The position numbers and the translations under genes were made by a program. Below the pieces are notes generated by a model. The model was not told the DNA's origin. It did no database searches and saw only the letters and a program-made list of their open reading frames with translations. From assembly GCF_002309535.1 (NCBI RefSeq), contig NZ_CP023275.1, positions 1,736,001 through 1,800,000 of the forward strand: a DNA stretch of 64,000 nt. The letters run 5' to 3'. This document shows positions 1 through 64,000 of this stretch, piece after piece (the first letter of the stretch is position 1; each line of letters begins with the position of its first letter). Origin of the DNA: Sulfurospirillum diekertiae (lineage in GTDB: Bacteria > Campylobacterota > Campylobacteria > Campylobacterales > Sulfurospirillaceae).

Positions 1-483
1 AAACGTCATATCCATCACACCAAGCACATCGCCTTTTTGAGAGGTAGCATGACACGCTAAACAATCTTGTTCAGCAATTAGAGGTTTTAAAAGTCTTAAA
101 CGATGCCCTTTTGCATCATCAAGAGTCACGCTATGCTGTACAGGATTTTTAAAGATACCAATGACAGCTTCATCCGTAGAAGGTTTTGCATTAATACCAA
201 AAGTATCGATCACCACTTGTGATTGGTGGATTTTAAGCTCTTGTATCCCTTTCATTTCCCCAGCATCTTTCAATGACTTTTCAATCAAAGCACGATCCCC
301 TAAATTCATTGCCGCACGTACGGTTTGGAAAACAGACTGACTAAACAAATTAAGATTATTTTCACTTTGGATCTGAGATGATTTTTTAAACTCATTGACA
401 ATAAAAAATTGCAAAATAATAAAACTTGTCAAAAGCAAAGGAATGAGAGTTAACCCTATTTTTAAACCTATACCTTTTTTCAT
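1..483 (-). CDS. Membrane sensor with periplasmic heme-c domain, N-terminal part
   Basis: The gene runs off the left edge; 161 residues are visible. Residues 7-28 form a membrane anchor. The next ~115 residues are a predicted periplasmic domain ending in a c-type heme motif C-L-A-C-H at residues 141-145. This layout (signal anchor, extracytoplasmic domain with one CxxCH, then more) fits the DUF3365/Tll0287-like sensor domains found in front of methyl-accepting, kinase or GGDEF modules. The output domain lies outside the window, so the type of sensor cannot be given. The ATG overlaps the stop of the STAS gene upstream (ATGA), so the two are translationally coupled. Confidence 0.75.
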   Translation of the reverse strand, partial: MKKGIGLKIGLTLIPLLLTSFIILQFFIVNEFKKSSQIQSENNLNLFSQSVFQTVRAAMNLGDRALIEKSLKDAGEMKGIQELKIHQSQVVIDTFGINAKPSTDEAVIGIFKNPVQHSVTLDDAKGHRLRLLKPLIAEQDCLACHATSQKGDVLGVMDMTF

Positions 484-791
484 CCTTGCACCCTTCCAAC
501 ATTCATGATTTCAATCAAATTCATATCATCTAACATCTCATACAGCTCTTCACTACCTACTTTTACATGTAAATTCATTTTGTCCATTTTAATGGACTTG
601 ATTAAAAAACCTATTACCGATGAAGTAATGATAAAAGAGTCTTGAATCATGAGGTTAATGCTAATATGGGGATGCTGCTCATGCGCTTGGCGAATTGCAT
701 CTTTGATCGCTTGTGCATTTCCAATTGTCTTAATCGTGCCTGTGATAAGAATATTCACATGCTCACTGTGCACTTTGGTCACTAAATCCAT
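480..791 (-). CDS. STAS-domain-like small protein (anti-sigma-antagonist fold)
   Basis: A 103-residue single-domain protein with alternating strands and helices, and the segment D-S-F-I-I-T-S-S-V-I-G near residues 51-61. This sits where STAS proteins carry the D-S-x-G/S phosphorylation loop, so the protein probably acts as a cytoplasmic partner-binding switch. It is the first gene of a two-gene unit with the heme-binding sensor, which it overlaps by ATGA. That pairing suggests it modulates the output of the sensor, which is inference. One copy of the TTTACATGTAAA palindrome (562-573) lies inside the gene and encodes L-H-V-K. The family assignment is by pattern only. Confidence 0.6.
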   Translation of the reverse strand: MDLVTKVHSEHVNILITGTIKTIGNAQAIKDAIRQAHEQHPHISINLMIQDSFIITSSVIGFLIKSIKMDKMNLHVKVGSEELYEMLDDMNLIEIMNVGRVQG

Positions 792-877
792 TGCGTCTCC
801 AAATACAAAAAATTAACTTTTATTATAGTATATATTTGTCTATTTGAGGAATTAATGTATTATTAAAATGACACAAT

Positions 878-1177
878 TTAGCCACACAGTTCCTTTTTGA
901 CACGTTCACTCGCCATTGTAATATTCCAAGCAGGTTCCCATACGATTTCAATCATACAATCTTGTACCCCATCGACTTTTAAGACCGCATCTTTTGTCCA
1001 TTGTTGAATCAGTTCATGCAAAGGGCATCCTTTCGTAGAGAGCGTCATGGTAATGTTCACTTTAGCATCTTTAATTTTGACACCATAAATAAGTCCTAAC
1101 GAAACGATATCAAAGCCAACTTCTGGGTCAATTACGGTTGAAATAGCATTGTAAATATCTTCTTCTGTAATAATCAA
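878..1177 (-). CDS. DUF59/MIP18-family iron-sulfur assembly factor (SufT/PaaD-like)
   Basis: A 99-residue DUF59 protein. It has the family pattern of an N-terminal helix, D-P-E-V-G-F-D-I-V-S-L-G-L-I-Y, a strand with T-M-T-L-S, and the conserved cysteine in T-K-G-C-P (about residue 51). Members assist Fe-S cluster maturation. I start it at TTG (1175-1177), because AAGGAG lies five bases upstream and the homologous N-terminus begins there; the TTG overlaps the TGA of the upstream membrane-protein gene. It is the last gene of a unit with a DUF2249 protein and a polytopic membrane protein, which hints at a redox metalloenzyme context. Confidence 0.8.
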   Translation of the reverse strand: MIITEEDIYNAISTVIDPEVGFDIVSLGLIYGVKIKDAKVNITMTLSTKGCPLHELIQQWTKDAVLKVDGVQDCMIEIVWEPAWNITMASERVKKELCG

Positions 1178-2442
1178 TCATTCTCCTTAATTTTATAATT
1201 AAACACATACACTGTATTAAAAGCTACCAATATCAAAGATATAAGGAGCAACACACTCCCTATGAAAAAAAGTTTTTCAAACTGCATTAAAACACCACTA
1301 CTAAGAACAACAACGGAAACAAACAGTATCCATGTTTGTGTATCGGCTACTTTCGTGTGAATCATCTGGTGTAAAAGTGGTACTTTTTGTTTGCCCACCA
1401 ATGGTGCAAATCTCTCATACCAGACCAAAAAAGGCAAAATTTTATAGATATGCCCAACAATAAATGAGAGCAAAAAACCAAAAAAGAAAAGTACCCCAGC
1501 TAATATACCTATTGTACTATTCGCTAAAATCATATAGAACATAGAACTTATCACTGCTGCAAATAAACAGACCAGTCCAAAAACAACATTTTTAACCCAA
1601 TAATCATTTTGCTTGCGTGCTCTTTGATGAAAAATAATTCCTATTTGCACCATGAAACACAAAATTCCCAATACTATCAACACCATAGCAATCGCTTGAA
1701 TAAAAAAAGGAAGTTTAACAATCAAGGCAATCATACATAGCGCTATTCCAAAACTGTGTAAATACAATGTTGCATTGATCCACTTCTCTTCATAATCATG
1801 AGAAAGGGAAAACATCGGTATCAATACCATTGAAACACCCATAACAATCATCATCACAAAGCCGCCAAGAGTACCCAACATATGTGCTTTTACCCATGCG
1901 TCAATATCAATTGCTAAAAGACCATGTCCTAAGCTAAGGCCTATCAATAAACCTAAGGTTATGGAAATAAACAAAAATATCGTACCTATAAGCAAAAACT
2001 TACTTACGAGTGTGATCTTTTTTAAACGATTAAATGTTAAAAAAACATTGAAGCAAAAAATGAGCATTGAAAGATACGTAATAACCGCACCATAGGGAAT
2101 CAATAAATGAAGTTCACCAAAGGTAAACCCACTCACCATCAAGGAAAAACCAACAACGTACATATAAAATTGTACATAGGCAAAATCTTTAGAAAAGATA
2201 GGTACTTCAAGGACAACAGGGAGAAGCTGATACATGGCTCCGAAAATAACCATCATCACAAAACCCAACAAATATAAATGTGAAAAAGCGGCTAATGAGG
2301 AAGAGATAATATAACCAGAGATGTCAACACTCATAAACAGTAGTGCAATACCACTTAAAAACAAAAATATAATTCCTGCAATAAAGAAATGTGCAACCAA
2401 TACAAAAGGTGGTGCCATCTCTGTGGCTAAAGAGACTTTCAT
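1174..2442 (-). CDS. Polytopic membrane protein, heme-copper-oxidase-I/NnrS-like
   Basis: A 422-residue protein with about twelve hydrophobic segments. Several helices carry histidines in contexts seen in heme-copper oxidase subunit I-like and NnrS-like proteins: S-H-L-Y-L-L-G-F near residue 54, A-H-M-L-G-T-L-G-G near 186, and V-G-H-I-Y-K-I-L-P near 331. The full oxidase histidine set and the Cu-binding pattern were not identified, so catalysis should not be assumed. It lies one base after the DUF2249 gene and overlaps the DUF59 gene. Such trios occur near nitrogen-oxide or oxygen respiration genes in related bacteria, so a role in heme, copper or NO handling is possible. I do not recognise a precise family. 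Confidence 0.6.
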   Translation of the reverse strand: MKVSLATEMAPPFVLVAHFFIAGIIFLFLSGIALLFMSVDISGYIISSSLAAFSHLYLLGFVMMVIFGAMYQLLPVVLEVPIFSKDFAYVQFYMYVVGFSLMVSGFTFGELHLLIPYGAVITYLSMLIFCFNVFLTFNRLKKITLVSKFLLIGTIFLFISITLGLLIGLSLGHGLLAIDIDAWVKAHMLGTLGGFVMMIVMGVSMVLIPMFSLSHDYEEKWINATLYLHSFGIALCMIALIVKLPFFIQAIAMVLIVLGILCFMVQIGIIFHQRARKQNDYWVKNVVFGLVCLFAAVISSMFYMILANSTIGILAGVLFFFGFLLSFIVGHIYKILPFLVWYERFAPLVGKQKVPLLHQMIHTKVADTQTWILFVSVVVLSSGVLMQFEKLFFIGSVLLLISLILVAFNTVYVFNYKIKEND

Positions 2443-2443
2443 A

Positions 2444-2800
2444 TTAACCGTTGCACTGTTTTTGGCTTAAATCAACTTTATCACTTATTCCCTCTTTATA
2501 GGAAAAAACAAGTTGAAGTTTTCCACCATCAATTTCAGTGACATCAATGTCATAAAAAGGTTGTACTTTAGCCAGTAAACCAACAGGTGAACGATGGTTA
2601 ATCATCACTATTTTTTTATGCGCGTTATCTAACAATTCAAGCGCAATCATCGCATTGACCATTGGTTCTGGTGGTGTGCATAAAGAGGTATCAAAGCTAA
2701 TGTATTCTATTCCTTCTCGTACATAAGAGAAAAACGGAACCGTTGCATTATCTACATGTAAAAGTTTTGCTTCGTGGGGATAATTGTCTGGAGTCATCAT
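2444..2800 (-). CDS. DUF2249 (TusA-like fold) protein
   Basis: A protein of 118 residues from the chosen start. A central segment L-C-T-P-P-E-P-M-V-N-A-M-I-A-L-E matches the TusA/DUF2249 pattern, in which a helix follows C-P-x-P or P-P-E-P. The C-terminal half (H-R-S-P-V-G-L-L...) is typical of DUF2249, a family linked to redox and denitrification genes but without a proven reaction. I start at ATG 2798-2800 because AGAAGGA lies seven bases upstream. A longer frame would begin at 2836 but has no ribosome binding site. It heads the unit with the polytopic membrane protein and the DUF59 protein. Confidence 0.65.
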   Translation of the reverse strand: MMTPDNYPHEAKLLHVDNATVPFFSYVREGIEYISFDTSLCTPPEPMVNAMIALELLDNAHKKIVMINHRSPVGLLAKVQPFYDIDVTEIDGGKLQLVFSYKEGISDKVDLSQKQCNG

Positions 2801-2907
2801 AATTTCATCCTTCTTTTTGATGAAACTATAATGCAAAGTAAAGTTAATTTCCTTAATCTACATCAAGAAAAAGAGAGTTATTGTCTTAATTAGCAAGATC
2901 GATGTTA

Positions 2908-2931
2908 GGAGAGTCTTAAAAAAGACTCTCC
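2908..2931. terminator. Hairpin after purH
   Basis: A perfect 10-bp inverted repeat (GGAGAGTCTT / AAGACTCTCC) with an AAAA loop lies 11 bases beyond the purH stop. It sits between purH and the head of the DUF2249 unit. There is no strong T-run on the purH side, so it may be a weak terminator or an mRNA 3'-end stabiliser. Confidence 0.6.
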
Positions 2932-2941
2932 TTAGTATATT

Positions 2942-4474
2942 TTAGTGTAAAAAGTGTCGCACACCTGTGAAATAAAGCGCCATACCATGCTCATTGGCAG
3001 CAGCGATCACGTCTTCATCACGAATACTACCTCCTGGCTCAATGATCGCTTTAACACCAGCCTCTGCTGCGGCATCAATGCTATCACGGAATGGGAAGAA
3101 TGCTTCGCTAGCAAGTGCAGCACCGCTGACATCAATACCCATCTCTTCGGCTTTACGAAGCGCTGCTTTAGCGGCATCCACACGACTGGTCATTCCCATA
3201 CCAATCGCTACCATAGCGCTGTCTTTCACATACACGACGCAATTCGATTTGGTCAAACTTGCCACTTTATAGGCAATTTCAAGATCGCTCATTTCTTGTT
3301 TGGATGCCGTGCGTGTGGTTAAATATTTTGCATTTTTGATCTCATCATCATTCACTGCATCGCTCTCTTGGAATACAAAACCGCCATCGACATGTTTAAA
3401 GTCATACGCATCTTCACTCAGCACTAAGTATTTGCTCTCTTGCGTAAAGATTTTGATACGTTTTTTAGCATCAAACACATGCAACGCATCCTCGTCGACA
3501 TTTGCCGCGATGATGACTTCCACGAAAATCTCATTAATTTTTTCTGCCAACGCTTTGTTCAAGGTTCCATTGATCGCCACAACACCACCGTACGCAGAAA
3601 CAGGATCGCATTTAAGCGCTTTGATGTAACTGTCTAACAGATCGCCACCAATGGCAAAGCCACACGGATTGGCATGTTTGATGATACAGACCGCTGGAGC
3701 GTCACCAAAAGAAGCGGCAATTTTCACAGCACCGTTAATGTCTGTCATATTGTTAAAACTCGCTTCGCCTTTGAGGGTTTTAAAGTTGTTGGTAAAGAAG
3801 TAATCAAACTCGTACAATGAGCCTTTTTGGTGTGGGTTCTCGCCATAACGGGTATCAAACGCTTTAGTGCCAACGATGAACTGTTTCTCACCAAAACCGT
3901 TGTTAAAACGCTTATTCATATAGTTCGCGATCATACTGTCATATGCTCCCGTATGCTCGAACGCTTTGATCATCAAATCTCGTCGAAATTCTAAGGTGTT
4001 TTTGCCAGATTTTAGCGCTTCAATCACGTTATCGTAGTCCAAAACATCGGTGACGATCATAACATCGTTAAAGTTCTTCGCTGCACTTCGAACCATCGCA
4101 GGGCCACCGATGTCGATGTTTTCAATGATTTCATCAAAATCATCGGTCTTGGCAATCGTCTCTTTAAACGGATAAAGATTCACACAGACAAGGTCAATTC
4201 CTTCAATGCCATGCTCTTTGGCTACTTTTACATGTAAAGGTAAATCTCTTCGATGAAGTATCCCTCCGTGGATAAGAGGATTGAGTGTTTTCACACGTCC
4301 ATCAAACATCTCAGGAAACTTGGTTACTTCACTGATTTCTAGAGCTTTAATGCCCTCTTCTTTTAAAAGTTTATAAGTTCCACCCGTAGAAATAATCTCA
4401 AAACCCAACGCTACCAAATCCTTAGCAAACTCCGCAATCCCCGTTTTATCGCTGACACTAATTAACGCTCTCAC
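2942..4474 (-). CDS. purH: Bifunctional AICAR formyltransferase / IMP cyclohydrolase
   Basis: 510 residues, the usual length for PurH. It catalyses the last two steps of IMP synthesis in the cytoplasm. The N-terminal ~190 residues are the MGS-like cyclohydrolase domain (S-V-S-D-K-T-G near residue 6, S-T-G-G-T near 29). The rest is the AICAR formyltransferase domain with the K-H-A-N-P-C-G active-site motif near residue 267. It is transcribed alone and ends at the hairpin at 2908-2931. One TTTACATGTAAA palindrome (4227-4238) is embedded and read as L-H-V-K in a variable loop of the first domain. Confidence 0.97.
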
Positions 4475-4577
4475 ACTCGTCCTTTTTATCGTATTAATAA
4501 TTTATTGATGTTTTTATTTTACAATACGTTCCTTTTAGGACGTATTAAATACAATTGGCAAAATATTGGGAGTTTTA

Positions 4578-5012
4578 ATGGATCAAATACAAAAGTCGTC
4601 AAACACACTTTTTACACTACTGTTTTTTGCATGGATCGTTTCGATGGTATCAATGCTCGGAAGTCTGTTTTTCAGTGAAATTATGATGTTTCCTCCTTGT
4701 GTCATGTGTTGGTATCAGCGCATTTGCATGTATCCATTGAGTGTTCTTTTTCTCGTCGCACTTTTTAGCAACGATCAAAATATTTTCAAATATGCCATGC
4801 CACTCGTGCTCCTAGGGCTTTTCTTTGCGATTTACCACAATTTGCTCTACTTTGGCATCGTCCCCGAAACGCTAGCTCCGTGTTCTCAAGGGGTTTCGTG
4901 TACGAGTGACTACATCAACTGGTTTGGATTTATCACCATTCAGCTTCTCTCATTAGTAGGATTTACTCTTATTTTTGTTCTTTTACTCTTTATCAAACCA
5001 AAGGCTTCATAA
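4578..5012 (+). CDS. DsbB/DsbI-family disulfide oxidoreductase, membrane
   Basis: 144 residues with four membrane helices. The first periplasmic loop carries C-V-M-C preceded by P-P and followed by W-Y-Q-R, the hallmark of DsbB quinone-linked oxidases. A second pair of cysteines, A-P-C-S-Q-G-V-S-C, is in the second periplasmic loop. The protein would reoxidise a periplasmic DsbA with electrons passed to quinone. I start at ATG 4578, which has GGGAG five bases upstream, rather than at the in-frame TTG at 4566. It is followed two bases later by a thioredoxin-fold DsbA-like gene, its likely partner. Confidence 0.88.
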   Translation: MDQIQKSSNTLFTLLFFAWIVSMVSMLGSLFFSEIMMFPPCVMCWYQRICMYPLSVLFLVALFSNDQNIFKYAMPLVLLGLFFAIYHNLLYFGIVPETLAPCSQGVSCTSDYINWFGFITIQLLSLVGFTLIFVLLLFIKPKAS

Positions 5013-5014
5013 CT

Positions 5015-5641
5015 ATGAAAAAACAGTCCCTTATTATCGCTTCACTCTTCGTACTTGTGCTTTTATTTGTTGGAGGAAGTTATGTTTATAAGAACGCTAA
5101 CCACAGTGTCTCAACAGAAAAAAGTGCGGCTCTTGTGCGTCCATACGCCTATGTTTTAGGCAATCCTAATGCTAAAACCACGATTGTCGAGTTTTTTGAC
5201 CCAGCGTGCGGTACATGTAAAAGTTTCTATCCGTTTGTTAAAAGCATACTCAAACAAAATCCTGACACACTGAAACTGGTATTGCGCTATGCTCCTTTTC
5301 ATACCGATTCCTATTATGTGGTTGCGATGATTGAAGCGGCACGTTTGCAAGGTAAATACCTTGAAGCACTGGAAGTCATTTACAAATACCAAGATAAATG
5401 GGCAAGTCACGGCACCCCAAACATTGGTCTTATTTGGGGATTTTTGCCCGAAGCTGGGATTGATATTGACAGATTAAAAGAGGATTTGAAAAAACCTGAG
5501 ATCGATGCACTGATTAAACAAGATATTGCCGATACCAAAACGCTAGGTGTCAATGCCACACCAGAGTTTTTTGTCAATGGCAAACCACTCATTAAATTTG
5601 GAAAACAAGAGTTAGAAGATCTTATAAAATCAGAACTCTAA
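5015..5641 (+). CDS. DsbA-like periplasmic thioredoxin-fold oxidoreductase
   Basis: 208 residues. Residues 6-24 form a signal sequence or N-terminal anchor. The catalytic motif C-G-T-C follows F-F-D-P-A near residue 66, and the cis-proline loop appears as V-N-A-T-P-E-F-F near residue 179. It belongs to the Thioredoxin_4/DsbA-DsbG class that forms or repairs disulfides in exported proteins. Its gene is two bases after the DsbB-like gene, giving a complete two-gene disulfide unit. C-G-T-C differs from the C-P-H-C of classical DsbA, so substrate preference may differ. Confidence 0.88.
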   Translation: MKKQSLIIASLFVLVLLFVGGSYVYKNANHSVSTEKSAALVRPYAYVLGNPNAKTTIVEFFDPACGTCKSFYPFVKSILKQNPDTLKLVLRYAPFHTDSYYVVAMIEAARLQGKYLEALEVIYKYQDKWASHGTPNIGLIWGFLPEAGIDIDRLKEDLKKPEIDALIKQDIADTKTLGVNATPEFFVNGKPLIKFGKQELEDLIKSEL

Positions 5642-5645
5642 AACA

Positions 5646-5664
5646 CACCCCTAATTTTGGGGTG
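5646..5664. terminator. Convergent hairpin between DsbA-like and thioesterase genes
   Basis: A CACCCC / GGGGTG stem of 6 bp with a 7-base TAATTTT loop. It overlaps the stop codon of the minus-strand thioesterase gene and lies just after the plus-strand stop, so it could serve both genes. Confidence 0.5.
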
Positions 5665-6133
5665 AGATCTCATTGTAGCCGTGAAGCCTAATGTCACGTC
5701 GACGCTGCCCATCATGAAAACGTCTCTTTTCAACATCTGTTTCGGGAACTAAGGGAGGCACAGGCGTAGGTCTCCCCTTTTCATCGACTGCGACCATCGT
5801 GAAAAAGCAACTGTTCGTATGCGTTGCGATCCCTTTTTGAATATTCTCTGCGATGACTTTAATGCCTACTTCCATCGATGTTTTACCTGTAAAATTGACA
5901 CTGGCTAAAAATGTGACGAGCATTCCCACAGGAATCGCTTGTTTAAAAATAACCTGATCAACCGACATCGTAACCACATACCCACCACAATAGCGTGATG
6001 CACAGGCATAAGCCACTTGATCAAGGAGCTTTAAAAGATCTCCTCCGTGTACATTGCCAGAGAAATTGGCCTTATCGGGTGTCATTAAAACGGACATACT
6101 GAGGGTGTGTTTTTCAAATGGGGTCGATAACAT
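5651..6133 (-). CDS. Acyl-CoA thioesterase, hotdog fold (YciA-like)
   Basis: 160 residues. It shows the BFIT/YciA hotdog signature N-x-x-G-x-V-H-G-G-D-L-L-K-L-L-D near residues 23-40 and the V-D-Q-V-I-F-K motif near residue 60. Members hydrolyse acyl-CoA to the free acid and CoA in the cytoplasm, as homohexamers. The start ATG directly abuts the stop of the DjlA-like gene upstream, so the two are one transcription unit. Substrate chain length cannot be read from the sequence. Confidence 0.88.
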   Translation of the reverse strand: MLSTPFEKHTLSMSVLMTPDKANFSGNVHGGDLLKLLDQVAYACASRYCGGYVVTMSVDQVIFKQAIPVGMLVTFLASVNFTGKTSMEVGIKVIAENIQKGIATHTNSCFFTMVAVDEKGRPTPVPPLVPETDVEKRRFHDGQRRRDIRLHGYNEISPQN

Positions 6134-6886
6134 CTAACTTTTTTCCTTTTTAATCATCTCATACGCTTCATTAATCTCTTGAAGCTTCGTAGTCGCAGCA
6201 TCGATAATGCTTTGATCTTTTCCTTGTCCCATTAAAATATCGGGGTGATGCTCTTTGACCAAAGCGCGATATTTTTTCTTGATACTCTCCATATCTTCGC
6301 TCGGTTCAGCTCCTAAAATTGCATATGCTTTTTTTATTCCAAACTGTGTTTGCGCTGTTTTATTCGCATAAAATTGTTCAAAAGAGGCGATCAGTCTCTC
6401 AAAATCAGCATGTTTAATCTCTAACGCATTGGCAATGTCTTCGGTTATCATAAATTCCGCTTGAGAAAATTCATTGTCAATAAAGGCAAGATTGAGCAGA
6501 TATTCCATCACTTTGAGACGTTTTGCGTAGTCATTTTGAGTCAGTTTAAGGTATTTTTGTGAGACAATCAGAGTGTTATCAAAACTTTGCATCTCTTTTT
6601 GATAGATCACTTTTAATGCTTCACGAACACTTTCACTGTTTTCAAATACACGAGCAATATCATTAAATGTCAAACTTAAAAGTTCAGCTTCAAGCTCATT
6701 GACTCTACCATCGGCTTTGGCGACTTTTGCCATCAATGCGACTAAAAGTCCCGCTTCATGCTCCGCTAAATCTCCTTTAAGCGTCTGCTTAACATTGACA
6801 TTAATATGCTGGTATGCCTCAGTTTGATAGTTCTTTGTCAAGAGATAAAAAACAACAATAACAACTGCAATAATGACGTAGGTCAT
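6134..6886 (-). CDS. DjlA-like membrane-anchored TerB/J-domain co-chaperone
   Basis: 250 residues from ATG 6884-6886, which has AAAGGTG upstream. A longer open frame reaches 7042, but it would overlap the divergent PatB gene and add an unrelated hydrophobic stretch. Residues 2-15 are a membrane anchor, followed by a TerB-like helical domain (A-D-G-R-V-N-E-L-E near residue 60). A C-terminal J-domain carries H-P-D near residue 217. This anchor-TerB-J order is that of DjlA, which recruits DnaK to the inner membrane. One TTTACATGTAAA (6896-6907) sits just upstream of the ribosome binding site. Confidence 0.85.
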   Translation of the reverse strand: MTYVIIAVVIVVFYLLTKNYQTEAYQHINVNVKQTLKGDLAEHEAGLLVALMAKVAKADGRVNELEAELLSLTFNDIARVFENSESVREALKVIYQKEMQSFDNTLIVSQKYLKLTQNDYAKRLKVMEYLLNLAFIDNEFSQAEFMITEDIANALEIKHADFERLIASFEQFYANKTAQTQFGIKKAYAILGAEPSEDMESIKKKYRALVKEHHPDILMGQGKDQSIIDAATTKLQEINEAYEMIKKEKS

Positions 6887-6962
6887 TTTTTCACCTTTAC
6901 ATGTAAAACTTGGTTTATAAAAATATGTTACAATCATTACACTAAAAAAAAGGACAATTTTG

Positions 6963-8096
6963 ATGGGTAGTTTTGACGAGATTGTGGATAGAACAAAGAC
7001 ACCTTGTGAAAAATGGAACAGATATAAAGGAGCGGATGTCATCCCCGCATGGGTCGCTGATATGGACTTTAAGTCCCCTGCTTGCGTGGTTGATGCTCTT
7101 CAAACACGAGTGAATGAAGGTGTTTTTGGCTACACAGATATCGACGATGAAACCTATGATGCAATTATTGCATTTCTCAAACGCCACTACCACTGGGAAA
7201 TCAAAAAAGAGTGGTTGCTCTTTACCCATGGTGTCGTTAGCAGCATGAATATCGCATGTCTTACCGTGGATGGAGCAAGCGTGATGACAACGACACCAAT
7301 TTATCCGCACTTCATCAAAGCACCAAAGTATGCGAATAAAGATATTTTAGCGATTGCAATGAAAGAGGAAAACAACCGTTGGGTATTGGATTTCGAGGCA
7401 ATGGAGAAAGCCATAAAGCCTACATGTAAACTCTTTATGCTCTGCAATCCTTACAATCCAGCAGGAACCGTTTTCACCAAAGCAGAGCTTGAAAAACTAG
7501 GAGCATTTTGCCTGAAGCACGACCTTACGATCTGCTCCGATGAAATTCATGCGGATTTATTATTGAATCCAACGGCAAAGCATATTCCACTCGCTTCACT
7601 CAGTGAGGAGCTTGCCCAAAGAAGTATTACACTCATGGCACCGAGTAAAACGTTCAATATCGCTGGACTTCAAGCCTCGTTTGCCGTTATTCCCAATGCA
7701 GAACTTCGTAAGAAGTTTCAAAAAAGCATGGGAAGCATGGTCGGAGGGATTAACCTTTTAGGAATCACTGCGCTCAAAGCAGCCTACTTAGAAGGCGATG
7801 CTTGGCTGAATGAACTTCGCCTCTATTTGGCTGAAAATCTAAAGATGCTGCAAGACTTTATACGTAAAAATCCAAAGCTCAAACTCCTAGATCAAGAAGC
7901 GACCTTTCTCGCATGGATCGACGCATCTGCTTTACATGTAAAGAGTCCATACCAGTTTTTTCTAGACTTTGGTGTAGGACTCAGTGACGGTGAACCGTTT
8001 GGAGATAAAAACTATGTGCGACTCAATTTTGGAACACAAAAAAGCGTTTTAAAAACAATACTCGAACGCATGCAAAAGGCAATGGATAGTCTGTAA
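6963..8096 (+). CDS. PatB/MalY-type PLP C-S lyase (cystathionine beta-lyase-like)
   Basis: 377 residues, fold type I aminotransferase of the PatB/MalY subgroup. The start W-N-R-Y and W-V-A-D-M-D-F near residue 30 are subgroup hallmarks. N-P-Y-N-P-A-G and D-E-I-H-A-D-L form the cofactor pocket, and the Schiff-base lysine is in S-K-T-F-N-I-A-G-L-Q. The family cleaves cystathionine or cysteine conjugates to pyruvate, ammonia and a thiol. I start at ATG 6963 because AAAAGGA lies eight bases upstream. It is divergent from the DjlA-like gene and contains an in-frame palindrome (7931-7942, L-H-V-K). Confidence 0.9.
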   Translation: MGSFDEIVDRTKTPCEKWNRYKGADVIPAWVADMDFKSPACVVDALQTRVNEGVFGYTDIDDETYDAIIAFLKRHYHWEIKKEWLLFTHGVVSSMNIACLTVDGASVMTTTPIYPHFIKAPKYANKDILAIAMKEENNRWVLDFEAMEKAIKPTCKLFMLCNPYNPAGTVFTKAELEKLGAFCLKHDLTICSDEIHADLLLNPTAKHIPLASLSEELAQRSITLMAPSKTFNIAGLQASFAVIPNAELRKKFQKSMGSMVGGINLLGITALKAAYLEGDAWLNELRLYLAENLKMLQDFIRKNPKLKLLDQEATFLAWIDASALHVKSPYQFFLDFGVGLSDGEPFGDKNYVRLNFGTQKSVLKTILERMQKAMDSL

Positions 8097-8106
8097 TCGC
8101 GTGTTT

Positions 8107-8130
8107 CTTAGGGCTTTAACTCGCCCTAAG
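8107..8130. terminator. Hairpin after patB-like gene
   Basis: A perfect 8-bp stem CTTAGGGC / GCCCTAAG with an 8-base loop starts 10 bases after the stop codon. It has no following T-run, so it is a terminator candidate rather than a clear one. Confidence 0.5.
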
Positions 8131-8235
8131 TCCTAACGGTCATCTGTATTAGAACTTAGATTTATTGCAAAAAGTCTGGATTGATACAGATAAATGTATT
8201 GCTGGTAAACCAAAAATTTAGGAAAAAATCGTTAC

Positions 8236-8241
8236 TATAAT
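8236..8241 (+). promoter_or_regulatory. Candidate -10 box for the NlpC/P60 pair
   Basis: TATAAT in an A/T-rich context, 24 bases upstream of the first lipoprotein ATG. No clear -35 hexamer is visible, as is common in Campylobacterota promoters. Confidence 0.5.
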
Positions 8242-8265
8242 AAAAGAACTATGATGAGGATTTGA

Positions 8266-8886
8266 ATGAGATCGTATTTATTGGCACTGTGTGCTTGTTT
8301 GTTTTTACTAAGCGGTTGTGCGCAAAAAGAGTTTACGCAAAACGCTCCCGAACTTCCACAGGTCAAAGATGATATGCCAAAACGTCAAGAAATCATCCAA
8401 AACGCACTCAAACATCAGAATAAAAAAGATGGTGCAGACTGTTCAGGTTTTGTAAATTTAGTGAATAAAGAGAGTATTCAGCCCTACTTTACCACAGCTG
8501 AACTCAATGATTATTTTGAGGATGCAAGGCGTTCGCTTGCCATTTACAATCTTTTAGAAGATCAACAACGGCTCTACCAAGAAAAACCTAAAGTTGGTGA
8601 TTTGATCTTTTTTGCCAATACCGTTAAACAGTATTCTAGAGCAAAAAAGAGTATTGATAATATTACCCATATCGGCATCATCACCAAAGTTGATCCTGAT
8701 GAAACCGTTTACTTTATTCACCACACCAAAGGAAAAAATTTGATTAGCCAAATGAACCTTAACTACCCTACCGTAACAACCTATAACACTAAAGTTGTCA
8801 ACTCCTACATGGAAAAATGTCCCAAAGATGAAGGTCATAAATGTTTAGCGCCTGCTTATTTTAGTGCCTATGGAAGCATCAAATGA
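8266..8886 (+). CDS. NlpC/P60-type lipoprotein, copy 1
   Basis: 206 residues with an N-terminal lipoprotein signal (lipobox L-S-G-C, cysteine near residue 18). The catalytic cysteine is in D-C-S-G-F near residue 65 and the histidine in T-H-I-G-I near 138, the core of the NlpC/P60 cysteine peptidases that cut peptidoglycan stem peptides. It would act from the periplasmic face of a lipid-anchored position. It overlaps the next gene by ATGA. The two proteins share the same layout and motifs and look like a tandem duplication with divergence. Confidence 0.82.
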   Translation: MRSYLLALCACLFLLSGCAQKEFTQNAPELPQVKDDMPKRQEIIQNALKHQNKKDGADCSGFVNLVNKESIQPYFTTAELNDYFEDARRSLAIYNLLEDQQRLYQEKPKVGDLIFFANTVKQYSRAKKSIDNITHIGIITKVDPDETVYFIHHTKGKNLISQMNLNYPTVTTYNTKVVNSYMEKCPKDEGHKCLAPAYFSAYGSIK

Positions 8887-9647
8887 GACGCTGGCTTGCA
8901 TTGAGTGCTACAACACTTTTATTGGTAGGTTGTGCACAACAGCAAACCGTTGAAACACCAACACTTCCTATTGCAAACAATACGCCTACTGAGCAAAAAA
9001 TGTATCTTGGAGAAAAACCTTCCAATGAATATTTTCTTCAAAAAGAGCATGAAAGCTTTGACTTACGCACAGCACCCGATCTCTCACTTCGCGAATCTAT
9101 TGTCCAAAATGCACTGATGTATTTAGGTAAACGTGACGGAGGCGATTGCTCAGGCTTTGTGAGTCTTATCAACTACAAAACAGGTGATCCATTTTTTCAA
9201 GATAAAGAGCTGAGTCAAAGCTTTGACAATGCTAGAAAATCACGCGCGATGTTCAACCTTATGTCTAAAAAAGGGAATGCCTTTGAGACAACATTGCCAC
9301 ATATGGGCGATCTTGTCTTTTTTGAAAATACAGAGCGAAAACCAGCAGTAAAAACAAAAGGTAAAGGCAAAAATAAAATAGCGGCGAAACAGCCTGCCGT
9401 TCAAGTCGCTGAAAACATTACTCATGTAGGTATTGTCACAAAAGTAGAAACAGATGGGACAGTTGAGTTTATTCACCATTCTAATGGCAAAAATATTTTG
9501 GATTATATGAATTTTAATTACCCAATGCTCACTAATAAAGATGGCAAAGTCATTAATACCTATATGAAACGATGCCCCTCTCAAAAAGGTGCAGCACAAC
9601 CTCAGTGTATGAATATCGCCTTTTTCGTGGCGTATGGAACGTTTTAG
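8883..9647 (+). CDS. NlpC/P60-type lipoprotein, copy 2
   Basis: 254 residues, paralogous to the gene before it. The lipobox is L-V-G-C (cysteine near residue 17), the catalytic motif D-C-S-G-F is near residue 90, and the histidine is in T-H-V-G-I near residue 180. Compared with copy 1 it has a longer N-terminal linker and a Lys-rich insertion of about 20 residues (K-T-K-G-K-G-K-N-K) just before the catalytic His strand. That basic loop could bind teichoic or glycan anions or DNA; this is inference. Translation is coupled to copy 1 through an ATGA overlap. Confidence 0.82.
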   Translation: MRRWLALSATTLLLVGCAQQQTVETPTLPIANNTPTEQKMYLGEKPSNEYFLQKEHESFDLRTAPDLSLRESIVQNALMYLGKRDGGDCSGFVSLINYKTGDPFFQDKELSQSFDNARKSRAMFNLMSKKGNAFETTLPHMGDLVFFENTERKPAVKTKGKGKNKIAAKQPAVQVAENITHVGIVTKVETDGTVEFIHHSNGKNILDYMNFNYPMLTNKDGKVINTYMKRCPSQKGAAQPQCMNIAFFVAYGTF

Positions 9648-9663
9648 ATTTTACATGTAAAGA

Positions 9664-9704
9664 ATTCAAAGGTAATGAGCTTGATTCGTTCATTGCCTTT
9701 GAAT
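9664..9704. terminator. Long hairpin between lipoprotein and TetR genes
   Basis: Arms of 15 bases (ATTCAAAGGTAATGA / TCATTGCCTTTGAAT) pair with one T-G mismatch around an 11-base loop. The hairpin lies between two convergent genes and is directly preceded by a TTTACATGTAAA copy (9650-9661). There is no long T-run, so it may be a bidirectional terminator or a processing barrier. Confidence 0.6.
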
Positions 9705-9745
9705 GGTGCAGGCGATTACCTTAACATAAACTGCGAAACAAGTCA

Positions 9746-10366
9746 TTACTCTTTTGACTCATTAGATATCCCATACGCTTTTATAAAAACATCGATTGCT
9801 CTTTTGGTAATGTTTGTTATTTCTTCTTTTGAAAGTTTCGTTTTTACATGTAATAAATAAGGAAGTAATGTTTCAGACTCAAGCAAAGCCAAAAGATGTT
9901 TTGCTGCTACCAATGGATCCGCTGTTCTAAGCTTATGTAATCTCATCGCTTCTTCAAGAAAGATAGAGATAATGTTATGTGCTTTACATATGCCATTATT
10001 GTAAACGACTTTACCGAGTTCTCTTTGGGGATCCCCTGCAATCGCCAACATTCTTGTTGTAAAAATTTCATCTGAATAAATATAGGATAAAAAATTTTCA
10101 CCAAATGCACACAGTGTTTCAATAATATTTTCTTGCTTAAAATTTAAAGACCCAAATGTCATTTCAATATCCGTTTCTACTCTTTTACGAATCGTTTCAA
10201 AGAACAACTCTTCTTTAGATTGAAAATAATTATACAGTGTTGACTTTGATCCTCCAAGCCGTGATGATATTTCTAATATAGACGTTTTTTCAAAGCCACG
10301 TTCTTTAAAAATTTGTATGGCGATTTCAATAATTTCTGCCCTTTTTGCTTCTGTTTTTAATTTCAT
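9746..10366 (-). CDS. TetR-family regulator of the EmrAB-type efflux operon
   Basis: 206 residues. Residues 8-55 form the TetR helix-turn-helix (G-F-E-K-T-S-I-L-E-I-S then S-K-S-T-L-Y-N-Y-F). The C-terminal part resembles the AcrR/AefR ligand-binding class. It is divergent from the three-gene efflux operon starting at 10481, with a 114-bp spacer, so it most likely represses that operon and itself. The inducer is unknown. A variant palindrome (9844-9853) is inside the gene near its 3' end. Confidence 0.88.
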   Translation of the reverse strand: MKLKTEAKRAEIIEIAIQIFKERGFEKTSILEISSRLGGSKSTLYNYFQSKEELFFETIRKRVETDIEMTFGSLNFKQENIIETLCAFGENFLSYIYSDEIFTTRMLAIAGDPQRELGKVVYNNGICKAHNIISIFLEEAMRLHKLRTADPLVAAKHLLALLESETLLPYLLHVKTKLSKEEITNITKRAIDVFIKAYGISNESKE

Positions 10367-10447
10367 TGATTAACCCTTAGTCTAAACTTATTGACATATT
10401 TTAACAAAATTTGGATATGATTTTATAAAGATACTTTAGTGTACAGT

Positions 10448-10453
10448 TATAAT
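10448..10453 (+). promoter_or_regulatory. Candidate -10 box of the efflux operon
   Basis: TATAAT lies 27 bases before the ATG of the outer-membrane factor gene, with the strong ribosome binding site AAAGGAGGAG between them. A TTGACA is present further upstream at 10391-10396, but its spacing to this box is too long for a canonical pair. Confidence 0.4.
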
Positions 10454-10480
10454 AAGAAAAAATATATCAAAGGAGGAGTA

Positions 10481-11917
10481 ATGATTCACTGTAGGAAAGC
10501 CTTTTTGATTGGATTGTTAACCTTGTTAGGAATAACGGGATGCTCTCTTCCTCTAACAAATGAAGAGACGCCACAGATCGCACCTATCAACGCCTATCAA
10601 ACAAAAGAGACATTCAAAACGACGATTGCCCAGTGGCCCAATGAACATTGGTGGGAAGCGTATCAAGATGCACAACTCACGCAATTAATCCAAGAAGGAT
10701 TGAAAAATTCACCTGATATTAAGGCGGTATCAGCGAGAGTAACGCAAGCAAGTGCTGTTATGGGTATAGCACGTTCCTCTTTGCTTCCTCAAGTGGGGGT
10801 TAATGCTTCCGCTTCTCGTGAAAAAGAAAGTTACAACTATCTCACACCAGCATCCGTTGTACCACATAATTGGAACAGTTATGGACTTGTAAGCCTTAAC
10901 ATGAGTTGGGAACTTGATTTTTGGGGTAAAAATAGAGCAGCATTAGCAGCAGCAACTTCAGAATTTGAGGCAATGCTTGCCGATCAAGCGCAAGCCGAGC
11001 TTATTTTATCAAGCGCTATTGCAACATCGTATGCTACGCTAGCACAACTCTTTGCAATCAGAGACAACGCAAGCGCTTCCATGGATAATAAACAAAAAAT
11101 TGTCGGATTAATGCAAAAAAGATTTGACCAAGGCCTTGAAAATAAAGCAGGAATCAGTGGTGTACAAGAACAATACGCACAAGCAGTAGGCACTCTACAA
11201 ACCATAGATGAACAAATAGCACTGAGCAAAAATCAAATGGCTGCACTCTTAGGTGAGGGGCCTGATAAAGGACTTAGTATCCAAAGACCAACACTCAATG
11301 TTGATACAGCATATTCTCTTCCAAAAGAAATGGCACTCAATCTTCTGGGCAGACGCCCTGATATTGTCTCTGCACGTTTACAAGTTGAGTCAAGACAGTC
11401 TAAAATTTACCAAAAAAAAGCGGCGTTTTATCCTAATATCAACCTCTCCGCACTGATTGGTTTTCAATCTTTAGGATTAAACAACCTTACCAAAACAGGT
11501 TCTGATATTGGAGCCATTGGTCCGGCACTTTACTTACCTATTTTTAGTGCAGGTGCGTTAGAATCAGACTTAAAAAGCGCAAAAGCTGCTTATGAAGAAG
11601 CGGTTGCGAATTACGACAGCACCGTGGTACATGCACTTCAAGACGTTGCCGATGTGGGGGTAAGCCAAAAAAGCCTCTCAGAGCAAATTAAAACTGCCCA
11701 AGCAGGAGTGAATGCCGCAACTCAAAGCTATAATGTAAGCTATCAACGTCATCAGCAAGGTTTAGCAAGCTATATGGATCTATTATATGCGCATGACAAT
11801 GTTTACATGTCGCAAAAAAACCTTATTACCCTTGAAACAAAATCCCTTATCTTAGATATCGCTATGAAACGCGCCCTAGGTGGCGGATATTTAATGGTAC
11901 AACAACATCATAATTAA
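10481..11917 (+). CDS. Outer-membrane efflux lipoprotein (NodT/OprM family)
   Basis: 478 residues. It starts at ATG 10481, which follows AAAGGAGGAG. A lipoprotein signal with lipobox I-T-G-C places the lipidated cysteine near residue 21. Two OEP (TolC-like) repeats follow, with the NodT landmarks W-W-E-A-Y, L-D-F-W-G-K-N-R near residue 145 and L-G-R-R-P-D-I near 300. It would form the trimeric outer-membrane channel for the EmrA/EmrB-like pair encoded directly downstream. It is the first gene of the operon. Confidence 0.93.
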   Translation: MIHCRKAFLIGLLTLLGITGCSLPLTNEETPQIAPINAYQTKETFKTTIAQWPNEHWWEAYQDAQLTQLIQEGLKNSPDIKAVSARVTQASAVMGIARSSLLPQVGVNASASREKESYNYLTPASVVPHNWNSYGLVSLNMSWELDFWGKNRAALAAATSEFEAMLADQAQAELILSSAIATSYATLAQLFAIRDNASASMDNKQKIVGLMQKRFDQGLENKAGISGVQEQYAQAVGTLQTIDEQIALSKNQMAALLGEGPDKGLSIQRPTLNVDTAYSLPKEMALNLLGRRPDIVSARLQVESRQSKIYQKKAAFYPNINLSALIGFQSLGLNNLTKTGSDIGAIGPALYLPIFSAGALESDLKSAKAAYEEAVANYDSTVVHALQDVADVGVSQKSLSEQIKTAQAGVNAATQSYNVSYQRHQQGLASYMDLLYAHDNVYMSQKNLITLETKSLILDIAMKRALGGGYLMVQQHHN

Positions 11918-11931
11918 GCGAAGGAATACGC

Positions 11932-13062
11932 ATGTCAGAAAATACCATCCATGAAACTCCAAACACTAAGCGTAAAAAACTACTCATTGGTTTTACTCTA
12001 ATTGTCATAATAATAGGTGTACTCGTAAGCCTTTACTGGTTTATGTATGCGTCCCATTTTGTCAGCACAGACAATGCCTATACAGCTGTCGAAACAGCGC
12101 AAATTACGCCTGCTATCGACGGTACGATTCGTGAGATACTTGTGACCGATACACAAAGTGTTAAAGCAGGTGATATTTTGGTCAAAATCGACCCAATTGA
12201 TACTAAAAGCCAACTGGATCAAGCAAAGGCAAACTTAGACAGTGCTATTCGTCGTGTTCAAGGCTATATCGCAAATGATGGTAATTTACAAGCTCAAATT
12301 ACCGCTAAAGAAGCTGATGCAAAGCGTGTTTTAGCGCAGCTGCAAGCATCACAAGCCGATAAAGACAAAGCAGCAATAGATTTAAAACGCAGAGAAGCAC
12401 TGATTGGCTCAGGTTCTGTTTCACAAGATGAGCTCACACTGATCCAAAATGCTTACACAACTGCAAAATCAAATTTTGAAGCATTACAAGCCACATCATT
12501 GGAAATAGGGGCCAATTTAAAAGCGGCGCAATACGCCAAAAAAATCAACGATGCACTCATTCAAGGGACAACAGAAGAGTCTCATCCTGAAGTCCTTGCT
12601 GCTCGTGCCAAATTGGATCAAGCTGAAATTGATTTTAATCGCACGATTATTAAATCACCTATTGATGGCATTGTTTCGAAACGTTATGTCCAATTAGGTC
12701 AGCGCGTTCAGCAAGGAATGAACCTTTTATCCGTCGTTCCCATAACCAAAATACACGTTGATGCTAATTTTAAAGAAGTTCAATTACCTAAAGTTAACGT
12801 TGGACAAAAAGCGATCGTGTATTCTGATCTTTACGGTAAACATGTGATTTATCATGGTATTGTAGAAGGATTTTCGGGTGGTACAGGCGCAGCATTTTCC
12901 GCCATTCCTGCTCAAAATGCAACGGGGAACTGGATTAAAGTTGTTCAGCGCATTCCTGTCAGAATTCAACTGGATGAAGATGAGTTAAAAGAACATCCAT
13001 TAAGAGTCGGCCTTTCAATGAACGTTGAAATCGACACCACCACGAATTCTCGAAAAGAATAA
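11932..13062 (+). CDS. EmrA/HlyD-family periplasmic adaptor
   Basis: 376 residues with one membrane anchor (about residues 17-39). The biotinyl-lipoyl half motifs (V-S-T-D-N-A-Y-T and I-K-S-P-I-D-G-I-V) flank a long coiled coil of about residues 95-215, and a beta-barrel domain follows. S-T-D-N-A-Y near residue 45 is typical of the EmrA subgroup. The adaptor joins the inner-membrane transporter to the outer-membrane channel. AAGGA lies six bases before the ATG, and the gene sits between those for its two partners. Confidence 0.93.
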   Translation: MSENTIHETPNTKRKKLLIGFTLIVIIIGVLVSLYWFMYASHFVSTDNAYTAVETAQITPAIDGTIREILVTDTQSVKAGDILVKIDPIDTKSQLDQAKANLDSAIRRVQGYIANDGNLQAQITAKEADAKRVLAQLQASQADKDKAAIDLKRREALIGSGSVSQDELTLIQNAYTTAKSNFEALQATSLEIGANLKAAQYAKKINDALIQGTTEESHPEVLAARAKLDQAEIDFNRTIIKSPIDGIVSKRYVQLGQRVQQGMNLLSVVPITKIHVDANFKEVQLPKVNVGQKAIVYSDLYGKHVIYHGIVEGFSGGTGAAFSAIPAQNATGNWIKVVQRIPVRIQLDEDELKEHPLRVGLSMNVEIDTTTNSRKE

Positions 13063-13064
13063 CC

Positions 13065-14585
13065 ATGTCGCCCAATGATGCAACTATGACACCTCTAGGC
13101 AAAGGGGAATTTATACTTGTAACCTTTATGCTTTGTGCGGCCAATTTTATGGCTGTTTTAAACACAACGATTGCTAATGTGGCTGTACCTACCATCGCTG
13201 GCAATTTAGGTGTCACACTCAGTCAAGGAACGTGGGTGATTACCTCTTATGCCGTCGGTGAAGCGATTACAGTACCTTTGACAGGATGGCTTGCCGCGCG
13301 TTTTGGTTCTGTACGCGTTTTTGCGATTGCCATGGTTTGTTTTGGTTTGTTATCTGCTGCATGTGGGATGGCTCCTTCTTTGGGACTTCTTGTCACAGCT
13401 CGACTCTTGCAAGGTATTGCGGGAGGCCCTTTGATGCCATTGTCGCAAACGCTTCTTCTTCGCATTTTTCCAAAAGAAAAAGCAGGAGCAGCCATTGGAA
13501 TGTGGTCCATGACAACACTGGTTGCACCGGTTGTTGGACCCATCGCTGGTGGTTATTTATGTGATGAATATACTTGGCACGATGTCTTTTTTCTCAATGC
13601 ACCTATAGGGCTCGTTTGTGGTTTTTTTGCATGGAAACTGTTAAAACGTTATGCAGATGAATTGCGCAAAAATCCAATTGATGTCATTGGGCTTGCTTTG
13701 CTCATTATTTGGGTTATGGCGCTTCAAATTATGCTAGATGAAGGTAAAGATTTGGATTGGTTTGCTTCAAATGAAATCATTATGCTTTGCATCGTTGCAG
13801 TAGTGGCATTTTGTGCTTTTCTTATTTGGGAATGGTATGATGAACATCCTATCGTTGATTTAAAAGTTTTTAGGCATCGTGGTTTTTGGGTCAGCGTCTT
13901 GACCATCAGTTTAGCCTATGCCGCATTTTTTGGTATCAATGTTCTTACACCACTGTGGTTACAAAATTTTATGGCTTATACGGCTACAAATGCGGGACTT
14001 ACGACATGTTGGATGGGATTATCCGCCCTTCTTATCTCACCATTCGTTTCCAAAAGTGCTGAAAAAATGGACTCTCGAAAAATTGTCTTTTTTGGCATTT
14101 TGCTCATGGGCTTCGTTGCATTTTGGAGAAGTATTGCAACAACTGATATGGACTATTGGAGCATTGCTCTGCCCATTTTAGTCATGGGATTTGGAATACC
14201 GTGCTTTTTTATTCCTGTGACAGGACTTGCACTTAAAAGTGTTGAACTCAAAGAAATTTACTCAGCAGCAGGGTTAATGAGTTTTTTACGAACACTCTCA
14301 GGAGCAGTTTCAACCTCGGTTGTCACAACGACATGGACCAATACCATCACGGTTAAACATGCCGAGCTTTCTGATGTCGTTCAAGACCAAGGATTACGAA
14401 CTCTTTTAGGGCAACAAAATATATTTTCACAAGCGGCTACCAATGAATTTATCAATTCTTTGGTTACAAGCCAAGCCGTCATGTTAGCAACCAATGATCT
14501 TATGCTTTTTATTGGATTTACCTTCACCATAGCCGCATGCATCATTTGGTTGGCTCCTAAGCCTAAAAAACCTGTATCAGCTTAA
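13065..14585 (+). CDS. EmrB/QacA-type MFS drug transporter (DHA2, 14 TM)
   Basis: 506 residues with about 14 membrane helices, the DHA2 topology. Visible landmarks are L-N-T-T-I-A-N-V-A in helix 1, L-Q-G-I-A-G-G-P in helix 4, and the antiporter motif C region G-P-I-A-G-G-Y near residue 160. It would export hydrophobic compounds by proton antiport through the tripartite complex. It begins two bases after the adaptor gene. The substrate is not predictable from sequence. Confidence 0.93.
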   Translation: MSPNDATMTPLGKGEFILVTFMLCAANFMAVLNTTIANVAVPTIAGNLGVTLSQGTWVITSYAVGEAITVPLTGWLAARFGSVRVFAIAMVCFGLLSAACGMAPSLGLLVTARLLQGIAGGPLMPLSQTLLLRIFPKEKAGAAIGMWSMTTLVAPVVGPIAGGYLCDEYTWHDVFFLNAPIGLVCGFFAWKLLKRYADELRKNPIDVIGLALLIIWVMALQIMLDEGKDLDWFASNEIIMLCIVAVVAFCAFLIWEWYDEHPIVDLKVFRHRGFWVSVLTISLAYAAFFGINVLTPLWLQNFMAYTATNAGLTTCWMGLSALLISPFVSKSAEKMDSRKIVFFGILLMGFVAFWRSIATTDMDYWSIALPILVMGFGIPCFFIPVTGLALKSVELKEIYSAAGLMSFLRTLSGAVSTSVVTTTWTNTITVKHAELSDVVQDQGLRTLLGQQNIFSQAATNEFINSLVTSQAVMLATNDLMLFIGFTFTIAACIIWLAPKPKKPVSA

Positions 14586-14616
14586 ACAACTGATACGGTC
14601 ATAAAAGGATAGAAGA

Positions 14617-15060
14617 ATGTATCAAAAAATATTGGTTCCAATAGATGGCTCTGAATTGTCAAAAAAAGCAGTAAAACAAGCTGTTGCATTTGCCAAAGAG
14701 TCAAGTGCAGAGCTCGTTTTTTTTCATGCCAAAGATATCAAACATTTTCTATACGATGGCATGGAGGCAATTTTTGATCCCAATGCACAAACTATCTATG
14801 AAGAAAATATCACTACAATTTGTCAAGCATTTTTAGATGAAGCTCTCAGTATTGCACAAGCCAACAAGGTTGTGTCCCAACAAATTCTTGTTGAGAATTC
14901 TACGCCCTATCAAGCAATTATTGATTATGCACACTCGCATACATGCGATTTAATTCTTATGGCATCACATGGTTTTGGTGCATTAGAAGGGATTTTTCTC
15001 GGAAGTCAAACCAACAAAGTGATTGTTCTTTCTAAAATCCCTGTTCTTATCATAAAATAA
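14617..15060 (+). CDS. Universal stress protein, UspA family
   Basis: 147 residues, one Usp domain. It opens with I-L-V-P-I-D-G-S-E-L-S-K-K-A. The nucleotide-binding loop near the C-terminus reads S-H-G-F-G-A then G-S-Q-T-N-K-V, close to the G-2x-G-9x-G-S motif of ATP-binding members. It is 31 bases after emrB and probably co-transcribed with the pump; AAAGGATAGAAG precedes the ATG. A 7-bp hairpin (14574-14596) spans the emrB stop and may set its relative expression. The role is stress-related, with no defined reaction. Confidence 0.88.
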   Translation: MYQKILVPIDGSELSKKAVKQAVAFAKESSAELVFFHAKDIKHFLYDGMEAIFDPNAQTIYEENITTICQAFLDEALSIAQANKVVSQQILVENSTPYQAIIDYAHSHTCDLILMASHGFGALEGIFLGSQTNKVIVLSKIPVLIIK

Positions 15061-15127
15061 GTTTAATTTTTTTACGACTAGATGGTTAATGAGGTATAGA
15101 GCGATAACCTGTTAACAAACGTATGAA

Positions 15128-15153
15128 AAGAATGCTCAATTTGGCGCATTCTT
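15128..15153. terminator. Convergent hairpin between usp and ABC exporter operon
   Basis: An 8-bp perfect stem AAGAATGC / GCATTCTT with a 10-base loop lies between the plus-strand usp gene and the 3' end of the minus-strand exporter operon. It is a likely shared terminator, though T-runs are weak. Confidence 0.5.
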
Positions 15154-15159
15154 CCATAT

Positions 15160-16254
15160 TTAGCGTGATCTTCGCCTAAAAAAGATCATTGCAATACTCA
15201 TAGAAATAATCCCTAAAAAAAGCATCGGCACAATCTGACTCCAAGCAATCTCCCACGAAATATCTTTTAGAAAAACACCTTTGATCAGAACAAGATAATA
15301 TTTAAGCGGTGTAAGTGTCGTTAAAGGCTGTAACCATGAAGGCATATTTTCCACAGGTGTCGCAAAACCTGAGAGTAAAATCGACGGAAGCAAGAAAACA
15401 AAGGAGCCTAAGATAGCTTGTTGTTGGGTATTTGAAAGCGCTGAGATAAATAAACCAATACCTGAGATGGAAAACAAAAAGACGATCACGCCTGTATAAA
15501 GGATGGTTAAAGAGCCCATAAAGGGAACACCAAAAAGATAAAGAGCTGCAAGCAAAATTAAGAAAGACTCACTCATGCTAATCAACAAAGCGGGCACCAA
15601 CTTTCCAATCAAAATCTCAAACGGGCGCAGAGGAGAGACCAGAATTTGATCAAACGTTCCCAGCTCTCGCTCTCTCGCAATCGAAAGTGCTGTTAACAGC
15701 ATCGCTACCACCATCGTAATCGTGCCAAAAAGGTTGGGCACAATCCACCAAAAATTACTCAAATTGGGATTAAAAAAGAAGCGTGTTTGAATGCTAATAG
15801 CACTTGTTGAGGGTTGTTTACTCAGAAAAAAAGTTTGCACGATACTGCTTAAATACCCCTCCACAATTTGTGCCGTGTTGGAGCGTCTTCCATCCAGTAA
15901 GAGTTGCACATTGGCTTTAGCGCTTAAAACCTCTTTGCCAAAACCACTGGGGATGACAAGAACGGCTAAGACTTTTTGAGTATTGATAAGCCCTTCAATC
16001 TCACCTTGATGGTGAACACGAAGCAATTTTTGGACGTACGAAGAGCCTTTGAGATTCTGAATCAACTCTTGGCTTGTGTGTGATCCATCTTGATCAAAAA
16101 CAGCTAAATCAATATGCTTCACTTCCAAAGTCGCAGCAAAGGAGAACATCATCACTTGAATAAGCGGAGGTACAATCACCACAAAAAGGCTTTTTTTGTC
16201 ATTTTTGATCGCCAATGCTTCTTTGCGAATCAATGCCAATAATCGACCTATCAT
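15160..16254 (-). CDS. ABC-2 exporter permease, YbhR-like
   Basis: 364 residues from ATG 16252-16254, which overlaps the stop of the preceding permease gene (ATGA). It has one N-terminal helix, a large external domain of about 140 residues, and five C-terminal helices, the ABC2_membrane_3 layout. The segment R-E-R-E-L-G-T-F-D-Q-I-L-V-S-P is the cytoplasmic coupling motif that contacts the ATPase. With the neighbouring permease it forms the transmembrane part of a YbhFSR-type exporter. It is the last gene of a five-gene operon. Confidence 0.9.
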   Translation of the reverse strand: MIGRLLALIRKEALAIKNDKKSLFVVIVPPLIQVMMFSFAATLEVKHIDLAVFDQDGSHTSQELIQNLKGSSYVQKLLRVHHQGEIEGLINTQKVLAVLVIPSGFGKEVLSAKANVQLLLDGRRSNTAQIVEGYLSSIVQTFFLSKQPSTSAISIQTRFFFNPNLSNFWWIVPNLFGTITMVVAMLLTALSIARERELGTFDQILVSPLRPFEILIGKLVPALLISMSESFLILLAALYLFGVPFMGSLTILYTGVIVFLFSISGIGLFISALSNTQQQAILGSFVFLLPSILLSGFATPVENMPSWLQPLTTLTPLKYYLVLIKGVFLKDISWEIAWSQIVPMLFLGIISMSIAMIFFRRRSR

Positions 16255-17342
16255 TCCAACCCCTTCTTTGTTTTTTTCACCACAAGAGTGAAAAAGAAAA
16301 GCCCTACAACAAACATACACACCATATCTTTGATAAAAATGGAAGGGATATTGCCCACTAGAAAAATTGTCTGTAAAGACTCTACAAAATACCGAGCAGG
16401 GATGATATACGTAAAATACTGTAATACTATAGGCATATTGTTGATCTCAAACAAAAAGCCTGAGAGTAAAAAGGCAGGTAAAAACCCTGCGATAATGGAA
16501 ACTTGCGCAGCCACAAATTGATTTTTAGCGATGGTAGAGATGAGTAAACCAATGCTAAGGGAAGGGAACAGGTAAAAAGCACTGAGTAAAAGCAAAATGC
16601 CAAAATTGCCATTAAAAGGAATCTCATACCAAAAATAGGCCACCACAAAACACAAAAGCATCGAGCCTAATCCCAAAATAAAATATGGGATTAATTTTCC
16701 TAAAAGAATCTCTATCATCGATGTAGGTGTTGCCATGAGCGCTTCCATCGTACCTCGCTCCCATTCTCTAGCTATGACTAAAGCGGTGAGCAAAATTCCA
16801 ATAAGCGTCATGACAACACTGATGGAGCCGGGAATCAGAAAGTACCGACTCGAAAGCGGCGGATTGAACCAATAACGAGGCACAATCGTGATACCACGTG
16901 AGGGCATAATTCCCTCTTCAATGGCCCACGTTTGGATGATTTTAGAGGCGTAATTTTGAGTCAATCCACCCGTATTGGGTTCGGTTGCATCGATGAGGAT
17001 TTGAATGCTATAGTTGTTGTGTTTGCCAAAGGACTCAGGCACTTCTAAAACGCCTTTAAGTTCATTATCTTGAAGCGATTGCATCAACTCTTTTTTGCTG
17101 TAAGCAATGTGCGTCTTAAAAAAAGAAGAGCCAACAAACGAAGAAACCAAGTCATGCGCTTCTTTGGTGTTACTTTTATTGATAATTCCTAAAGGAATAT
17201 TGCGCGCATCCAACGAGACGGCATAGCCCATTAAAAAGAGTAAGATCAACGGCAAAATGACCGCAATCAAAATGGCACTAGGATCACGGATGATTTGCAA
17301 GCTCTCTTTGATTAAAAGTGCCCAAAGTCGTTTGCGGTTCAT
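16251..17342 (-). CDS. ABC-2 exporter permease, YbhS-like
   Basis: 363 residues with the same topology as its neighbour: an N-terminal helix (about residues 22-41), a soluble domain, and five C-terminal helices. The coupling segment R-E-W-E-R-G-T-M-E-A-L-M-A-T-P is near residue 190. It pairs with the YbhR-like permease and the double ATPase. The gene overlaps both neighbours by four bases, so the subunits are produced in step. Confidence 0.9.
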   Translation of the reverse strand: MNRKRLWALLIKESLQIIRDPSAILIAVILPLILLFLMGYAVSLDARNIPLGIINKSNTKEAHDLVSSFVGSSFFKTHIAYSKKELMQSLQDNELKGVLEVPESFGKHNNYSIQILIDATEPNTGGLTQNYASKIIQTWAIEEGIMPSRGITIVPRYWFNPPLSSRYFLIPGSISVVMTLIGILLTALVIAREWERGTMEALMATPTSMIEILLGKLIPYFILGLGSMLLCFVVAYFWYEIPFNGNFGILLLLSAFYLFPSLSIGLLISTIAKNQFVAAQVSIIAGFLPAFLLSGFLFEINNMPIVLQYFTYIIPARYFVESLQTIFLVGNIPSIFIKDMVCMFVVGLFFFTLVVKKTKKGLE

Positions 17343-19045
17343 CGTCTGACTTTCGCATCGTAATCATGAATTAACTGGATAAACGCCTCTTCCATCGTTG
17401 CGTTGGCAGAGATTTGGTGCTTGAGCTCATCGGGCGTTCCTGTGGCGATGGCTTTTCCATGATAAATCAGCATAATACGATCACAATACTCCGCTTCATC
17501 CATAAAGTGCGTTGTCACCATCACAGAAACCCCTTTTTTAACGATGCCATTAATATGCGTCCAAAACTCTTTTCGCGTAATAGGATCAACCCCGCTCGTA
17601 GGCTCATCTAAAAACAAAACAGAAGGTTCATGCATCAGCGCACATGCCAGTGCCAAACGCTGTTTAATACCTAAAGGCAACAGTTCTGCTTTTGTTGTTA
17701 AATGTGACTCAAAATCAAAAGTTTCAATAATATCCTGAATTTTTTGGGTATAGTGCTTCCCACTCAATCCATAGATACCTGCAAAAAATTCTAAATTGTT
17801 GATGATATTTAACGTACTGTAAAGTGAAAATTTTTGTGCCATATACCCAATGTATGAACGCACTTCTGCGCCTGCCGTGTAAAGGTTTTCACCCATAACC
17901 AACGCTGTTCCTTCTGTTGGAACCAGCAACCCACACAACATCTTAAACGTGGTTGATTTACCTGCACCATTAGGCCCTAAAAAACCAAAAATTTCTCCTC
18001 GTCCAATCTTGAAGTCAATATGATCTGTCGCTGTAAAATTTCCAAACGTTTTGGTCAATTTTTTCGCCTCAATCAAATAACCTTGATGCTCTTTTTTAGG
18101 TGCCATTTGATTTGCCAAAAGCGATTCTGGCTCGGTTTTGACGCCTAGTAAGCGCACAAAAGCATCTTCAAAGGTAGGGGCACATACTGCAAAACTTGCC
18201 CGAGTATCGTACCCACTTAGATGCACAATGGGAAAGGACGTTCCTGCTTTAAGATTGACACGAATAGTATTGCCTACCAAAACAGCATCCATGACGTCAG
18301 GGGCATGTAAGAGGTGTGTTAAAAGCCTTCGTTTATCGGTGCTGATAGTGCTTACAAGATAGACTTCTCCCTTAAGAGGCTCTTTCATTTTCTGGGGAAA
18401 TCCTTGGTAAAGAGAGACACCAACATTCAGTAAAATAACCGAATCACACTTATCAGCCTCATCCAGATAAGACGTTCCCCACAAAACCGCGACATCTTCT
18501 TTTATAAGTGTTTGGATCATTTCCCATAGATTGATGCGCGAAATCGGATCGACCCCAACACCAGGTTCATCCAGAAGCAAAAGTTTTGGCTTTTTAATCA
18601 AAGCGCAGGCAAGGCCAAGTTTTTGTTTCATTCCCCCTGAGAGTGCACCTGCTTTTCGGGTACGAAACTCTAAAAGCGATGTAAATTCCAATAACTCTTG
18701 AATACGCTCTTTCGGCGCTTCCACATCTTGCAAAGCAGCATAAAGTCGTAAATTTTCATCCACGCTCAAATCTTCATAGAGTCCAAATTTTTGAGGCATA
18801 TAGCCAATTTGTTGCAAAAGGGAACTTTGCGTACACGGCATCAAGGTTCCTAAAATTTCCAATTTTCCAGAAGTTGGGGCTAGCAATCCTGCTAACATGC
18901 GTATCAGCGTCGTTTTCCCTGCACCATCAGGACCTACAAGTCCTGTAATTTTTCCCGTTTCGATGGAAAAATTAAGCGCATGAAGTGCTGGTGTATCTTT
19001 ATTGGGGAAGATTTTAGAGAGCTGTTCCGCCGTGACGATGGTCAT
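17339..19045 (-). CDS. Tandem ABC ATPase, YbhF-like
   Basis: 568 residues holding two ABC ATPase domains. Domain 1 has Walker A G-P-D-G-A-G-K-T-T near residue 37, signature L-S-G-G-M-K-Q and Walker B L-L-L-L-D-E-P-G-V-G-V-D-P. Domain 2 has Walker A G-P-N-G-A-G-K-S-T near residue 353, a divergent signature L-P-L-G-I-K-Q and Walker B L-F-L-D-E-P-T-S-G-V-D-P. E. coli YbhF, as I recall it, shows the same substitutions, which supports orthology. It powers the YbhS/YbhR-like permeases. In E. coli this system has been linked to export of drugs and Na+/Li+; the substrate here is unknown. Confidence 0.92.
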   Translation of the reverse strand: MTIVTAEQLSKIFPNKDTPALHALNFSIETGKITGLVGPDGAGKTTLIRMLAGLLAPTSGKLEILGTLMPCTQSSLLQQIGYMPQKFGLYEDLSVDENLRLYAALQDVEAPKERIQELLEFTSLLEFRTRKAGALSGGMKQKLGLACALIKKPKLLLLDEPGVGVDPISRINLWEMIQTLIKEDVAVLWGTSYLDEADKCDSVILLNVGVSLYQGFPQKMKEPLKGEVYLVSTISTDKRRLLTHLLHAPDVMDAVLVGNTIRVNLKAGTSFPIVHLSGYDTRASFAVCAPTFEDAFVRLLGVKTEPESLLANQMAPKKEHQGYLIEAKKLTKTFGNFTATDHIDFKIGRGEIFGFLGPNGAGKSTTFKMLCGLLVPTEGTALVMGENLYTAGAEVRSYIGYMAQKFSLYSTLNIINNLEFFAGIYGLSGKHYTQKIQDIIETFDFESHLTTKAELLPLGIKQRLALACALMHEPSVLFLDEPTSGVDPITRKEFWTHINGIVKKGVSVMVTTHFMDEAEYCDRIMLIYHGKAIATGTPDELKHQISANATMEEAFIQLIHDYDAKVRR

Positions 19046-20028
19046 TTTTGGGTATCTTCTTTACATTTGATGGTAATGGGCATCCCTTGTTTTAAATGCG
19101 AATCTGGATTTTTAATAATCACACGAAAACGGTACACAAGGTCAGGACGAAGTTCTGTCGTCTCAATGTTTTTAGGGGTAAATTCTGCCACGGGAGAGAT
19201 AAAACCAATACTGCCTTCATAAGGCTCTTTACGTGAATCAATGTAAACTAACATAGACTCACCTTGCGTAATTTTGCCTAAAAGTGGCTCAGCAACATAC
19301 GCTTTGACCCAATATTCATCTTCCAAAGCAATTTCCAAGATACTCTGAGCTGCACTCACGATGGATGAGGGCTCTTTATAACGCGCAAGGACCGTTCCTT
19401 GGGTCGGCGCATACAGTGTTGCATCCTCTATGTCATGCTCTACGCTTTTGGCTTGGGCAATCAAAGACAACACGGTTGCTTTTTGCATTTCAATATCTTC
19501 ATCCCGATAACCTTTACGTTCTAACTCATAATAACTGAGCGCTTTATCGTAACTGGCATTGGCTTGATCGTATTGTGTTTTTGCAGAAATATAATCTTGC
19601 TCAGTTGTTGCATCGACCTTTAAAAGCTTTTCTTGCCTGATATAAACATCTTTTATTCCCACTAAGGCCGCTTTTGTCTCTTCAACACTTGCCTTTGCTT
19701 GAGCAATTTCTTCAACACGATAGCCTTTGGTAAGCTTGGCTAAGGTCGCTTTTGCAGCCATAATTTGTGCGTTGAGATTGTCTAATTGATAGTGTAACGC
19801 GGTAGTATCTAAGCGCACCAAAGGCTCACCTTTACTGAAAGACTCACCTTCATCTTTGGCAATGCTTTGAATCGTGCCTAAAAATCGAAAGGATAAATCT
19901 TGCGTACGGTTTTCAATGTTACCGTAAAAAACCAATGGCTTTTCCTGTCCTTTGACGTGACTGTAGTAATAATACCCTCCGCCGACACCTAAGATAACCA
20001 GTAGTAGAAGTAAGACTAATTTTTTCAT
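19042..20028 (-). CDS. HlyD/YbhG-like periplasmic adaptor
   Basis: 328 residues from ATG 20026-20028, which overlaps the stop of the TetR gene. Residues 3-20 are a signal anchor. A biotinyl-lipoyl half, a long coiled coil (about residues 80-190, with the A-T-L-A-K-L-T-K-G-Y-R-V-E-E-I pattern of the YbhG group) and a C-terminal beta-barrel follow. It would link the ABC exporter to an outer-membrane channel. No channel gene is in this operon, so it may borrow one. Confidence 0.92.
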   Translation of the reverse strand: MKKLVLLLLLVILGVGGGYYYYSHVKGQEKPLVFYGNIENRTQDLSFRFLGTIQSIAKDEGESFSKGEPLVRLDTTALHYQLDNLNAQIMAAKATLAKLTKGYRVEEIAQAKASVEETKAALVGIKDVYIRQEKLLKVDATTEQDYISAKTQYDQANASYDKALSYYELERKGYRDEDIEMQKATVLSLIAQAKSVEHDIEDATLYAPTQGTVLARYKEPSSIVSAAQSILEIALEDEYWVKAYVAEPLLGKITQGESMLVYIDSRKEPYEGSIGFISPVAEFTPKNIETTELRPDLVYRFRVIIKNPDSHLKQGMPITIKCKEDTQK

Positions 20029-20708
20029 GCTTGATCCCTTTTGGCAACTAATCCCCAAAGAATATATTCTGTATTCTCAAGAATGGTGCGAATAATAATG
20101 TCCATATTTTCCTCCTGAGTTTCCTCTAAAAAAGGCATACGTTGCGTGATGGTAATTTGTTGTACGCTAAAAATGACAATTTGACCCAACAGTGTGTGCG
20201 TTCTTGCCCTCACGTCAGGTGAATTCATCGCTTGTTGGCTAATGCGTGCAACCAAATCATCTATGATCGTAAGTATTGGCTCTAACCCTTGTTGATACAA
20301 CAGTTCAAACCCTTTTGATGGCGTCATTTGCTCTCTGATGATAATGCGGTGTAAATAATTATTTTCTTTGAGCCTACCGATAATCAATCGTGCAATCATC
20401 TCTAAAAGATGTTTCAACCAATAAATATAAAATGCATCTGAGGCGACGGTATCTTTTTGCGCCACAGTAAAGGCATTCATAAACTCGGTAGCTTTTTGCG
20501 CCATCATCTGCGTAATAGTGTTCACCACCGCTAAATAAAGCTCTTCCTTACTTCCATAATAATAATTGATCGAGGAAATATTGACATTGGCTTCTTTGGC
20601 AAGTTCTCTCACGGAAACATCCTCCAAAGAGCGCTCCCCAAAAAGCCTGTACGCTGTCTGCAATATTTTTTCTTTCGGTAATTTTGATTGGGTGGAATCT
20701 TTTAACAA
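20025..20708 (-). CDS. TetR-family regulator, CecR(YbiH)-like
   Basis: 227 residues. The N-terminal helix-turn-helix reads V-S-V-R-E-L-A-K-E-A-N-V then S-S-I-N-Y-Y-Y-G-S-K-E-E. The C-terminal domain is long and helical, like CecR, which in E. coli heads the equivalent ybiH-ybhGFSR operon. I use the TTG at 20706-20708, with AAGGAG seven bases upstream. It is the first gene of the exporter operon, so it is probably an autorepressor. Candidate operators are at 20750-20775. Confidence 0.88.
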   Translation of the reverse strand: MLKDSTQSKLPKEKILQTAYRLFGERSLEDVSVRELAKEANVNISSINYYYGSKEELYLAVVNTITQMMAQKATEFMNAFTVAQKDTVASDAFYIYWLKHLLEMIARLIIGRLKENNYLHRIIIREQMTPSKGFELLYQQGLEPILTIIDDLVARISQQAMNSPDVRARTHTLLGQIVIFSVQQITITQRMPFLEETQEENMDIIIRTILENTEYILWGLVAKRDQA

Positions 20709-20749
20709 ATCAGTACTCCTTCGCCACTTTATAATGGAAAGCTTAACAC

Positions 20750-20775
20750 AAACACTTGTTTAAGTCAAACGTTTG
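20750..20775. promoter_or_regulatory. Two adjacent palindromes, candidate operator of the CecR-like regulator
   Basis: AAACA-CT-TGTTT (20750-20761) and CAAAC-GTTTG (20766-20775) share the same half-site and lie side by side, 41-67 bases upstream of the regulator's start. A TATAAA -10-like box is at 20729-20734, so the palindromes cover the -35 region. This is the expected position for a TetR-type repressor. Confidence 0.55.
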
Positions 20776-20874
20776 TTTTAATTTTATACTTAGCCATTTG
20801 TATAGAGTGATTCATTTTACTTTCTTAGACTAAAAAGCTAGGGCTAAAGTATTTTTATATGTAAAACTTTAGTA

Positions 20875-21917
20875 TTATAATGCTACTTTGATACAGTTTC
20901 GACCGCTATTTTTTGCCTCATACAACGCTAAATCAGCACGTGAAACCATCAATGTATCGGTATCGTTCTCTTTATACAGTGTAACGCCTATACTAATGGT
21001 GCGTTTGCCCACGTGCGCAAAGACATGCTCTTCTATTGTGAGACGAATTGTTTCGACCAATGTCAGTATGCCAGGAAGTGAACTCTCCAAACAGATTAAA
21101 GCGAACTCTTCGCCACCCCAACGCACCAGCACATCCGTTGAACGAATACAGCTTTGAATAACCGTCGATATTTCGACTAAAAACGTATCGCCGACATGAT
21201 GCCCATGAGTGTCATTGACCGACTTAAAATAATCAATATCCATTATGACTAAACCAAACGTATGATGAAATCGTTCAGTGCGAGCTAACTCATGCGATAA
21301 AACTTCATCAAATTTTGCACGATTGTAAAGACCTGTGAGTTTGTCGGTAACAGCAAGCTTTGCCAGTATCTCTTTATTTTTAAATACTTTTTTGTTTGAG
21401 CGCTCTAGCAGGTAAGCGCCTAACCCCCAAATGAGGTTGCACAAAAAATCCAAAACAGATGCATTATAAATTCTTGAGATGAAAGATATAGACTGGAAAA
21501 AAGAGAGATAAAAATGATCATACTGACACTAATAATGGCAAGAAAAAGCCTTAATCCAGAAAGAATAAAAGCCCAAAAAATAATAAAATACGTTTCTGGC
21601 ATATAAAAGGTTGGATCTCCAAGTTTTGAGAGAATCAGAAAATTTCCAAAATTTGCAATAATGGGAGCTACTATAGTAGAATAGGTCAAAAGGGAATGAT
21701 GTTTTTCAAAAAAAGTCAGCCCAGCGACCACTAATAAGAGAGGGCAGAGAAAATACAAATGGATTGTATGAACAAAAAATAACGATTTAGAAGGGACAAT
21801 AAAAGGATCAATTTGAGCAAATATACAATATAACGCAGCCGTTAAAAGGGAAATATAACGAACTTGCAAAACCTTTGAAGATTGTATCCATTGATTGTAT
21901 TTTGCCGTATCAAACAC
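20875..21917 (-). pseudogene. Membrane diguanylate cyclase split by a one-base frameshift
   Basis: The first part (21917-21420) starts at GTG with GAGGA upstream and encodes about six membrane helices, ending in F-C-A-T-S-F-G-G then a stop. The second part is in the next frame and continues with L-G-A-Y-L-L-E-R-S, a short linker and a complete GGDEF domain (signature G-G-E-E-F; I-site-like R-S-T-D upstream; D-x-D-Y-F-K). The junction is a run of five G on the coding strand (21424-21428); a sixth G would restore one protein of about 346 residues. The GGDEF half has an in-frame ATG at 21453 but no good ribosome binding site. This may be a real mutation or a sequencing error. Confidence 0.75.
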
Positions 21918-22047
21918 GCTGTTATCCTCTATATATACCCAAAAATAGATAGATAAAATCTATCACTTAGGGATTAACATTAAGACATGAACCAAGAAAA
22001 ATAAAATCTTTACATGTAAGAAATTTAGAGTAAGCTCTAAAGAGGAA

Positions 22048-22069
22048 AAGAGGTGCGTTCACACCTCTT
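22048..22069 (-). terminator. purL terminator
   Basis: On the minus strand, 8 bases beyond the purL stop, the stem AAGAGGTG / CACCTCTT with a 6-base loop is followed by TTCCTCTTT. This is a convincing intrinsic terminator for purL. Confidence 0.75.
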
Positions 22070-22076
22070 AAAGTTT

Positions 22077-24278
22077 TTAGATATCTTGTTCAACCACTTC
22101 CACAAAACGGTTAAAATAACGCTCACAAATAGCTTCAACGCTTTTTGAAACATCATTACATGTAAAGCTATTTCCACCAACTTTTCCGATTTTGACAACG
22201 CTAATGCCAACAGCTTTTGCTTTTGCTTCAAAACCTGCTTCATCATTTACTTCTACAATTGCGCGTGAAAAACTCTCTGCAAAAATGTCTTTAGCATCCT
22301 TACATGTAAAGTTACATGTAACGCCTTTTTTGCTTTTCGCGACCATCTTCGCCAGTGCAATTGCTATACCGCCAACGTTCACATCTTTAGCCGCATTCAA
22401 GAAACCTTTTTTATTGGCTTCGATGACGAGTTCCCATAGTTTTAACTCTGTGTCGTAATTAAGTTCTGCCAAAGTGCCTTCGACTTTGCCAAAAAGCTCT
22501 TTCATATACAAGCTAGCACCAAAATCACTCTTCGTTTCGCCAATCAAATAAACACTTGCGCCCTCTTTTTGAAAACAAGAAGGAAGCGTTTTATTTGCAT
22601 TATCATTGAGTCCCACCATAACAATGGCAGGCGTTGGGAAAACACCCACGCCATTGGTTTCGTTATAAAGAGAAACGTTACCGCTGACAACGGGTGTGTT
22701 CAACTTCGCACATGCCTCTTTGATGCCATAACACCCCTCAGCGAATTGCCACATGACTTCAGGGTTTTCAGGATTTCCATAGTTCAAACAATCGGTAATC
22801 GCGAGAGGTCGTGCACCACTCATCGCAACATTTCGTCCACTCTCAGCGACAGCCGCAGCAGCGCCCATTTTTGGGTCAATGTAGTTATAACGCGGGTTAC
22901 AATCACTGCTCATGGAGAGTGCTTTTCCATTTTCTTTGATACGTATCACACTTGCATCCAAACTGCCGGGGGCTTTAATGGTATTGGTTTGAACGGTTGA
23001 ATCGTATTGGTTAAAAATCCATGTTTTATCGCTGACTTCGACAGAATTTAAAAGGGTGTCGAACGCTTTTTGGTTGTCCACTTTGGCAAAATCATTGATC
23101 GTTGTATGTTTAATCAAAGCCAAATAGGCTGGCTCTTTGGTTGGTCGATCATAAATAGGCGCTTGCTCGCTCACCGGTTGTACGGGCATATCTGCCACTC
23201 GCTCGCCATGCCAGAAAAGTTCCATATTGCCCGTTGCGGTGACTTCACCGATGATTTCAGCGTTAAGGTCCCATTTTCTAAAGATATCAACGACTTTGTC
23301 CTCATACCCTTTTTTTGCACAGATAAGCATGCGTTCTTGGGACTCTGAGAGCATAAATTCAAAGGGTTGCATCCCCTCTTCACGCGCTGGGACTTTATCT
23401 AAGTGCATAATCATACCGCTACCACTGCGTCCTGCCATCTCAAAGGCGCTTGATGTAAGTCCTGCCGCACCCATATCTTGAATGCCCACGATGTAGTCTG
23501 TTTTAAAGAGTTCTAAACACGCTTCCAAAAGAAGTTTCTCGGCAAATGGATCGCCTACTTGAACGGTGGGACGAAGGCTTTTGTTGGCTTCAGTAAAGCT
23601 ATCACTCGCCATAACAGCCCCACCCAGTCCATCACGTCCTGTTTTAGAACCCACATACACAACAGGATTGCCTAGTCCTTCAGCTTTTCCGTAAAAAATC
23701 TCATCACTTTTAGCAAGACCCAACGTAAAGGCATTGACCAAAATATTGCCATTGTAACTCTCATCAAAAAACGTCTCACCACCAATGGTCGGTACACCCA
23801 TACAGTTACCGTAACCGCCGATGCCCGCAACAACACCACGGACAAGAAAACGTTGGTGACGTGAGATATCATCGTTATTTGTGACATTTCCAAAACGAAG
23901 GGAGTTCATGTTTGCAACAGGTCGCGCACCCATGGTAAAGACGTCTCTTAAAATTCCGCCAACACCCGTTGCTGCACCTTGGTACGGTTCAATAAAGCTT
24001 GGGTGATTGTGAGATTCCATCTTAAAGACCGCTGCCATACCATCGCCTACATCGATAACACCCGCATTTTCACCCGGTCCTTGAATAACCCATGGCGCTT
24101 TGGTTGGGAAGCCATTGAGGTATTTTTTACTGGATTTATACGAACAGTGCTCACTCCACATGGATGAGAAGATACCAATCTCTAAAAGATTTGGCTCACG
24201 TCCTAAAATGTTCAAAATATTTTCATATTCGTCTTTGGTTAACTTATGTTTTTTTAACACTGCGTCTAAATTTTCCAT
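22077..24278 (-). CDS. purL: Phosphoribosylformylglycinamidine synthase, large subunit
   Basis: 733 residues, the length of the small-type PurL that works with PurS and PurQ. It makes FGAM from FGAR, ATP and ammonia. The N-terminal [11 protein letters not shown] active-site motif is near residue 40, with E-S-H-N-H-P-S near 88 and G-x-G-G-x-x-R-D near 105. Two AIRS-type domains follow one another. Its last ~100 residues carry three copies of the TTACATGTAA palindrome (22156, 22300, 22312), each read as T-C-N or F-T-C-K. It appears to be transcribed alone. Confidence 0.97.
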
Positions 24279-24339
24279 GGATTGTTGCCCTATGTGATGT
24301 AATTAAAATGGGCTTATTTTACACAAAGGGAGCTAAAAG

Positions 24340-26229
24340 TTAGTTTTGATCTAAAGAGGTTTCCCAAGCTTCCGCGCTCATGGGTTTTGCAAACAGAAAG
24401 CCTTGCATGCTGTCGCATCCATTTTCAATGAGAAAGGCTTTTTGCGCTTGTGTTTCAACGCCTTCTGCCAATACTTCAAGTTCAAGTGTTTTACCCAAAG
24501 CAATAATCGCTTTAGCAATAGCTTGATCATCCTTGGCTTCTGGTAAATCTTTGATAAAAGAACGATCAATTTTAAGCTTATGCAACGGTAGCTGTTTGAG
24601 GTAACTGAGAGACGAATACCCTGTACCAAAATCATCAATTGAAATTTTGTAGCCCAAATTTTCAAGTTTTTGTAACGTTATAGCAAATTGTTTAGGATTG
24701 CTCATAAAGCAACTCTCGGTTACTTCGAGCTCTATGGTTAAAGCACTCACGCCAACATTCTCACGTATTGCTTCAATTTTCTCAACAAAATCATCTTCTT
24801 CGATTTGTACACTGGAAATATTGATAGCAACAATGACATCCTCAAATAAATTTTGTTGAGACCATGTGTTCAACTGTTCTAACACTTTTTTAAAAATCAA
24901 TAATCCAAGGGGAATGATCAATCTTGTCTCTTCTGCTCTTGCAATAAAACTATCTGGCATCATCATGCCATTAATAGGATGTTGCCACCGAACAAGTGCT
25001 TCAAGACCTGTAATTTTGTTTGTATAAAGATTGACTTCAGGTTGAAAACAAACAATCAATTCGTCATTATCAATCGCTTCTTTTAGGTCATTATCTAACT
25101 TGGAAACATTTAAAAGGTGTTCTGTCATAGAAGATGTATAAAAGGCATAACATTTTTTGCTACTCATTTTTTTAGCTTCGTACATCGCGGTATCTGCATT
25201 TTTCAAGAGGGACTCAAAACTCTTACCATCTTGTGGACAACACGCTACACCCATGCTTGTAGTCACCTTGAAATGTTCTATAGCAACGTCAAGGGGAACA
25301 GTCAAACTATTGGCTAATTTTTCACACAATGCTTCTACATGTAAATGGCCATTTGTCAAAATAACAAATTCATCGCCACCTACACGGGACATAAAATCAG
25401 TTTCAGATAAACACGATAAAAAGCGTTCAGCCACTAATTGAATAACTTTATCACCTAATGTGTGACCATACATATCATTGATCGTTTTAAAACGATCCAA
25501 ATCTAGAAATATAAAAGATAATGCAGGCTCATTGACTAAACGTTTTTCAAGCTCTTGTTTCAAAAAAACACGATTTGGCAGTTTTGTCAAAGGATCATTT
25601 AGAGCTAAAAAAAGCACCTCTTGTTGTGCATTTTTACGATCACTAATGTCACGATGCGTTCCAGCGAGTCTTAATGCAGCACCCATTTTATCGCGTTCTA
25701 CAACAGCACCTGAGCCTTCTATCCAAACCCAATGTCCATTTTGATGACGCATACGAAACTCTATAACATAAGGCTTATTATTTCGAATGGTATTTTCAAT
25801 AGCATTATTTGCAATCATTTGATCATCAGGATGAATTCGATTTGACCAATCCGTATCTATGTCATCAATATCTTCTCGTTTTAAGCCTAAAAAAGAGAGC
25901 CATATATCATTGACAATATGGGTATGATGGACATAATCCCAATCCCAATACCCTAAATTGGCACCTTGAATAACATGCTCCAAACGTTGTTCATTTTCTT
26001 TAAGTTTTTTTTGCATGGATTCAATTTGAAGAATTTTTGTTTTAATCAAACTATAAAGCAGCACTGATGTGATGAAAACAAAAAAGAAACCTTTATAGGT
26101 TGAGAGTGTTGCAAAGAGCGTGGTATTAGTAACAAAATACTCTACTGCATGATCTGAAAAATAGATCCACAACACAGAAAAAAGAGCATAAATAATCACA
26201 ATACGTAAAGGGTTCATGTTAAACAACAT
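24340..26229 (-). CDS. Membrane PAS-GGDEF-EAL c-di-GMP turnover protein
   Basis: 629 residues from ATG 26227-26229. Two N-terminal helices (about residues 7-26 and 40-60) are followed by a PAS domain with PAC motif (W-V-W-I-E-G-S-G). A GGDEF domain with intact V-G-G-D-E-F and an EAL domain with E-A-L-V-R-W, D-D-F-G-T-G-Y and A-E-G-V-E-T come next. Both catalytic signatures are intact, so it may make and break c-di-GMP. An upstream in-frame TTG overlaps the -10 box, so I reject it as start. It is monocistronic. Confidence 0.92.
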   Translation of the reverse strand: MLFNMNPLRIVIIYALFSVLWIYFSDHAVEYFVTNTTLFATLSTYKGFFFVFITSVLLYSLIKTKILQIESMQKKLKENEQRLEHVIQGANLGYWDWDYVHHTHIVNDIWLSFLGLKREDIDDIDTDWSNRIHPDDQMIANNAIENTIRNNKPYVIEFRMRHQNGHWVWIEGSGAVVERDKMGAALRLAGTHRDISDRKNAQQEVLFLALNDPLTKLPNRVFLKQELEKRLVNEPALSFIFLDLDRFKTINDMYGHTLGDKVIQLVAERFLSCLSETDFMSRVGGDEFVILTNGHLHVEALCEKLANSLTVPLDVAIEHFKVTTSMGVACCPQDGKSFESLLKNADTAMYEAKKMSSKKCYAFYTSSMTEHLLNVSKLDNDLKEAIDNDELIVCFQPEVNLYTNKITGLEALVRWQHPINGMMMPDSFIARAEETRLIIPLGLLIFKKVLEQLNTWSQQNLFEDVIVAINISSVQIEEDDFVEKIEAIRENVGVSALTIELEVTESCFMSNPKQFAITLQKLENLGYKISIDDFGTGYSSLSYLKQLPLHKLKIDRSFIKDLPEAKDDQAIAKAIIALGKTLELEVLAEGVETQAQKAFLIENGCDSMQGFLFAKPMSAEAWETSLDQN

Positions 26230-26265
26230 AGGTTTGCTCGCTCTTTCTGAAATTTCTCTTGATCT

Positions 26266-26271
26266 ATTATA
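26266..26271 (-). promoter_or_regulatory. -10 box of the GGDEF-EAL gene
   Basis: A perfect TATAAT on the minus strand, about 37 bases upstream of the chosen ATG. It would put the transcript start near 26259 and give a leader of about 30 bases. Confidence 0.55.
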
Positions 26272-26356
26272 CAATAGGATAATAGATATTTATGGTATTT
26301 TGATATAAATTCAGATAAAATCCAAGCTTCAAATTAACTGTGAGGCGGTACCTTTC

Positions 26357-26782
26357 ATGTTCGGTATGGGTATAGGAGAAATCCTTGTTATTGTAATTAT
26401 TGCGATTATATTTTTAGGTCCAGAAAAACTTCCAGAGGCAATGGTCAAAGGTGCAAAATTTTTTAAAACACTGAAAACCAGCATCAATGACGTCAAAAGT
26501 ACCTTTGAACAAGAGATGAAAATTCAAGAGCTTAAAGAAGAAGCAATCACCTATAAGAAAAAACTAGATGAAGCAACGGCAAGTGCTCGTAAAGTGATCA
26601 CATTTGATGAGCTTGAAGAGATTAAAAAAACGACACAAGGCGTCAATGACTCGTTAAAAGAGCTTGAAAATAGTGTCAAAGAGAGTGCTTCGCTTGAATC
26701 TTCTGCCACTCCCGTCACTCCACAGCAACCTGTGATTGTTGAAGAAACCCCTAAAGAGATCAAGAAAGAGGTAAATGCATAA
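26357..26782 (+). CDS. tatB: Sec-independent translocase protein TatB
   Basis: 141 residues. One N-terminal helix carries the G-I-G-E-I-L-V-I-V and F-L-G-P-E-K-L-P hinge of TatB. An amphipathic helix (residues 25-60), a charged coiled coil and a Pro/Glu-rich tail follow. TatB binds twin-arginine signal peptides together with TatC. Its stop overlaps the tatC start by one base (TAATG). No tatA gene is present in the window; it must lie elsewhere. Confidence 0.93.
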   Translation: MFGMGIGEILVIVIIAIIFLGPEKLPEAMVKGAKFFKTLKTSINDVKSTFEQEMKIQELKEEAITYKKKLDEATASARKVITFDELEEIKKTTQGVNDSLKELENSVKESASLESSATPVTPQQPVIVEETPKEIKKEVNA

Positions 26783-27543
26783 TGTTTGATGAGTTAAAAC
26801 CCCATTTAGCTGAACTTCGTAAAAGACTTTCGATCTCCTTACTGGTTATTTTAGTAATGTTTATTGTCTGCTTTGCCTTTTGGCAACCCATCCTTGCATG
26901 GATGATCGCTCCTCTTAAAGCGGTTCTTCCTGAAGGAAGTAATGTCATTTTCACAGGCGTACAAGAACCTTTTTTCACCGCAATGAAAGTTGCTTTTTTT
27001 GCAGGATTTATTCTCTCATTGCCCGTTATCTTTTGGCAATTTTGGCTTTTTGTTGCCCCGGGTCTTTATGAGAATGAAAAAAAACTGGTTGTGCCTTTTG
27101 TAGCAGCTGCCACTTTGATGTTTACGATGGGTGCTTCGTTTTGTTATTACGTTGTTGTTCCACTCGCTTTTGGTTTTTTAATTGCTTTTGGTAGTGCTTT
27201 GTTTACTGCGCTTCCTAGCATCGGCGAATACGTTGGTTTTTTCACCAAATTCTTAGTGGGATTTGGACTCTCTTTTGAAATGCCTGTTGTCATCTTTTTC
27301 TTTGCAAAATTGGGGCTTGTCGATGATAAAGGGCTCAAAGAGTTCTTTCGCTATGCCATTATTATTATCTTTATCGTTGCAGGTATTTTAACTCCTCCTG
27401 ATATTTTGTCACAATTTTTAATGGCAGCCCCTCTGCTTATTCTTTATGGTATCTCTATTTTGGTCGCTAAAGCGGTAAATCCGTACATTCCACCAGAAAT
27501 TGATGAAACTGAAGATGATGAAGAAACAAAAAGCGAGGAATAG
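26782..27543 (+). CDS. tatC: Sec-independent translocase protein TatC
   Basis: 253 residues with six membrane helices. N-terminal L-K-P-H-L-A-E-L-R-K-R-L and the first periplasmic loop F-T-G-V-Q-E-P-F-F-T are TatC hallmarks. It is the twin-arginine signal receptor and exports folded cofactor-bearing proteins. The C-terminus is acidic (E-T-E-D-D-E-E). queA follows at once, the order known from Campylobacter jejuni. Confidence 0.96.
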   Translation: MFDELKPHLAELRKRLSISLLVILVMFIVCFAFWQPILAWMIAPLKAVLPEGSNVIFTGVQEPFFTAMKVAFFAGFILSLPVIFWQFWLFVAPGLYENEKKLVVPFVAAATLMFTMGASFCYYVVVPLAFGFLIAFGSALFTALPSIGEYVGFFTKFLVGFGLSFEMPVVIFFFAKLGLVDDKGLKEFFRYAIIIIFIVAGILTPPDILSQFLMAAPLLILYGISILVAKAVNPYIPPEIDETEDDEETKSEE

Positions 27544-27546
27544 ACC

Positions 27547-28566
27547 ATAGACCCGCTTTTAAAATCGACTTACGACTACACACTTCCACCAGAGCTTATC
27601 GCCACACATCCGGTTGAACCCAGAGATGAGGCGAGGCTTTTGGTGTTTGATCGAAAAACTGGTCGCATCACGCACACACTTTTCAAGCATCTTTTTGACT
27701 TTTTACCCGCAGACATTGCTGTGCTTCTTAATGACACGAAGGTCATTAAGGCACGTATTTTTGGCAAAAAAGAGAGTGGCGGTGAAATCGAAGTGCTTCT
27801 CAATGCCCCACTACAAGAAAATTGCTACTCTGTTTACATCAGAGGTCGTGTTAAAGCAGGAACCGAACTTTTTTTTGATGAACATATGCACGCAAAAATT
27901 ATCGAACTCAAAGAGGATGGTACCCGTGTGGTTGCATTTTTTCAAGAAGGCAAAGCTTTACATACCAAAGCGCTCTTTGATGTACTCGAAAAAATTGGAC
28001 ATATTCCATTGCCTCCGTACATCAAACGAGAAGATACCAATGAAGACAGTGTGGATTACCAAACAGTTTTTGCTAAAGAGCAAGGTGCGGTTGCCGCACC
28101 AACCGCTTCATTGCACTTCACCGATGCAATGTTTAAAGCGTTAAAAAAGCGTTACGAAACCCATTTTTTAACCTTACATGTAGGAGCAGGAACCTTTAAA
28201 CCCGTCGAAGCGGAACACATCAAAGATCATGTCATGCACTCTGAGATTTATGCCATTCCTTCGCTTACATGTAAACTCATTGAAAGTCCCAAAAACATCT
28301 TAGCCGTTGGGACAACGGTCACACGAACAGTAGAGTATTTTGCTAGAACCAAAGTGCCAGTGGGAAAATGCGACCTCTTTTTGCATCCTCAAAATCCCCC
28401 TATTCGCGTCAATCATCTTTTAACGAATTTTCATCTCCCCAAATCAACACTGATCATGTTGGTCGCTTCTTTTGTTGGCATTGAGAAAACACTGGAACTT
28501 TATGAAGAAGCTGTCAAAAAGAAGTATCGTTTCTTCTCTTACGGCGATGCGATGCTTATTCTCTGA
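27547..28566 (+). CDS. queA: tRNA preQ1-ribosyltransferase-isomerase, apparent ATA start
   Basis: 339 residues if translation begins at ATA 27547. QueA transfers the ribosyl part of SAM to preQ1 in tRNA, giving epoxyqueuosine. The conserved N-terminus Y-D-Y-T-L-P-P-E-L-I-A and H-P-V-E-P-R-D lies upstream of the first in-frame ATG, GTG or TTG (TTG 27640), so a TTG start would delete ~31 conserved residues. Between the tatC stop (same frame) and that region only ATA is start-like, and GAGGA lies seven bases before it. L-N-D-T-K-V-I-K-A-R near residue 60 and the H-V-G-A-G-T-F-K-P-V motif confirm the family. Confidence 0.9.
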   Translation: MDPLLKSTYDYTLPPELIATHPVEPRDEARLLVFDRKTGRITHTLFKHLFDFLPADIAVLLNDTKVIKARIFGKKESGGEIEVLLNAPLQENCYSVYIRGRVKAGTELFFDEHMHAKIIELKEDGTRVVAFFQEGKALHTKALFDVLEKIGHIPLPPYIKREDTNEDSVDYQTVFAKEQGAVAAPTASLHFTDAMFKALKKRYETHFLTLHVGAGTFKPVEAEHIKDHVMHSEIYAIPSLTCKLIESPKNILAVGTTVTRTVEYFARTKVPVGKCDLFLHPQNPPIRVNHLLTNFHLPKSTLIMLVASFVGIEKTLELYEEAVKKKYRFFSYGDAMLIL

Positions 28567-28615
28567 ACTTTAACTTTTTTACATGTAAGAAAAAATGCAA
28601 ATGTATTTTTGAAGA

Positions 28616-28897
28616 TTATGCTTTCATATCGAGGAGGCTTCCAAGCATCTCATTTTGAGTTTTAATCGTTTCAACATTCGCTTTAAAACTTTTATCAATA
28701 GCGATTTGATCGGTAAATTCTGTTGTTAAATCAGTGCCGTTGGTTGATTGACTGCTTTGTGCGACAATGGCATCATTTTGATTGGTAATCGTTGTTTGCG
28801 TTGCATTATAATTGTCTGTGTTTACATTCGCAACATTTTGTGCACTGTTGTTCATCCAGTTTGACATTGCTGTCATGGCAGTAGAATTAATTTGCAT
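28616..28897 (-). CDS. Small flagellar rod/hook-like protein
   Basis: 93 residues. The N-terminal S-A-Q-N-V-A-N-V-N-T-D-N-Y matches the flagellar basal-body rod motif (S-A-N-N-V-A-N-x-N-T-x-G-Y). The C-terminal V-E-T-I-K-T-Q-N-E-M-L-G-S-L-L-D resembles the matching flg_bbr_C end. The middle domain of FlgB/FlgC/FlgG is missing, so this is a minimal two-helix rod-type protein. No other flagellar gene is nearby. Whether it joins the rod or another secretion filament is unknown. Confidence 0.7.
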   Translation of the reverse strand: MQINSTAMTAMSNWMNNSAQNVANVNTDNYNATQTTITNQNDAIVAQSSQSTNGTDLTTEFTDQIAIDKSFKANVETIKTQNEMLGSLLDMKA

Positions 28898-28968
28898 GCT
28901 GACTCCTTCCTCTCTTTATGCAACTATACTCTACTTCGCTTGAAGGGAAAATAAAGAAAATAATCGAT

Positions 28969-29655
28969 CTATTTTAGAAGGGTTTTGAGTGTCTCATTCA
29001 GCTCTGCGATCAATTTTGCATTGGTCTCTTTTGAAAAGGCAAAATACAAATCGCTCTCTTTGAGAACATAAACAACTTCATATTCGGAGAGATCATTTCC
29101 CATTTCTTGGAGAAGTTGCCATACTGCCTCAACACCAAAAGCAATGGCATCGACACGGTTTTCCTTAAGCTTTTTTAACTGAGAAGTGAGATTGGCAAAA
29201 CGATCCAATTCTTCAGCACGAAAACCAATATCAAATAAAGCTTTTTCAGTTGAAGTACCTGGGATGGTGGCAATTTTATAGCTATGTAAGGCATCAGGTG
29301 ATGCGATAATCATATGTTTACTTTTTTTGGCAATAACTCCCAATGTCATTTTTCCAATAGGACCAACCCATTGAAACAAAGCTTCACGCTCATGGATACG
29401 AGCCATACTGTAGATCATCGTATTTTTTTTATTTAAAACTTCATGATAACCAATCGTCCAAGGTAAAAGGTAAATGTTGTTTTCAAAAATTGTATGGCCA
29501 CTTTTTTGAAATAATTGTTCTAACAAAAGAGTTGCTTGACCCTTAACCTTTCCATTTTCTAAAAAATTATAAGGGGGATTTTGTTCTGTATAGACTTTAA
29601 AAACCTCGGCAGACAAAGAAAAACATAAAAGGAATAAGAGAAAAAAAGATTTCAT
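28969..29655 (-). CDS. Periplasmic solute-binding protein, family 3
   Basis: 228 residues with a cleavable signal peptide (about residues 1-16, ending S-L-S-A). The mature part has the SBP_bac_3 pattern: V-Y-T-E-Q-N-P-P-Y-N-F near the start, then two alpha/beta lobes. No ABC permease is adjacent. Its ATG overlaps the stop of the HD-GYP gene (TAATG), so it is the last gene of a signalling operon. It more likely presents a ligand to the hybrid kinase than serves transport; that is inference. Confidence 0.85.
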   Translation of the reverse strand: MKSFFLLFLLCFSLSAEVFKVYTEQNPPYNFLENGKVKGQATLLLEQLFQKSGHTIFENNIYLLPWTIGYHEVLNKKNTMIYSMARIHEREALFQWVGPIGKMTLGVIAKKSKHMIIASPDALHSYKIATIPGTSTEKALFDIGFRAEELDRFANLTSQLKKLKENRVDAIAFGVEAVWQLLQEMGNDLSEYEVVYVLKESDLYFAFSKETNAKLIAELNETLKTLLK

Positions 29656-30671
29656 TACTTATCTTTAGGTCGGTTGAGTGATTTCCAAGTATAAATAAAC
29701 ATATCAAAATTTTCAAGCAAAATATTGGCAATATCGGGATCAAACTGAGAACCTGACATCATCACAAAATAGTCTTTAACCGCCTTTTCTTCCCAAGGCT
29801 CTTTGTAGACACGTCTATCTAAAAGGGAATCAAAGACATCCGCCACTGCACAAATACGCCCAACTAAAGAGATATCTTCACCTTTTTTACCATAAGGGTA
29901 CCCTTTTCCATCCCAACGCTCATGATGTTCAAGCGCAATGGTTGCCGCTAATTGCATGAGTGCAAATTCAGAGTCAACTAACATCGTATGCCCCAATAGA
30001 GAATGGCTTTGCATCATTTCCCACTCTGTAGTATCCAGTTTTGAAGGTTTATTGAGAATTTCATCACTGATGCCAACTTTACCTATATCATGCAACACAG
30101 ATGCCATTTTAATCTTTTCACACTCTGCTTCATCATGACCTAAAAATTTACACAAAAGATAACAAAATTCTGCTACACGTCTCAAATGTTGACCGGTCTC
30201 TTTAGATTTAAGCTCCGCAATGGAAGCTGCAAGATATGTCATTTCATGATTAAGTTTACGTACTTCTTCCGTTTTATCATTGACTTCTTCTTGCAAATGA
30301 GATTGGAGTTGATACAATGCTATATGTGTTTTAACTCTTGCTTTTAAGACCTTTGCATGAAAAGGCTTTGAAATAAAATCAACAGCACCTAAATTAAACC
30401 CAATCTCTTCAAAATCGCTCCCATCATTCGCAGTGAGAAAAATGACAGGAATCGCATGTGTTTTTTCATTGAGCTTCAATCTACGGCATACTTCATACCC
30501 TGTCATCAAAGGCATATTAATATCCAATAAAATTAAATCAGGAAGGACAGTTTCAGCTAGTAAAATCCCTTTTTTACCCTCTTTTGCAGCATAGACTTCA
30601 TATTCATTCAGTAAAGAACTCAGCATTTCAATATATTCAGGAGTATCTTCAATCACCAAAATTTTAGCCAT
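29655..30671 (-). CDS. Response regulator with HD-GYP c-di-GMP phosphodiesterase
   Basis: 338 residues. A receiver domain (residues 3-120, phospho-Asp in D-L-I-L-L-D-I-N-M-P) is joined by a coiled coil to an HD-GYP domain. H-D-I-G-K-V-G near residue 190 and H-H-E-R-W-D-G-K-G-Y-P near 250 are intact, so it should hydrolyse c-di-GMP. GAGGAGA precedes the ATG and the gene overlaps the hybrid kinase gene by eight bases, marking the two as cognate partners. Confidence 0.93.
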   Translation of the reverse strand: MAKILVIEDTPEYIEMLSSLLNEYEVYAAKEGKKGILLAETVLPDLILLDINMPLMTGYEVCRRLKLNEKTHAIPVIFLTANDGSDFEEIGFNLGAVDFISKPFHAKVLKARVKTHIALYQLQSHLQEEVNDKTEEVRKLNHEMTYLAASIAELKSKETGQHLRRVAEFCYLLCKFLGHDEAECEKIKMASVLHDIGKVGISDEILNKPSKLDTTEWEMMQSHSLLGHTMLVDSEFALMQLAATIALEHHERWDGKGYPYGKKGEDISLVGRICAVADVFDSLLDRRVYKEPWEEKAVKDYFVMMSGSQFDPDIANILLENFDMFIYTWKSLNRPKDK

Positions 30672-33567
30672 ACGTTATCTCCTCGTTTACACGTGCTAAA
30701 TGTTCTAATGCTGCTTCAAAATCAAAAGATTTACACGCAAGAAGTAGCATTTTAAAAACTTCATGTTCGCGCAGTATCTCAACTGAAGACAATTGCTCTA
30801 CTAGAAGATTTATTTTTGATACATTTGATATTTCAAGGGCGTCTTTAAGCTCTTTGAGTGATCCTTCTAAAGAATATTCTGAAGATTGTGCATGTAACAT
30901 TTGATACATTGTAGGATCGATTCCATTATACTCATCTCGCAGTGTCGTTAACAAAGAGTGATGCTCATTTAAAACAGCTTCCAGTAGATTGTCTTGAATA
31001 CTTGTGTTCTCTTTTAAAGATTTTTCAAAAAGACGCAATGTCTCTTCAAGAAGAGAAACGCCTATCGTACCACAAAGTCCTTTGACCGTGTGTACATAGT
31101 CAAGAAGAGTTGCTGACTCTTGTTTTTTGATGAATTCATGAAGCTTTTCGGGAAGGAGAAGATAGGTCTCATAGAAACTGCAAAAAAGCTTTTGCCATAG
31201 TGCTTCATTACCACCTAATTTTTTGATGGCCTCTTTTTTATTAAAATGTAATTTCACACGTTTTTGAGTATTGACTTGCTGTTTAGGCGCAATGGAAAGG
31301 CTTACATGTAAAACCTCTAAAAGTGTGCCATAAAAGTCTTCAACATCAAAAGGTTTACCAATGTGTGCATCCATACCCGATTGAATACACTTTTCAATAT
31401 CTTGTACCATCACATTAGCCGTCATAGCCACAATAGGCGTTAAAATATTAAGTTCTTTTCGAATAATGCGTGTAGCTTCATACCCATCCATCAAAGGCAT
31501 CTGAACATCCATCAAGATAAGATCAAATGGATGGATCTGTTCTTGAATTATTTCAACAGCTTCTAATCCATTACGTGCGATTTCAACTTTAGCATGGGTT
31601 TCTTTGAGCAAATAGGTTGCAACTTCAAGGTTAATATCATTATCTTCCACAACCAAAATACGTTTTTGAGAAAGATCAATCTTTGAAGGATCGAACAGGG
31701 ATGTTTGAGAGCTTCCTGCCGATAAAGCAACAAGTTCATCGTAAAGCATTGAAGGATTAATCGGTTTTTTCAAACAAGATTTGATTCCAGCACCGTAAAT
31801 ACGGTTTTTAATCTCGGCATCATTATTGGTTGCAAGCATCAAAACAGGAGGCATATCCACTAAAGCGACCTGTTGAAGTAATTGCTCATAATAAGAGACT
31901 CCATTCATACCTTTTGATAGTTCATAATCAAGAATGATGAGCTGATGCGGTTTATCGATGGTTTTAATCTGCGAAACAACATCATCACTACTTTTTTGAA
32001 CAGTGACAAAAAAGCCAAATGAACGAATAAAATCACACAGCATATCACTCTCTTTTTTCTGATCAATGATCAGTAAAATACGCAGTGGCTCATAGGCATT
32101 GGCTGCATTATTTTCATGCTGCAGATCAAGCCCTTTTGCAAGGGATAGATTAATGGTAAAACTAAAAAGACTCCCTCTTCCTTCCTCACTTTCCAGCGTG
32201 ATATAGCCATGCATCATGGAAGCAAGTTGATTACAGATATAAAGTCCTAGACCTGTACCTCCATGTTTGCGCGTAACGGAAGCATCCAGTTGTCCAAAGG
32301 CTTTAAAAAGAAGTGATTGTTTCTCTTTTGCAATTCCAAGTCCACTGTCTTTGACATGAAAAGTCAAGGTTGAAGTCGTATCATCATTGACCTTTTCGTG
32401 TACGCTTAAAATGACAGCGCCCTCTTTCGTAAACTTAATAGCATTGCTTAAAAAATTATTGACAATTTGCATAATTTTGCATGGATCGCCTTTAAAAAAG
32501 CGATTGCTCTCTACAAAATCACATTGAAAACCAATTCCTTTCTCTTTAGCAAGAACGGAAAAAATTGAGCAGCTTTTTTTAAGCTCTTTATGCAAATCAA
32601 ATGCAACCGATTCAACTTCCATCTTACCTGCTTCGATTTTAGAAAAATCCAAAACATCATTGATGATGCGAAGCAACACAGAAGAGGCCTCTTTAATCTT
32701 AGTGACATAGCTTAATTGTGTGCTATTCATAGCAGTTTTACGCATAAGATGTGACATCCCCATGATAGCATTCATAGGTGTTCGAATCTCATGGCTCATG
32801 TTGGCTAAGAATTCAGACTTGTACCGACTGGCATCTTCAAGTTCTTTGGTTCGTTGTTTGACCTTCTCATCGAGTATCTCATTTTCATGTTTTAAAGAGT
32901 CAAACAAGCTTTTAAGCTGAATTCTTGTTTTCTCAAGCGCAAAACCAAGCGTTCCTATTTCGTCATTTTCATCCCAGAGGAAAGGCTCATCAAGTTTTTG
33001 ATGGGCTAAAAGAGTGGAGTGTTCAACTAAGCGTCTAATTGGTTTAATAATTTTATAGTAGTAAATCCAAGAGATTAACACGACTAAAAAGAAGATTTGT
33101 AAAAAGAGGATATAGCCAAAGAGTGACATATCGGACATAATAGAAGCAATGAGGTCTTCACGAATAAATCCCATTTCTAAACTGCCTACGACAATATTAT
33201 CTTTTTCCAGTACTTTGCGTAGTAAAAATATATTGTCATTTCCACTCTTATTCTTATTTTCCCAACCTAAGAAAAGTTTGCCATCGCTATCATCAACATG
33301 AACAAATTGTAACTTTGGATCAAGAAGGAGTTGATCGAGCATCTTTTGTCCAAGTTCAGGATAAAAATTCCACAAAGACTCGACAAAAATAGCAGAAGAG
33401 AGATTAAATTTTTTAGTATTGAGTGTTGTAAACTCTTCTTGTTTGTTTTGGTAAGTGCTATTGGCATATGTCAGCATCAAAAGCGGTAGGGGCAATAGCA
33501 GTGAGATAACAATCATCACCGCCAATGCCTGTAATAAGGAGACACGATACAACATTGCTCTAATCAT
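30664..33567 (-). CDS. Hybrid sensor histidine kinase with two receivers and HPt domain
   Basis: 967 residues. Two helices (about residues 10-33 and 150-172) enclose a periplasmic sensor domain. HAMP follows, then HisKA (phospho-His 259 in M-S-H-E-I-R-T-P), HATPase (N-F-L-S-N-A-I-K-F), REC1, REC2 (V-V-E-D-N-D-I-N and L-M-D-V-Q-M-P) and a C-terminal HPt with His 826 in H-T-V-K-G. REC1 has a reduced acidic pocket (I-I-D-Q in place of D-D) and may be less active. The phosphorelay probably ends on the HD-GYP regulator encoded next. Confidence 0.93.
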   Translation of the reverse strand: MIRAMLYRVSLLQALAVMIVISLLLPLPLLMLTYANSTYQNKQEEFTTLNTKKFNLSSAIFVESLWNFYPELGQKMLDQLLLDPKLQFVHVDDSDGKLFLGWENKNKSGNDNIFLLRKVLEKDNIVVGSLEMGFIREDLIASIMSDMSLFGYILFLQIFFLVVLISWIYYYKIIKPIRRLVEHSTLLAHQKLDEPFLWDENDEIGTLGFALEKTRIQLKSLFDSLKHENEILDEKVKQRTKELEDASRYKSEFLANMSHEIRTPMNAIMGMSHLMRKTAMNSTQLSYVTKIKEASSVLLRIINDVLDFSKIEAGKMEVESVAFDLHKELKKSCSIFSVLAKEKGIGFQCDFVESNRFFKGDPCKIMQIVNNFLSNAIKFTKEGAVILSVHEKVNDDTTSTLTFHVKDSGLGIAKEKQSLLFKAFGQLDASVTRKHGGTGLGLYICNQLASMMHGYITLESEEGRGSLFSFTINLSLAKGLDLQHENNAANAYEPLRILLIIDQKKESDMLCDFIRSFGFFVTVQKSSDDVVSQIKTIDKPHQLIILDYELSKGMNGVSYYEQLLQQVALVDMPPVLMLATNNDAEIKNRIYGAGIKSCLKKPINPSMLYDELVALSAGSSQTSLFDPSKIDLSQKRILVVEDNDINLEVATYLLKETHAKVEIARNGLEAVEIIQEQIHPFDLILMDVQMPLMDGYEATRIIRKELNILTPIVAMTANVMVQDIEKCIQSGMDAHIGKPFDVEDFYGTLLEVLHVSLSIAPKQQVNTQKRVKLHFNKKEAIKKLGGNEALWQKLFCSFYETYLLLPEKLHEFIKKQESATLLDYVHTVKGLCGTIGVSLLEETLRLFEKSLKENTSIQDNLLEAVLNEHHSLLTTLRDEYNGIDPTMYQMLHAQSSEYSLEGSLKELKDALEISNVSKINLLVEQLSSVEILREHEVFKMLLLACKSFDFEAALEHLARVNEEITYG

Positions 33568-33692
33568 ACGTCAAGACTCTTTTCATAAGACTTTTTTATC
33601 AAGCCAAAATAGCACTAAAGAACAGAAGAAAGCTCTGAGCAATAAACTATATTGGATAAACTATAGCATTTTAAAAGCTTGCGTGTCAATTT

Positions 33693-35087
33693 TCAGAGAT
33701 GCATACGCTCTGCTTTTTTCACAATATGTACTTTAGTGTCAATATTTTCATGTAAATAGGCTTTAAAGAGCTCTTGTTTATCGGTTTCACCATGAATTAA
33801 ATAGATAAGATTGAGCCCTGAGATTTGTTTGATCCAAGCCAATATATCCACACGGTCTGCGTGCGCTGAAAATCCATTAATCGTATAAACTTTTGCACGT
33901 ACTTTGATATCTTCTCCATAAATGCGAACAAACTCTTCCCCATCAACGATGTTACGTCCCAATGTCCCATGAACTTGAAATCCGACAAAAACAATAGCAT
34001 TTTTGGGATTCCAGATGCGTTGTTTAAGATGGTGAACAACCCTTCCACCATTGCACATGCCACTTCCTGCAATAATGATAGCGCGTTTTTCCACATCATT
34101 AATTTCCATCGAATCTTTTTTACGGAGCGTATATTGAAGCTCTGGAAAATCAAAAGGATCATCCCCTAAACTGACACGCAAGCCTAATGTTTTATTCAAT
34201 TCAGCAGGGTATTTTTTATAGATTTTCGTTGCTTCAATGGCAAGAGGACTGTCTAAAAATACATGGCAGTTATGCAACGATCCCTCTTGGTGCATTTGAT
34301 GCAATAACCATAAAATCTCTTGTGTTCGCTCCAATGCAAAAGAAGGGATGACAACGTTTCCACCGGCATCAATCGTCTGAATGATCGCCTCTTTAAACTC
34401 TTTAATACTCTCTTCTAGCACTTTATGCTCTCTATCACCATACGTTGATTCCACAAAAAGCGCATCCGCATGTTTAATTGGGCTGAGATTATTGAGAAGC
34501 AGACGGTTTTTGCTTCCCAAATCGCCTGAAAAAACAACACTTTTATGTAAGGTGTCTTCTTCATATTTGACCTCAACAAAGGCACTTCCCATAATATGAC
34601 CTGCATTATGAAGGCACAGTTTTACCGAAGGGGTGAGCTTAATAGTTTCATCATATTCAACGCGACGAAGTTTTTTTGTAAAGACTTGTTCCACATGTTC
34701 TTTCGTATAAAGTGGCTCTTGCACACTGTTTTCATCGCCTCGTCGAAGCGCTTTTCTCAGCAATGTTTGGTACTCTTCTTCAAGCAAACCAGCACTATCC
34801 AAAAGCATAATATACGCAATATCCAGCGTTGCATCGGTCGCAATAATCTCGCCATGAAATCCTTCTTTAACCAGTTTTGGGACACGCCCAATATGATCAA
34901 TATGCGCATGCGTTAAAACCAAATAATCAATCAAAGTAGGATCAAATGGAAAAAGCTTATAATTGTCATGCCAACTTTCACCTTGAATCATTCCACAATC
35001 TATCAAAATCTTGAGTGAATCAACTTCCAATAAGTGACATGAACCTGTAACCATTGATGCTGCACCATACGATGTGACATTTGCCAT
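33693..35087 (-). CDS. Metallo-beta-lactamase/beta-CASP RNase-like hydrolase
   Basis: 464 residues, CPSF/YSH1-like. The zinc motif T-H-A-H-I-D-H-I-G is near residue 60, with N-A-G-H-I-M-G-S near 160 and F-S-G-D-L-G near 185. The beta-CASP domain follows, with G-S-G-M-C-N-G-G-R and the C-terminal G-F-S-A-H-A-D-R and I-H-G-E motifs. This class cleaves RNA endo- or exonucleolytically. It lies 10 bases after the acyl-CoA synthetase gene, so the two may share a transcript. The target RNA is unknown. Confidence 0.9.
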   Translation of the reverse strand: MANVTSYGAASMVTGSCHLLEVDSLKILIDCGMIQGESWHDNYKLFPFDPTLIDYLVLTHAHIDHIGRVPKLVKEGFHGEIIATDATLDIAYIMLLDSAGLLEEEYQTLLRKALRRGDENSVQEPLYTKEHVEQVFTKKLRRVEYDETIKLTPSVKLCLHNAGHIMGSAFVEVKYEEDTLHKSVVFSGDLGSKNRLLLNNLSPIKHADALFVESTYGDREHKVLEESIKEFKEAIIQTIDAGGNVVIPSFALERTQEILWLLHQMHQEGSLHNCHVFLDSPLAIEATKIYKKYPAELNKTLGLRVSLGDDPFDFPELQYTLRKKDSMEINDVEKRAIIIAGSGMCNGGRVVHHLKQRIWNPKNAIVFVGFQVHGTLGRNIVDGEEFVRIYGEDIKVRAKVYTINGFSAHADRVDILAWIKQISGLNLIYLIHGETDKQELFKAYLHENIDTKVHIVKKAERMHL

Positions 35088-35097
35088 AATAATTCCT

Positions 35098-36990
35098 TTA
35101 GTGTATAAATTTGTCGATAATCTCTTTGTATTTTTTTTCTATGACGTGACGTTTCTTTTTGAACGTATTGGTTAACTCTTCACCTACTTTGAACTCTTGG
35201 TCTAAGAAATGAATATTTTGGAGCTTTTCAAAAGGTTTAAACCCCTGCCCTTGATGCAAAAGATCGTTCATCTCACTTTTGATTTTAGCAACAATCTGTT
35301 TATCTTCCATAACCTGTTCGATATTATAGACCACTTTATCAAAATGAAATGCTACATACTCTTTCAATTTTTCAAAATCAGGCACAATCAGTGCACCTAA
35401 CCCTTTTTTTGTGTGACCTACTAAAATAGCATCCGTAATAAAAGGCAACATGGCTATCGTTGATTCAATACGGCTTGGATCGACATTTTCACCACTTGCA
35501 AGCACGATCATCTCTTTAGAACGACCCGTAATAACCAGCTCACCTTTGATGGTCAATTTTCCAAGATCACCTGTTTTAAAAAAGCCATCTTCACTAAAAC
35601 TTTTAGCATTTTCTTCGGGGTTATGGTAGTAGCCTTGCATGACTTGCTCACCTTTGACCCAAATTTCCCCAATTTCACCTGCACCGACCAGTTCACCTTC
35701 TTTGTCAACAACCACAAGTGTTGTACCGCGCACAGGCAAGCCCAATGTTGAAAATGTATTGCACTGCAACGCACGTCCTGCAATCGTTGGCGCACACTCT
35801 GTCATACCATAGGCATTGACAATACGAATGCCAATCGCATCAATCCATGTATCTAAAAAATCAGGAAGTGCTCCGCCTCCGCTCACGGCCAAACGAAGTC
35901 TTCCTCCAAATTTTTCCTGCACAAGTGCTAATTTTTTCTGAGCAAATGCATTGAATGGGCTCAGCACTAAACGTTTGAAAAAGGCAATGGTTTTGTCTTT
36001 ACATGTAAAGAGGATGGAGCGCTTTTTAAAACAGGGTAATTCGTCTTTTAAAACACGATCTGCTCGTTTATACGCCGCTGAAATTGCAACCAGTTTATTA
36101 AAAAGTTTCGCTTTCTTAGGATCTTTTTTTTCTAAAGCCGTGTTAATCTTTGTGTACATAGACTCCCATAGTCTAGGAACTGTAGCCACAATCGTTGGTT
36201 TATACTGTTCTAAATCAGCTGCAAATGTTTTAATGGTCGAATAAACCGTACAGCTCCCTTTTGCGATTGAAAGATACTCGGCGGCCCGTTCAAAAATATG
36301 CCATGAAGGGAGAATCGAAACCCAAACATCATCACACTCAAGGGCAATGAGTGGAGGCAATTCTTCGACATTGTACATAATGTTTTTGTGGGTGATAATG
36401 ACACCTTTGGGAATACCCGTTGTTCCAGATGTATAAATCAATGTCACAATATCTTCTTCATCCAAAAGCGCTTTTCTCGCACAAAAAGATTCAATTTCAT
36501 CTGCATGAATTGTTCTATCTTTTAACAGATCGTGATAAGAATAGAGATTGGTCAATAAAGAGTGAACCTTGGGTGCTTCAAGAATAAAAATCGCTTTAAG
36601 TTTAAGAGTATTGAGCATTGTTTCATGTCTTGTATAGACCTGCTCATTTTCAATAATCAAAAACTCTGCACCCGAATGCTCGAGAATAAATTCCAGCTCT
36701 TGTGTTGGAGTATCACATCCTCTTGGAATACTAATCGCACCCAAAGAGATGAGTGCAAAGTCAGTGACCATCCACTCATAGCGATTGTCACATAAAAACA
36801 TCACTTTTGAGCCTTTACCTATCTTTTTGCTTTTAAAAGCACGCGAAAGGACTAAAACATCCTCAAATAATTTTTCATAGGTAACTTCAAACTCGTTATC
36901 TGTCACCTTATAAATAAAGGCTTTTCTCTCTTTATACTGCTCATAGGTCTTGACAAACATATGAAACAACGTGTTTTCTTCACGATGCAA
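35098..36990 (-). CDS. Long-chain acyl-CoA synthetase (AMP-forming)
   Basis: About 630 residues. Its P-loop is Y-T-S-G-T-T-G-I-P-K-G near residue 190, with A-Y-G-M-T-E near 390 and T-G-D-L-G-K near 475. It belongs to the FadD15-like AMP-forming ligases that activate fatty acids with CoA and ATP at the membrane. I place the start at TTG 36988-36990, because AAGGA is six bases upstream and the family N-terminus (T-L-F-H-M-F-V) begins shortly after; ATG 36960 has no ribosome binding site. A TTTACATGTAAA copy (35998) is read as F-T-C-K in a linker. Confidence 0.9.
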   Translation of the reverse strand: MHREENTLFHMFVKTYEQYKERKAFIYKVTDNEFEVTYEKLFEDVLVLSRAFKSKKIGKGSKVMFLCDNRYEWMVTDFALISLGAISIPRGCDTPTQELEFILEHSGAEFLIIENEQVYTRHETMLNTLKLKAIFILEAPKVHSLLTNLYSYHDLLKDRTIHADEIESFCARKALLDEEDIVTLIYTSGTTGIPKGVIITHKNIMYNVEELPPLIALECDDVWVSILPSWHIFERAAEYLSIAKGSCTVYSTIKTFAADLEQYKPTIVATVPRLWESMYTKINTALEKKDPKKAKLFNKLVAISAAYKRADRVLKDELPCFKKRSILFTCKDKTIAFFKRLVLSPFNAFAQKKLALVQEKFGGRLRLAVSGGGALPDFLDTWIDAIGIRIVNAYGMTECAPTIAGRALQCNTFSTLGLPVRGTTLVVVDKEGELVGAGEIGEIWVKGEQVMQGYYHNPEENAKSFSEDGFFKTGDLGKLTIKGELVITGRSKEMIVLASGENVDPSRIESTIAMLPFITDAILVGHTKKGLGALIVPDFEKLKEYVAFHFDKVVYNIEQVMEDKQIVAKIKSEMNDLLHQGQGFKPFEKLQNIHFLDQEFKVGEELTNTFKKKRHVIEKKYKEIIDKFIH

Positions 36991-37050
36991 GCACAATCCT
37001 TAACAATTCAAATTAACTTTTATTGTAATCATTATTCCTGAAAGAGAAGC

Positions 37051-37611
37051 TTATCTTGTACGAAAAGACCTGAAAACATACCAAAGAATTACAATTTGAA
37101 CAACCAAAAGCAATGCATGTAAATAATAGACTTGAGTTTCCTTGTTGACAATGCCAAAAAATTCGACCACCTTATAAAAAAAGTAAGAGATGACCATTCC
37201 CGCAAGATAGCCTTTTTGCTTAATGACATCGGCAAAGGAGAGTAAGAGTGTGCGTTTAAGAGCGAGGGTTTCCATACGCATCAGATAATTGCCAAAAACA
37301 AAGGTTACTTGGTATGCAATATAGATAAATAACACATCACTATAGTTGTATTGAAAAACAAGAAAACTGACAATCATAAGGAATGTCAACAGTTCCACGA
37401 AAAGAGTAATGCGGTAAAAGACGAGAAGATTCATCATCTTCTCGTACCCTTTCGCCACTAAGAGCAAACCAATGGCAAGCCCAATACCTCCGAGTGAAAA
37501 TACGGAAGGCTCAAGCGGTGTATACAGCACAAAAACACTTCCTACCGCAAGCCCAAAAAAGAGAGAATTGAGCAGTTTATACCACAGGTAAGGACGTAGG
37601 GCTAATTTCAT
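37051..37611 (-). CDS. Small polytopic membrane protein downstream of TonB receptor
   Basis: 186 residues with about six hydrophobic helices. The loop between helices 4 and 5 (M-R-M-E-T-L-A-L-K-R-T-L-L-L-S-F-A-D) resembles the cytoplasmic loop of an MFS half. It has half the length of an MFS carrier and no recognised family signature. The ATG overlaps the stop of the TonB-receptor gene by one base, so the two are likely co-expressed. A role in uptake across the inner membrane is inference. Confidence 0.55.
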   Translation of the reverse strand: MKLALRPYLWYKLLNSLFFGLAVGSVFVLYTPLEPSVFSLGGIGLAIGLLLVAKGYEKMMNLLVFYRITLFVELLTFLMIVSFLVFQYNYSDVLFIYIAYQVTFVFGNYLMRMETLALKRTLLLSFADVIKQKGYLAGMVISYFFYKVVEFFGIVNKETQVYYLHALLLVVQIVILWYVFRSFRTR

Positions 37612-39617
37612 TAAAATCTCGCTTCCGCACCGGCATAAACACTACGCCCAGCAGAGGCATACCCGTAAACCGTTTGATAATAACGATCAAAGAGGTTATT
37701 GGCTTTGAGATAAACATTCCATGTTTTATCAATCTGATAGCTCGCTTTGGCACTTGCTACAAAATAATTACCGGTTTCTTCATCTTTTTGAGCGTACGTT
37801 ATTGGGTCAAATGAGACATCAGCTCGCGAACCAATATAGGTACCATTCACATTAAAGGTCAATTTATTTGTTGGCATATACGTTGCATACAAACTACTTT
37901 GATAACGAGGACGTTTTTTAAGTCTCTCACCATCTTCACCTTTGGCATCGACATAGGTGTAATTTGCGCCCATGAGTAATGATTGAAGGAGTTGTTGTTC
38001 ATACGATAACTCGATTCCTTTCATAACCGATGTTCCATTGAGATTCACATATTGGTATTTATACGTTGATGCATCATACTGTGCATCAATCATATCTTCA
38101 ATTTCGTTTCTAAAAATATTCATATTGAATCCTGCATATTGCAGGCCGATGTTAAAGCTTTTAATGTTTTCTGGTTTGAGATCAAAATTACTCATACCAT
38201 AACTTGCCCAAGGATAAATCATTTCAAACATCGAAGGGGATTTATAGGCGGTACCATAATTTGTATAGATATTAAATTGATCGCTAAAGAGATATTTTGC
38301 ACCGATTTTGCCCGTAACTTTGTCATCAAACGCACTAAAGCTATCGTAACGCAAGGCTTCGGTGAGGATGACGTTACCAACTTTGTTGGTGTTATTCATA
38401 TACAGTGCTTTGGAGTGTTCATTATGTTCTTTTTCACTATCGCCAATCGCGGTATAGGTCAACTCTCGCTTTTCATAAGAAGTTCCAAACACTAAAGCGC
38501 TATTGTCATAGTATTTCCATGTATCTTTAAGCTCAATAGAGGGTACTTTCCCTTGATAATCGTTTAAGTCGCCTGTATAGGAAGCATTGAGCTCTTTTCT
38601 ATGAAAGGAGCTTTGGGAGAGTGTTGTTTCAATGGCATGATTGGATGTAAAATATTTATACGTTAAATAGCCAGATTGGATATGCGCATCACTGTGCTGA
38701 GAACTATTGGGAAAACCAAAATCATCGTAGCTACTGAGTGAATTAATATCGTGGTATCCCGCCTCAATGCGATTATACGCATCAATCCAATATCCCGCTT
38801 TGAGATTCACTGTGGTATTGCGATAACCATCGTTTTCGTATTGATCTATATTTTCGCCTCTAGGCGCATACGTCGTAAAGCCATCTTCAGTGACACGTTG
38901 CACAGAGAGCATGACATCAAATGTATCCGTTTTATGAGAAATCGACGTGTTGGCACTTCTTCGACCGTAACTTCCAAACTCCACACCCGCAGTTCCATGG
39001 GTTCCGACTTGTGGATTTTTAGTAATAATATTAATCACACCAGCAGCGGCATCAGCGCCCCAAACACCACTTTGCGCACCTTTAATCACTTCGATACGTT
39101 CAATATCACCGACCAATAAATGGCTCAAATCGGCGTCACCTAAAAGTGCACTAGGATCGTTGTAACGTACACCATCAACCATCACGAGCGTATATTGATT
39201 GGACATCCCTTGCATCATAACAGCGGTTGATTTACCAAGGCCACCATTGGAGGCAAAGCTGACACCTGGAATGGTATTGAGTGCGTCAACAACAGTCGTA
39301 ATACCTTTGAGGGAGAGTTCTTCAGAGGTGATAATGCTGACATTATCGGTTACATTGGTAGCACTTACCAATGATTTGGAAGCGGTGTAAACTTCAGACT
39401 TTTTCTCTTTGATCTTCTTTGAGATCACTACAACAGGTGCGCTACTTTCTTCAAGCACGTCTGTTGTTTCAGAGGAGGCTTCCGCTTTTGGCGTATACAG
39501 TTGCTTTTCAGTATCTACAACACTTTGAACATCACTTGCCAAAGAGAGTGTAGCATTTAAAGCAAGTATTGCCGCAAGGCTAAAATACTTTCCTCTAAAT
39601 CCTTTCAGATTTTTCAT
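37611..39617 (-). CDS. TonB-dependent outer-membrane receptor
   Basis: 668 residues with a signal peptide (about residues 1-28). The plug domain starts near residue 90 (V-S-I-I-T-S-E-E-L, then D-G-V-R-Y-N-D-P and I-E-V-I-K-G-A-Q-S-G-V-W-G-A-D-A-A-A-G). A 22-strand barrel ends in F. The end Y-Q-T-V-Y-G-Y-A-S-A-G-R-S-V resembles BtuB-type receptors, so cobalamin or a siderophore is possible. No B12-box was seen upstream, which weighs against classic riboswitch control. AAGGAG precedes the ATG. Confidence 0.92.
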   Translation of the reverse strand: MKNLKGFRGKYFSLAAILALNATLSLASDVQSVVDTEKQLYTPKAEASSETTDVLEESSAPVVVISKKIKEKKSEVYTASKSLVSATNVTDNVSIITSEELSLKGITTVVDALNTIPGVSFASNGGLGKSTAVMMQGMSNQYTLVMVDGVRYNDPSALLGDADLSHLLVGDIERIEVIKGAQSGVWGADAAAGVINIITKNPQVGTHGTAGVEFGSYGRRSANTSISHKTDTFDVMLSVQRVTEDGFTTYAPRGENIDQYENDGYRNTTVNLKAGYWIDAYNRIEAGYHDINSLSSYDDFGFPNSSQHSDAHIQSGYLTYKYFTSNHAIETTLSQSSFHRKELNASYTGDLNDYQGKVPSIELKDTWKYYDNSALVFGTSYEKRELTYTAIGDSEKEHNEHSKALYMNNTNKVGNVILTEALRYDSFSAFDDKVTGKIGAKYLFSDQFNIYTNYGTAYKSPSMFEMIYPWASYGMSNFDLKPENIKSFNIGLQYAGFNMNIFRNEIEDMIDAQYDASTYKYQYVNLNGTSVMKGIELSYEQQLLQSLLMGANYTYVDAKGEDGERLKKRPRYQSSLYATYMPTNKLTFNVNGTYIGSRADVSFDPITYAQKDEETGNYFVASAKASYQIDKTWNVYLKANNLFDRYYQTVYGYASAGRSVYAGAEARF

Positions 39618-39812
39618 TTATTCTCCTTAAAATTTGGAAAAACAATTTTATCTAAAAAGTCTCTTTTTTAATAATTTCCACCTTTTGCCTTACACACTTT
39701 TTTACATGTAAACGATGAAATTTTATCAAGACGTGCATAAATTTGATACAATAGTTTGTTGTAAATGTTTGTAAAGTTTCTTACTTTAGAAGCATCGTCT
39801 CAAAGGAAATGA

Positions 39813-41144
39813 ATGAATCAAAAGACCTTACGGATTATCTTTTTTAGTTATCTTGCGGTTGTTTTTATCGGTGCTATTTTATTAATGTTGCCCTTTGCCC
39901 ATGTAGGAAAATTACAGTTTATCGATGCTTTTTTCACCTCGACATCCGCAACATGTGTGACAGGTCTTATCGTCAAAAATACTCCCGAAGCATTTACTTT
40001 TTTTGGGCAATTTGTTATCTTAATCCTAATGCAAGTGGGCGGTGTTGGGTACATGAGTATTGTTACCCTCTTCTTCTTATTTATGAAACGAAATCTTACC
40101 ATCCATGAAAAAAATATGGCGAAAGATTCTCTAAACTACTCAACAAATCTCGACATTCAAAATTTTCTTCAAAAAGTCTTTCTCTTTACACTGATTATTG
40201 AATCTATCGGCGCATTTATATTAACACTGCGTTTTGCCACACATATGCCACTAAATAAAGCTATCTGGCAAGGTATCTTTCACTCGGTAGCCGCCTTTAA
40301 TAACGCTGGTTTTTCCATGTTTAGAGACAACCTTGTAGGCTATCAAACGGATTTTACCGTTTTAGTCACCGTTGGATTTTTGATCATTTTGGGAGGCGTT
40401 GGCTACTTGGTACTGGTTGAACTTCATGCCAAAGCAACCCATAAACGCTTTATGCTCTCGGCTCATACGAAAATAACCCTTGTGGGTACACTCATTCTTA
40501 TCGTTTCAGGTACACTGCTCTTTTTAGCGATTGAATGGGACAACAAAGCTATTTTTGGTCATATGTCACTCTACCACAGCGTTCTTAACAGCTTTTTTCT
40601 CTCTGTCAACTTTAGAACTTCAGGATTTAATAGCTTGGATCTTTCACAGCTAAGTGACGCCTCACTCTTTTGTTCTACCATTTATATGATGATCGGTGGA
40701 GGAGCAGGCAGTACGGCGGGTGGTATCAAAATTACCACGGTTGCAGTCTTGATCATCGCAACACTGCATACGATTAAGATCAGTAATCAACAACCCAATG
40801 CCTTTAAACGTACCATTCCTCAAGAGGTGATTAACCGCTCTTCTGCCATCATTTTAGTTGCTTCTTTTATCGCTATTACAGCCACCGTCATCTTAACAGA
40901 AACACAACATACGAATTTTATGGCAACCCTTTTTGAAGTGGTTTCTGCCTTTTGTACGGTAGGTGTTTCCGTTGGAAATGGTGATGTACTGAGCCTTTCA
41001 GACAAATTTAGCACGTTTGGTAAGTCGATGATTATAGCGTTAATGCTCATAGGACGGATGGGTATTTTCGCTTTTGGATTTCTCATCATAGGAAAAGAAA
41101 AAATTAAACACATACAGTACCCTGAAGGAAGGATTTTATTATGA
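39813..41144 (+). CDS. K+ uptake channel subunit, KtrB/TrkH family
   Basis: 443 residues with four M1-P-M2 repeats. Selectivity-filter segments include T-S-A-T-C-V-T-G-L near residue 48, and the flexible gate loop G-G-G-A-G-S-T-A-G-G-I-K is near residue 300. It imports K+ in complex with the RCK-domain protein encoded directly after it (ATGA overlap). The spacer with the divergent TonB receptor (195 bp) contains one TTTACATGTAAA copy at 39701-39712. Confidence 0.93.
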   Translation: MNQKTLRIIFFSYLAVVFIGAILLMLPFAHVGKLQFIDAFFTSTSATCVTGLIVKNTPEAFTFFGQFVILILMQVGGVGYMSIVTLFFLFMKRNLTIHEKNMAKDSLNYSTNLDIQNFLQKVFLFTLIIESIGAFILTLRFATHMPLNKAIWQGIFHSVAAFNNAGFSMFRDNLVGYQTDFTVLVTVGFLIILGGVGYLVLVELHAKATHKRFMLSAHTKITLVGTLILIVSGTLLFLAIEWDNKAIFGHMSLYHSVLNSFFLSVNFRTSGFNSLDLSQLSDASLFCSTIYMMIGGGAGSTAGGIKITTVAVLIIATLHTIKISNQQPNAFKRTIPQEVINRSSAIILVASFIAITATVILTETQHTNFMATLFEVVSAFCTVGVSVGNGDVLSLSDKFSTFGKSMIIALMLIGRMGIFAFGFLIIGKEKIKHIQYPEGRILL

Positions 41145-41806
41145 AAACTTACGCCGTTATAGGTCTTGGCAAATTTGGCTTTCACATCGCTAAAGGACTT
41201 GCGGAACAAGGCATGGACATCATTGCTATCGACAACGATCCACATAAAATACAAGTGATTAGCGACTACATCCAAGATGCGCTTATTTTAGACAGTACTG
41301 ATACAAAAGCTCTTCAAGAAGCGGGTGTTGTGGGACTTGACACGGTTATTATTAGTATTGGTGAGAATATTGAAGCGAGTATTTTAACACTTATGGCACT
41401 GAAAGAGTTGGATAATAAAAATATCATTGCCAAAGCCATCACACTGACACATGGCGAAATTTTAGCAAGGCTTGGAGCATTTAAAGTTATTTATCCTGAG
41501 CGAGAATCCGCTAAAAAACTCGTTGAAAACCTTGTTGGTAACGTTGTCATTGACCAAGTTGATTTTAGCAGTACCATCAAAATTGCAAAGTTTCTCGTCA
41601 CAAAGTCACTGATTGGAAAGCCTGTCAGTGAAGTTGAAGCCATGTTTGAAAATGAGATCCATCTCATTGCCTGCAAAACCAGAGATAACTGGACCTTTGA
41701 TGTTGAAAAAGCTTATAAAATTCGCGAAAATGATATGCTCTCTTTTATCGGTAAAAAATCTTTTATTGAAAAACTAAGACATCTTACTAAATCCGAAAGT
41801 GAATAG
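41141..41806 (+). CDS. K+ uptake regulatory subunit, KtrA/TrkA family (RCK)
   Basis: 221 residues. An RCK_N domain with the Rossmann motif G-L-G-K-F-G-F-H near residue 7 is followed by an RCK_C domain (about residues 135-215). It binds nucleotides and gates the KtrB-like channel. The gene overlaps the channel gene by ATGA. Downstream, two palindromes and a T-run end the unit. Confidence 0.94.
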   Translation: MKTYAVIGLGKFGFHIAKGLAEQGMDIIAIDNDPHKIQVISDYIQDALILDSTDTKALQEAGVVGLDTVIISIGENIEASILTLMALKELDNKNIIAKAITLTHGEILARLGAFKVIYPERESAKKLVENLVGNVVIDQVDFSSTIKIAKFLVTKSLIGKPVSEVEAMFENEIHLIACKTRDNWTFDVEKAYKIRENDMLSFIGKKSFIEKLRHLTKSESE

Positions 41807-41839
41807 ACTTTTAAATAACCTATAACTAACCGTCTAATC

Positions 41840-41892
41840 TTTACATGTAAAGACATTCTTACACAAAAATAGTTATAACCTTTACATGTAAA
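41840..41892. repeat. Paired TTTACATGTAAA palindromes after the K+ uptake genes
   Basis: Exact copies at 41840-41851 and 41881-41892, 41 bp apart, between the K+ uptake pair and msrB. The second is extended to CCTTTACATGTAAAGAGG and followed by seven T, so it could act as the transcription terminator of the operon, with CATG as the hairpin loop. Confidence 0.7.
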
Positions 41893-41957
41893 GAGGTTTT
41901 TTTGCTCTTTTAAAAACTCTCGTGCATAATTTTTCATCACTGGATAAAGGATTTTTT

Positions 41958-42323
41958 ATGACACACTATTCTCTAACGCCCGAGGAAGAACGCGTCATCC
42001 TTCATAAAGGTACAGAAATGCCATTTTCTGGGCAATACAACGACTTTTATGCCCAAGGAATCTACCACTGCAAACAGTGCAATGCACCGCTTTATAACTC
42101 ATCTGACAAGTTTAATTCAGGATGCGGTTGGCCAAGTTTTGATGATGAGATACCAGGAGCTATAAGACGTGAAACGGACCGTGATGGCAGACGGACTGAA
42201 ATCCTCTGTAAGGCCTGTGGAGCGCACTTAGGACATGTGTTTGAAGGTGAGAAAATCACGCATAAAAACACCCGTCACTGTGTCAATTCTATCTCACTTA
42301 CATTTGAGCCTGTAATAAAGTAG
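41958..42323 (+). CDS. msrB: Peptide methionine-R-sulfoxide reductase
   Basis: 121 residues, a single MsrB domain. Zinc-binding pairs are C-K-Q-C near residue 36 and C-K-A-C near 85. The substrate loop G-C-G-W-P-S-F and the catalytic R-H-C-V-N-S near residue 108 are intact. It reduces the R-epimer of methionine sulfoxide in proteins. I start at ATG 41958 with AAAGGA upstream, rather than at the in-frame ATG at 41922. There is no fused MsrA domain. Confidence 0.95.
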
Positions 42324-42337
42324 TCTTTTGTTTATGC

Positions 42338-42343
42338 TATAAT
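42338..42343 (+). promoter_or_regulatory. Extended -10 promoter of the leader ORF / CNNM gene
   Basis: TATAAT preceded by TG-C gives a perfect extended -10 (TGnTATAAT). It is 30 bases upstream of the leader ORF start, which puts the transcript start near 42350. Confidence 0.65.
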
Positions 42344-42373
42344 AGCGTACAAAATATTTTAAAGGAATTCTGT

Positions 42374-42439
42374 ATGACCCAAAGCGAACCGGACTCGGTT
42401 AGTTTTCATTTCGTTAATCTCAGGGGAGTTATTCTATGA
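42374..42439 (+). CDS. 21-codon leader ORF coupled to the CNNM-type gene
   Basis: A short ORF with its own good ribosome binding site (AAAGGA, eight bases upstream) and an ATG directly downstream of the extended -10 promoter. Its TGA overlaps the ATG of the CNNM-type gene (ATGA at 42436-42439). It has no lone codon run, but includes Q-S-E-P-D-S near the start and F-H-F in the middle. Leader peptides control several Mg2+ transport genes in enterobacteria, so a regulatory role is plausible. A chance ORF in a short leader cannot be excluded. Confidence 0.5.
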   Translation: MTQSEPDSVSFHFVNLRGVIL

Positions 42440-43512
42440 CACTTCTGATCGTCTATCTTTCTCTTGCTCTTTCTGTATCGTTCCTCTGTTCTGTTTTAGA
42501 AGCAGTTTTACTCTCAAGTACAAACTCTTACATTGAAACACTCCCCAAAGAAAACAATGAAACCGTTATTGCAATGATTAAAGGATTAAAAGCCAATATC
42601 GATAAACCGATCTCTTCGATTTTAACCTTCAATACCTTTGCCCATACGATGGGAGCAGCAGGTGTAGGTGCTCAAACACAAATCCTCTTTGGTGCGGAAT
42701 GGCAAACCTTAGTGGCTTTTGTTGTAACACTTCTCATCTTGTATGTTTCAGAGATTATCCCCAAAACCATTGGTGCGCTTTACTGGAAAAGACTTTTGAT
42801 CCCTTCAGCCTATATGATCGAGTTTTTGGTAACCATCAGTACACCATTTACATGGATTTCATCACTTTTGACGAACTATATCTCAAGAAACAAAAAACAC
42901 CAAGGCAATTTTTCGCGTGATGAAATTATGGCAGTCGTTGCAATGGGTGAGAAAGAGGGATCAATCCTTAGTAAAGAAAGTGACCTGATCGAAAATCTTT
43001 TAAAACTTAAAAACATTAAAGCCAAAGATATTATGACACCACGAAGTGTTGTGTTTGCACTTCCTGCGACAACCACTATTGAAACTGCGATTGAAGATGA
43101 TCGCATGTATATTCACTCACGTATTCCTGTCTTTGGTGAGACTTTGGATGATGTTGTGGGTATTGCTTTCAACCAACGTATCTTGGAAGAGAGTGTGGAA
43201 GATCACGATAAAACAACACTTGCGGATATCGCCCATGAAGTACATATGGTTTCTGAGTATTTGCCTGTTCCAAACTTGATCGACCAATTTATCAAACGTA
43301 AAACCCATCTTTTTGTGGTGTTTGACAGTTACGGACAAACCGCAGGTGTTGTCACGCTTGAAGATGCCATTGAAACGCTTTTGGGTGTTGAAATCGTTGA
43401 TGAAATGGACGAAGTAGAGGACATGCAACTCTTTGCAAAAGACCGCAGTAAAAAATTCCAAGACCGTATGAAAGTCGAGCGTAAAAAACTCGAAAAAGCG
43501 AAGGTTAACTAA
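42436..43512 (+). CDS. CNNM/CorB-type DUF21-CBS membrane protein
   Basis: 358 residues. The N-terminal DUF21 domain has about four helices (residues 1-145, with V-S-E-I-I-P-K-T at about 107-114). A pair of CBS domains follows (about residues 190-320, M-T-P-R-S-V-V-F-A and L-E-D-A-I-E-T-L-L-G). The family is linked to Mg2+/Co2+ export. The C-terminal CorC_HlyC domain of many members is missing; instead there is a short basic tail. GGGGAG is seven bases upstream, besides coupling to the leader ORF. Confidence 0.88.
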   Translation: MTLLIVYLSLALSVSFLCSVLEAVLLSSTNSYIETLPKENNETVIAMIKGLKANIDKPISSILTFNTFAHTMGAAGVGAQTQILFGAEWQTLVAFVVTLLILYVSEIIPKTIGALYWKRLLIPSAYMIEFLVTISTPFTWISSLLTNYISRNKKHQGNFSRDEIMAVVAMGEKEGSILSKESDLIENLLKLKNIKAKDIMTPRSVVFALPATTTIETAIEDDRMYIHSRIPVFGETLDDVVGIAFNQRILEESVEDHDKTTLADIAHEVHMVSEYLPVPNLIDQFIKRKTHLFVVFDSYGQTAGVVTLEDAIETLLGVEIVDEMDEVEDMQLFAKDRSKKFQDRMKVERKKLEKAKVN

Positions 43513-43526
43513 ACAGTTCCAAGCAT

Positions 43527-43556
43527 AAAAAGAGCTTTACATGTAAAGCTCTTTTT
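43527..43556. terminator. Bidirectional terminator built around TTTACATGTAAA
   Basis: A perfect 30-bp palindrome: five A, GAGC, the 12-mer TTTACATGTAAA (43536-43547), GCTC and five T. In RNA it gives a stem of up to 13 bp with CATG as loop and a U-tail on either strand. It lies between two convergent genes and overlaps the last bases of the phosphatase gene. It is the clearest terminator in the window and shows the palindrome used as a hairpin core. Confidence 0.85.
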
Positions 43557-44148
43557 ATAAAACTCTTTGATAATTCCACTGCGTTCTTTGTTGATCCCAT
43601 GTCAATTCATTCACACAGGCATACGGTTGTTCTATTGTAAACATATCCTTAATTTCTATACTTAAAATAGATGACAGAATCATACGATTGACACCGGCAT
43701 GGGCAATGATGAGAATAGTACCCGTTGCATGGTGTGTAATGGCATCAAAAGCATCTCTGACACGTTTTGCCATATCATGAAAACTCTCACCATTGGGTGG
43801 CGTAAAGTATTCTAAATCCTTGCCTCTTTGCGCATACAGTTCTGGATTGTGTGACGCGATATATGACATTTCCACATTTTCCCAATCGCCCATATCAATC
43901 TCGGCAAATGCCTCTACCATGTGATACGTTATAGGTTTATCAACACAAAGAACACGTGCCGTTTGCACACAGCGCTTGAGTGGACTCGTAAAAATCATAT
44001 CAATAGGAATCGTTTTAAAATAATCATGCAAGCTGTGAGCTTGCTCTTTTCCTTGCGTATCAAGGGGAACATCCGTTCGACCAAGATACCTTTTTGCACT
44101 CCCATTATCAATGTGCCCATGTCGAAGCAAATAGACCTTTTCAACCAT
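43555..44148 (-). CDS. Histidine phosphatase (CobC/phosphoglycerate-mutase-like)
   Basis: 197 residues. The phosphohistidine motif L-L-R-H-G-H-I-D is near residue 8, Y-L-G-R-T-D-V-P-L near 22, and the second histidine in A-H-A-G-V-N-R near 150. The pattern is closest to alpha-ribazole phosphatase-like members, but no cobalamin genes are nearby. It is the last gene of the aldehyde oxidoreductase cluster and overlaps the MocA-like gene by eight bases. A role in dephosphorylating a cofactor intermediate is inference. Confidence 0.85.
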   Translation of the reverse strand: MVEKVYLLRHGHIDNGSAKRYLGRTDVPLDTQGKEQAHSLHDYFKTIPIDMIFTSPLKRCVQTARVLCVDKPITYHMVEAFAEIDMGDWENVEMSYIASHNPELYAQRGKDLEYFTPPNGESFHDMAKRVRDAFDAITHHATGTILIIAHAGVNRMILSSILSIEIKDMFTIEQPYACVNELTWDQQRTQWNYQRVL

Positions 44149-45247
44149 CGTTAAAAACTTTGTCCGTTAGATTTTCTATTTTTGAAATAATCGCTTTTGT
44201 GGCATCTAAGCGTCTTGTGATGTTGCGTAGTGCGTCATCATTACCTTCACATTTTTTAAGCGCCTTTTCAAAGCGTTTTTCAAAACCACATACCTCATCT
44301 TCACTCACTAATTTATCGGCTAAGAAAAGTAACTCGTTGGCATTTAAAGGAGTATGGACATTAACATCCATATCCATGTGCGTTTCAATGATATTACCGA
44401 TGGCTTCATACCCCATCGCACGCAGCTTTTGTGCACCAACAAGAGCATGATTTTTCTCTTGACGCGCAATATCATGCAACAATGCTGCGGCACTTAGAGT
44501 TTGTTTATTAATATTGAGTCCAAAAGAAGCGATGCTCTCATACACTTTGCTAGCGATGCTCTCTACCGCTTCACAATGCTTAATGATAGGCTCAGGTACC
44601 TCATTTTGTAACATGATTGCTAAACACTCCTCTTTAGTGGGAGTATTCATCACTTCATAGACAACAAGATTAATATAATCATCCAGTGTATCCATATCCA
44701 TTAAAACCGATTGGTCAGACACGTTTACATGTAAAGCATCGGATTTAAACGCTTCCAATACTTTTTTAAGCCCACCCGCACCATCGCTTGCTAAAATTTG
44801 CTCTTTATATTTCATATCAATGAGCGGAGGATGACCTTTTTTCCCAAGAAAAGTAGGATAAAGAACGCCCTTATGTTCATGGGTATATGCCTCGTATATG
44901 CTATCAAGGGTTTTCACTTTAATGAGTGGAATATCCACTGGCTGCATATAAAACGCATCCACTGTTTCATCTATGGCACTCAGTCCTTTTTGAATAGAGC
45001 TAAACATACCTTTTGCATAATTCTCATTATAAACGATGTGAACCTTATACCCTTGAAGTGCCTCAATAATATCATCCTGCCTATGCCCCGTGACAACATA
45101 TATATGCTCTATCCCATGAGTTTGATAGGTCTGAATCAATCTCTCCACAGCCGTTATTTGCCCAAAAGGCAAAAGGGGTTTAAAATCGTGCATTCTAGAA
45201 GAATACCCGGCGGCAATAATAAGAACAGCGATGTTGCTCTTTCCCAT
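44141..45247 (-). CDS. MocA-like nucleotidyltransferase fused to HD domain (DVU_1551-like)
   Basis: 368 residues. Residues 1-190 form a MobA/MocA-type nucleotidyltransferase (L-I-I-A-A-G-Y-S-S-R-M near residue 9, K-P-L-L-P-F-G, and P-V-D-I-P near 102). Residues 200-368 hold an HD domain with L-L-H-D-I-A-R. MocA enzymes add CMP to molybdopterin, giving the dinucleotide cofactor used by xanthine-oxidase-family enzymes such as Mop. That fits the aldehyde oxidoreductase of this cluster. The HD part may hydrolyse a nucleotide or cofactor by-product. The same fusion is known from the Desulfovibrio Mop locus. Confidence 0.82.
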   Translation of the reverse strand: MGKSNIAVLIIAAGYSSRMHDFKPLLPFGQITAVERLIQTYQTHGIEHIYVVTGHRQDDIIEALQGYKVHIVYNENYAKGMFSSIQKGLSAIDETVDAFYMQPVDIPLIKVKTLDSIYEAYTHEHKGVLYPTFLGKKGHPPLIDMKYKEQILASDGAGGLKKVLEAFKSDALHVNVSDQSVLMDMDTLDDYINLVVYEVMNTPTKEECLAIMLQNEVPEPIIKHCEAVESIASKVYESIASFGLNINKQTLSAAALLHDIARQEKNHALVGAQKLRAMGYEAIGNIIETHMDMDVNVHTPLNANELLFLADKLVSEDEVCGFEKRFEKALKKCEGNDDALRNITRRLDATKAIISKIENLTDKVFNDG

Positions 45248-45251
45248 AATG

Positions 45252-46286
45252 TTAGCTTCTTCTAACTTTTATAAGTTCTGCAACGATGCTAATGGCGATT
45301 TCCTCAGGCGTTTGAGCATTGATAGAAACACCAACAGGACAACAGACATCATCCAAATCTTTTTGCGCGAAACCCTCTTGTAGAAGTTGAGAGTAAACAT
45401 AATTTTTTTTCGTTTTGCTTCCAATCATACCGATATATTTTGCCTTTGCTTGAAGCGCTTGTTCGAGTACCACTTTATCGACACCTCTGGTAACAATAAC
45501 AATATAACTGTTTTTAGCAATATGTACATCTTGAAGTAACCCCTCATAGGTTGAAGGAACAACATGCACTTCATCCGCAGTAGGAAAACGCTCTTTGTTG
45601 GCAAACGCTTCCCTGTCATCTAAAATAGCCGTGTAAAAACCAAGTGTTTTGGTAAGGGCTGCAATTTGTTGCGAAATATGCCCTGCTCCAACGATATAAA
45701 GCTTATCTGTCGTATAAAAAGGCTCAATCATATACCTATTGTTTCCAACATAGAGATGAAACTTGATATGGTTAAAATTTTCTCGAAGCTCTTTTACAAT
45801 GCTCTGTACCTCTTTATCTTCCTCACCATATAGATCCGTTTCAGTACATATCCATTTATTCTTACCGGAAAGGTGTCTTTTGGACTGTGAAATCTTTGTA
45901 ATCATCACAAAATCCGTATCAGAGACTTTGAGCTCTTTTGCTTTATGATAGATATTGAGTTGTGAAATATCGAGTGCGTCTATGTACTCTAAAAGAACGC
46001 TGACTTCACCGCCACATACCATACCAGCAGCACGTGCATCATCATCGGTTAATTCAATATCTTCAACAGAACACTGCTTTGTTTTAAAGACATTTGGTGC
46101 TAATTGTATTGCCATGGCTTCTAGTGTGCCTCCACCGATCGTTCCTTCAATCGATACATTTTTACGAATCAGCATCTTAGCCCCCGCTTCTCTGGGAGCT
46201 GAACCACTTTTTTGCAATATCGTTGCGGTTACAACTTCGTGTTCTTCATTTAAACTATCCACAATATGTTCAATTATGGTTTTCAT
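45252..46286 (-). CDS. XdhC/CoxI-family molybdenum-cofactor chaperone
   Basis: 344 residues. The N-terminal XdhC/CoxI motif S-G-S-A-P-R-E-A-G-A-K-M and G-T-I-G-G-G-T-L-E-A are near residues 27-55, with the cysteine in M-V-C-G-G. The C-terminal part is a Rossmann-type domain (V-G-A-G-H-I-S-Q-Q-I-A near residue 215). XdhC proteins bind and sulfurate molybdopterin cofactor and load xanthine-oxidase-family enzymes. Its partner is most likely the 907-residue aldehyde oxidoreductase at the head of the operon. Confidence 0.9.
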   Translation of the reverse strand: MKTIIEHIVDSLNEEHEVVTATILQKSGSAPREAGAKMLIRKNVSIEGTIGGGTLEAMAIQLAPNVFKTKQCSVEDIELTDDDARAAGMVCGGEVSVLLEYIDALDISQLNIYHKAKELKVSDTDFVMITKISQSKRHLSGKNKWICTETDLYGEEDKEVQSIVKELRENFNHIKFHLYVGNNRYMIEPFYTTDKLYIVGAGHISQQIAALTKTLGFYTAILDDREAFANKERFPTADEVHVVPSTYEGLLQDVHIAKNSYIVIVTRGVDKVVLEQALQAKAKYIGMIGSKTKKNYVYSQLLQEGFAQKDLDDVCCPVGVSINAQTPEEIAISIVAELIKVRRS

Positions 46287-46289
46287 CCA

Positions 46290-47588
46290 TCATCCTTTGT
46301 TTCTTATGTTGTTGTCTATCTTTCTTTTGATCATGCTGTTGGTCATTTTGGGTGAGTGATCGTCTTCTTCTACATGAAGTCTAAAATTAAATTCAAACGG
46401 GAAAGAGTCTCGAATACGACGAATTACCTCTTCTTTTAACGCTACACAACGCTCTTTATTTGCAAGAATAAGCTTTACATGTAAACAGTTTTTCTCACAT
46501 ACCGTAAGCTTATAATCTAAAATACGAGGAAAGTGTAAAAGAATTTCATCGAACTCCCTTAAATGAATAGTATGCCCATTAATCTCTATTTTATTTTCAA
46601 TGCGACCAAGCACTTTCTCCATGGTTCGCAAAAATGTCCCACAACCGCATGGCTTCGTAGAAAAGCGTGCCATGTCGCCTGTTTTGTAACGAATAAGAGG
46701 CATTGCTTGACGATGAAGGGTTGTAAAAACAACTTCACCGTATACGCCATCTTCCACAGGCAACCCCGTAACTGGATCTATGATTTCAAAATAGAGATCG
46801 TTTTCTCTTAAATGATAACCCTTAAGGCATTCGCACTCAACTCCTCCACCATATCCCATCTCAGTCATACCGTAATGGTTAAAAACTTGACACTGCCCGT
46901 TATCGCTAAGCGCCTCAATGAGGACATCGGGCACATAATCTGTACTTAAAAGAACTTTTTTTATATGGTTTGCAAATACTTCAGGTTTGGCTTTTTTAAA
47001 GTACAACACCTGCATCGGTATACCCACAATACAGGTAATGTTATTTTCTTCAATACACAAAGCCGTTTTTTCAACATCACTCAATACACCTTGAACGATA
47101 CACTCAATCTTTGAAAGTGCCAATGCTTTTTTGAGTAAATCCCCAATACTTCCATAAGCAGAACCAGGAAGCAGTACCAACACTGTGTCGCTTTCATCAA
47201 CCAAACAGCGCATCCCATGCTGAAAAAAATCAATGGTCAACTCCAAATCTTTCTGCGTAAAAAAGATGCGCTTTTCATCTCCTGTCGTACCCGAAGTATT
47301 TAAAGTCACAATACGTTCAACCTCATTACTCGGGACACAAGCAAAATCATACGCATTGCGTTTAATATCATCAGGGGTTGTAAATGCAATGCGCTCAAAA
47401 TCTTTGAACGATGAGAGAGCGTTTAGGTCAATATCTTTCAACATTGCTTGATAAAATCGGCTTTTCTCTTTTGCATAAGCCAATGTTTTAATCAATTCAC
47501 CAAGCTGATACGCACGCAAGGCTTCTTGGCTTTTGTGTGCGATGTGTGTACGCTCCAATATCCATTGCTCTAAGGGTGTGACCGTCAT
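46290..47588 (-). CDS. AMP-dependent ligase, phenylacetate-CoA-ligase-like (DVU_1553-like)
   Basis: 432 residues of the PaaK/coenzyme F390 synthetase type. The P-loop is N-T-S-G-T-T-G-D-E-K near residue 97, Y-G-M-T-E-M near 238, and K-T-G-D-M-A near 310. These enzymes adenylate a carboxylic acid and usually pass it to CoA. In this cluster the acid could be the product of aldehyde oxidation or a cofactor intermediate; neither can be shown from sequence. It overlaps the radical SAM gene by ATGA. One palindrome at 46474 is read L-H-V-K. Confidence 0.82.
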   Translation of the reverse strand: MTVTPLEQWILERTHIAHKSQEALRAYQLGELIKTLAYAKEKSRFYQAMLKDIDLNALSSFKDFERIAFTTPDDIKRNAYDFACVPSNEVERIVTLNTSGTTGDEKRIFFTQKDLELTIDFFQHGMRCLVDESDTVLVLLPGSAYGSIGDLLKKALALSKIECIVQGVLSDVEKTALCIEENNITCIVGIPMQVLYFKKAKPEVFANHIKKVLLSTDYVPDVLIEALSDNGQCQVFNHYGMTEMGYGGGVECECLKGYHLRENDLYFEIIDPVTGLPVEDGVYGEVVFTTLHRQAMPLIRYKTGDMARFSTKPCGCGTFLRTMEKVLGRIENKIEINGHTIHLREFDEILLHFPRILDYKLTVCEKNCLHVKLILANKERCVALKEEVIRRIRDSFPFEFNFRLHVEEDDHSPKMTNSMIKRKIDNNIRNKG

Positions 47589-48928
47589 CGTATCCTCTTT
47601 GCGCCTCGATAAAGAGACTCTCCATCTCTATTGGTGATGTTATACATACAAAAAGGGATAAGCCTACCATCTGTGGTCGATACATGAATACAACAATCTC
47701 TAATACGCTCTAAATTCACATTCCACGCATCTTGAAATGCCATTCCTGAAATGCTAAAAGCGTTGTTGGCAATGGCACTGAGAATTTTGTCCCAATCAGA
47801 GAGTTTCTCTTCTTGAGCGTATTGTTTTTGATACGACCAATTTCGTGCCACAAAAGCTTTGGCTTTGGTCGCGCCCACTTCTGCTTTTTCGCTTTCACCT
47901 GAACAACATGACCTCTTCGTCACAGGTTTTAAAACATCCTCTTCTATCAAATAATTGCCATTAAAAGAACAGAGCGCATTTTCGCATCCTGGGGGTTGCA
48001 TACTCTGCATACTGACCATCTGATCGGTTTGTTCGCAAATATGTTCCATGACTTCAGGCAAGGTGATTCTATCTGCATCTTTAGGTGTTTCAGGAATACG
48101 TCCAAAATAGCTTACGGGCTGAAAATGCACACCTCTAACGGCAGGAGACCTGCTTATGCCAAAACGTATAATCTCACCAATGCTATCCACATTAATGTTA
48201 GGTACGATGGTAGGAACCAGCACAACACCAATGCCGAATTTTCGGCAATTCTCAATCGCTTGGCATTTAACATCAAACAGAGCCTTTCCACGCAGTTTTT
48301 CATAAATTGCATCATCAATTCCATCAAATTGCAGGAAAATAGAATTGAGTCCTGCTTCTTTTAAAGCTTTTACATAGGCTTCATCATTTGCCATACGAAT
48401 ACCATTGGTATTGACTTGAATGAAAGGAAAACCTAGTTCAACGCCTAGACGAACAATATCTGCTAAATCATCTCTTACCGTTGGTTCACCACCGGAAAGT
48501 TGAATATTGCATTTTCCTGAAGCCTTTAAAATAGTCTCAAACTGAGAACGTAACTGTTTTAACGATGGATCTTTACTCTTGGAATCAAGGGCATCCGCAA
48601 AACAAAAACGACAACTAAGATTACAACGCGTTGTCACTTCAATAAGTGCCGTACACGTATGTTGTCTGTGTGAACTACACAATCCACAATCATAAGGACA
48701 CCCTTGATCTACCTGTGTGATCGGACTTTTGATGTAAGCCCTCTCCTTAGTGCGAATCCACTCGCGCAAGTGCATATTGCCTCGCCATACAACGGTTTTA
48801 AACGCTCCATGTTCTGAGCATACTTTATGTATGTAAGTGGTAGTACCCTCATCGTACATGTAAGCATCAAGCTTACGCAAACAGATTGGGCATAAACTTT
48901 CAATGTGCATTGAAGAGGTCATTGTCAT
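47585..48928 (-). CDS. Radical SAM protein, TrsS-like
   Basis: 447 residues. The radical SAM cluster motif C-N-L-S-C-R-F-C lies at residues 102-109. N-terminal C-P-I-C and C-P-Y-D-C-G-L-C (residues 77-84) and C-terminal cysteines (S-C-C-S near 340, D-C-C-I-H) suggest extra Fe-S clusters. It resembles the (seleno)protein TrsS of Desulfovibrio-type Mop loci. Here all these positions are Cys codons and no in-frame TGA occurs, so this is a non-seleno form. The reaction is unknown. S-G-G-E-P is the SAM-binding GGE motif. Confidence 0.85.
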   Translation of the reverse strand: MTMTSSMHIESLCPICLRKLDAYMYDEGTTTYIHKVCSEHGAFKTVVWRGNMHLREWIRTKERAYIKSPITQVDQGCPYDCGLCSSHRQHTCTALIEVTTRCNLSCRFCFADALDSKSKDPSLKQLRSQFETILKASGKCNIQLSGGEPTVRDDLADIVRLGVELGFPFIQVNTNGIRMANDEAYVKALKEAGLNSIFLQFDGIDDAIYEKLRGKALFDVKCQAIENCRKFGIGVVLVPTIVPNINVDSIGEIIRFGISRSPAVRGVHFQPVSYFGRIPETPKDADRITLPEVMEHICEQTDQMVSMQSMQPPGCENALCSFNGNYLIEEDVLKPVTKRSCCSGESEKAEVGATKAKAFVARNWSYQKQYAQEEKLSDWDKILSAIANNAFSISGMAFQDAWNVNLERIRDCCIHVSTTDGRLIPFCMYNITNRDGESLYRGAKRIR

Positions 48929-48933
48929 CTTAT

Positions 48934-49380
48934 CTACCTTCTATTCCCATATTCATAACCGTGTTCTAACAAAATTTCATAGACTTTGACATATGCCTTT
49001 TTGATCATCTCGGCACAGGTCAGCTTATAACTCTGATCAATTCCATGAAAATCAGTAACACCTATCAGATTAACACATTTTGTAGCACCAAATTCCACAT
49101 TAAACCACTCATGAAATTCAGTAACCATCTGTGTAAAATCTTCTTTAGCACTCTCTTCTTCTTTGGCTTTGGCAGCATAAAGACCTAAAACACCAATTCC
49201 GCCACTCAAAACGCCACATGTTTGTTGCGTATCGGCGATGCCTCGGCATAATCCTTGAGCAGCTCGAATTAGATCATCGTTCTGTGTCCCTTCATCTTCA
49301 AGAGCGAGTTTATACATAATCTGTGCACAGCAAAATCCCGCTGATGAGAATTTAAACAAACGTAGTGATAATTCATCCAT
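48934..49380 (-). CDS. C_GCAxxG_C_C family redox protein (DVU_1555-like)
   Basis: 148 residues. The family spacing of cysteines is visible: F-C-C-A-Q near residue 18, C-R-G near 45, T-C-G-V-L-S-G-G near 55, and later lone cysteines. These proteins are thought to bind a metal cluster and act in redox or cofactor chemistry; no reaction is established. It lies between the methyltransferase (8-base overlap) and the radical SAM gene (5-base gap). Confidence 0.8.
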   Translation of the reverse strand: MDELSLRLFKFSSAGFCCAQIMYKLALEDEGTQNDDLIRAAQGLCRGIADTQQTCGVLSGGIGVLGLYAAKAKEEESAKEDFTQMVTEFHEWFNVEFGATKCVNLIGVTDFHGIDQSYKLTCAEMIKKAYVKVYEILLEHGYEYGNRR

Positions 49381-50104
49381 TGTTTTTTCCTTTTTTTGCG
49401 ATTAAGATAAAATAACCTGGCTTACATTGTTTAATATTTTGTTCAAAATGGCAACACGTTTGAGCAACTTCGCCTTCAATGGTTTTACTCCAAAAAGAGC
49501 CCATAGATCCGTGAGAGAAGATGATCTTGACCATAAGCTCTTTAAGCAGTTGTGAACAATCTTCTAAAAGCATAATCTCAAATCCTATTGTTTCCAACGC
49601 CTCTTTTAATGAAGGCAGATCGTGCATTCCACGCATACACGAAGTAATAGAAAAATTGTCCATTTCCCTTAGCGTTTCAGAATTTTTGGCATAAACATCG
49701 TTGATGACAAACCAACCCTCATTGCTTAAAATTCTATACACCTCGCGTAAGGTTACATGTAAATCATGCATCAGGGACAAAGTACATTCTGCCAAAACAC
49801 ACTCAAAACTCTCCTGCTCAAAAGGGAGAGCATCACCCGATCCTAATACAAAGGTCGCAAAAGGATTTTTTGCTTTTGCGATGGTAAGTAACTTTTCAGA
49901 AGGATCAATGCCAATGACTTTAATCCCATGATTTTGGTAAAGATACGAAGCCGTTGCTCCCATACCACAGCCTAAATCAAGCACTCTCATCTGCTTATTC
50001 AAAGTGCAAAAGCTGACGGCTTTATCGGTCAGTTTAAACCCTCCAGGACGTAAGGTTTCTCCTGTAGCTTCTTGCATAGAGCTGCTTTCATAGACATTTA
50101 TCAC
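49373..50104 (-). CDS. SAM-dependent methyltransferase, TrsM/DVU_1556-like
   Basis: 243 residues, class I methyltransferase. Motif I is V-L-D-L-G-C-G-M-G-A-T near residue 41, and motif II I-G-I-D-P-S near 64. The N-terminal S-S-S-M-Q-E-A-T-G-E-T-L-R-P-G-G resembles the arsenite-methyltransferase-like group, but the As-binding cysteine triad was not seen. Gene order and type match the TrsM gene of Desulfovibrio Mop loci. The methyl acceptor is unknown. One palindrome (49753) is inside the gene. Confidence 0.85.
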   Translation of the reverse strand: MINVYESSSMQEATGETLRPGGFKLTDKAVSFCTLNKQMRVLDLGCGMGATASYLYQNHGIKVIGIDPSEKLLTIAKAKNPFATFVLGSGDALPFEQESFECVLAECTLSLMHDLHVTLREVYRILSNEGWFVINDVYAKNSETLREMDNFSITSCMRGMHDLPSLKEALETIGFEIMLLEDCSQLLKELMVKIIFSHGSMGSFWSKTIEGEVAQTCCHFEQNIKQCKPGYFILIAKKGKNNG

Positions 50105-50105
50105 G

Positions 50106-50312
50106 TTACTTGTCCTCTAAGCTTTTTTCAACTTCAAGTATCTTACCTAATGCCAAATCTTCGCTAATAAAAACCATATTGCAGGTAGGACACTTTAAAA
50201 GTTCCACTTCAAAATTTCCCTCAAGATAGCGCACTTTGACCTTTTGTGAAATCAATGCTTTCTGGCATTTATCGCACATCCATGGTATTTGTGTATCGAT
50301 TTTATTTTCCAT
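50106..50312 (-). CDS. Small two-CxxC protein (DVU_1557-like)
   Basis: 68 residues from ATG 50310-50312. Two pairs, C-D-K-C near residue 13 and C-P-T-C near 41, form a zinc-ribbon or rubredoxin-like knuckle. It lies between the oxidoreductase and methyltransferase genes with gaps of one base. A longer frame would start inside the upstream gene and is less likely. Proteins of this kind at Mop loci are annotated as redox proteins; the electron or zinc role is not shown. Confidence 0.72.
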   Translation of the reverse strand: MENKIDTQIPWMCDKCQKALISQKVKVRYLEGNFEVELLKCPTCNMVFISEDLALGKILEVEKSLEDK

Positions 50313-50313
50313 C

Positions 50314-52677
50314 TTAGGACTCCACCACTTCCATTCTATGACTGTAAACATCTTTAATCGTGATGTCACTGCCATTTTCTTCGTACTTCACCCAATACGT
50401 CACATTTTGAACACGGAAACGTGCGAGAAAATCTGATGTTTCAGGGTTAAAGAACCGCTCTTTGTGTGTAAGAGAATTATCGATCACTTTTTCAATATCA
50501 CTCAGCAAGATAAATCGCTTCTCCATCATTGCGGTGATTTCATCTGAAATATGAAGCGTAAAATCATACGTTGTGTTCATGGCACTCTCCTCTTCATTCC
50601 ATATCTCTTTAAGCAGTTGATGTTTGAGTCGTTTTCGATTGTTTTGTCGCGCTGAGAGTGTTGGCATTTTTTGAGGAGTATCTTCGTCTTTTTCAATGCC
50701 ATAAATAAGATCTAAAATGTGATATGCCCTTTTATTTCCCTTGACAATGGCGTCTTTACACATCGCGCAATACACCAAAATATCTTGTTCACTCTCGCTC
50801 ACACGATCCGTCACAAAATCATCGGCTTGCTCAGGATTCGCATTTGATACCAATCCACCATAACCACAACATTTGGCTTTCTCTTTAGAATATTCAAGCT
50901 CTTCAATGGTATAGCCTAACGTTTTCACGATGCTTCGTATACTATCATGGACTGCTGTATTATGTCTGCTAGCACACGCATCATGAATGCTCAAAACACG
51001 CCTACCTTTTTTAATATCCGTCGTAGGCAAACCATATTTATCTAACACTTCCCATAAAGAGATCGTCTTAATCATCGGTAAGTATTTTTCAAAGGTAGAA
51101 GCACAACTCGAACAGGCTAAGATAAACGTAGGTTCACCCATTTCTGTCCAAACCTTGTGTATTTTTTCCACACTTTCGGGCATAAGATCAAGCCTTCCTG
51201 CCCAATCAGCGGGTGCGCCACAACATCCCAAATAGAGACCAACATCGTTATCCGCATCTTTGGCTTTGATAATACCGACGACATGTTTATAAATCTCACC
51301 GATATAGTCTGTATGCGTTGCGCTCAGTTGACATCCTGGATAAAAGAGATAACCCGTTTTTCCAGAGCCTTTGTACAAGCCTCTCGCATAGCCGGAAAAG
51401 GCAATGACAGGATAGTAAAAGAGATCTTTGGATTGTTCTTTACTGGGCTGTTTTCGAACCATTGAGAATGAATCACTTTGACTAAATTGCATATCTTTAA
51501 GAGCAAAATCATGCGCTGAAAGTGGCATTTTCCCCCGTTCGACCATGCTCAGTCTCGTGGCATGGATGATATCTGCCATACCAATCCCTATAGGACAAAC
51601 CTCTTTGCATAAACCACACTCTGTACAGGAATTAATCATCGTATTGGCCGTTCTGTTTCCTAAAACAATCCGTTCATTATGGTTGATACTTCGAATGTAT
51701 CTATCGGGGGTGATGTTAAAACGTTGCATATGAGCACACGCCTTAATACAGGCATCACATTGGCATTTTAGACATCTGCTTGCTTCTTTTTTAGCTTCAT
51801 CTTCAGAATAAAGAGAGGATATTTTAACCACCGTAGCGCTAGGTTTTACGGTATCAATCTTATACTTTAATTTTGTTTCAAAAATTCCTTCACGCTCACG
51901 AGAGGCGGTCATAGAGGTTTTTGAAATATATCGATCTATTGAGATAGCTGCACGTTTACCAGAACTTACAAAACCAATAACAGAACGGATATGAGTTTGA
52001 ATTTCCCCGCCTATAAACAAGGACTGTTCGCCTACTTGAAACGTATCAGGATGGATCGCGTATGCTTTGTTCCAACACCCTGTTCCCAAGTAAACTGCAT
52101 CGTACTTTTCAATATAACTTTGGAGATTTTCTTCTAATACTTCTGTATCATAGTAAACAGTGATACCTTTTTGTTTTATCACTAAAAGTTCTTCTTCTAT
52201 GATGGCGGTTTCTAAACCTTTACCTTCATAATCCCAAAGGCATCCACCTAATCGGTTGGATTTTTCATAAATGCTGACTTTGTACCCTTTTTTATCCAGC
52301 TCAATCGCGGCAATACACCCACTCAACCCTCCACCAATGATGGCAACATTTCCTTTTGTCTTGGGTAAGAGAAACGTTTTTTTAGGCTTTATATACCCTA
52401 AATCAATGACAGTTTTTTCAAGTTCACTGATGCGTATGCTTCCTCCAACGTCTTTTCTGACACACGTTGTTTCACAAGGATGGTCACATATTTTTCCAAT
52501 CAATCGACTAAAAGGGATTTTAGCATCCATGATTGTGTAAGCTCCAGCAAAATTACCTTTTTCAATTTCAGACACAAATGCAATCACATCCATATGAACC
52601 GGACACGATGCAACGCATACGGGGGGTTCTGAATGAATACATTGATTGCTAATTTCCAATAATTTATCTAAATCCAT
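50314..52677 (-). CDS. FAD/NAD oxidoreductase fused to iron-sulfur and CCG domains
   Basis: 787 residues from ATG 52675-52677 with GAGGA seven bases upstream. N-terminal cysteines C-I-H-S-E-P-P-V-C-V-A-S-C-P are GltD-like cluster ligands. An FAD Rossmann motif G-G-G-L-S-G-C is near residue 112. C-L-K-C-Q-C-D-A-C near 310 and C-T-E-C-G-L-C-K-E-V-C-P near 365 bind [4Fe-4S] clusters. A C-terminal HdrD-type part has two CCG motifs (C-C-G-A-P and C-C-G-Y-G-G). It is the probable electron acceptor, or accessory redox unit, for the aldehyde oxidoreductase. Confidence 0.87.
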   Translation of the reverse strand: MDLDKLLEISNQCIHSEPPVCVASCPVHMDVIAFVSEIEKGNFAGAYTIMDAKIPFSRLIGKICDHPCETTCVRKDVGGSIRISELEKTVIDLGYIKPKKTFLLPKTKGNVAIIGGGLSGCIAAIELDKKGYKVSIYEKSNRLGGCLWDYEGKGLETAIIEEELLVIKQKGITVYYDTEVLEENLQSYIEKYDAVYLGTGCWNKAYAIHPDTFQVGEQSLFIGGEIQTHIRSVIGFVSSGKRAAISIDRYISKTSMTASREREGIFETKLKYKIDTVKPSATVVKISSLYSEDEAKKEASRCLKCQCDACIKACAHMQRFNITPDRYIRSINHNERIVLGNRTANTMINSCTECGLCKEVCPIGIGMADIIHATRLSMVERGKMPLSAHDFALKDMQFSQSDSFSMVRKQPSKEQSKDLFYYPVIAFSGYARGLYKGSGKTGYLFYPGCQLSATHTDYIGEIYKHVVGIIKAKDADNDVGLYLGCCGAPADWAGRLDLMPESVEKIHKVWTEMGEPTFILACSSCASTFEKYLPMIKTISLWEVLDKYGLPTTDIKKGRRVLSIHDACASRHNTAVHDSIRSIVKTLGYTIEELEYSKEKAKCCGYGGLVSNANPEQADDFVTDRVSESEQDILVYCAMCKDAIVKGNKRAYHILDLIYGIEKDEDTPQKMPTLSARQNNRKRLKHQLLKEIWNEEESAMNTTYDFTLHISDEITAMMEKRFILLSDIEKVIDNSLTHKERFFNPETSDFLARFRVQNVTYWVKYEENGSDITIKDVYSHRMEVVES

Positions 52678-52716
52678 TCTTATATCCTCATAGTATCGCG
52701 TTAAAGGCAAATGAAT

Positions 52717-52743
52717 GTGTGAGATACAAAGAGTATCTCACAC
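52717..52743 (-). terminator. Strong hairpin between mop and the accessory genes
   Basis: A perfect 11-bp stem (GTGTGAGATAC / GTATCTCACAC) with an AAAGA loop lies 29 bases after the oxidoreductase stop. There is no T-run, so read-through is likely. It may lower expression of the accessory genes or protect the 3' end of the upstream message. Confidence 0.7.
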
Positions 52744-52771
52744 ATCTTCTAATAAGCTTTTTCTAAAAAAA

Positions 52772-55495
52772 CTAATTAGCTAAAGCTTCCAACACTTTTT
52801 CTGGACGAGCTGGTAAGTGCGTAATTCTTGCACCACACGCATTGTAAATAGCATTAATAATTGCCGCATGTGGAGCTGCAAGAGGCATTTCACCTGCACC
52901 TGCAGAACCTAGTAAGCCGTTTGGTCTTTGATATTCGGTATAGATGAGATCAAGATTATCTGGGACATCTTTGATTTTTGGAATACCACATCCTGTTAAG
53001 GTTGTATGTTTTTTAAGATCATCGAAGTCTTCGGTAAGAGCTAAACCAATACCTTGAACCAAACCACCATACATTTGTCCATCGACAACCAATTTATTGA
53101 TGATCGTACCAACATCAGATGCCAATGTCATTTTCTCAACATTGGTTTTACCCGTTTTGGTATCGACCTCAACTTCTGCGATACAAACACCATACATATA
53201 TGCGGCAAATGGATTTCCTTGACCATCTGTTGGAGGTGTATCTGTACATGGTGCTGTCCATTTACCCATATATTTAACCTCACGACCTTCCGCGATCATC
53301 TCTTCATAGGTTCTGTATGTACCATCTGCTTTTTTCAAGGCTTCAAGTAAGTTTCTACATGCAACAACCGTAGCATTACCCGTCATAACATTCGAACGAC
53401 TTCCGCCAGCTGGTCCACTGTTTGGTGTTTTAGTCATATCGTTCAAGACTAAATCAATTTGGGTTGGTTTAAGATTCAAAGGTTTTAATGTTTCATGCGC
53501 AAAAGTTAAGGTAGCAACATCGGCACCTTGACCATGATCTTCCCATGAATTACCTACAGTAACACCTTTTGCAGTAATCTCAGCCCATGCTTCAGAAGAG
53601 TCTGGACCATCTAAGCCACAACCATAGATGTTAGTAGAAACACCTACGCCGTATTTTTTACCAGGTGCTGCATTTGCATTCTTGGCAGCCGCTGTCTTTT
53701 TCGCTAATTCGTAAATAGGACGACTTTTATCAAACAGTTCTTCTAAACAATAGACATCAGGCTCACAACTGGTTGGCGTAGTATCCCCTGGTCTATAAAT
53801 ATTTTTATAGCGGAGTTCAAACGGATCCATACCAATTTTTTCAGCCAATTCATCAATGAGCACTTCGGATGGGAACATAATCTCAGGAGAGCCATACCCA
53901 CGGAATGCTGAACCCCAACCATGGTTGGTACAAACAGTGCGTCCATTACCACGAATATTAGGGATCATATATCCTGCACAACCAAATTGGAAACCACGTT
54001 GTGTTAACAAGTCACCAAATTCTGAGTAAGGACCATGATCAACGCTCCAATCAGATTCCAACGCTAAGAGTTTGCCTTCTTTGTTGGCAGCCAATTTCAT
54101 GGTTGTCCAGAATGGAGAACGCTTACCAGTGTAGGTAATTTGTTGTTTCATATTGAACTCAAGGTAAACAGGTCTTCCTGTTGCCATTGTTGCGACGCCT
54201 AATAATCCTTCCATCGTTGGACTAAATTTATAACCAAAAGTAGCCCCTGTATTGTTTTGGACGATATAGACATCTTCTGCTTTCATACCCACACCCTCAG
54301 CAATCATGAGTGCATGGAAGTGAAGTGCGATACTTTTTGAATGAATAATAAGTTTACCATCATCATCCACATATGCAAAACCAACATCTGGCTCAAGCGG
54401 TAAGTGAGGTTGGCGTTGTGTATAGAAACTGTCTTCAACAACATAAGCAGCTTCTTTCATAATAGGCGCAGTTTCAGCCCCTTTACTAATATGGTTCGTA
54501 AAGTAAACATTTGGAGTGCCTGGATGAATCTCAATAGCATCACTTGCCATAGCATCAGGAGCATTCATATACGCTGGCAATACTTCAAGTTCTACTTTAA
54601 CTTTATCAACGCCTTCGTGAGCCGCTTTTTCATTTTCAGCGAGGACAATAGCGATTGCATCACCGTATTGGAATATTTTTGTATCATTTAAAATTGGTCT
54701 ATCTAAGCCATCACCTTTATTCGTAGGGAAAGCCAAACCATTAATTCTGTTCGTTCCTTTAACATCTTTATACGTTAAAACAGCAACAACACCAGGGACT
54801 TTTTTAGCTTCTTCGGTATCAATTGAGATAATATTCGCATGAGAAACTTCAGCTTGCACAATTTTTGCATGAAGTGTATTCACTGGAAGTTTTAAGCCTA
54901 GATCTGCTCCAAAGTCCCATGTTCCAGTAACTTTTGCCATAGCTGAAGGACGAATATACGTTGAGCCAACCAATGACGCACCTTCTGGTATTTTTTTCCA
55001 GAAATCTTTGATTGCCAATTCGCCTCTTATGATTTTTGCTGCATCCATAACCGCATCAACGAGAGGTTTGTATCCTGTACAACGGCAGAGGTTTTTGTTT
55101 TTTTGGAACCAGTCTCTGACTTCTTCACGTGTTGGGTTGTTATTTTGCTCTAGGAGAACTTTAGCAGAGACGATGAAACCTGGTGTACAATAACCACATT
55201 GTGCCGCACCATAGACCATCCAAGCAATTTGAAGAGGGTGAAGCTTGTCTTTCGTACCGACACCTTCAATGGTAATAATTTCATCATTATCTTCAATCTT
55301 TTTCATCTTCGTAATACATGATCTAACAAGCTTTCCATTAAGAATAACGGTACATGTACCACATTCACCACTGTTACAGCCTACTTTTGTACCCGTAAGA
55401 CCTAGTTGTTTTCTAAGCACATCGGATAATTTATCTTCTACATCCGCGACCAAGGTCGTTTTAACGCCGTTGATAATTAACATTTTCTTTAACAT
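52772..55495 (-). CDS. mop: Molybdenum aldehyde oxidoreductase (Mop-type, xanthine oxidase family)
   Basis: 907 residues, the length of Desulfovibrio gigas Mop. It oxidises aldehydes to acids at a molybdopterin-cytosine-dinucleotide site. Cysteines 40, 45, 48 and 60 bind the plant-type [2Fe-2S] cluster and 100, 103, 137 and 139 the second one; Glu869 in G-A-G-E-M-P-L is the catalytic base. All match D. gigas numbering, which supports the first ATG (AGGGG upstream). There is no twin-arginine signal, so it is cytoplasmic. It heads the ten-gene operon and is divergent from a sensor kinase pair. Confidence 0.95.
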   Translation of the reverse strand: MLKKMLIINGVKTTLVADVEDKLSDVLRKQLGLTGTKVGCNSGECGTCTVILNGKLVRSCITKMKKIEDNDEIITIEGVGTKDKLHPLQIAWMVYGAAQCGYCTPGFIVSAKVLLEQNNNPTREEVRDWFQKNKNLCRCTGYKPLVDAVMDAAKIIRGELAIKDFWKKIPEGASLVGSTYIRPSAMAKVTGTWDFGADLGLKLPVNTLHAKIVQAEVSHANIISIDTEEAKKVPGVVAVLTYKDVKGTNRINGLAFPTNKGDGLDRPILNDTKIFQYGDAIAIVLAENEKAAHEGVDKVKVELEVLPAYMNAPDAMASDAIEIHPGTPNVYFTNHISKGAETAPIMKEAAYVVEDSFYTQRQPHLPLEPDVGFAYVDDDGKLIIHSKSIALHFHALMIAEGVGMKAEDVYIVQNNTGATFGYKFSPTMEGLLGVATMATGRPVYLEFNMKQQITYTGKRSPFWTTMKLAANKEGKLLALESDWSVDHGPYSEFGDLLTQRGFQFGCAGYMIPNIRGNGRTVCTNHGWGSAFRGYGSPEIMFPSEVLIDELAEKIGMDPFELRYKNIYRPGDTTPTSCEPDVYCLEELFDKSRPIYELAKKTAAAKNANAAPGKKYGVGVSTNIYGCGLDGPDSSEAWAEITAKGVTVGNSWEDHGQGADVATLTFAHETLKPLNLKPTQIDLVLNDMTKTPNSGPAGGSRSNVMTGNATVVACRNLLEALKKADGTYRTYEEMIAEGREVKYMGKWTAPCTDTPPTDGQGNPFAAYMYGVCIAEVEVDTKTGKTNVEKMTLASDVGTIINKLVVDGQMYGGLVQGIGLALTEDFDDLKKHTTLTGCGIPKIKDVPDNLDLIYTEYQRPNGLLGSAGAGEMPLAAPHAAIINAIYNACGARITHLPARPEKVLEALAN

Positions 55496-55540
55496 GTTTT
55501 ACCCCTTATAAATTAGTGTTACTTTATTTCTAAATGCAAC

Positions 55541-55561
55541 AATATGCGAAAAAAGCATATT
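55541..55561. promoter_or_regulatory. Inverted repeat AATATGC-N7-GCATATT upstream of mop
   Basis: 7-bp perfect arms separated by GAAAAAA, centred 56 bp upstream of the mop start codon. The half-site GCATAT recurs in the second repeat 58 bp away. It is a candidate binding site for the OmpR-type regulator encoded in the divergent operon. Confidence 0.5.
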
Positions 55562-55601
55562 GATATCTATAAGCTTTTTGAAAATCTCATTTTAAAGGCC
55601 T

Positions 55602-55626
55602 ATAATATGTATATTTTGCATATTAT
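55602..55626. promoter_or_regulatory. Second inverted repeat with the same half-site
   Basis: 8-bp perfect arms ATAATATG and CATATTAT around nine bases. It ends in TTGCATATT, sharing GCATATT with the first repeat. Together the two repeats form a plausible regulator array in front of mop. Confidence 0.5.
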
Positions 55627-55968
55627 CCACGATGAACCATCAAAAAACTCACCAATTTAAATTCACTATGAAGCACGTACATACACTGTATTAGTCATGT
55701 TTTATAGAATATTTTTTTGGCCTCCCATAACCTACGTATTTTTTGTTGTCTTTACTTACACTGAAGATTATATACTAGTAATCTAGCATGAATATAGCAA
55801 CAGGTTTGATTGCAAATATGCCTAATTACAAAGAGAAATTTATGAGTAAATAAGTAATATTCTTACATGTAAAGCCTTGTTTTTGCAACTTCATATCTTA
55901 AAGCAACTTTTTAAAAGCTACTATTGGGTATCTTTATTTAAGGTCAAAATGGGGAAGGAAGACGTTTT

Positions 55969-57867
55969 ATGAAAACCTATAATTTTTGTTATGAAATAGG
56001 CTCTCTGCCAAGTATTATAGATTTTTCACTCTTTGTCAATGAAAAGAATGTTTTAGTGCAACTATTTTGTGGTCACGGTAAAGAAGTATTAAAGTATACC
56101 AGTGATGTTATCCTCAGCCATCTTCCAAACGCCATTTGTATAGGAACGACCACGGATGGAGAAATATACGGCGAGTCTATCACAACATTCCGAACCATTA
56201 TCTCTATTAGTATTTTTGAGCATACCTTTATCAAGACAGCCTATGCACAAGATGATGATTCATTTCAATGCGGTATGAAATTAGCATCGGATTTGATAAC
56301 ACCCAATACAAAATTACTGATTCTTTTTTCTGATGGTACCCATATGAATGCCGAAGAGTTTTTAAAAGGTGTAGAGACCTTCGATTCAACGGTTCCTGTT
56401 TGTGGAGGTATGGCAGGAGATAATGGGAAATTTGAACAAACCTATATTTCATCTCAACATACGCTCATCAGTGAAGGCGTAGTGGGAGTCTCTCTAAATT
56501 CCGATATTCTTCAAGTCGCAACAAACTATAAATTTGATTGGAAACCCATAGGACTAACACATACGCTTACCAAGGTTCAAAATAACAGAGTTTACATGAT
56601 CGATGATATGAAAGCGACTGATTTTTATGACAAATACCTCGGTGGTAATTTTTCACAAACAGAATTTCCCCTTATTCTTGAAAAAAATAGCGTTACGATG
56701 GTAAGAGCTGTCATAGCGAAGCATGAAGATGGAAGCCTGAGTTACAGTGGAAATCTCAATGAAGGAGATCAAGTCAGGATTGGTTTTGGCGATGCTGAAT
56801 CTTTAATGAAAGACCCTATAGAATCCTTAGAAAATTTACAATCGATCAACACAGAAACCTTTTTTATCTTCTCCTGTATGGCACGACGAAGATTTATGCC
56901 ATTTCTCATCAAATTAGGGATTGGGTCGTTTGCACGAACGGCAACAACTTCAGGATTTTACACCTACTCAGAATTTTATCATCATGATGGTCACAATAAA
57001 CTTCTTAACCAAACACTGACCGTTGTTGCTTTAAGTGAATCAGAAAAAAGCCCTCTTTCTGCCCCACATACAAACACAGATATGAATAAGAAAGATACTT
57101 CTTATTTTAGAACGTTTAAAACGATTGAATCATTGACCCATTTAATTGAACAAAGTGCGCGTGATTACGAAGAGCAGTCCAAACGCTTAGAGGAGCAGAT
57201 GAATTATTCTGAAAATCTTTTGGCGTCTCATAGACAATTTCTGCGTTATACCGTCCACGAGATGAACTCTCCACTTAGTGTGATCATGGGCAATATTGAA
57301 CTGCATGAGATGGAATTTGGGAAAAGTGTTTATTTGGAAAATATCGAAGTTGCCGCTAAAAGTATTTTTTCAATGTATGATGATTTGAGTTATTTGGTTA
57401 AAAAAGACCATATTCACTATATGAAACAAAGGATTGATTTAGTCGATTATGTCCGCAGTCGCATTGATTTTTTTGCGCAAGTTGCCGACAAAGCAAAATC
57501 AATGTTTCTCTTTGAATCCAATTTAAGTGAGATATATATCTTTTTTAATGAGACAAAATTACAGCGTATCATCGATAACAACCTCACCAATGCTATTAAG
57601 TATACCTTTGAAAATGAACAGATTATTGTTTCATTGCATCAAGAGCATGATAATTGTCATTTTTTCATTGCATCGCACTCGCGCAAAATTCAAGAACCCG
57701 AGAAAATTTTTGAAGAATACTACCGGGAAGAACAATCCCAAGAAGGCTTTGGATTGGGGCTCAATCTCGTTAGAAGAATCTGTAAGGAAGAAAATGTGAA
57801 AATAACACTGCATTCAAGCGAAAATATAACATCCTTTTCATACCAATTTAAAGTGCTAAAACCATGA
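55969..57867 (+). CDS. Soluble histidine kinase with FIST sensor domain
   Basis: 632 residues without membrane helices. Residues ~25-370 are FIST_N and FIST_C domains (G-T-T-T-D-G-E-I-Y near residue 63, C-G-G-M-A-G-D near 145, F-S-C-M-A-R-R near 302). A coiled coil is followed by HisKA with His430 in V-H-E-M-N-S-P and a HATPase domain with N-N-L-T-N-A-I-K-Y and G-F-G-L-G-L-N. FIST is a proposed small-ligand sensor. GGAAGG precedes the ATG. It overlaps the regulator gene by ATGA and is divergent from mop, so it probably senses the aldehyde, its acid or a related metabolite. Confidence 0.9.
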   Translation: MKTYNFCYEIGSLPSIIDFSLFVNEKNVLVQLFCGHGKEVLKYTSDVILSHLPNAICIGTTTDGEIYGESITTFRTIISISIFEHTFIKTAYAQDDDSFQCGMKLASDLITPNTKLLILFSDGTHMNAEEFLKGVETFDSTVPVCGGMAGDNGKFEQTYISSQHTLISEGVVGVSLNSDILQVATNYKFDWKPIGLTHTLTKVQNNRVYMIDDMKATDFYDKYLGGNFSQTEFPLILEKNSVTMVRAVIAKHEDGSLSYSGNLNEGDQVRIGFGDAESLMKDPIESLENLQSINTETFFIFSCMARRRFMPFLIKLGIGSFARTATTSGFYTYSEFYHHDGHNKLLNQTLTVVALSESEKSPLSAPHTNTDMNKKDTSYFRTFKTIESLTHLIEQSARDYEEQSKRLEEQMNYSENLLASHRQFLRYTVHEMNSPLSVIMGNIELHEMEFGKSVYLENIEVAAKSIFSMYDDLSYLVKKDHIHYMKQRIDLVDYVRSRIDFFAQVADKAKSMFLFESNLSEIYIFFNETKLQRIIDNNLTNAIKYTFENEQIIVSLHQEHDNCHFFIASHSRKIQEPEKIFEEYYREEQSQEGFGLGLNLVRRICKEENVKITLHSSENITSFSYQFKVLKP

Positions 57868-58532
57868 AAATTTTACTCTTAGAAGATGATATTCTCTTAA
57901 ATGAATCTATCACAAAGTACCTCACAACCATTGGTCATGTCATCACTTCCGTCAGAGATGGCAATATCTGTCTTCAAATTTTAGAAAATGAAAAATTTGA
58001 CTTGCTTGTTTTTGATATCAATGTACCCAATGTTGATGGATTAACAATCTTAGAGACACTGCACGCGCATAAAAAAATAATGCCCGTCATTTTTATCTCT
58101 ACCCTCATTGACATTGAAGATATATCACGAGCGTTTGAACTGGGATGCTATGATTATTTGAAAAAACCTTTTCATTTAAAAGAGCTCAACCTCAGAATAG
58201 ACAGAATTTCCAAAACCGCTAAAAAAGATATGCATCACAAAAGGCTCTCTCCTTCTTACAGTTTTGATTGTGACACGATGACACTTTATTTTCACGAAGA
58301 ACCACAGGTTTTATCCAAACGACAACTTCAAATCATCGAATTTCTCACCCGCAATCGAGGATTTGTCTGTGGCTTTGATATGTTTAGAGAAAACGTATGG
58401 AATGATTTTGATATGGATGTCGATGATGCCACTATACGAACAGAAATCAACCGTTTAAAAAATAATTTGAAAGAAGATTTTATCGTCAATATTAGAGGCA
58501 TCGGCTACATGATCAAAGTTCCTTCGGCGTAA
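57864..58532 (+). CDS. OmpR-family response regulator
   Basis: 222 residues. The receiver domain (residues 2-115) has the acidic pair E7-D8-D9, phospho-Asp51 in V-F-D-I-N-V-P and Lys in K-K-P-F near residue 102. The winged helix (residues ~130-220) ends with N-I-R-G-I-G-Y-M, typical of OmpR/PhoB. It is the partner of the FIST kinase and the likely regulator of the mop operon across the spacer. Confidence 0.93.
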   Translation: MKILLLEDDILLNESITKYLTTIGHVITSVRDGNICLQILENEKFDLLVFDINVPNVDGLTILETLHAHKKIMPVIFISTLIDIEDISRAFELGCYDYLKKPFHLKELNLRIDRISKTAKKDMHHKRLSPSYSFDCDTMTLYFHEEPQVLSKRQLQIIEFLTRNRGFVCGFDMFRENVWNDFDMDVDDATIRTEINRLKNNLKEDFIVNIRGIGYMIKVPSA

Positions 58533-58591
58533 AGCATACACCAAAGGGTTTTACATGTAAAGATTTTATCGATTATAAAAGTTACTTCTTC

Positions 58592-59029
58592 TTACACCCC
58601 AATATCTTCATTCCAAAGTTTTGGGTTATTGTAGATAAAAGCTTCCATCAATTCACGACATTGTGGGTGATTGACGACTTTTACTTCAACACCTCTGGAT
58701 TTCACGTACTCCTCTGGTCCACAAAAGGTTTGGTTTTCACCAATAACGACTTTTGGAATTCCATACAGTAAAATGGCACCACTGCACATATCGCAAGGTG
58801 ATAACGTCGAATAAAGCGTGGCTCTTTGATAATCACGAGCACTCAAACGTCCTGCATTTTCCAAACAGTCCATCTCCGCATGCAAGATGGCACTTCCTTT
58901 TTGAACCCTTCGGTTGTGACCACGCCCTACGATTTTACCGTCTATCACAAGCACGGCACCAATCGGAATGCCACCCTCGTCTAAACTTTTTTGGGCTTCT
59001 TCTATGGCTGCTTCTAAAAACGTATCCAT
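58592..59029 (-). CDS. Cytosine/cytidine deaminase-family zinc enzyme
   Basis: 145 residues from ATG 59027-59029, directly after GGGGGAAAGG. The zinc motifs are H-A-E-M-D near residue 51 and S-P-C-D-M-C near 76. The sequence is closer to fungal-type cytosine deaminase than to TadA, since it lacks the usual TadA P-C-x-M-C-A-G-A-x-x context (here C-S-G-A). It would deaminate a free base or nucleoside. The gene stands alone, convergent with the OmpR-type regulator gene. Confidence 0.85.
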   Translation of the reverse strand: MDTFLEAAIEEAQKSLDEGGIPIGAVLVIDGKIVGRGHNRRVQKGSAILHAEMDCLENAGRLSARDYQRATLYSTLSPCDMCSGAILLYGIPKVVIGENQTFCGPEEYVKSRGVEVKVVNHPQCRELMEAFIYNNPKLWNEDIGV

Positions 59030-59211
59030 CCTTTCCCCCTTTTGTGAGCTGAGATTGCTTTGCATTATAGCTCACTCTATTTTATGATACAAAAGCGAAA
59101 CGTTGAAACGTTGATGTTGGGATATTTTAAACACAAACGGCTTTCTCTCCACTTTCTCCTTTTTGCTTGATAAAATCTTTTAAATGATACCAACAATAAA
59201 AAAGGATACAC

Positions 59212-60816
59212 GTGATTGATTTAAGTACCATCAAAAGAAAACTAGCCTTTTTATCCATTTTATGTTTTATAACCTATGCCTCGATAGGATATATCTCATA
59301 TGCGAACAATCGCCAAGCACAAGCCATCACCATGCGATTGCTCAAAGTGGGTGAAATTCAAACGCTTGCCAGCGAAACATCTGCCGATTTGCGCGGATTT
59401 AGGCTTTTTTTAGAGCAAAAGTTTTTGAATGATTTTAAAAAAGATTCCGATGCCATCGTTACAAAACTGGAAGAACTGTCCAAGGTTTTTGATGAAGAGA
59501 GCCTCTCACAAAAGCTCGTAAGCTTATCACAAGCCTATAAAGAGTGGAACGCCATTCGTTACGCTATCTCTGAAATCGTCATCCAAAACAAAGACCAGAT
59601 GAAAACCAAAGCGTTTCAAGAAAGCGAAGACAATCGCAAACTGACCGCTTTAACGAAGCGATCTAATGCGCTAAAAGATAGCATTCAAAAAGAACAAGAC
59701 ACGCTTTTGCAACACATCCAAACTAGAAATCTAGCCATCATGCAGCAAAGTTCGGTGACGATTTCCATCATTGTCGCGTTGAGCATTCTTTTGACGATGA
59801 GCGTGTTCTACATCATTGCAACCAAAATTGTCTCTTCTATTCAAAATCTAGGACGCAGTATTGAGCACATCACCCGCCATAAAGATTTTACGCAAAATCT
59901 TACCATCCAAGGAAAAGATGAATTGGCACGTATGAGCGTTCAACTCAATGAACTCATAGCTATGCTGCGCCAGTCTTTCCACACCATCAATGTTTTACTG
60001 CACAATAACCTCAGTGTTTCGGAAACCTTTTCGACCACCACCTCAGCGATTCAACACTCCGTCGATCAAGAATCAAACGTTATTGCAGACATTACGACGC
60101 ATTCGCATCGCATGAAAGAGGGAATGGAAAATTCATCGCATGAAGCGCAAAACGTGTTGGAAAAAGCAATCATCACGAAAGAAAATATGTGCGAAGTCAA
60201 AAAATCGCTCTCCTACACCATCGAACAACTCAATGTAACATCGCACATCGAATCAGACATCAACACCCATCTTCAAACCCTCTCACAAGAAGCAAGCCAA
60301 GTTAAAGCAATTATTACGATTATTGCCGAAATTGCCGACCAGACGAATTTGCTAGCGCTGAACGCCGCCATCGAAGCCGCACGCGCAGGTGAACACGGAC
60401 GCGGATTTGCCGTTGTTGCCGATGAAGTGCGAAAGTTGGCGGAGCGAACACAACAAAGCTTGGTCGATACCAACGCGACCATCAATATCATTGTTCAATC
60501 CGTCAACGATATTTCGGAAAAAATGAACCATAACATCGAGCGCATCCAAAACCTTGTGAGCTCATCGCTGACGGTCAATGACCACACCGATACCACCACC
60601 CAAACCCTTGCAGATACAATCAATCTTATCCAAAAACTCTACGACGACACACAAGATAATGTACACACAACGGAGAAAATCATGAACCAAATCAACGTTG
60701 TCGGCGGTTTGTCCACCGAAAATACCCAAAGTGCCGAAGCCATATCCACTTCCGCTCATACCTTGTACGGCATGAGCGTCAAACTCAAAGAAGAGATTGC
60801 GATTTATAAAATATAA
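59212..60816 (+). CDS. Methyl-accepting chemotaxis protein
   Basis: 534 residues with a GTG start preceded by AAAGGA. Helices at about residues 10-28 and 180-203 enclose a helical periplasmic ligand-binding domain. HAMP follows, then the signalling domain with the conserved hairpin [17 protein letters not shown] near residue 375. The C-terminus has no CheR/CheB-tethering pentapeptide. The ligand is unknown. Confidence 0.95.
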
Positions 60817-60835
60817 GCGCCTAAAAATACAAAAA

Positions 60836-60871
60836 GAGGAGACTTTTTTATTACATGTAAAAAGTTTCCTC
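60836..60871. terminator. Hairpin with palindrome in the loop after the chemoreceptor
   Basis: A 13-bp stem (one G-U pair) from GAGGAGACTTTTT to AAAAAGTTTCCTC encloses the TTACATGTAA copy at 60851. A second copy (60907-60918) follows. This is a likely terminator, again associated with the palindrome. Confidence 0.6.
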
Positions 60872-60950
60872 GACCCTGCAAGTGAAATTTTACACTTTTT
60901 GAATGTTTTACATGTAAAAGTTTTAGTGATCGAAGAAGTGAAAGGTTTCT

Positions 60951-61325
60951 TTAGCGTAAATCTTTCATTATTTGTTTGACAACGCTTGATAACTCACACA
61001 GTTTGGTAGAGCATACATCAAACAATATTTCAGCGTTAATATCGAAATAATGATGCGATAAAACATCCCTAAGTCCTTTGATATTTTTCCACTCAATGCT
61101 TGGATAACGTAGTAGCAGTTGTCCATCTGTTAACTTGTCGATGTTTTTTAAACCTTCACCAATCGCCAATAAACGCATCGCGATACTGTCTAATTTTTCG
61201 ATATTCTCGCTACTGGAAAGGAAATCATCTACCGTTTTAATGGCTTTAAATCGCTCAATAACCATATCAATAGACATATCGATGTCTTCAAGCGTTGATA
61301 ATACCATCAAGGTTCGATCAGACAT
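60951..61325 (-). CDS. HepT-like HEPN toxin
   Basis: 124 residues of DUF86 (HepT). The RNase-type R-x4-H-x-Y motif appears as R-D-V-L-S-H-H-Y near residue 83. HepT proteins are toxins or targets neutralised by a nucleotidyltransferase partner, MntA, which AMPylates them. The partner gene is directly upstream and overlaps by eight bases. I start at ATG 61323-61325. All motif residues are present, so the pair may be active. Confidence 0.88.
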   Translation of the reverse strand: MSDRTLMVLSTLEDIDMSIDMVIERFKAIKTVDDFLSSSENIEKLDSIAMRLLAIGEGLKNIDKLTDGQLLLRYPSIEWKNIKGLRDVLSHHYFDINAEILFDVCSTKLCELSSVVKQIMKDLR

Positions 61326-61605
61326 AAATAACATCTTTCGTAATCATCTGAAGCAAAAAAGGTTTCATGTATTTATGCTTGGTCATAAGGTCAACTTTTT
61401 TCTGTAAAGACGTTTCAAGGTCATATTTTAAACCCATGACGTTGTCAAATTTTGCTTGCATGTTCACAAAAATATCGATATCGCTATCGTCCTTGGCTTC
61501 ATCACGAGCATAAGAACCAAACAAACCAATTTCCTCAACTCCATACTTCATTTGAAATTCGGATTTGTGTATGGAAAGATAATCAAGTATGTGTTGTTTT
61601 GTCAT
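61318..61605 (-). CDS. MntA-like minimal nucleotidyltransferase antitoxin
   Basis: 95 residues. The motif G-L-F-G-S-Y-A-R and the metal-binding D-S-D-I-D-I-F are near residues 28-47, the minimal MNT fold. It is expected to inactivate the HepT protein by adding AMP. GGAGG-type spacing precedes the ATG. The gene order antitoxin-toxin with overlap is standard for MNT-HEPN systems. Confidence 0.9.
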   Translation of the reverse strand: MTKQHILDYLSIHKSEFQMKYGVEEIGLFGSYARDEAKDDSDIDIFVNMQAKFDNVMGLKYDLETSLQKKVDLMTKHKYMKPFLLQMITKDVIYV

Positions 61606-61651
61606 ACATCCTCCTTTGGTTTGATGTGATTATAACATAGAGTTACATTCT

Positions 61652-62137
61652 TTAAATAATAAAACCTGCATAATGATGACCTATCTTTTCTGATAAAATT
61701 TGACAATATTCAAAATATTTTATTGTTTCTGGTTTTGACATCTTTTCTGTTCCTGGATAACAAAGAGATATATAGAAAGTTTTTTCATTAGCAAATAATG
61801 CACTTCTTGAAATAAACTTTTTGGCTACTTGGTCAGCTCTATGTTTATCTAATTCAATAATAATTATGAAGCCTTCAGCTTTTCCATAAATATCTATTGC
61901 ATCTCTTCTAGCAGACTTTGGTTGATATTCAAGCTCCCACCTAACATCTACGATCCTTTCTGTCAAAATTAAAAATAAATCTTTTTGAAATTTTTTAACC
62001 ATTTCTTTTTGTTCAGGTTGTGATTTTCCAATCAATTCATCAAAATAGTCTTGACTTTCTAATGATTTAATCACTGTTAAGATATCTTCATATATATCAT
62101 TTTGAAAATAACTTTTTTTAAGTAATTGTGGATACAT
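61652..62137 (-). CDS. Uncharacterised protein, possible PD-(D/E)XK fold
   Basis: 161 residues, notably more A/T-rich than its neighbours. R-D-A-I-D-I-Y-G near residue 80 followed by F-I-I-I-I-E-L-D-K-H and Q-V-A-K-K-F-I-S-R resembles the D...E-x-D/K plus Q/K pattern of restriction-endonuclease-like folds. No methyltransferase or specificity gene is adjacent. It follows the toxin-antitoxin pair in the upstream direction. The fold call is by pattern only, and the function is unknown; a small accessory or defence gene is possible. Confidence 0.5.
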   Translation of the reverse strand: MYPQLLKKSYFQNDIYEDILTVIKSLESQDYFDELIGKSQPEQKEMVKKFQKDLFLILTERIVDVRWELEYQPKSARRDAIDIYGKAEGFIIIIELDKHRADQVAKKFISRSALFANEKTFYISLCYPGTEKMSKPETIKYFEYCQILSEKIGHHYAGFII

Positions 62138-62166
62138 GATATTTTCCTATCTTCAAATAATCATAT

Positions 62167-62865
62167 TTAACTTTTCTGCAAAAACCGCTCCACATCCGCC
62201 ACAATCTCATCCACCGCCTCAGTCGCTTTTTTATAAAGCACTTTCGTATAAACTCGCTCGTTAATCGCATCACTTTTTTCTAAATTATTGAGAATGGAAA
62301 CCTTTACATGTAAAGCGAAATGGTCCATCGCAACGACGTTTCCACTTGAGCCGATGATGACCAAAAACTGGCACTCTTCCATCGCTTCATAGAGGTGTTC
62401 GTACATTGGGGTGGCTTCGCCGAAGAAGACGATGTCGGGGCGTAGAAAGCCGCCACAGCTTTTACATGTAACGTCTCGCTCTTGTTTGGCGTAGCCGATG
62501 AGATGGGTTGTGCCACACTTTTCACAACGGAGTCTGGGCAAAAAACCGTGCAAGTGCAAAACGTCCTTACACCCTGCTCGCTCGAAAAGGTCGTCGACGT
62601 TTTGGGTGATAATGGCGATGTCATTGGGGTATTTTTCTTGAAGTTTGGCGATGGCATAGTGTGCGGCATTGGGAGTGACAGAGGCGAGTTGTTCGCGCCT
62701 TGCGTCATAAAATGTGAGGGTGTTTTCGCGATTCCAACTCAGACAGCCTGCTTGACAAATCTCTTCGACGCGGTACTTTTCCCACAGTCCGCCTGTGTCA
62801 CGAAAGGTGGAAAGTCCACTTTCCGCACTGATGCCTGCTCCTGAAAAAATAACAACCCGTGCCAT
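62167..62865 (-). CDS. cobB: Sir2-family NAD-dependent protein deacylase
   Basis: 232 residues. G-A-G-I-S-A-E-S-G near residue 8, T-Q-N-V-D-D-L near 95 and H-G near 114 are Sir2 motifs. The zinc pairs are C-E-K-C and C-K-S-C. F-Y-D-A-R-R near residue 52 has the Tyr-x-x-Arg of class III sirtuins (E. coli CobB), which prefer succinyl- and malonyl-lysine. It carries two palindromes (62303, 62462). It is 11 bases downstream of the alpha/beta hydrolase gene. Confidence 0.93.
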   Translation of the reverse strand: MARVVIFSGAGISAESGLSTFRDTGGLWEKYRVEEICQAGCLSWNRENTLTFYDARREQLASVTPNAAHYAIAKLQEKYPNDIAIITQNVDDLFERAGCKDVLHLHGFLPRLRCEKCGTTHLIGYAKQERDVTCKSCGGFLRPDIVFFGEATPMYEHLYEAMEECQFLVIIGSSGNVVAMDHFALHVKVSILNNLEKSDAINERVYTKVLYKKATEAVDEIVADVERFLQKS

Positions 62866-62876
62866 GGTTTACCTCT

Positions 62877-63668
62877 TTACAGTTTTGCTAAAAATGCCTT
62901 GATTGCTTCATTACTCTCTTCTGGGTTTTCCACAATGCTCATGTGCGCCGCGTTTTTGATGAGTACAAACTCTGAACCTTCTATCTGCTTTGCCATCGTT
63001 TGCATCCCTGAAGAAGGCGTCAACGTGTCATGCTCGCCGCACAAAAGCAGTGTTGGAATTTTTATGGAAGGAAGAAACTCAGTCATGTCATTGCGTGTCA
63101 GCATCGCAAAGATGCACCCTTTCACACCAATGGAGTTAAATTTCATAGACTTGGTGATGCGCTTATCGACGAGCTCTTTATGCTCTTTTTTGTAGGCATC
63201 GCTGTAACACTGAGCAATAAAATGTTTCGAAAATGATGTTAACCCTTTTGCGTTAATGCGTTTAATGGCATCGGAACGTCTTAGTTTGGTGTCATTGTTG
63301 TCAGCATGTGCCGCTGTGTCACATAAAATAAGTGCTGAAAATTTATTTTTCATGCGCTCTAAAGCACGTAAGGCGATGTAGCCACCCATCGAAAACGCGC
63401 ATAAAATAGGCGGTTTTTCATCTTTTAGGTCGCCAATCATCAACTCAAGGTCATCCACAAATGACTCCATCGTAAACTGCCCATCGCCAACAGATGAATC
63501 GCCAAGCCCACGTATGTCGTACGCCACACAGTAGTAGGTTTCACTAAGAGCCGCTATTTGGGCGTGCCACATCGTGTGGTCATACGGAAAACCGTGTAAA
63601 AAAATGATTGCTCTATTTTTTTGATTGCCTTCCAATAAAACCGATAACCCGCCAACTGTTTTTTTCAT
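62877..63668 (-). CDS. Alpha/beta hydrolase
   Basis: 263 residues. Nucleophile elbow A-F-S-M-G-G near residue 93, the acid in G-E-H-D-T-L-T-P near 212 and the histidine in A-A-H-M-S near 240 complete the triad. It resembles 3-oxoadipate enol-lactonase/haloperoxidase-like hydrolases. The oxyanion loop is F-L-H-G-F-P. The substrate cannot be predicted. It likely shares a transcript with the sirtuin. Confidence 0.9.
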   Translation of the reverse strand: MKKTVGGLSVLLEGNQKNRAIIFLHGFPYDHTMWHAQIAALSETYYCVAYDIRGLGDSSVGDGQFTMESFVDDLELMIGDLKDEKPPILCAFSMGGYIALRALERMKNKFSALILCDTAAHADNNDTKLRRSDAIKRINAKGLTSFSKHFIAQCYSDAYKKEHKELVDKRITKSMKFNSIGVKGCIFAMLTRNDMTEFLPSIKIPTLLLCGEHDTLTPSSGMQTMAKQIEGSEFVLIKNAAHMSIVENPEESNEAIKAFLAKL

Positions 63669-63698
63669 TATCTATCCTTTGTATAAAACCATTATACA

Positions 63699-64000
63699 TC
63701 AGACATTAAAATATAAGGCCTCCCTGTGGTGCATCACGATAGCCGTGGTACTTTGCTCAGGGTGAATCTGAAATGTTTCGCTGAGTTCTATGCCAAATTC
63801 CTCAGGTTTGAGCAGGTCAAAAATGACGCGTGTATCTTCCAAGGCAGGGCATGCGGGGTAGCCAAACGAATAGCGACATCCAAGGTAACGCTTCATCTGC
63901 ACATCGCGCAAACTATGCCCCTCGTTTTCAGCAATGCCAAGATCAAGACGTATCTGTTTATGGGCGATTTCTGCTAATGCTTCGGCAAGTTCAACACCCA
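63699..64000 (-). CDS. metH: Cobalamin-dependent methionine synthase, C-terminal end
   Basis: Only the last ~100 residues are in the window; the gene continues past the right edge. The visible part is the activation domain, with R-Y-L-G-C-R-Y-S-F-G-Y-P-A-C-P-A-L-E-D, the SAM-binding signature of MetH, and the upstream A-E-A-L-A-E. MetH makes methionine from homocysteine, and this domain serves reductive reactivation. The gene ends 31 bases before the alpha/beta hydrolase gene. Confidence 0.93.
   Translation of the reverse strand, partial: GVELAEALAEIAHKQIRLDLGIAENEGHSLRDVQMKRYLGCRYSFGYPACPALEDTRVIFDLLKPEEFGIELSETFQIHPEQSTTAIVMHHREALYFNV

Follow-up and report, generated by a model that had tools for sequence, protein, structure and literature searches.

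ImcA of Pseudomonas aeruginosa PAO1 (PDB 8wcn) is a membrane GGDEF protein in which a six-helix membrane part is followed by the GGDEF domain, and it is the described protein nearest to the one discussed here. A second point of reference is MASE8 (PF20968), which belongs to the MASE group of membrane sensor domains; no report on MASE8 together with GGDEF was found in the literature. Disrupted genes are on record in Sulfurospirillum. As far as the accessible text of PMC7755780 goes, two transposase copies of S. multivorans are marked 'frameshift: not functional', and a response regulator gene of strain JPD-1 is disrupted by a transposase. The strains ACSTCE and ACSDCE, both of which carry a plasmid of some 38-40 kb, are assigned to one species with JPD-1 in the available part of PMC8865925.

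In this study, we analysed a stretch of 64,000 nucleotides (the window) from the genome of Sulfurospirillum diekertiae (GCF_002309535.1; contig NZ_CP023275.1, positions 1,736,001 to 1,800,000). The genome, called G000 below where it must be told apart from others, is one contig of 2,814,086 bases. We consider it quite probable that the window holds an accessory membrane diguanylate cyclase gene that has suffered a real and fairly recent loss-of-function frameshift.

Layout of the locus

The whole broken gene, a six-helix membrane module followed by a GGDEF domain, lies on the minus strand at 20875-21917 and measures 1,043 bases from its GTG to its final stop. The membrane half (165 aa; 21420-21917, minus strand) starts at the GTG at 21917, with AGAGGAT upstream, and ends at a TAG at 21422-21420. 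The GGDEF half (192 aa; 20875-21453, minus strand) is in the adjacent frame; its first start is a TTG at 21453 and it overlaps the membrane half by 34 bases. Both frames are open over 21420-21531 (minus strand), a stretch bounded upstream by a stop in the GGDEF frame and downstream by the stop that ends the membrane half. At the frame break there is a G5 tract on the minus strand (C5 on the plus strand) at 21424-21428, placed correctly in the sequence-only reading. The upstream neighbour is purL (22077-24278, minus strand), and a terminator-like hairpin lies between the two genes (22048-22069, minus strand).

The order purL then this gene is also found in another genome of the genus (G021), where an intact gene of 1,044 bases in one frame encodes 347 aa. 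The two halves in the window are 77% (membrane) and 83% (GGDEF) identical to consecutive parts of this one intact protein, so their arrangement is not a chance juxtaposition. With the halves in adjacent frames and the gene one base shorter than its intact orthologue, the earlier claim of a one-base frameshift splitting a diguanylate cyclase is borne out. In annotation, 20875-21917 should be entered as a single pseudogene, not as a hypothetical protein and a short diguanylate cyclase.

The GGDEF half matched PF00990 (GGDEF) with 149.8 bits against a cut-off of 23.8 (7.3e-44; profile 1-160 of 161). Its catalytic and inhibitory-site motifs are all intact, the active-site motif GG[DE]EF being read from the translation as GGEEF and the inhibitory site being represented by an RSTD motif. 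The structure of the membrane half, predicted from a 15-sequence alignment, is a six-helix bundle (mean pLDDT 83.7, pTM 0.75), which agrees with the six helices proposed from the sequence.

One ancestral gene

The membrane half is rare. It was present in 3 of the 24 genomes of the genus, namely the own genome, G021 and a genome labelled as the same species (G004), and in 11 of the 248 genomes of the order, the own one included. Nine of the ten relatives in the order besides the window have both halves in one complete ORF, and the tenth, G004, has a shortened one. A scan of the named-genome contigs with the window half alone gave no relative; profile A1 gave 15 loci, of which four, on contigs of equal length, were taken as identical to G021, G236, G231 and G226, leaving 11 new loci and 21 distinct relatives in total. 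All 15 profile loci are open through the match: 12 carry an intact GG[DE]EF motif, two (L081 and L088) match the Pfam GGDEF profile with a changed motif, and one (L083) runs on into a histidine kinase.

Since the frame continues past the junction in all 21 distinct relatives, leading into GGDEF in 20 and into the histidine kinase in one, the split is a derived state. Twenty of them are open from end to end, the exception being G004, which is broken elsewhere. The comparison with relatives called for in the sequence-only reading showed two separate genes in none of the 21. An origin from two ancestral genes was ruled out by the same continuity at the junction.

The halves are otherwise nearly intact, as had been supposed: of the family-invariant residues, the membrane half retains 19 of 20 and the GGDEF half 34 of 34 (53/54 in total), compared with 53/53 and 53/55 in the controls G021 and G059.

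Two sister genomes, two lesions

G004 keeps its frame at the site of the window's lesion and lacks 271 bases, that is, most of the GGDEF domain including the active-site motif, so that 773 bases lie between its GTG and its final stop. A Mutator-family transposase gene (PF00872, 3.1e-104; L006:2204-3406) is located between this gene and purL in G004, at the place of the hairpin (insertion at about 22057-22062 of the window). The lesions in the window and in G004 share nothing; the gene was therefore broken twice, independently.

Other differences between the two genomes were seen nearby. Between G000 and G004, synonymous sites diverge by 0.24-0.38 in the tetR-HlyD-ABC-permease block and by 0.73 in purL (window 15159-24278), compared with 0.06 in the next gene, encoding a GGDEF-EAL protein (window 24340-26274). 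This contrast suggests an imported or recombined block. The window genes at 17339-19045 and 29655-30671 are open here and frame-split in G004, and the ORF at 47585-48928 has its first 27-35 residues in another frame in G004, and vice versa. Outside the window, a second TetR homologue (L014, G000:C1:2645488-2646129) has an in-frame TGA here that is not present in the G004 and G011 copies.

Nature of the break

At the break, G021 and G004 have a common, different sequence that lacks the G tract and is one base longer than that of the window. Besides the missing base, the window differs from both at this place by several substitutions. The broken codon specifies a bulky hydrophobic residue in seven aligned homologues. 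The sequence-only reading held that one extra G in the tract would fuse the halves exactly. The net deficit of one base stands; the lesion goes beyond the loss of a G from a conserved tract, because the neighbouring bases differ and the two closest relatives do not have the G5. Slippage in the tract, offered there as a cause, finds no support for the same reasons. As read from the alignment, either a small local change affected more than one base, or a single base was lost from a sequence that had already diverged there.

G5 runs are ordinary in this genome, with 67 on both strands in 400 kb, and runs of at least G7 occur at three places in 2.81 Mb. Phase variation by the G tract was ruled out, as the tract is missing in the two closest relatives and long G runs are nearly absent genome-wide. 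More broadly, the frames might be joined by programmed -1 ribosomal frameshifting, by RNA polymerase slippage on the tract or by a phase-variable switch. The frames overlap (21531-21420), with a G5 and a T6 run inside the overlap, which would suit such a mechanism. However, neither run is intact at these places in the two closest relatives; their single frame runs on through a different sequence, so that no slippery site is conserved. Inspection by eye did not reveal a canonical slippery heptamer in the right phase, and a G5 run is short and common in a genome with so few long ones. We regard any joining of the frames as very improbable.

A technical origin deserves more weight. A single missing base beside a homopolymer is an error typical of PacBio RSII-type data, and the gene is otherwise almost intact, with no extra stop having arisen. 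For Sulfurospirillum sp. JPD-1, PacBio RSII is the only platform named in the accessible text of PMC7755780 (169-fold coverage, HGAP v3.0). On this reading an erroneous indel entered the assembly, and the gene is intact in the living strain. However, several substitutions lie exactly at the break in comparison with G021 and G004, and correcting a single miscounted run would not restore the family-like sequence. Nor is the assembly rich in frame breaks: over 400 kb, a strict filter gave 2 split genes among 291 in G000 and 6 among 295 in G004, and looser limits gave 6 split ORFs among 433 and 11 among 427, in a list that includes antisense and twice-counted places. These counts are insensitive to the present gene, which falls below the 70% filter in its identity to G004, and all they show is that breaks are no more frequent in G000 than in G004. 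Since relaxed constraint in the membrane half, described below, is confined to the window branch and also speaks against an error, we think it unlikely that the break is an artefact of assembly, though less so than the joining of frames.

Selective constraint and the age of the break

In the membrane half, the changes at codon positions 1/2/3 numbered 16/10/16 on the window branch, compared with 4/3/16 (G021) and 9/5/22 (G004) on the other two. Non-third against third positions differed between the window and G021 (Fisher, P 0.020) and less clearly between the window and G004 (P 0.068). A purpose-written branch codon model, for which the P values of all 18 branch tests are nominal, gave a dN/dS of 0.48-0.76 for the membrane half on the window branch against 0.12-0.13 elsewhere (P 0.0007-0.002 under three topologies), and neutrality was not rejected on this branch (P 0.06-0.76). 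On the G021 (P 0.26-0.37) and G004 (P 0.75-0.83) branches the dN/dS of the membrane half was not raised.

The GGDEF half gave a dN/dS of 0.25-0.27 on the window branch against about 0.065 (P 0.009-0.043), and neutrality was again not rejected (P 0.085-0.137). This half says nothing specific about constraint, because the branch of the intact G021 gene was raised too (P 0.005-0.049). The two halves favour different topologies, and recombination may blur the branch tests. In summary, relaxed constraint on the window branch is seen for the membrane half; the GGDEF half gives an ambiguous picture.

Neither half of the window gene has a further stop or indel. If the whole branch had drifted neutrally, the two halves together should have gained 2.2-2.6 stops, with a probability of 0.07-0.11 of finding none (0.07-0.21 across three assumptions). 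From the absence of extra stops, most of the divergence may predate the break. Taken together, these results suggest a fairly young break and a weakening of constraint that came before it or at about the same time.

The intactness of the GGDEF half raises the question of whether it is still used. The break may have yielded an orphan six-helix sensor on the one hand and, on the other, a soluble, perhaps unregulated diguanylate cyclase that is made separately, by reinitiation at a TTG or from an internal promoter, and is still under selection. All 34 family-invariant residues of the GGDEF half are kept, the TTG at 21453 lies within the overlap of the halves, and the dN/dS of 0.25-0.27 on the window branch is lower than that of the membrane half, bearing in mind that neutrality was not rejected for it. 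Promoter-like matches were found on the minus strand at 21607-21580 and 21541-21514; they are weak evidence, as there were 10 such matches on both strands against 5.4 (sd 2.5) in shuffles. However, the two-gene arrangement was seen in no relative and no Shine-Dalgarno-like sequence was seen before the TTG. Separate use of the two halves is improbable in our judgement, clearly more so than an assembly error and somewhat less so than a joining of the frames.

Discussion

We prefer the explanation that the gene is a loss-of-function pseudogene. The ancestral protein would have combined a six-helix membrane sensor or anchor with a cytoplasmic GGDEF domain, an architecture taken from the relatives; we infer its enzymatic activity and its role in sensing. 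Through a small local change with a net loss of one base, translation would then end at 21420, 165 codons in and before the GGDEF domain. The domain is probably made poorly or not at all, because the only canonical starts before it in its frame are TTG codons, at 21453 and 21444, and no Shine-Dalgarno-like sequence was seen upstream of either.

Such a loss would be tolerated because the gene is rare in the genus, because many other GGDEF proteins are encoded in this genome and because the gene has also been lost, in a different way, from a sister genome. This genome has 48 GGDEF matches over the cut-off, and with that number of domains the loss of one is probably tolerated. The locus is probably a case of ordinary gene decay and not exceptional. 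Its interest lies in the fact that two close genomes have lost the same accessory c-di-GMP enzyme in parallel, by different lesions, which fits a large, redundant and rapidly changing set of GGDEF proteins.

The membrane module is found in other settings. In the Arcobacteraceae MAG locus L083 (2959-4200) the same six-helix module stands before a HisKA_2 histidine kinase, which would be expected of an interchangeable sensor or anchor. Among L084, L086 and L087 it occurs in Gammaproteobacteria (Thioalkalivibrio, Mangrovibacter). In the Sulfurimonas MAGs L081 and L088 the same module is followed by a GGDEF domain with an altered active-site motif, which is probably catalytically inactive. The membrane half had no Pfam match over threshold, and likewise none was over the cut-off in 8 members of the module. 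Shared with a histidine kinase and over threshold in no Pfam family, the module is a candidate for an unnamed sensor family.

With respect to the described systems, the module resembles MASE8 and the MASE group in its place before GGDEF and in a weak match: MASE8 scored 10 bits with the window half and 17.8 bits (E 0.0039) with the full-length G021 protein. The difference is that both scores are below Pfam's cut-off of 26.2 bits, and, of 8 homologue modules, one matched MASE8 with an E no higher than 1. The disrupted genes of Sulfurospirillum in the accessible text of PMC7755780 are comparable in kind and are genes other than the one at this locus. The nearest likeness is to ImcA, which has the same order of a six-helix membrane part and then GGDEF. 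It was the top Foldseek row for the membrane half (E 0.31, probability 0.99), in a search that gave no row at E <= 0.001. The model of the membrane half superposed on ImcA residues 32-205 with a Z of 12.6 (rmsd 3.7 over 162 residues), to be read with the caveat that helical bundles reach about 13 by common arrangement without kinship. The next structural rows were the membrane bundles of adenylyl cyclase 9 (Z 10.9-11.9). By sequence, the GGDEF half matches positions 220-411 of the ImcA chain (1.6e-26). The locus differs from ImcA in that the sequence identity of the membrane parts is 12% and in that the gene is broken here.
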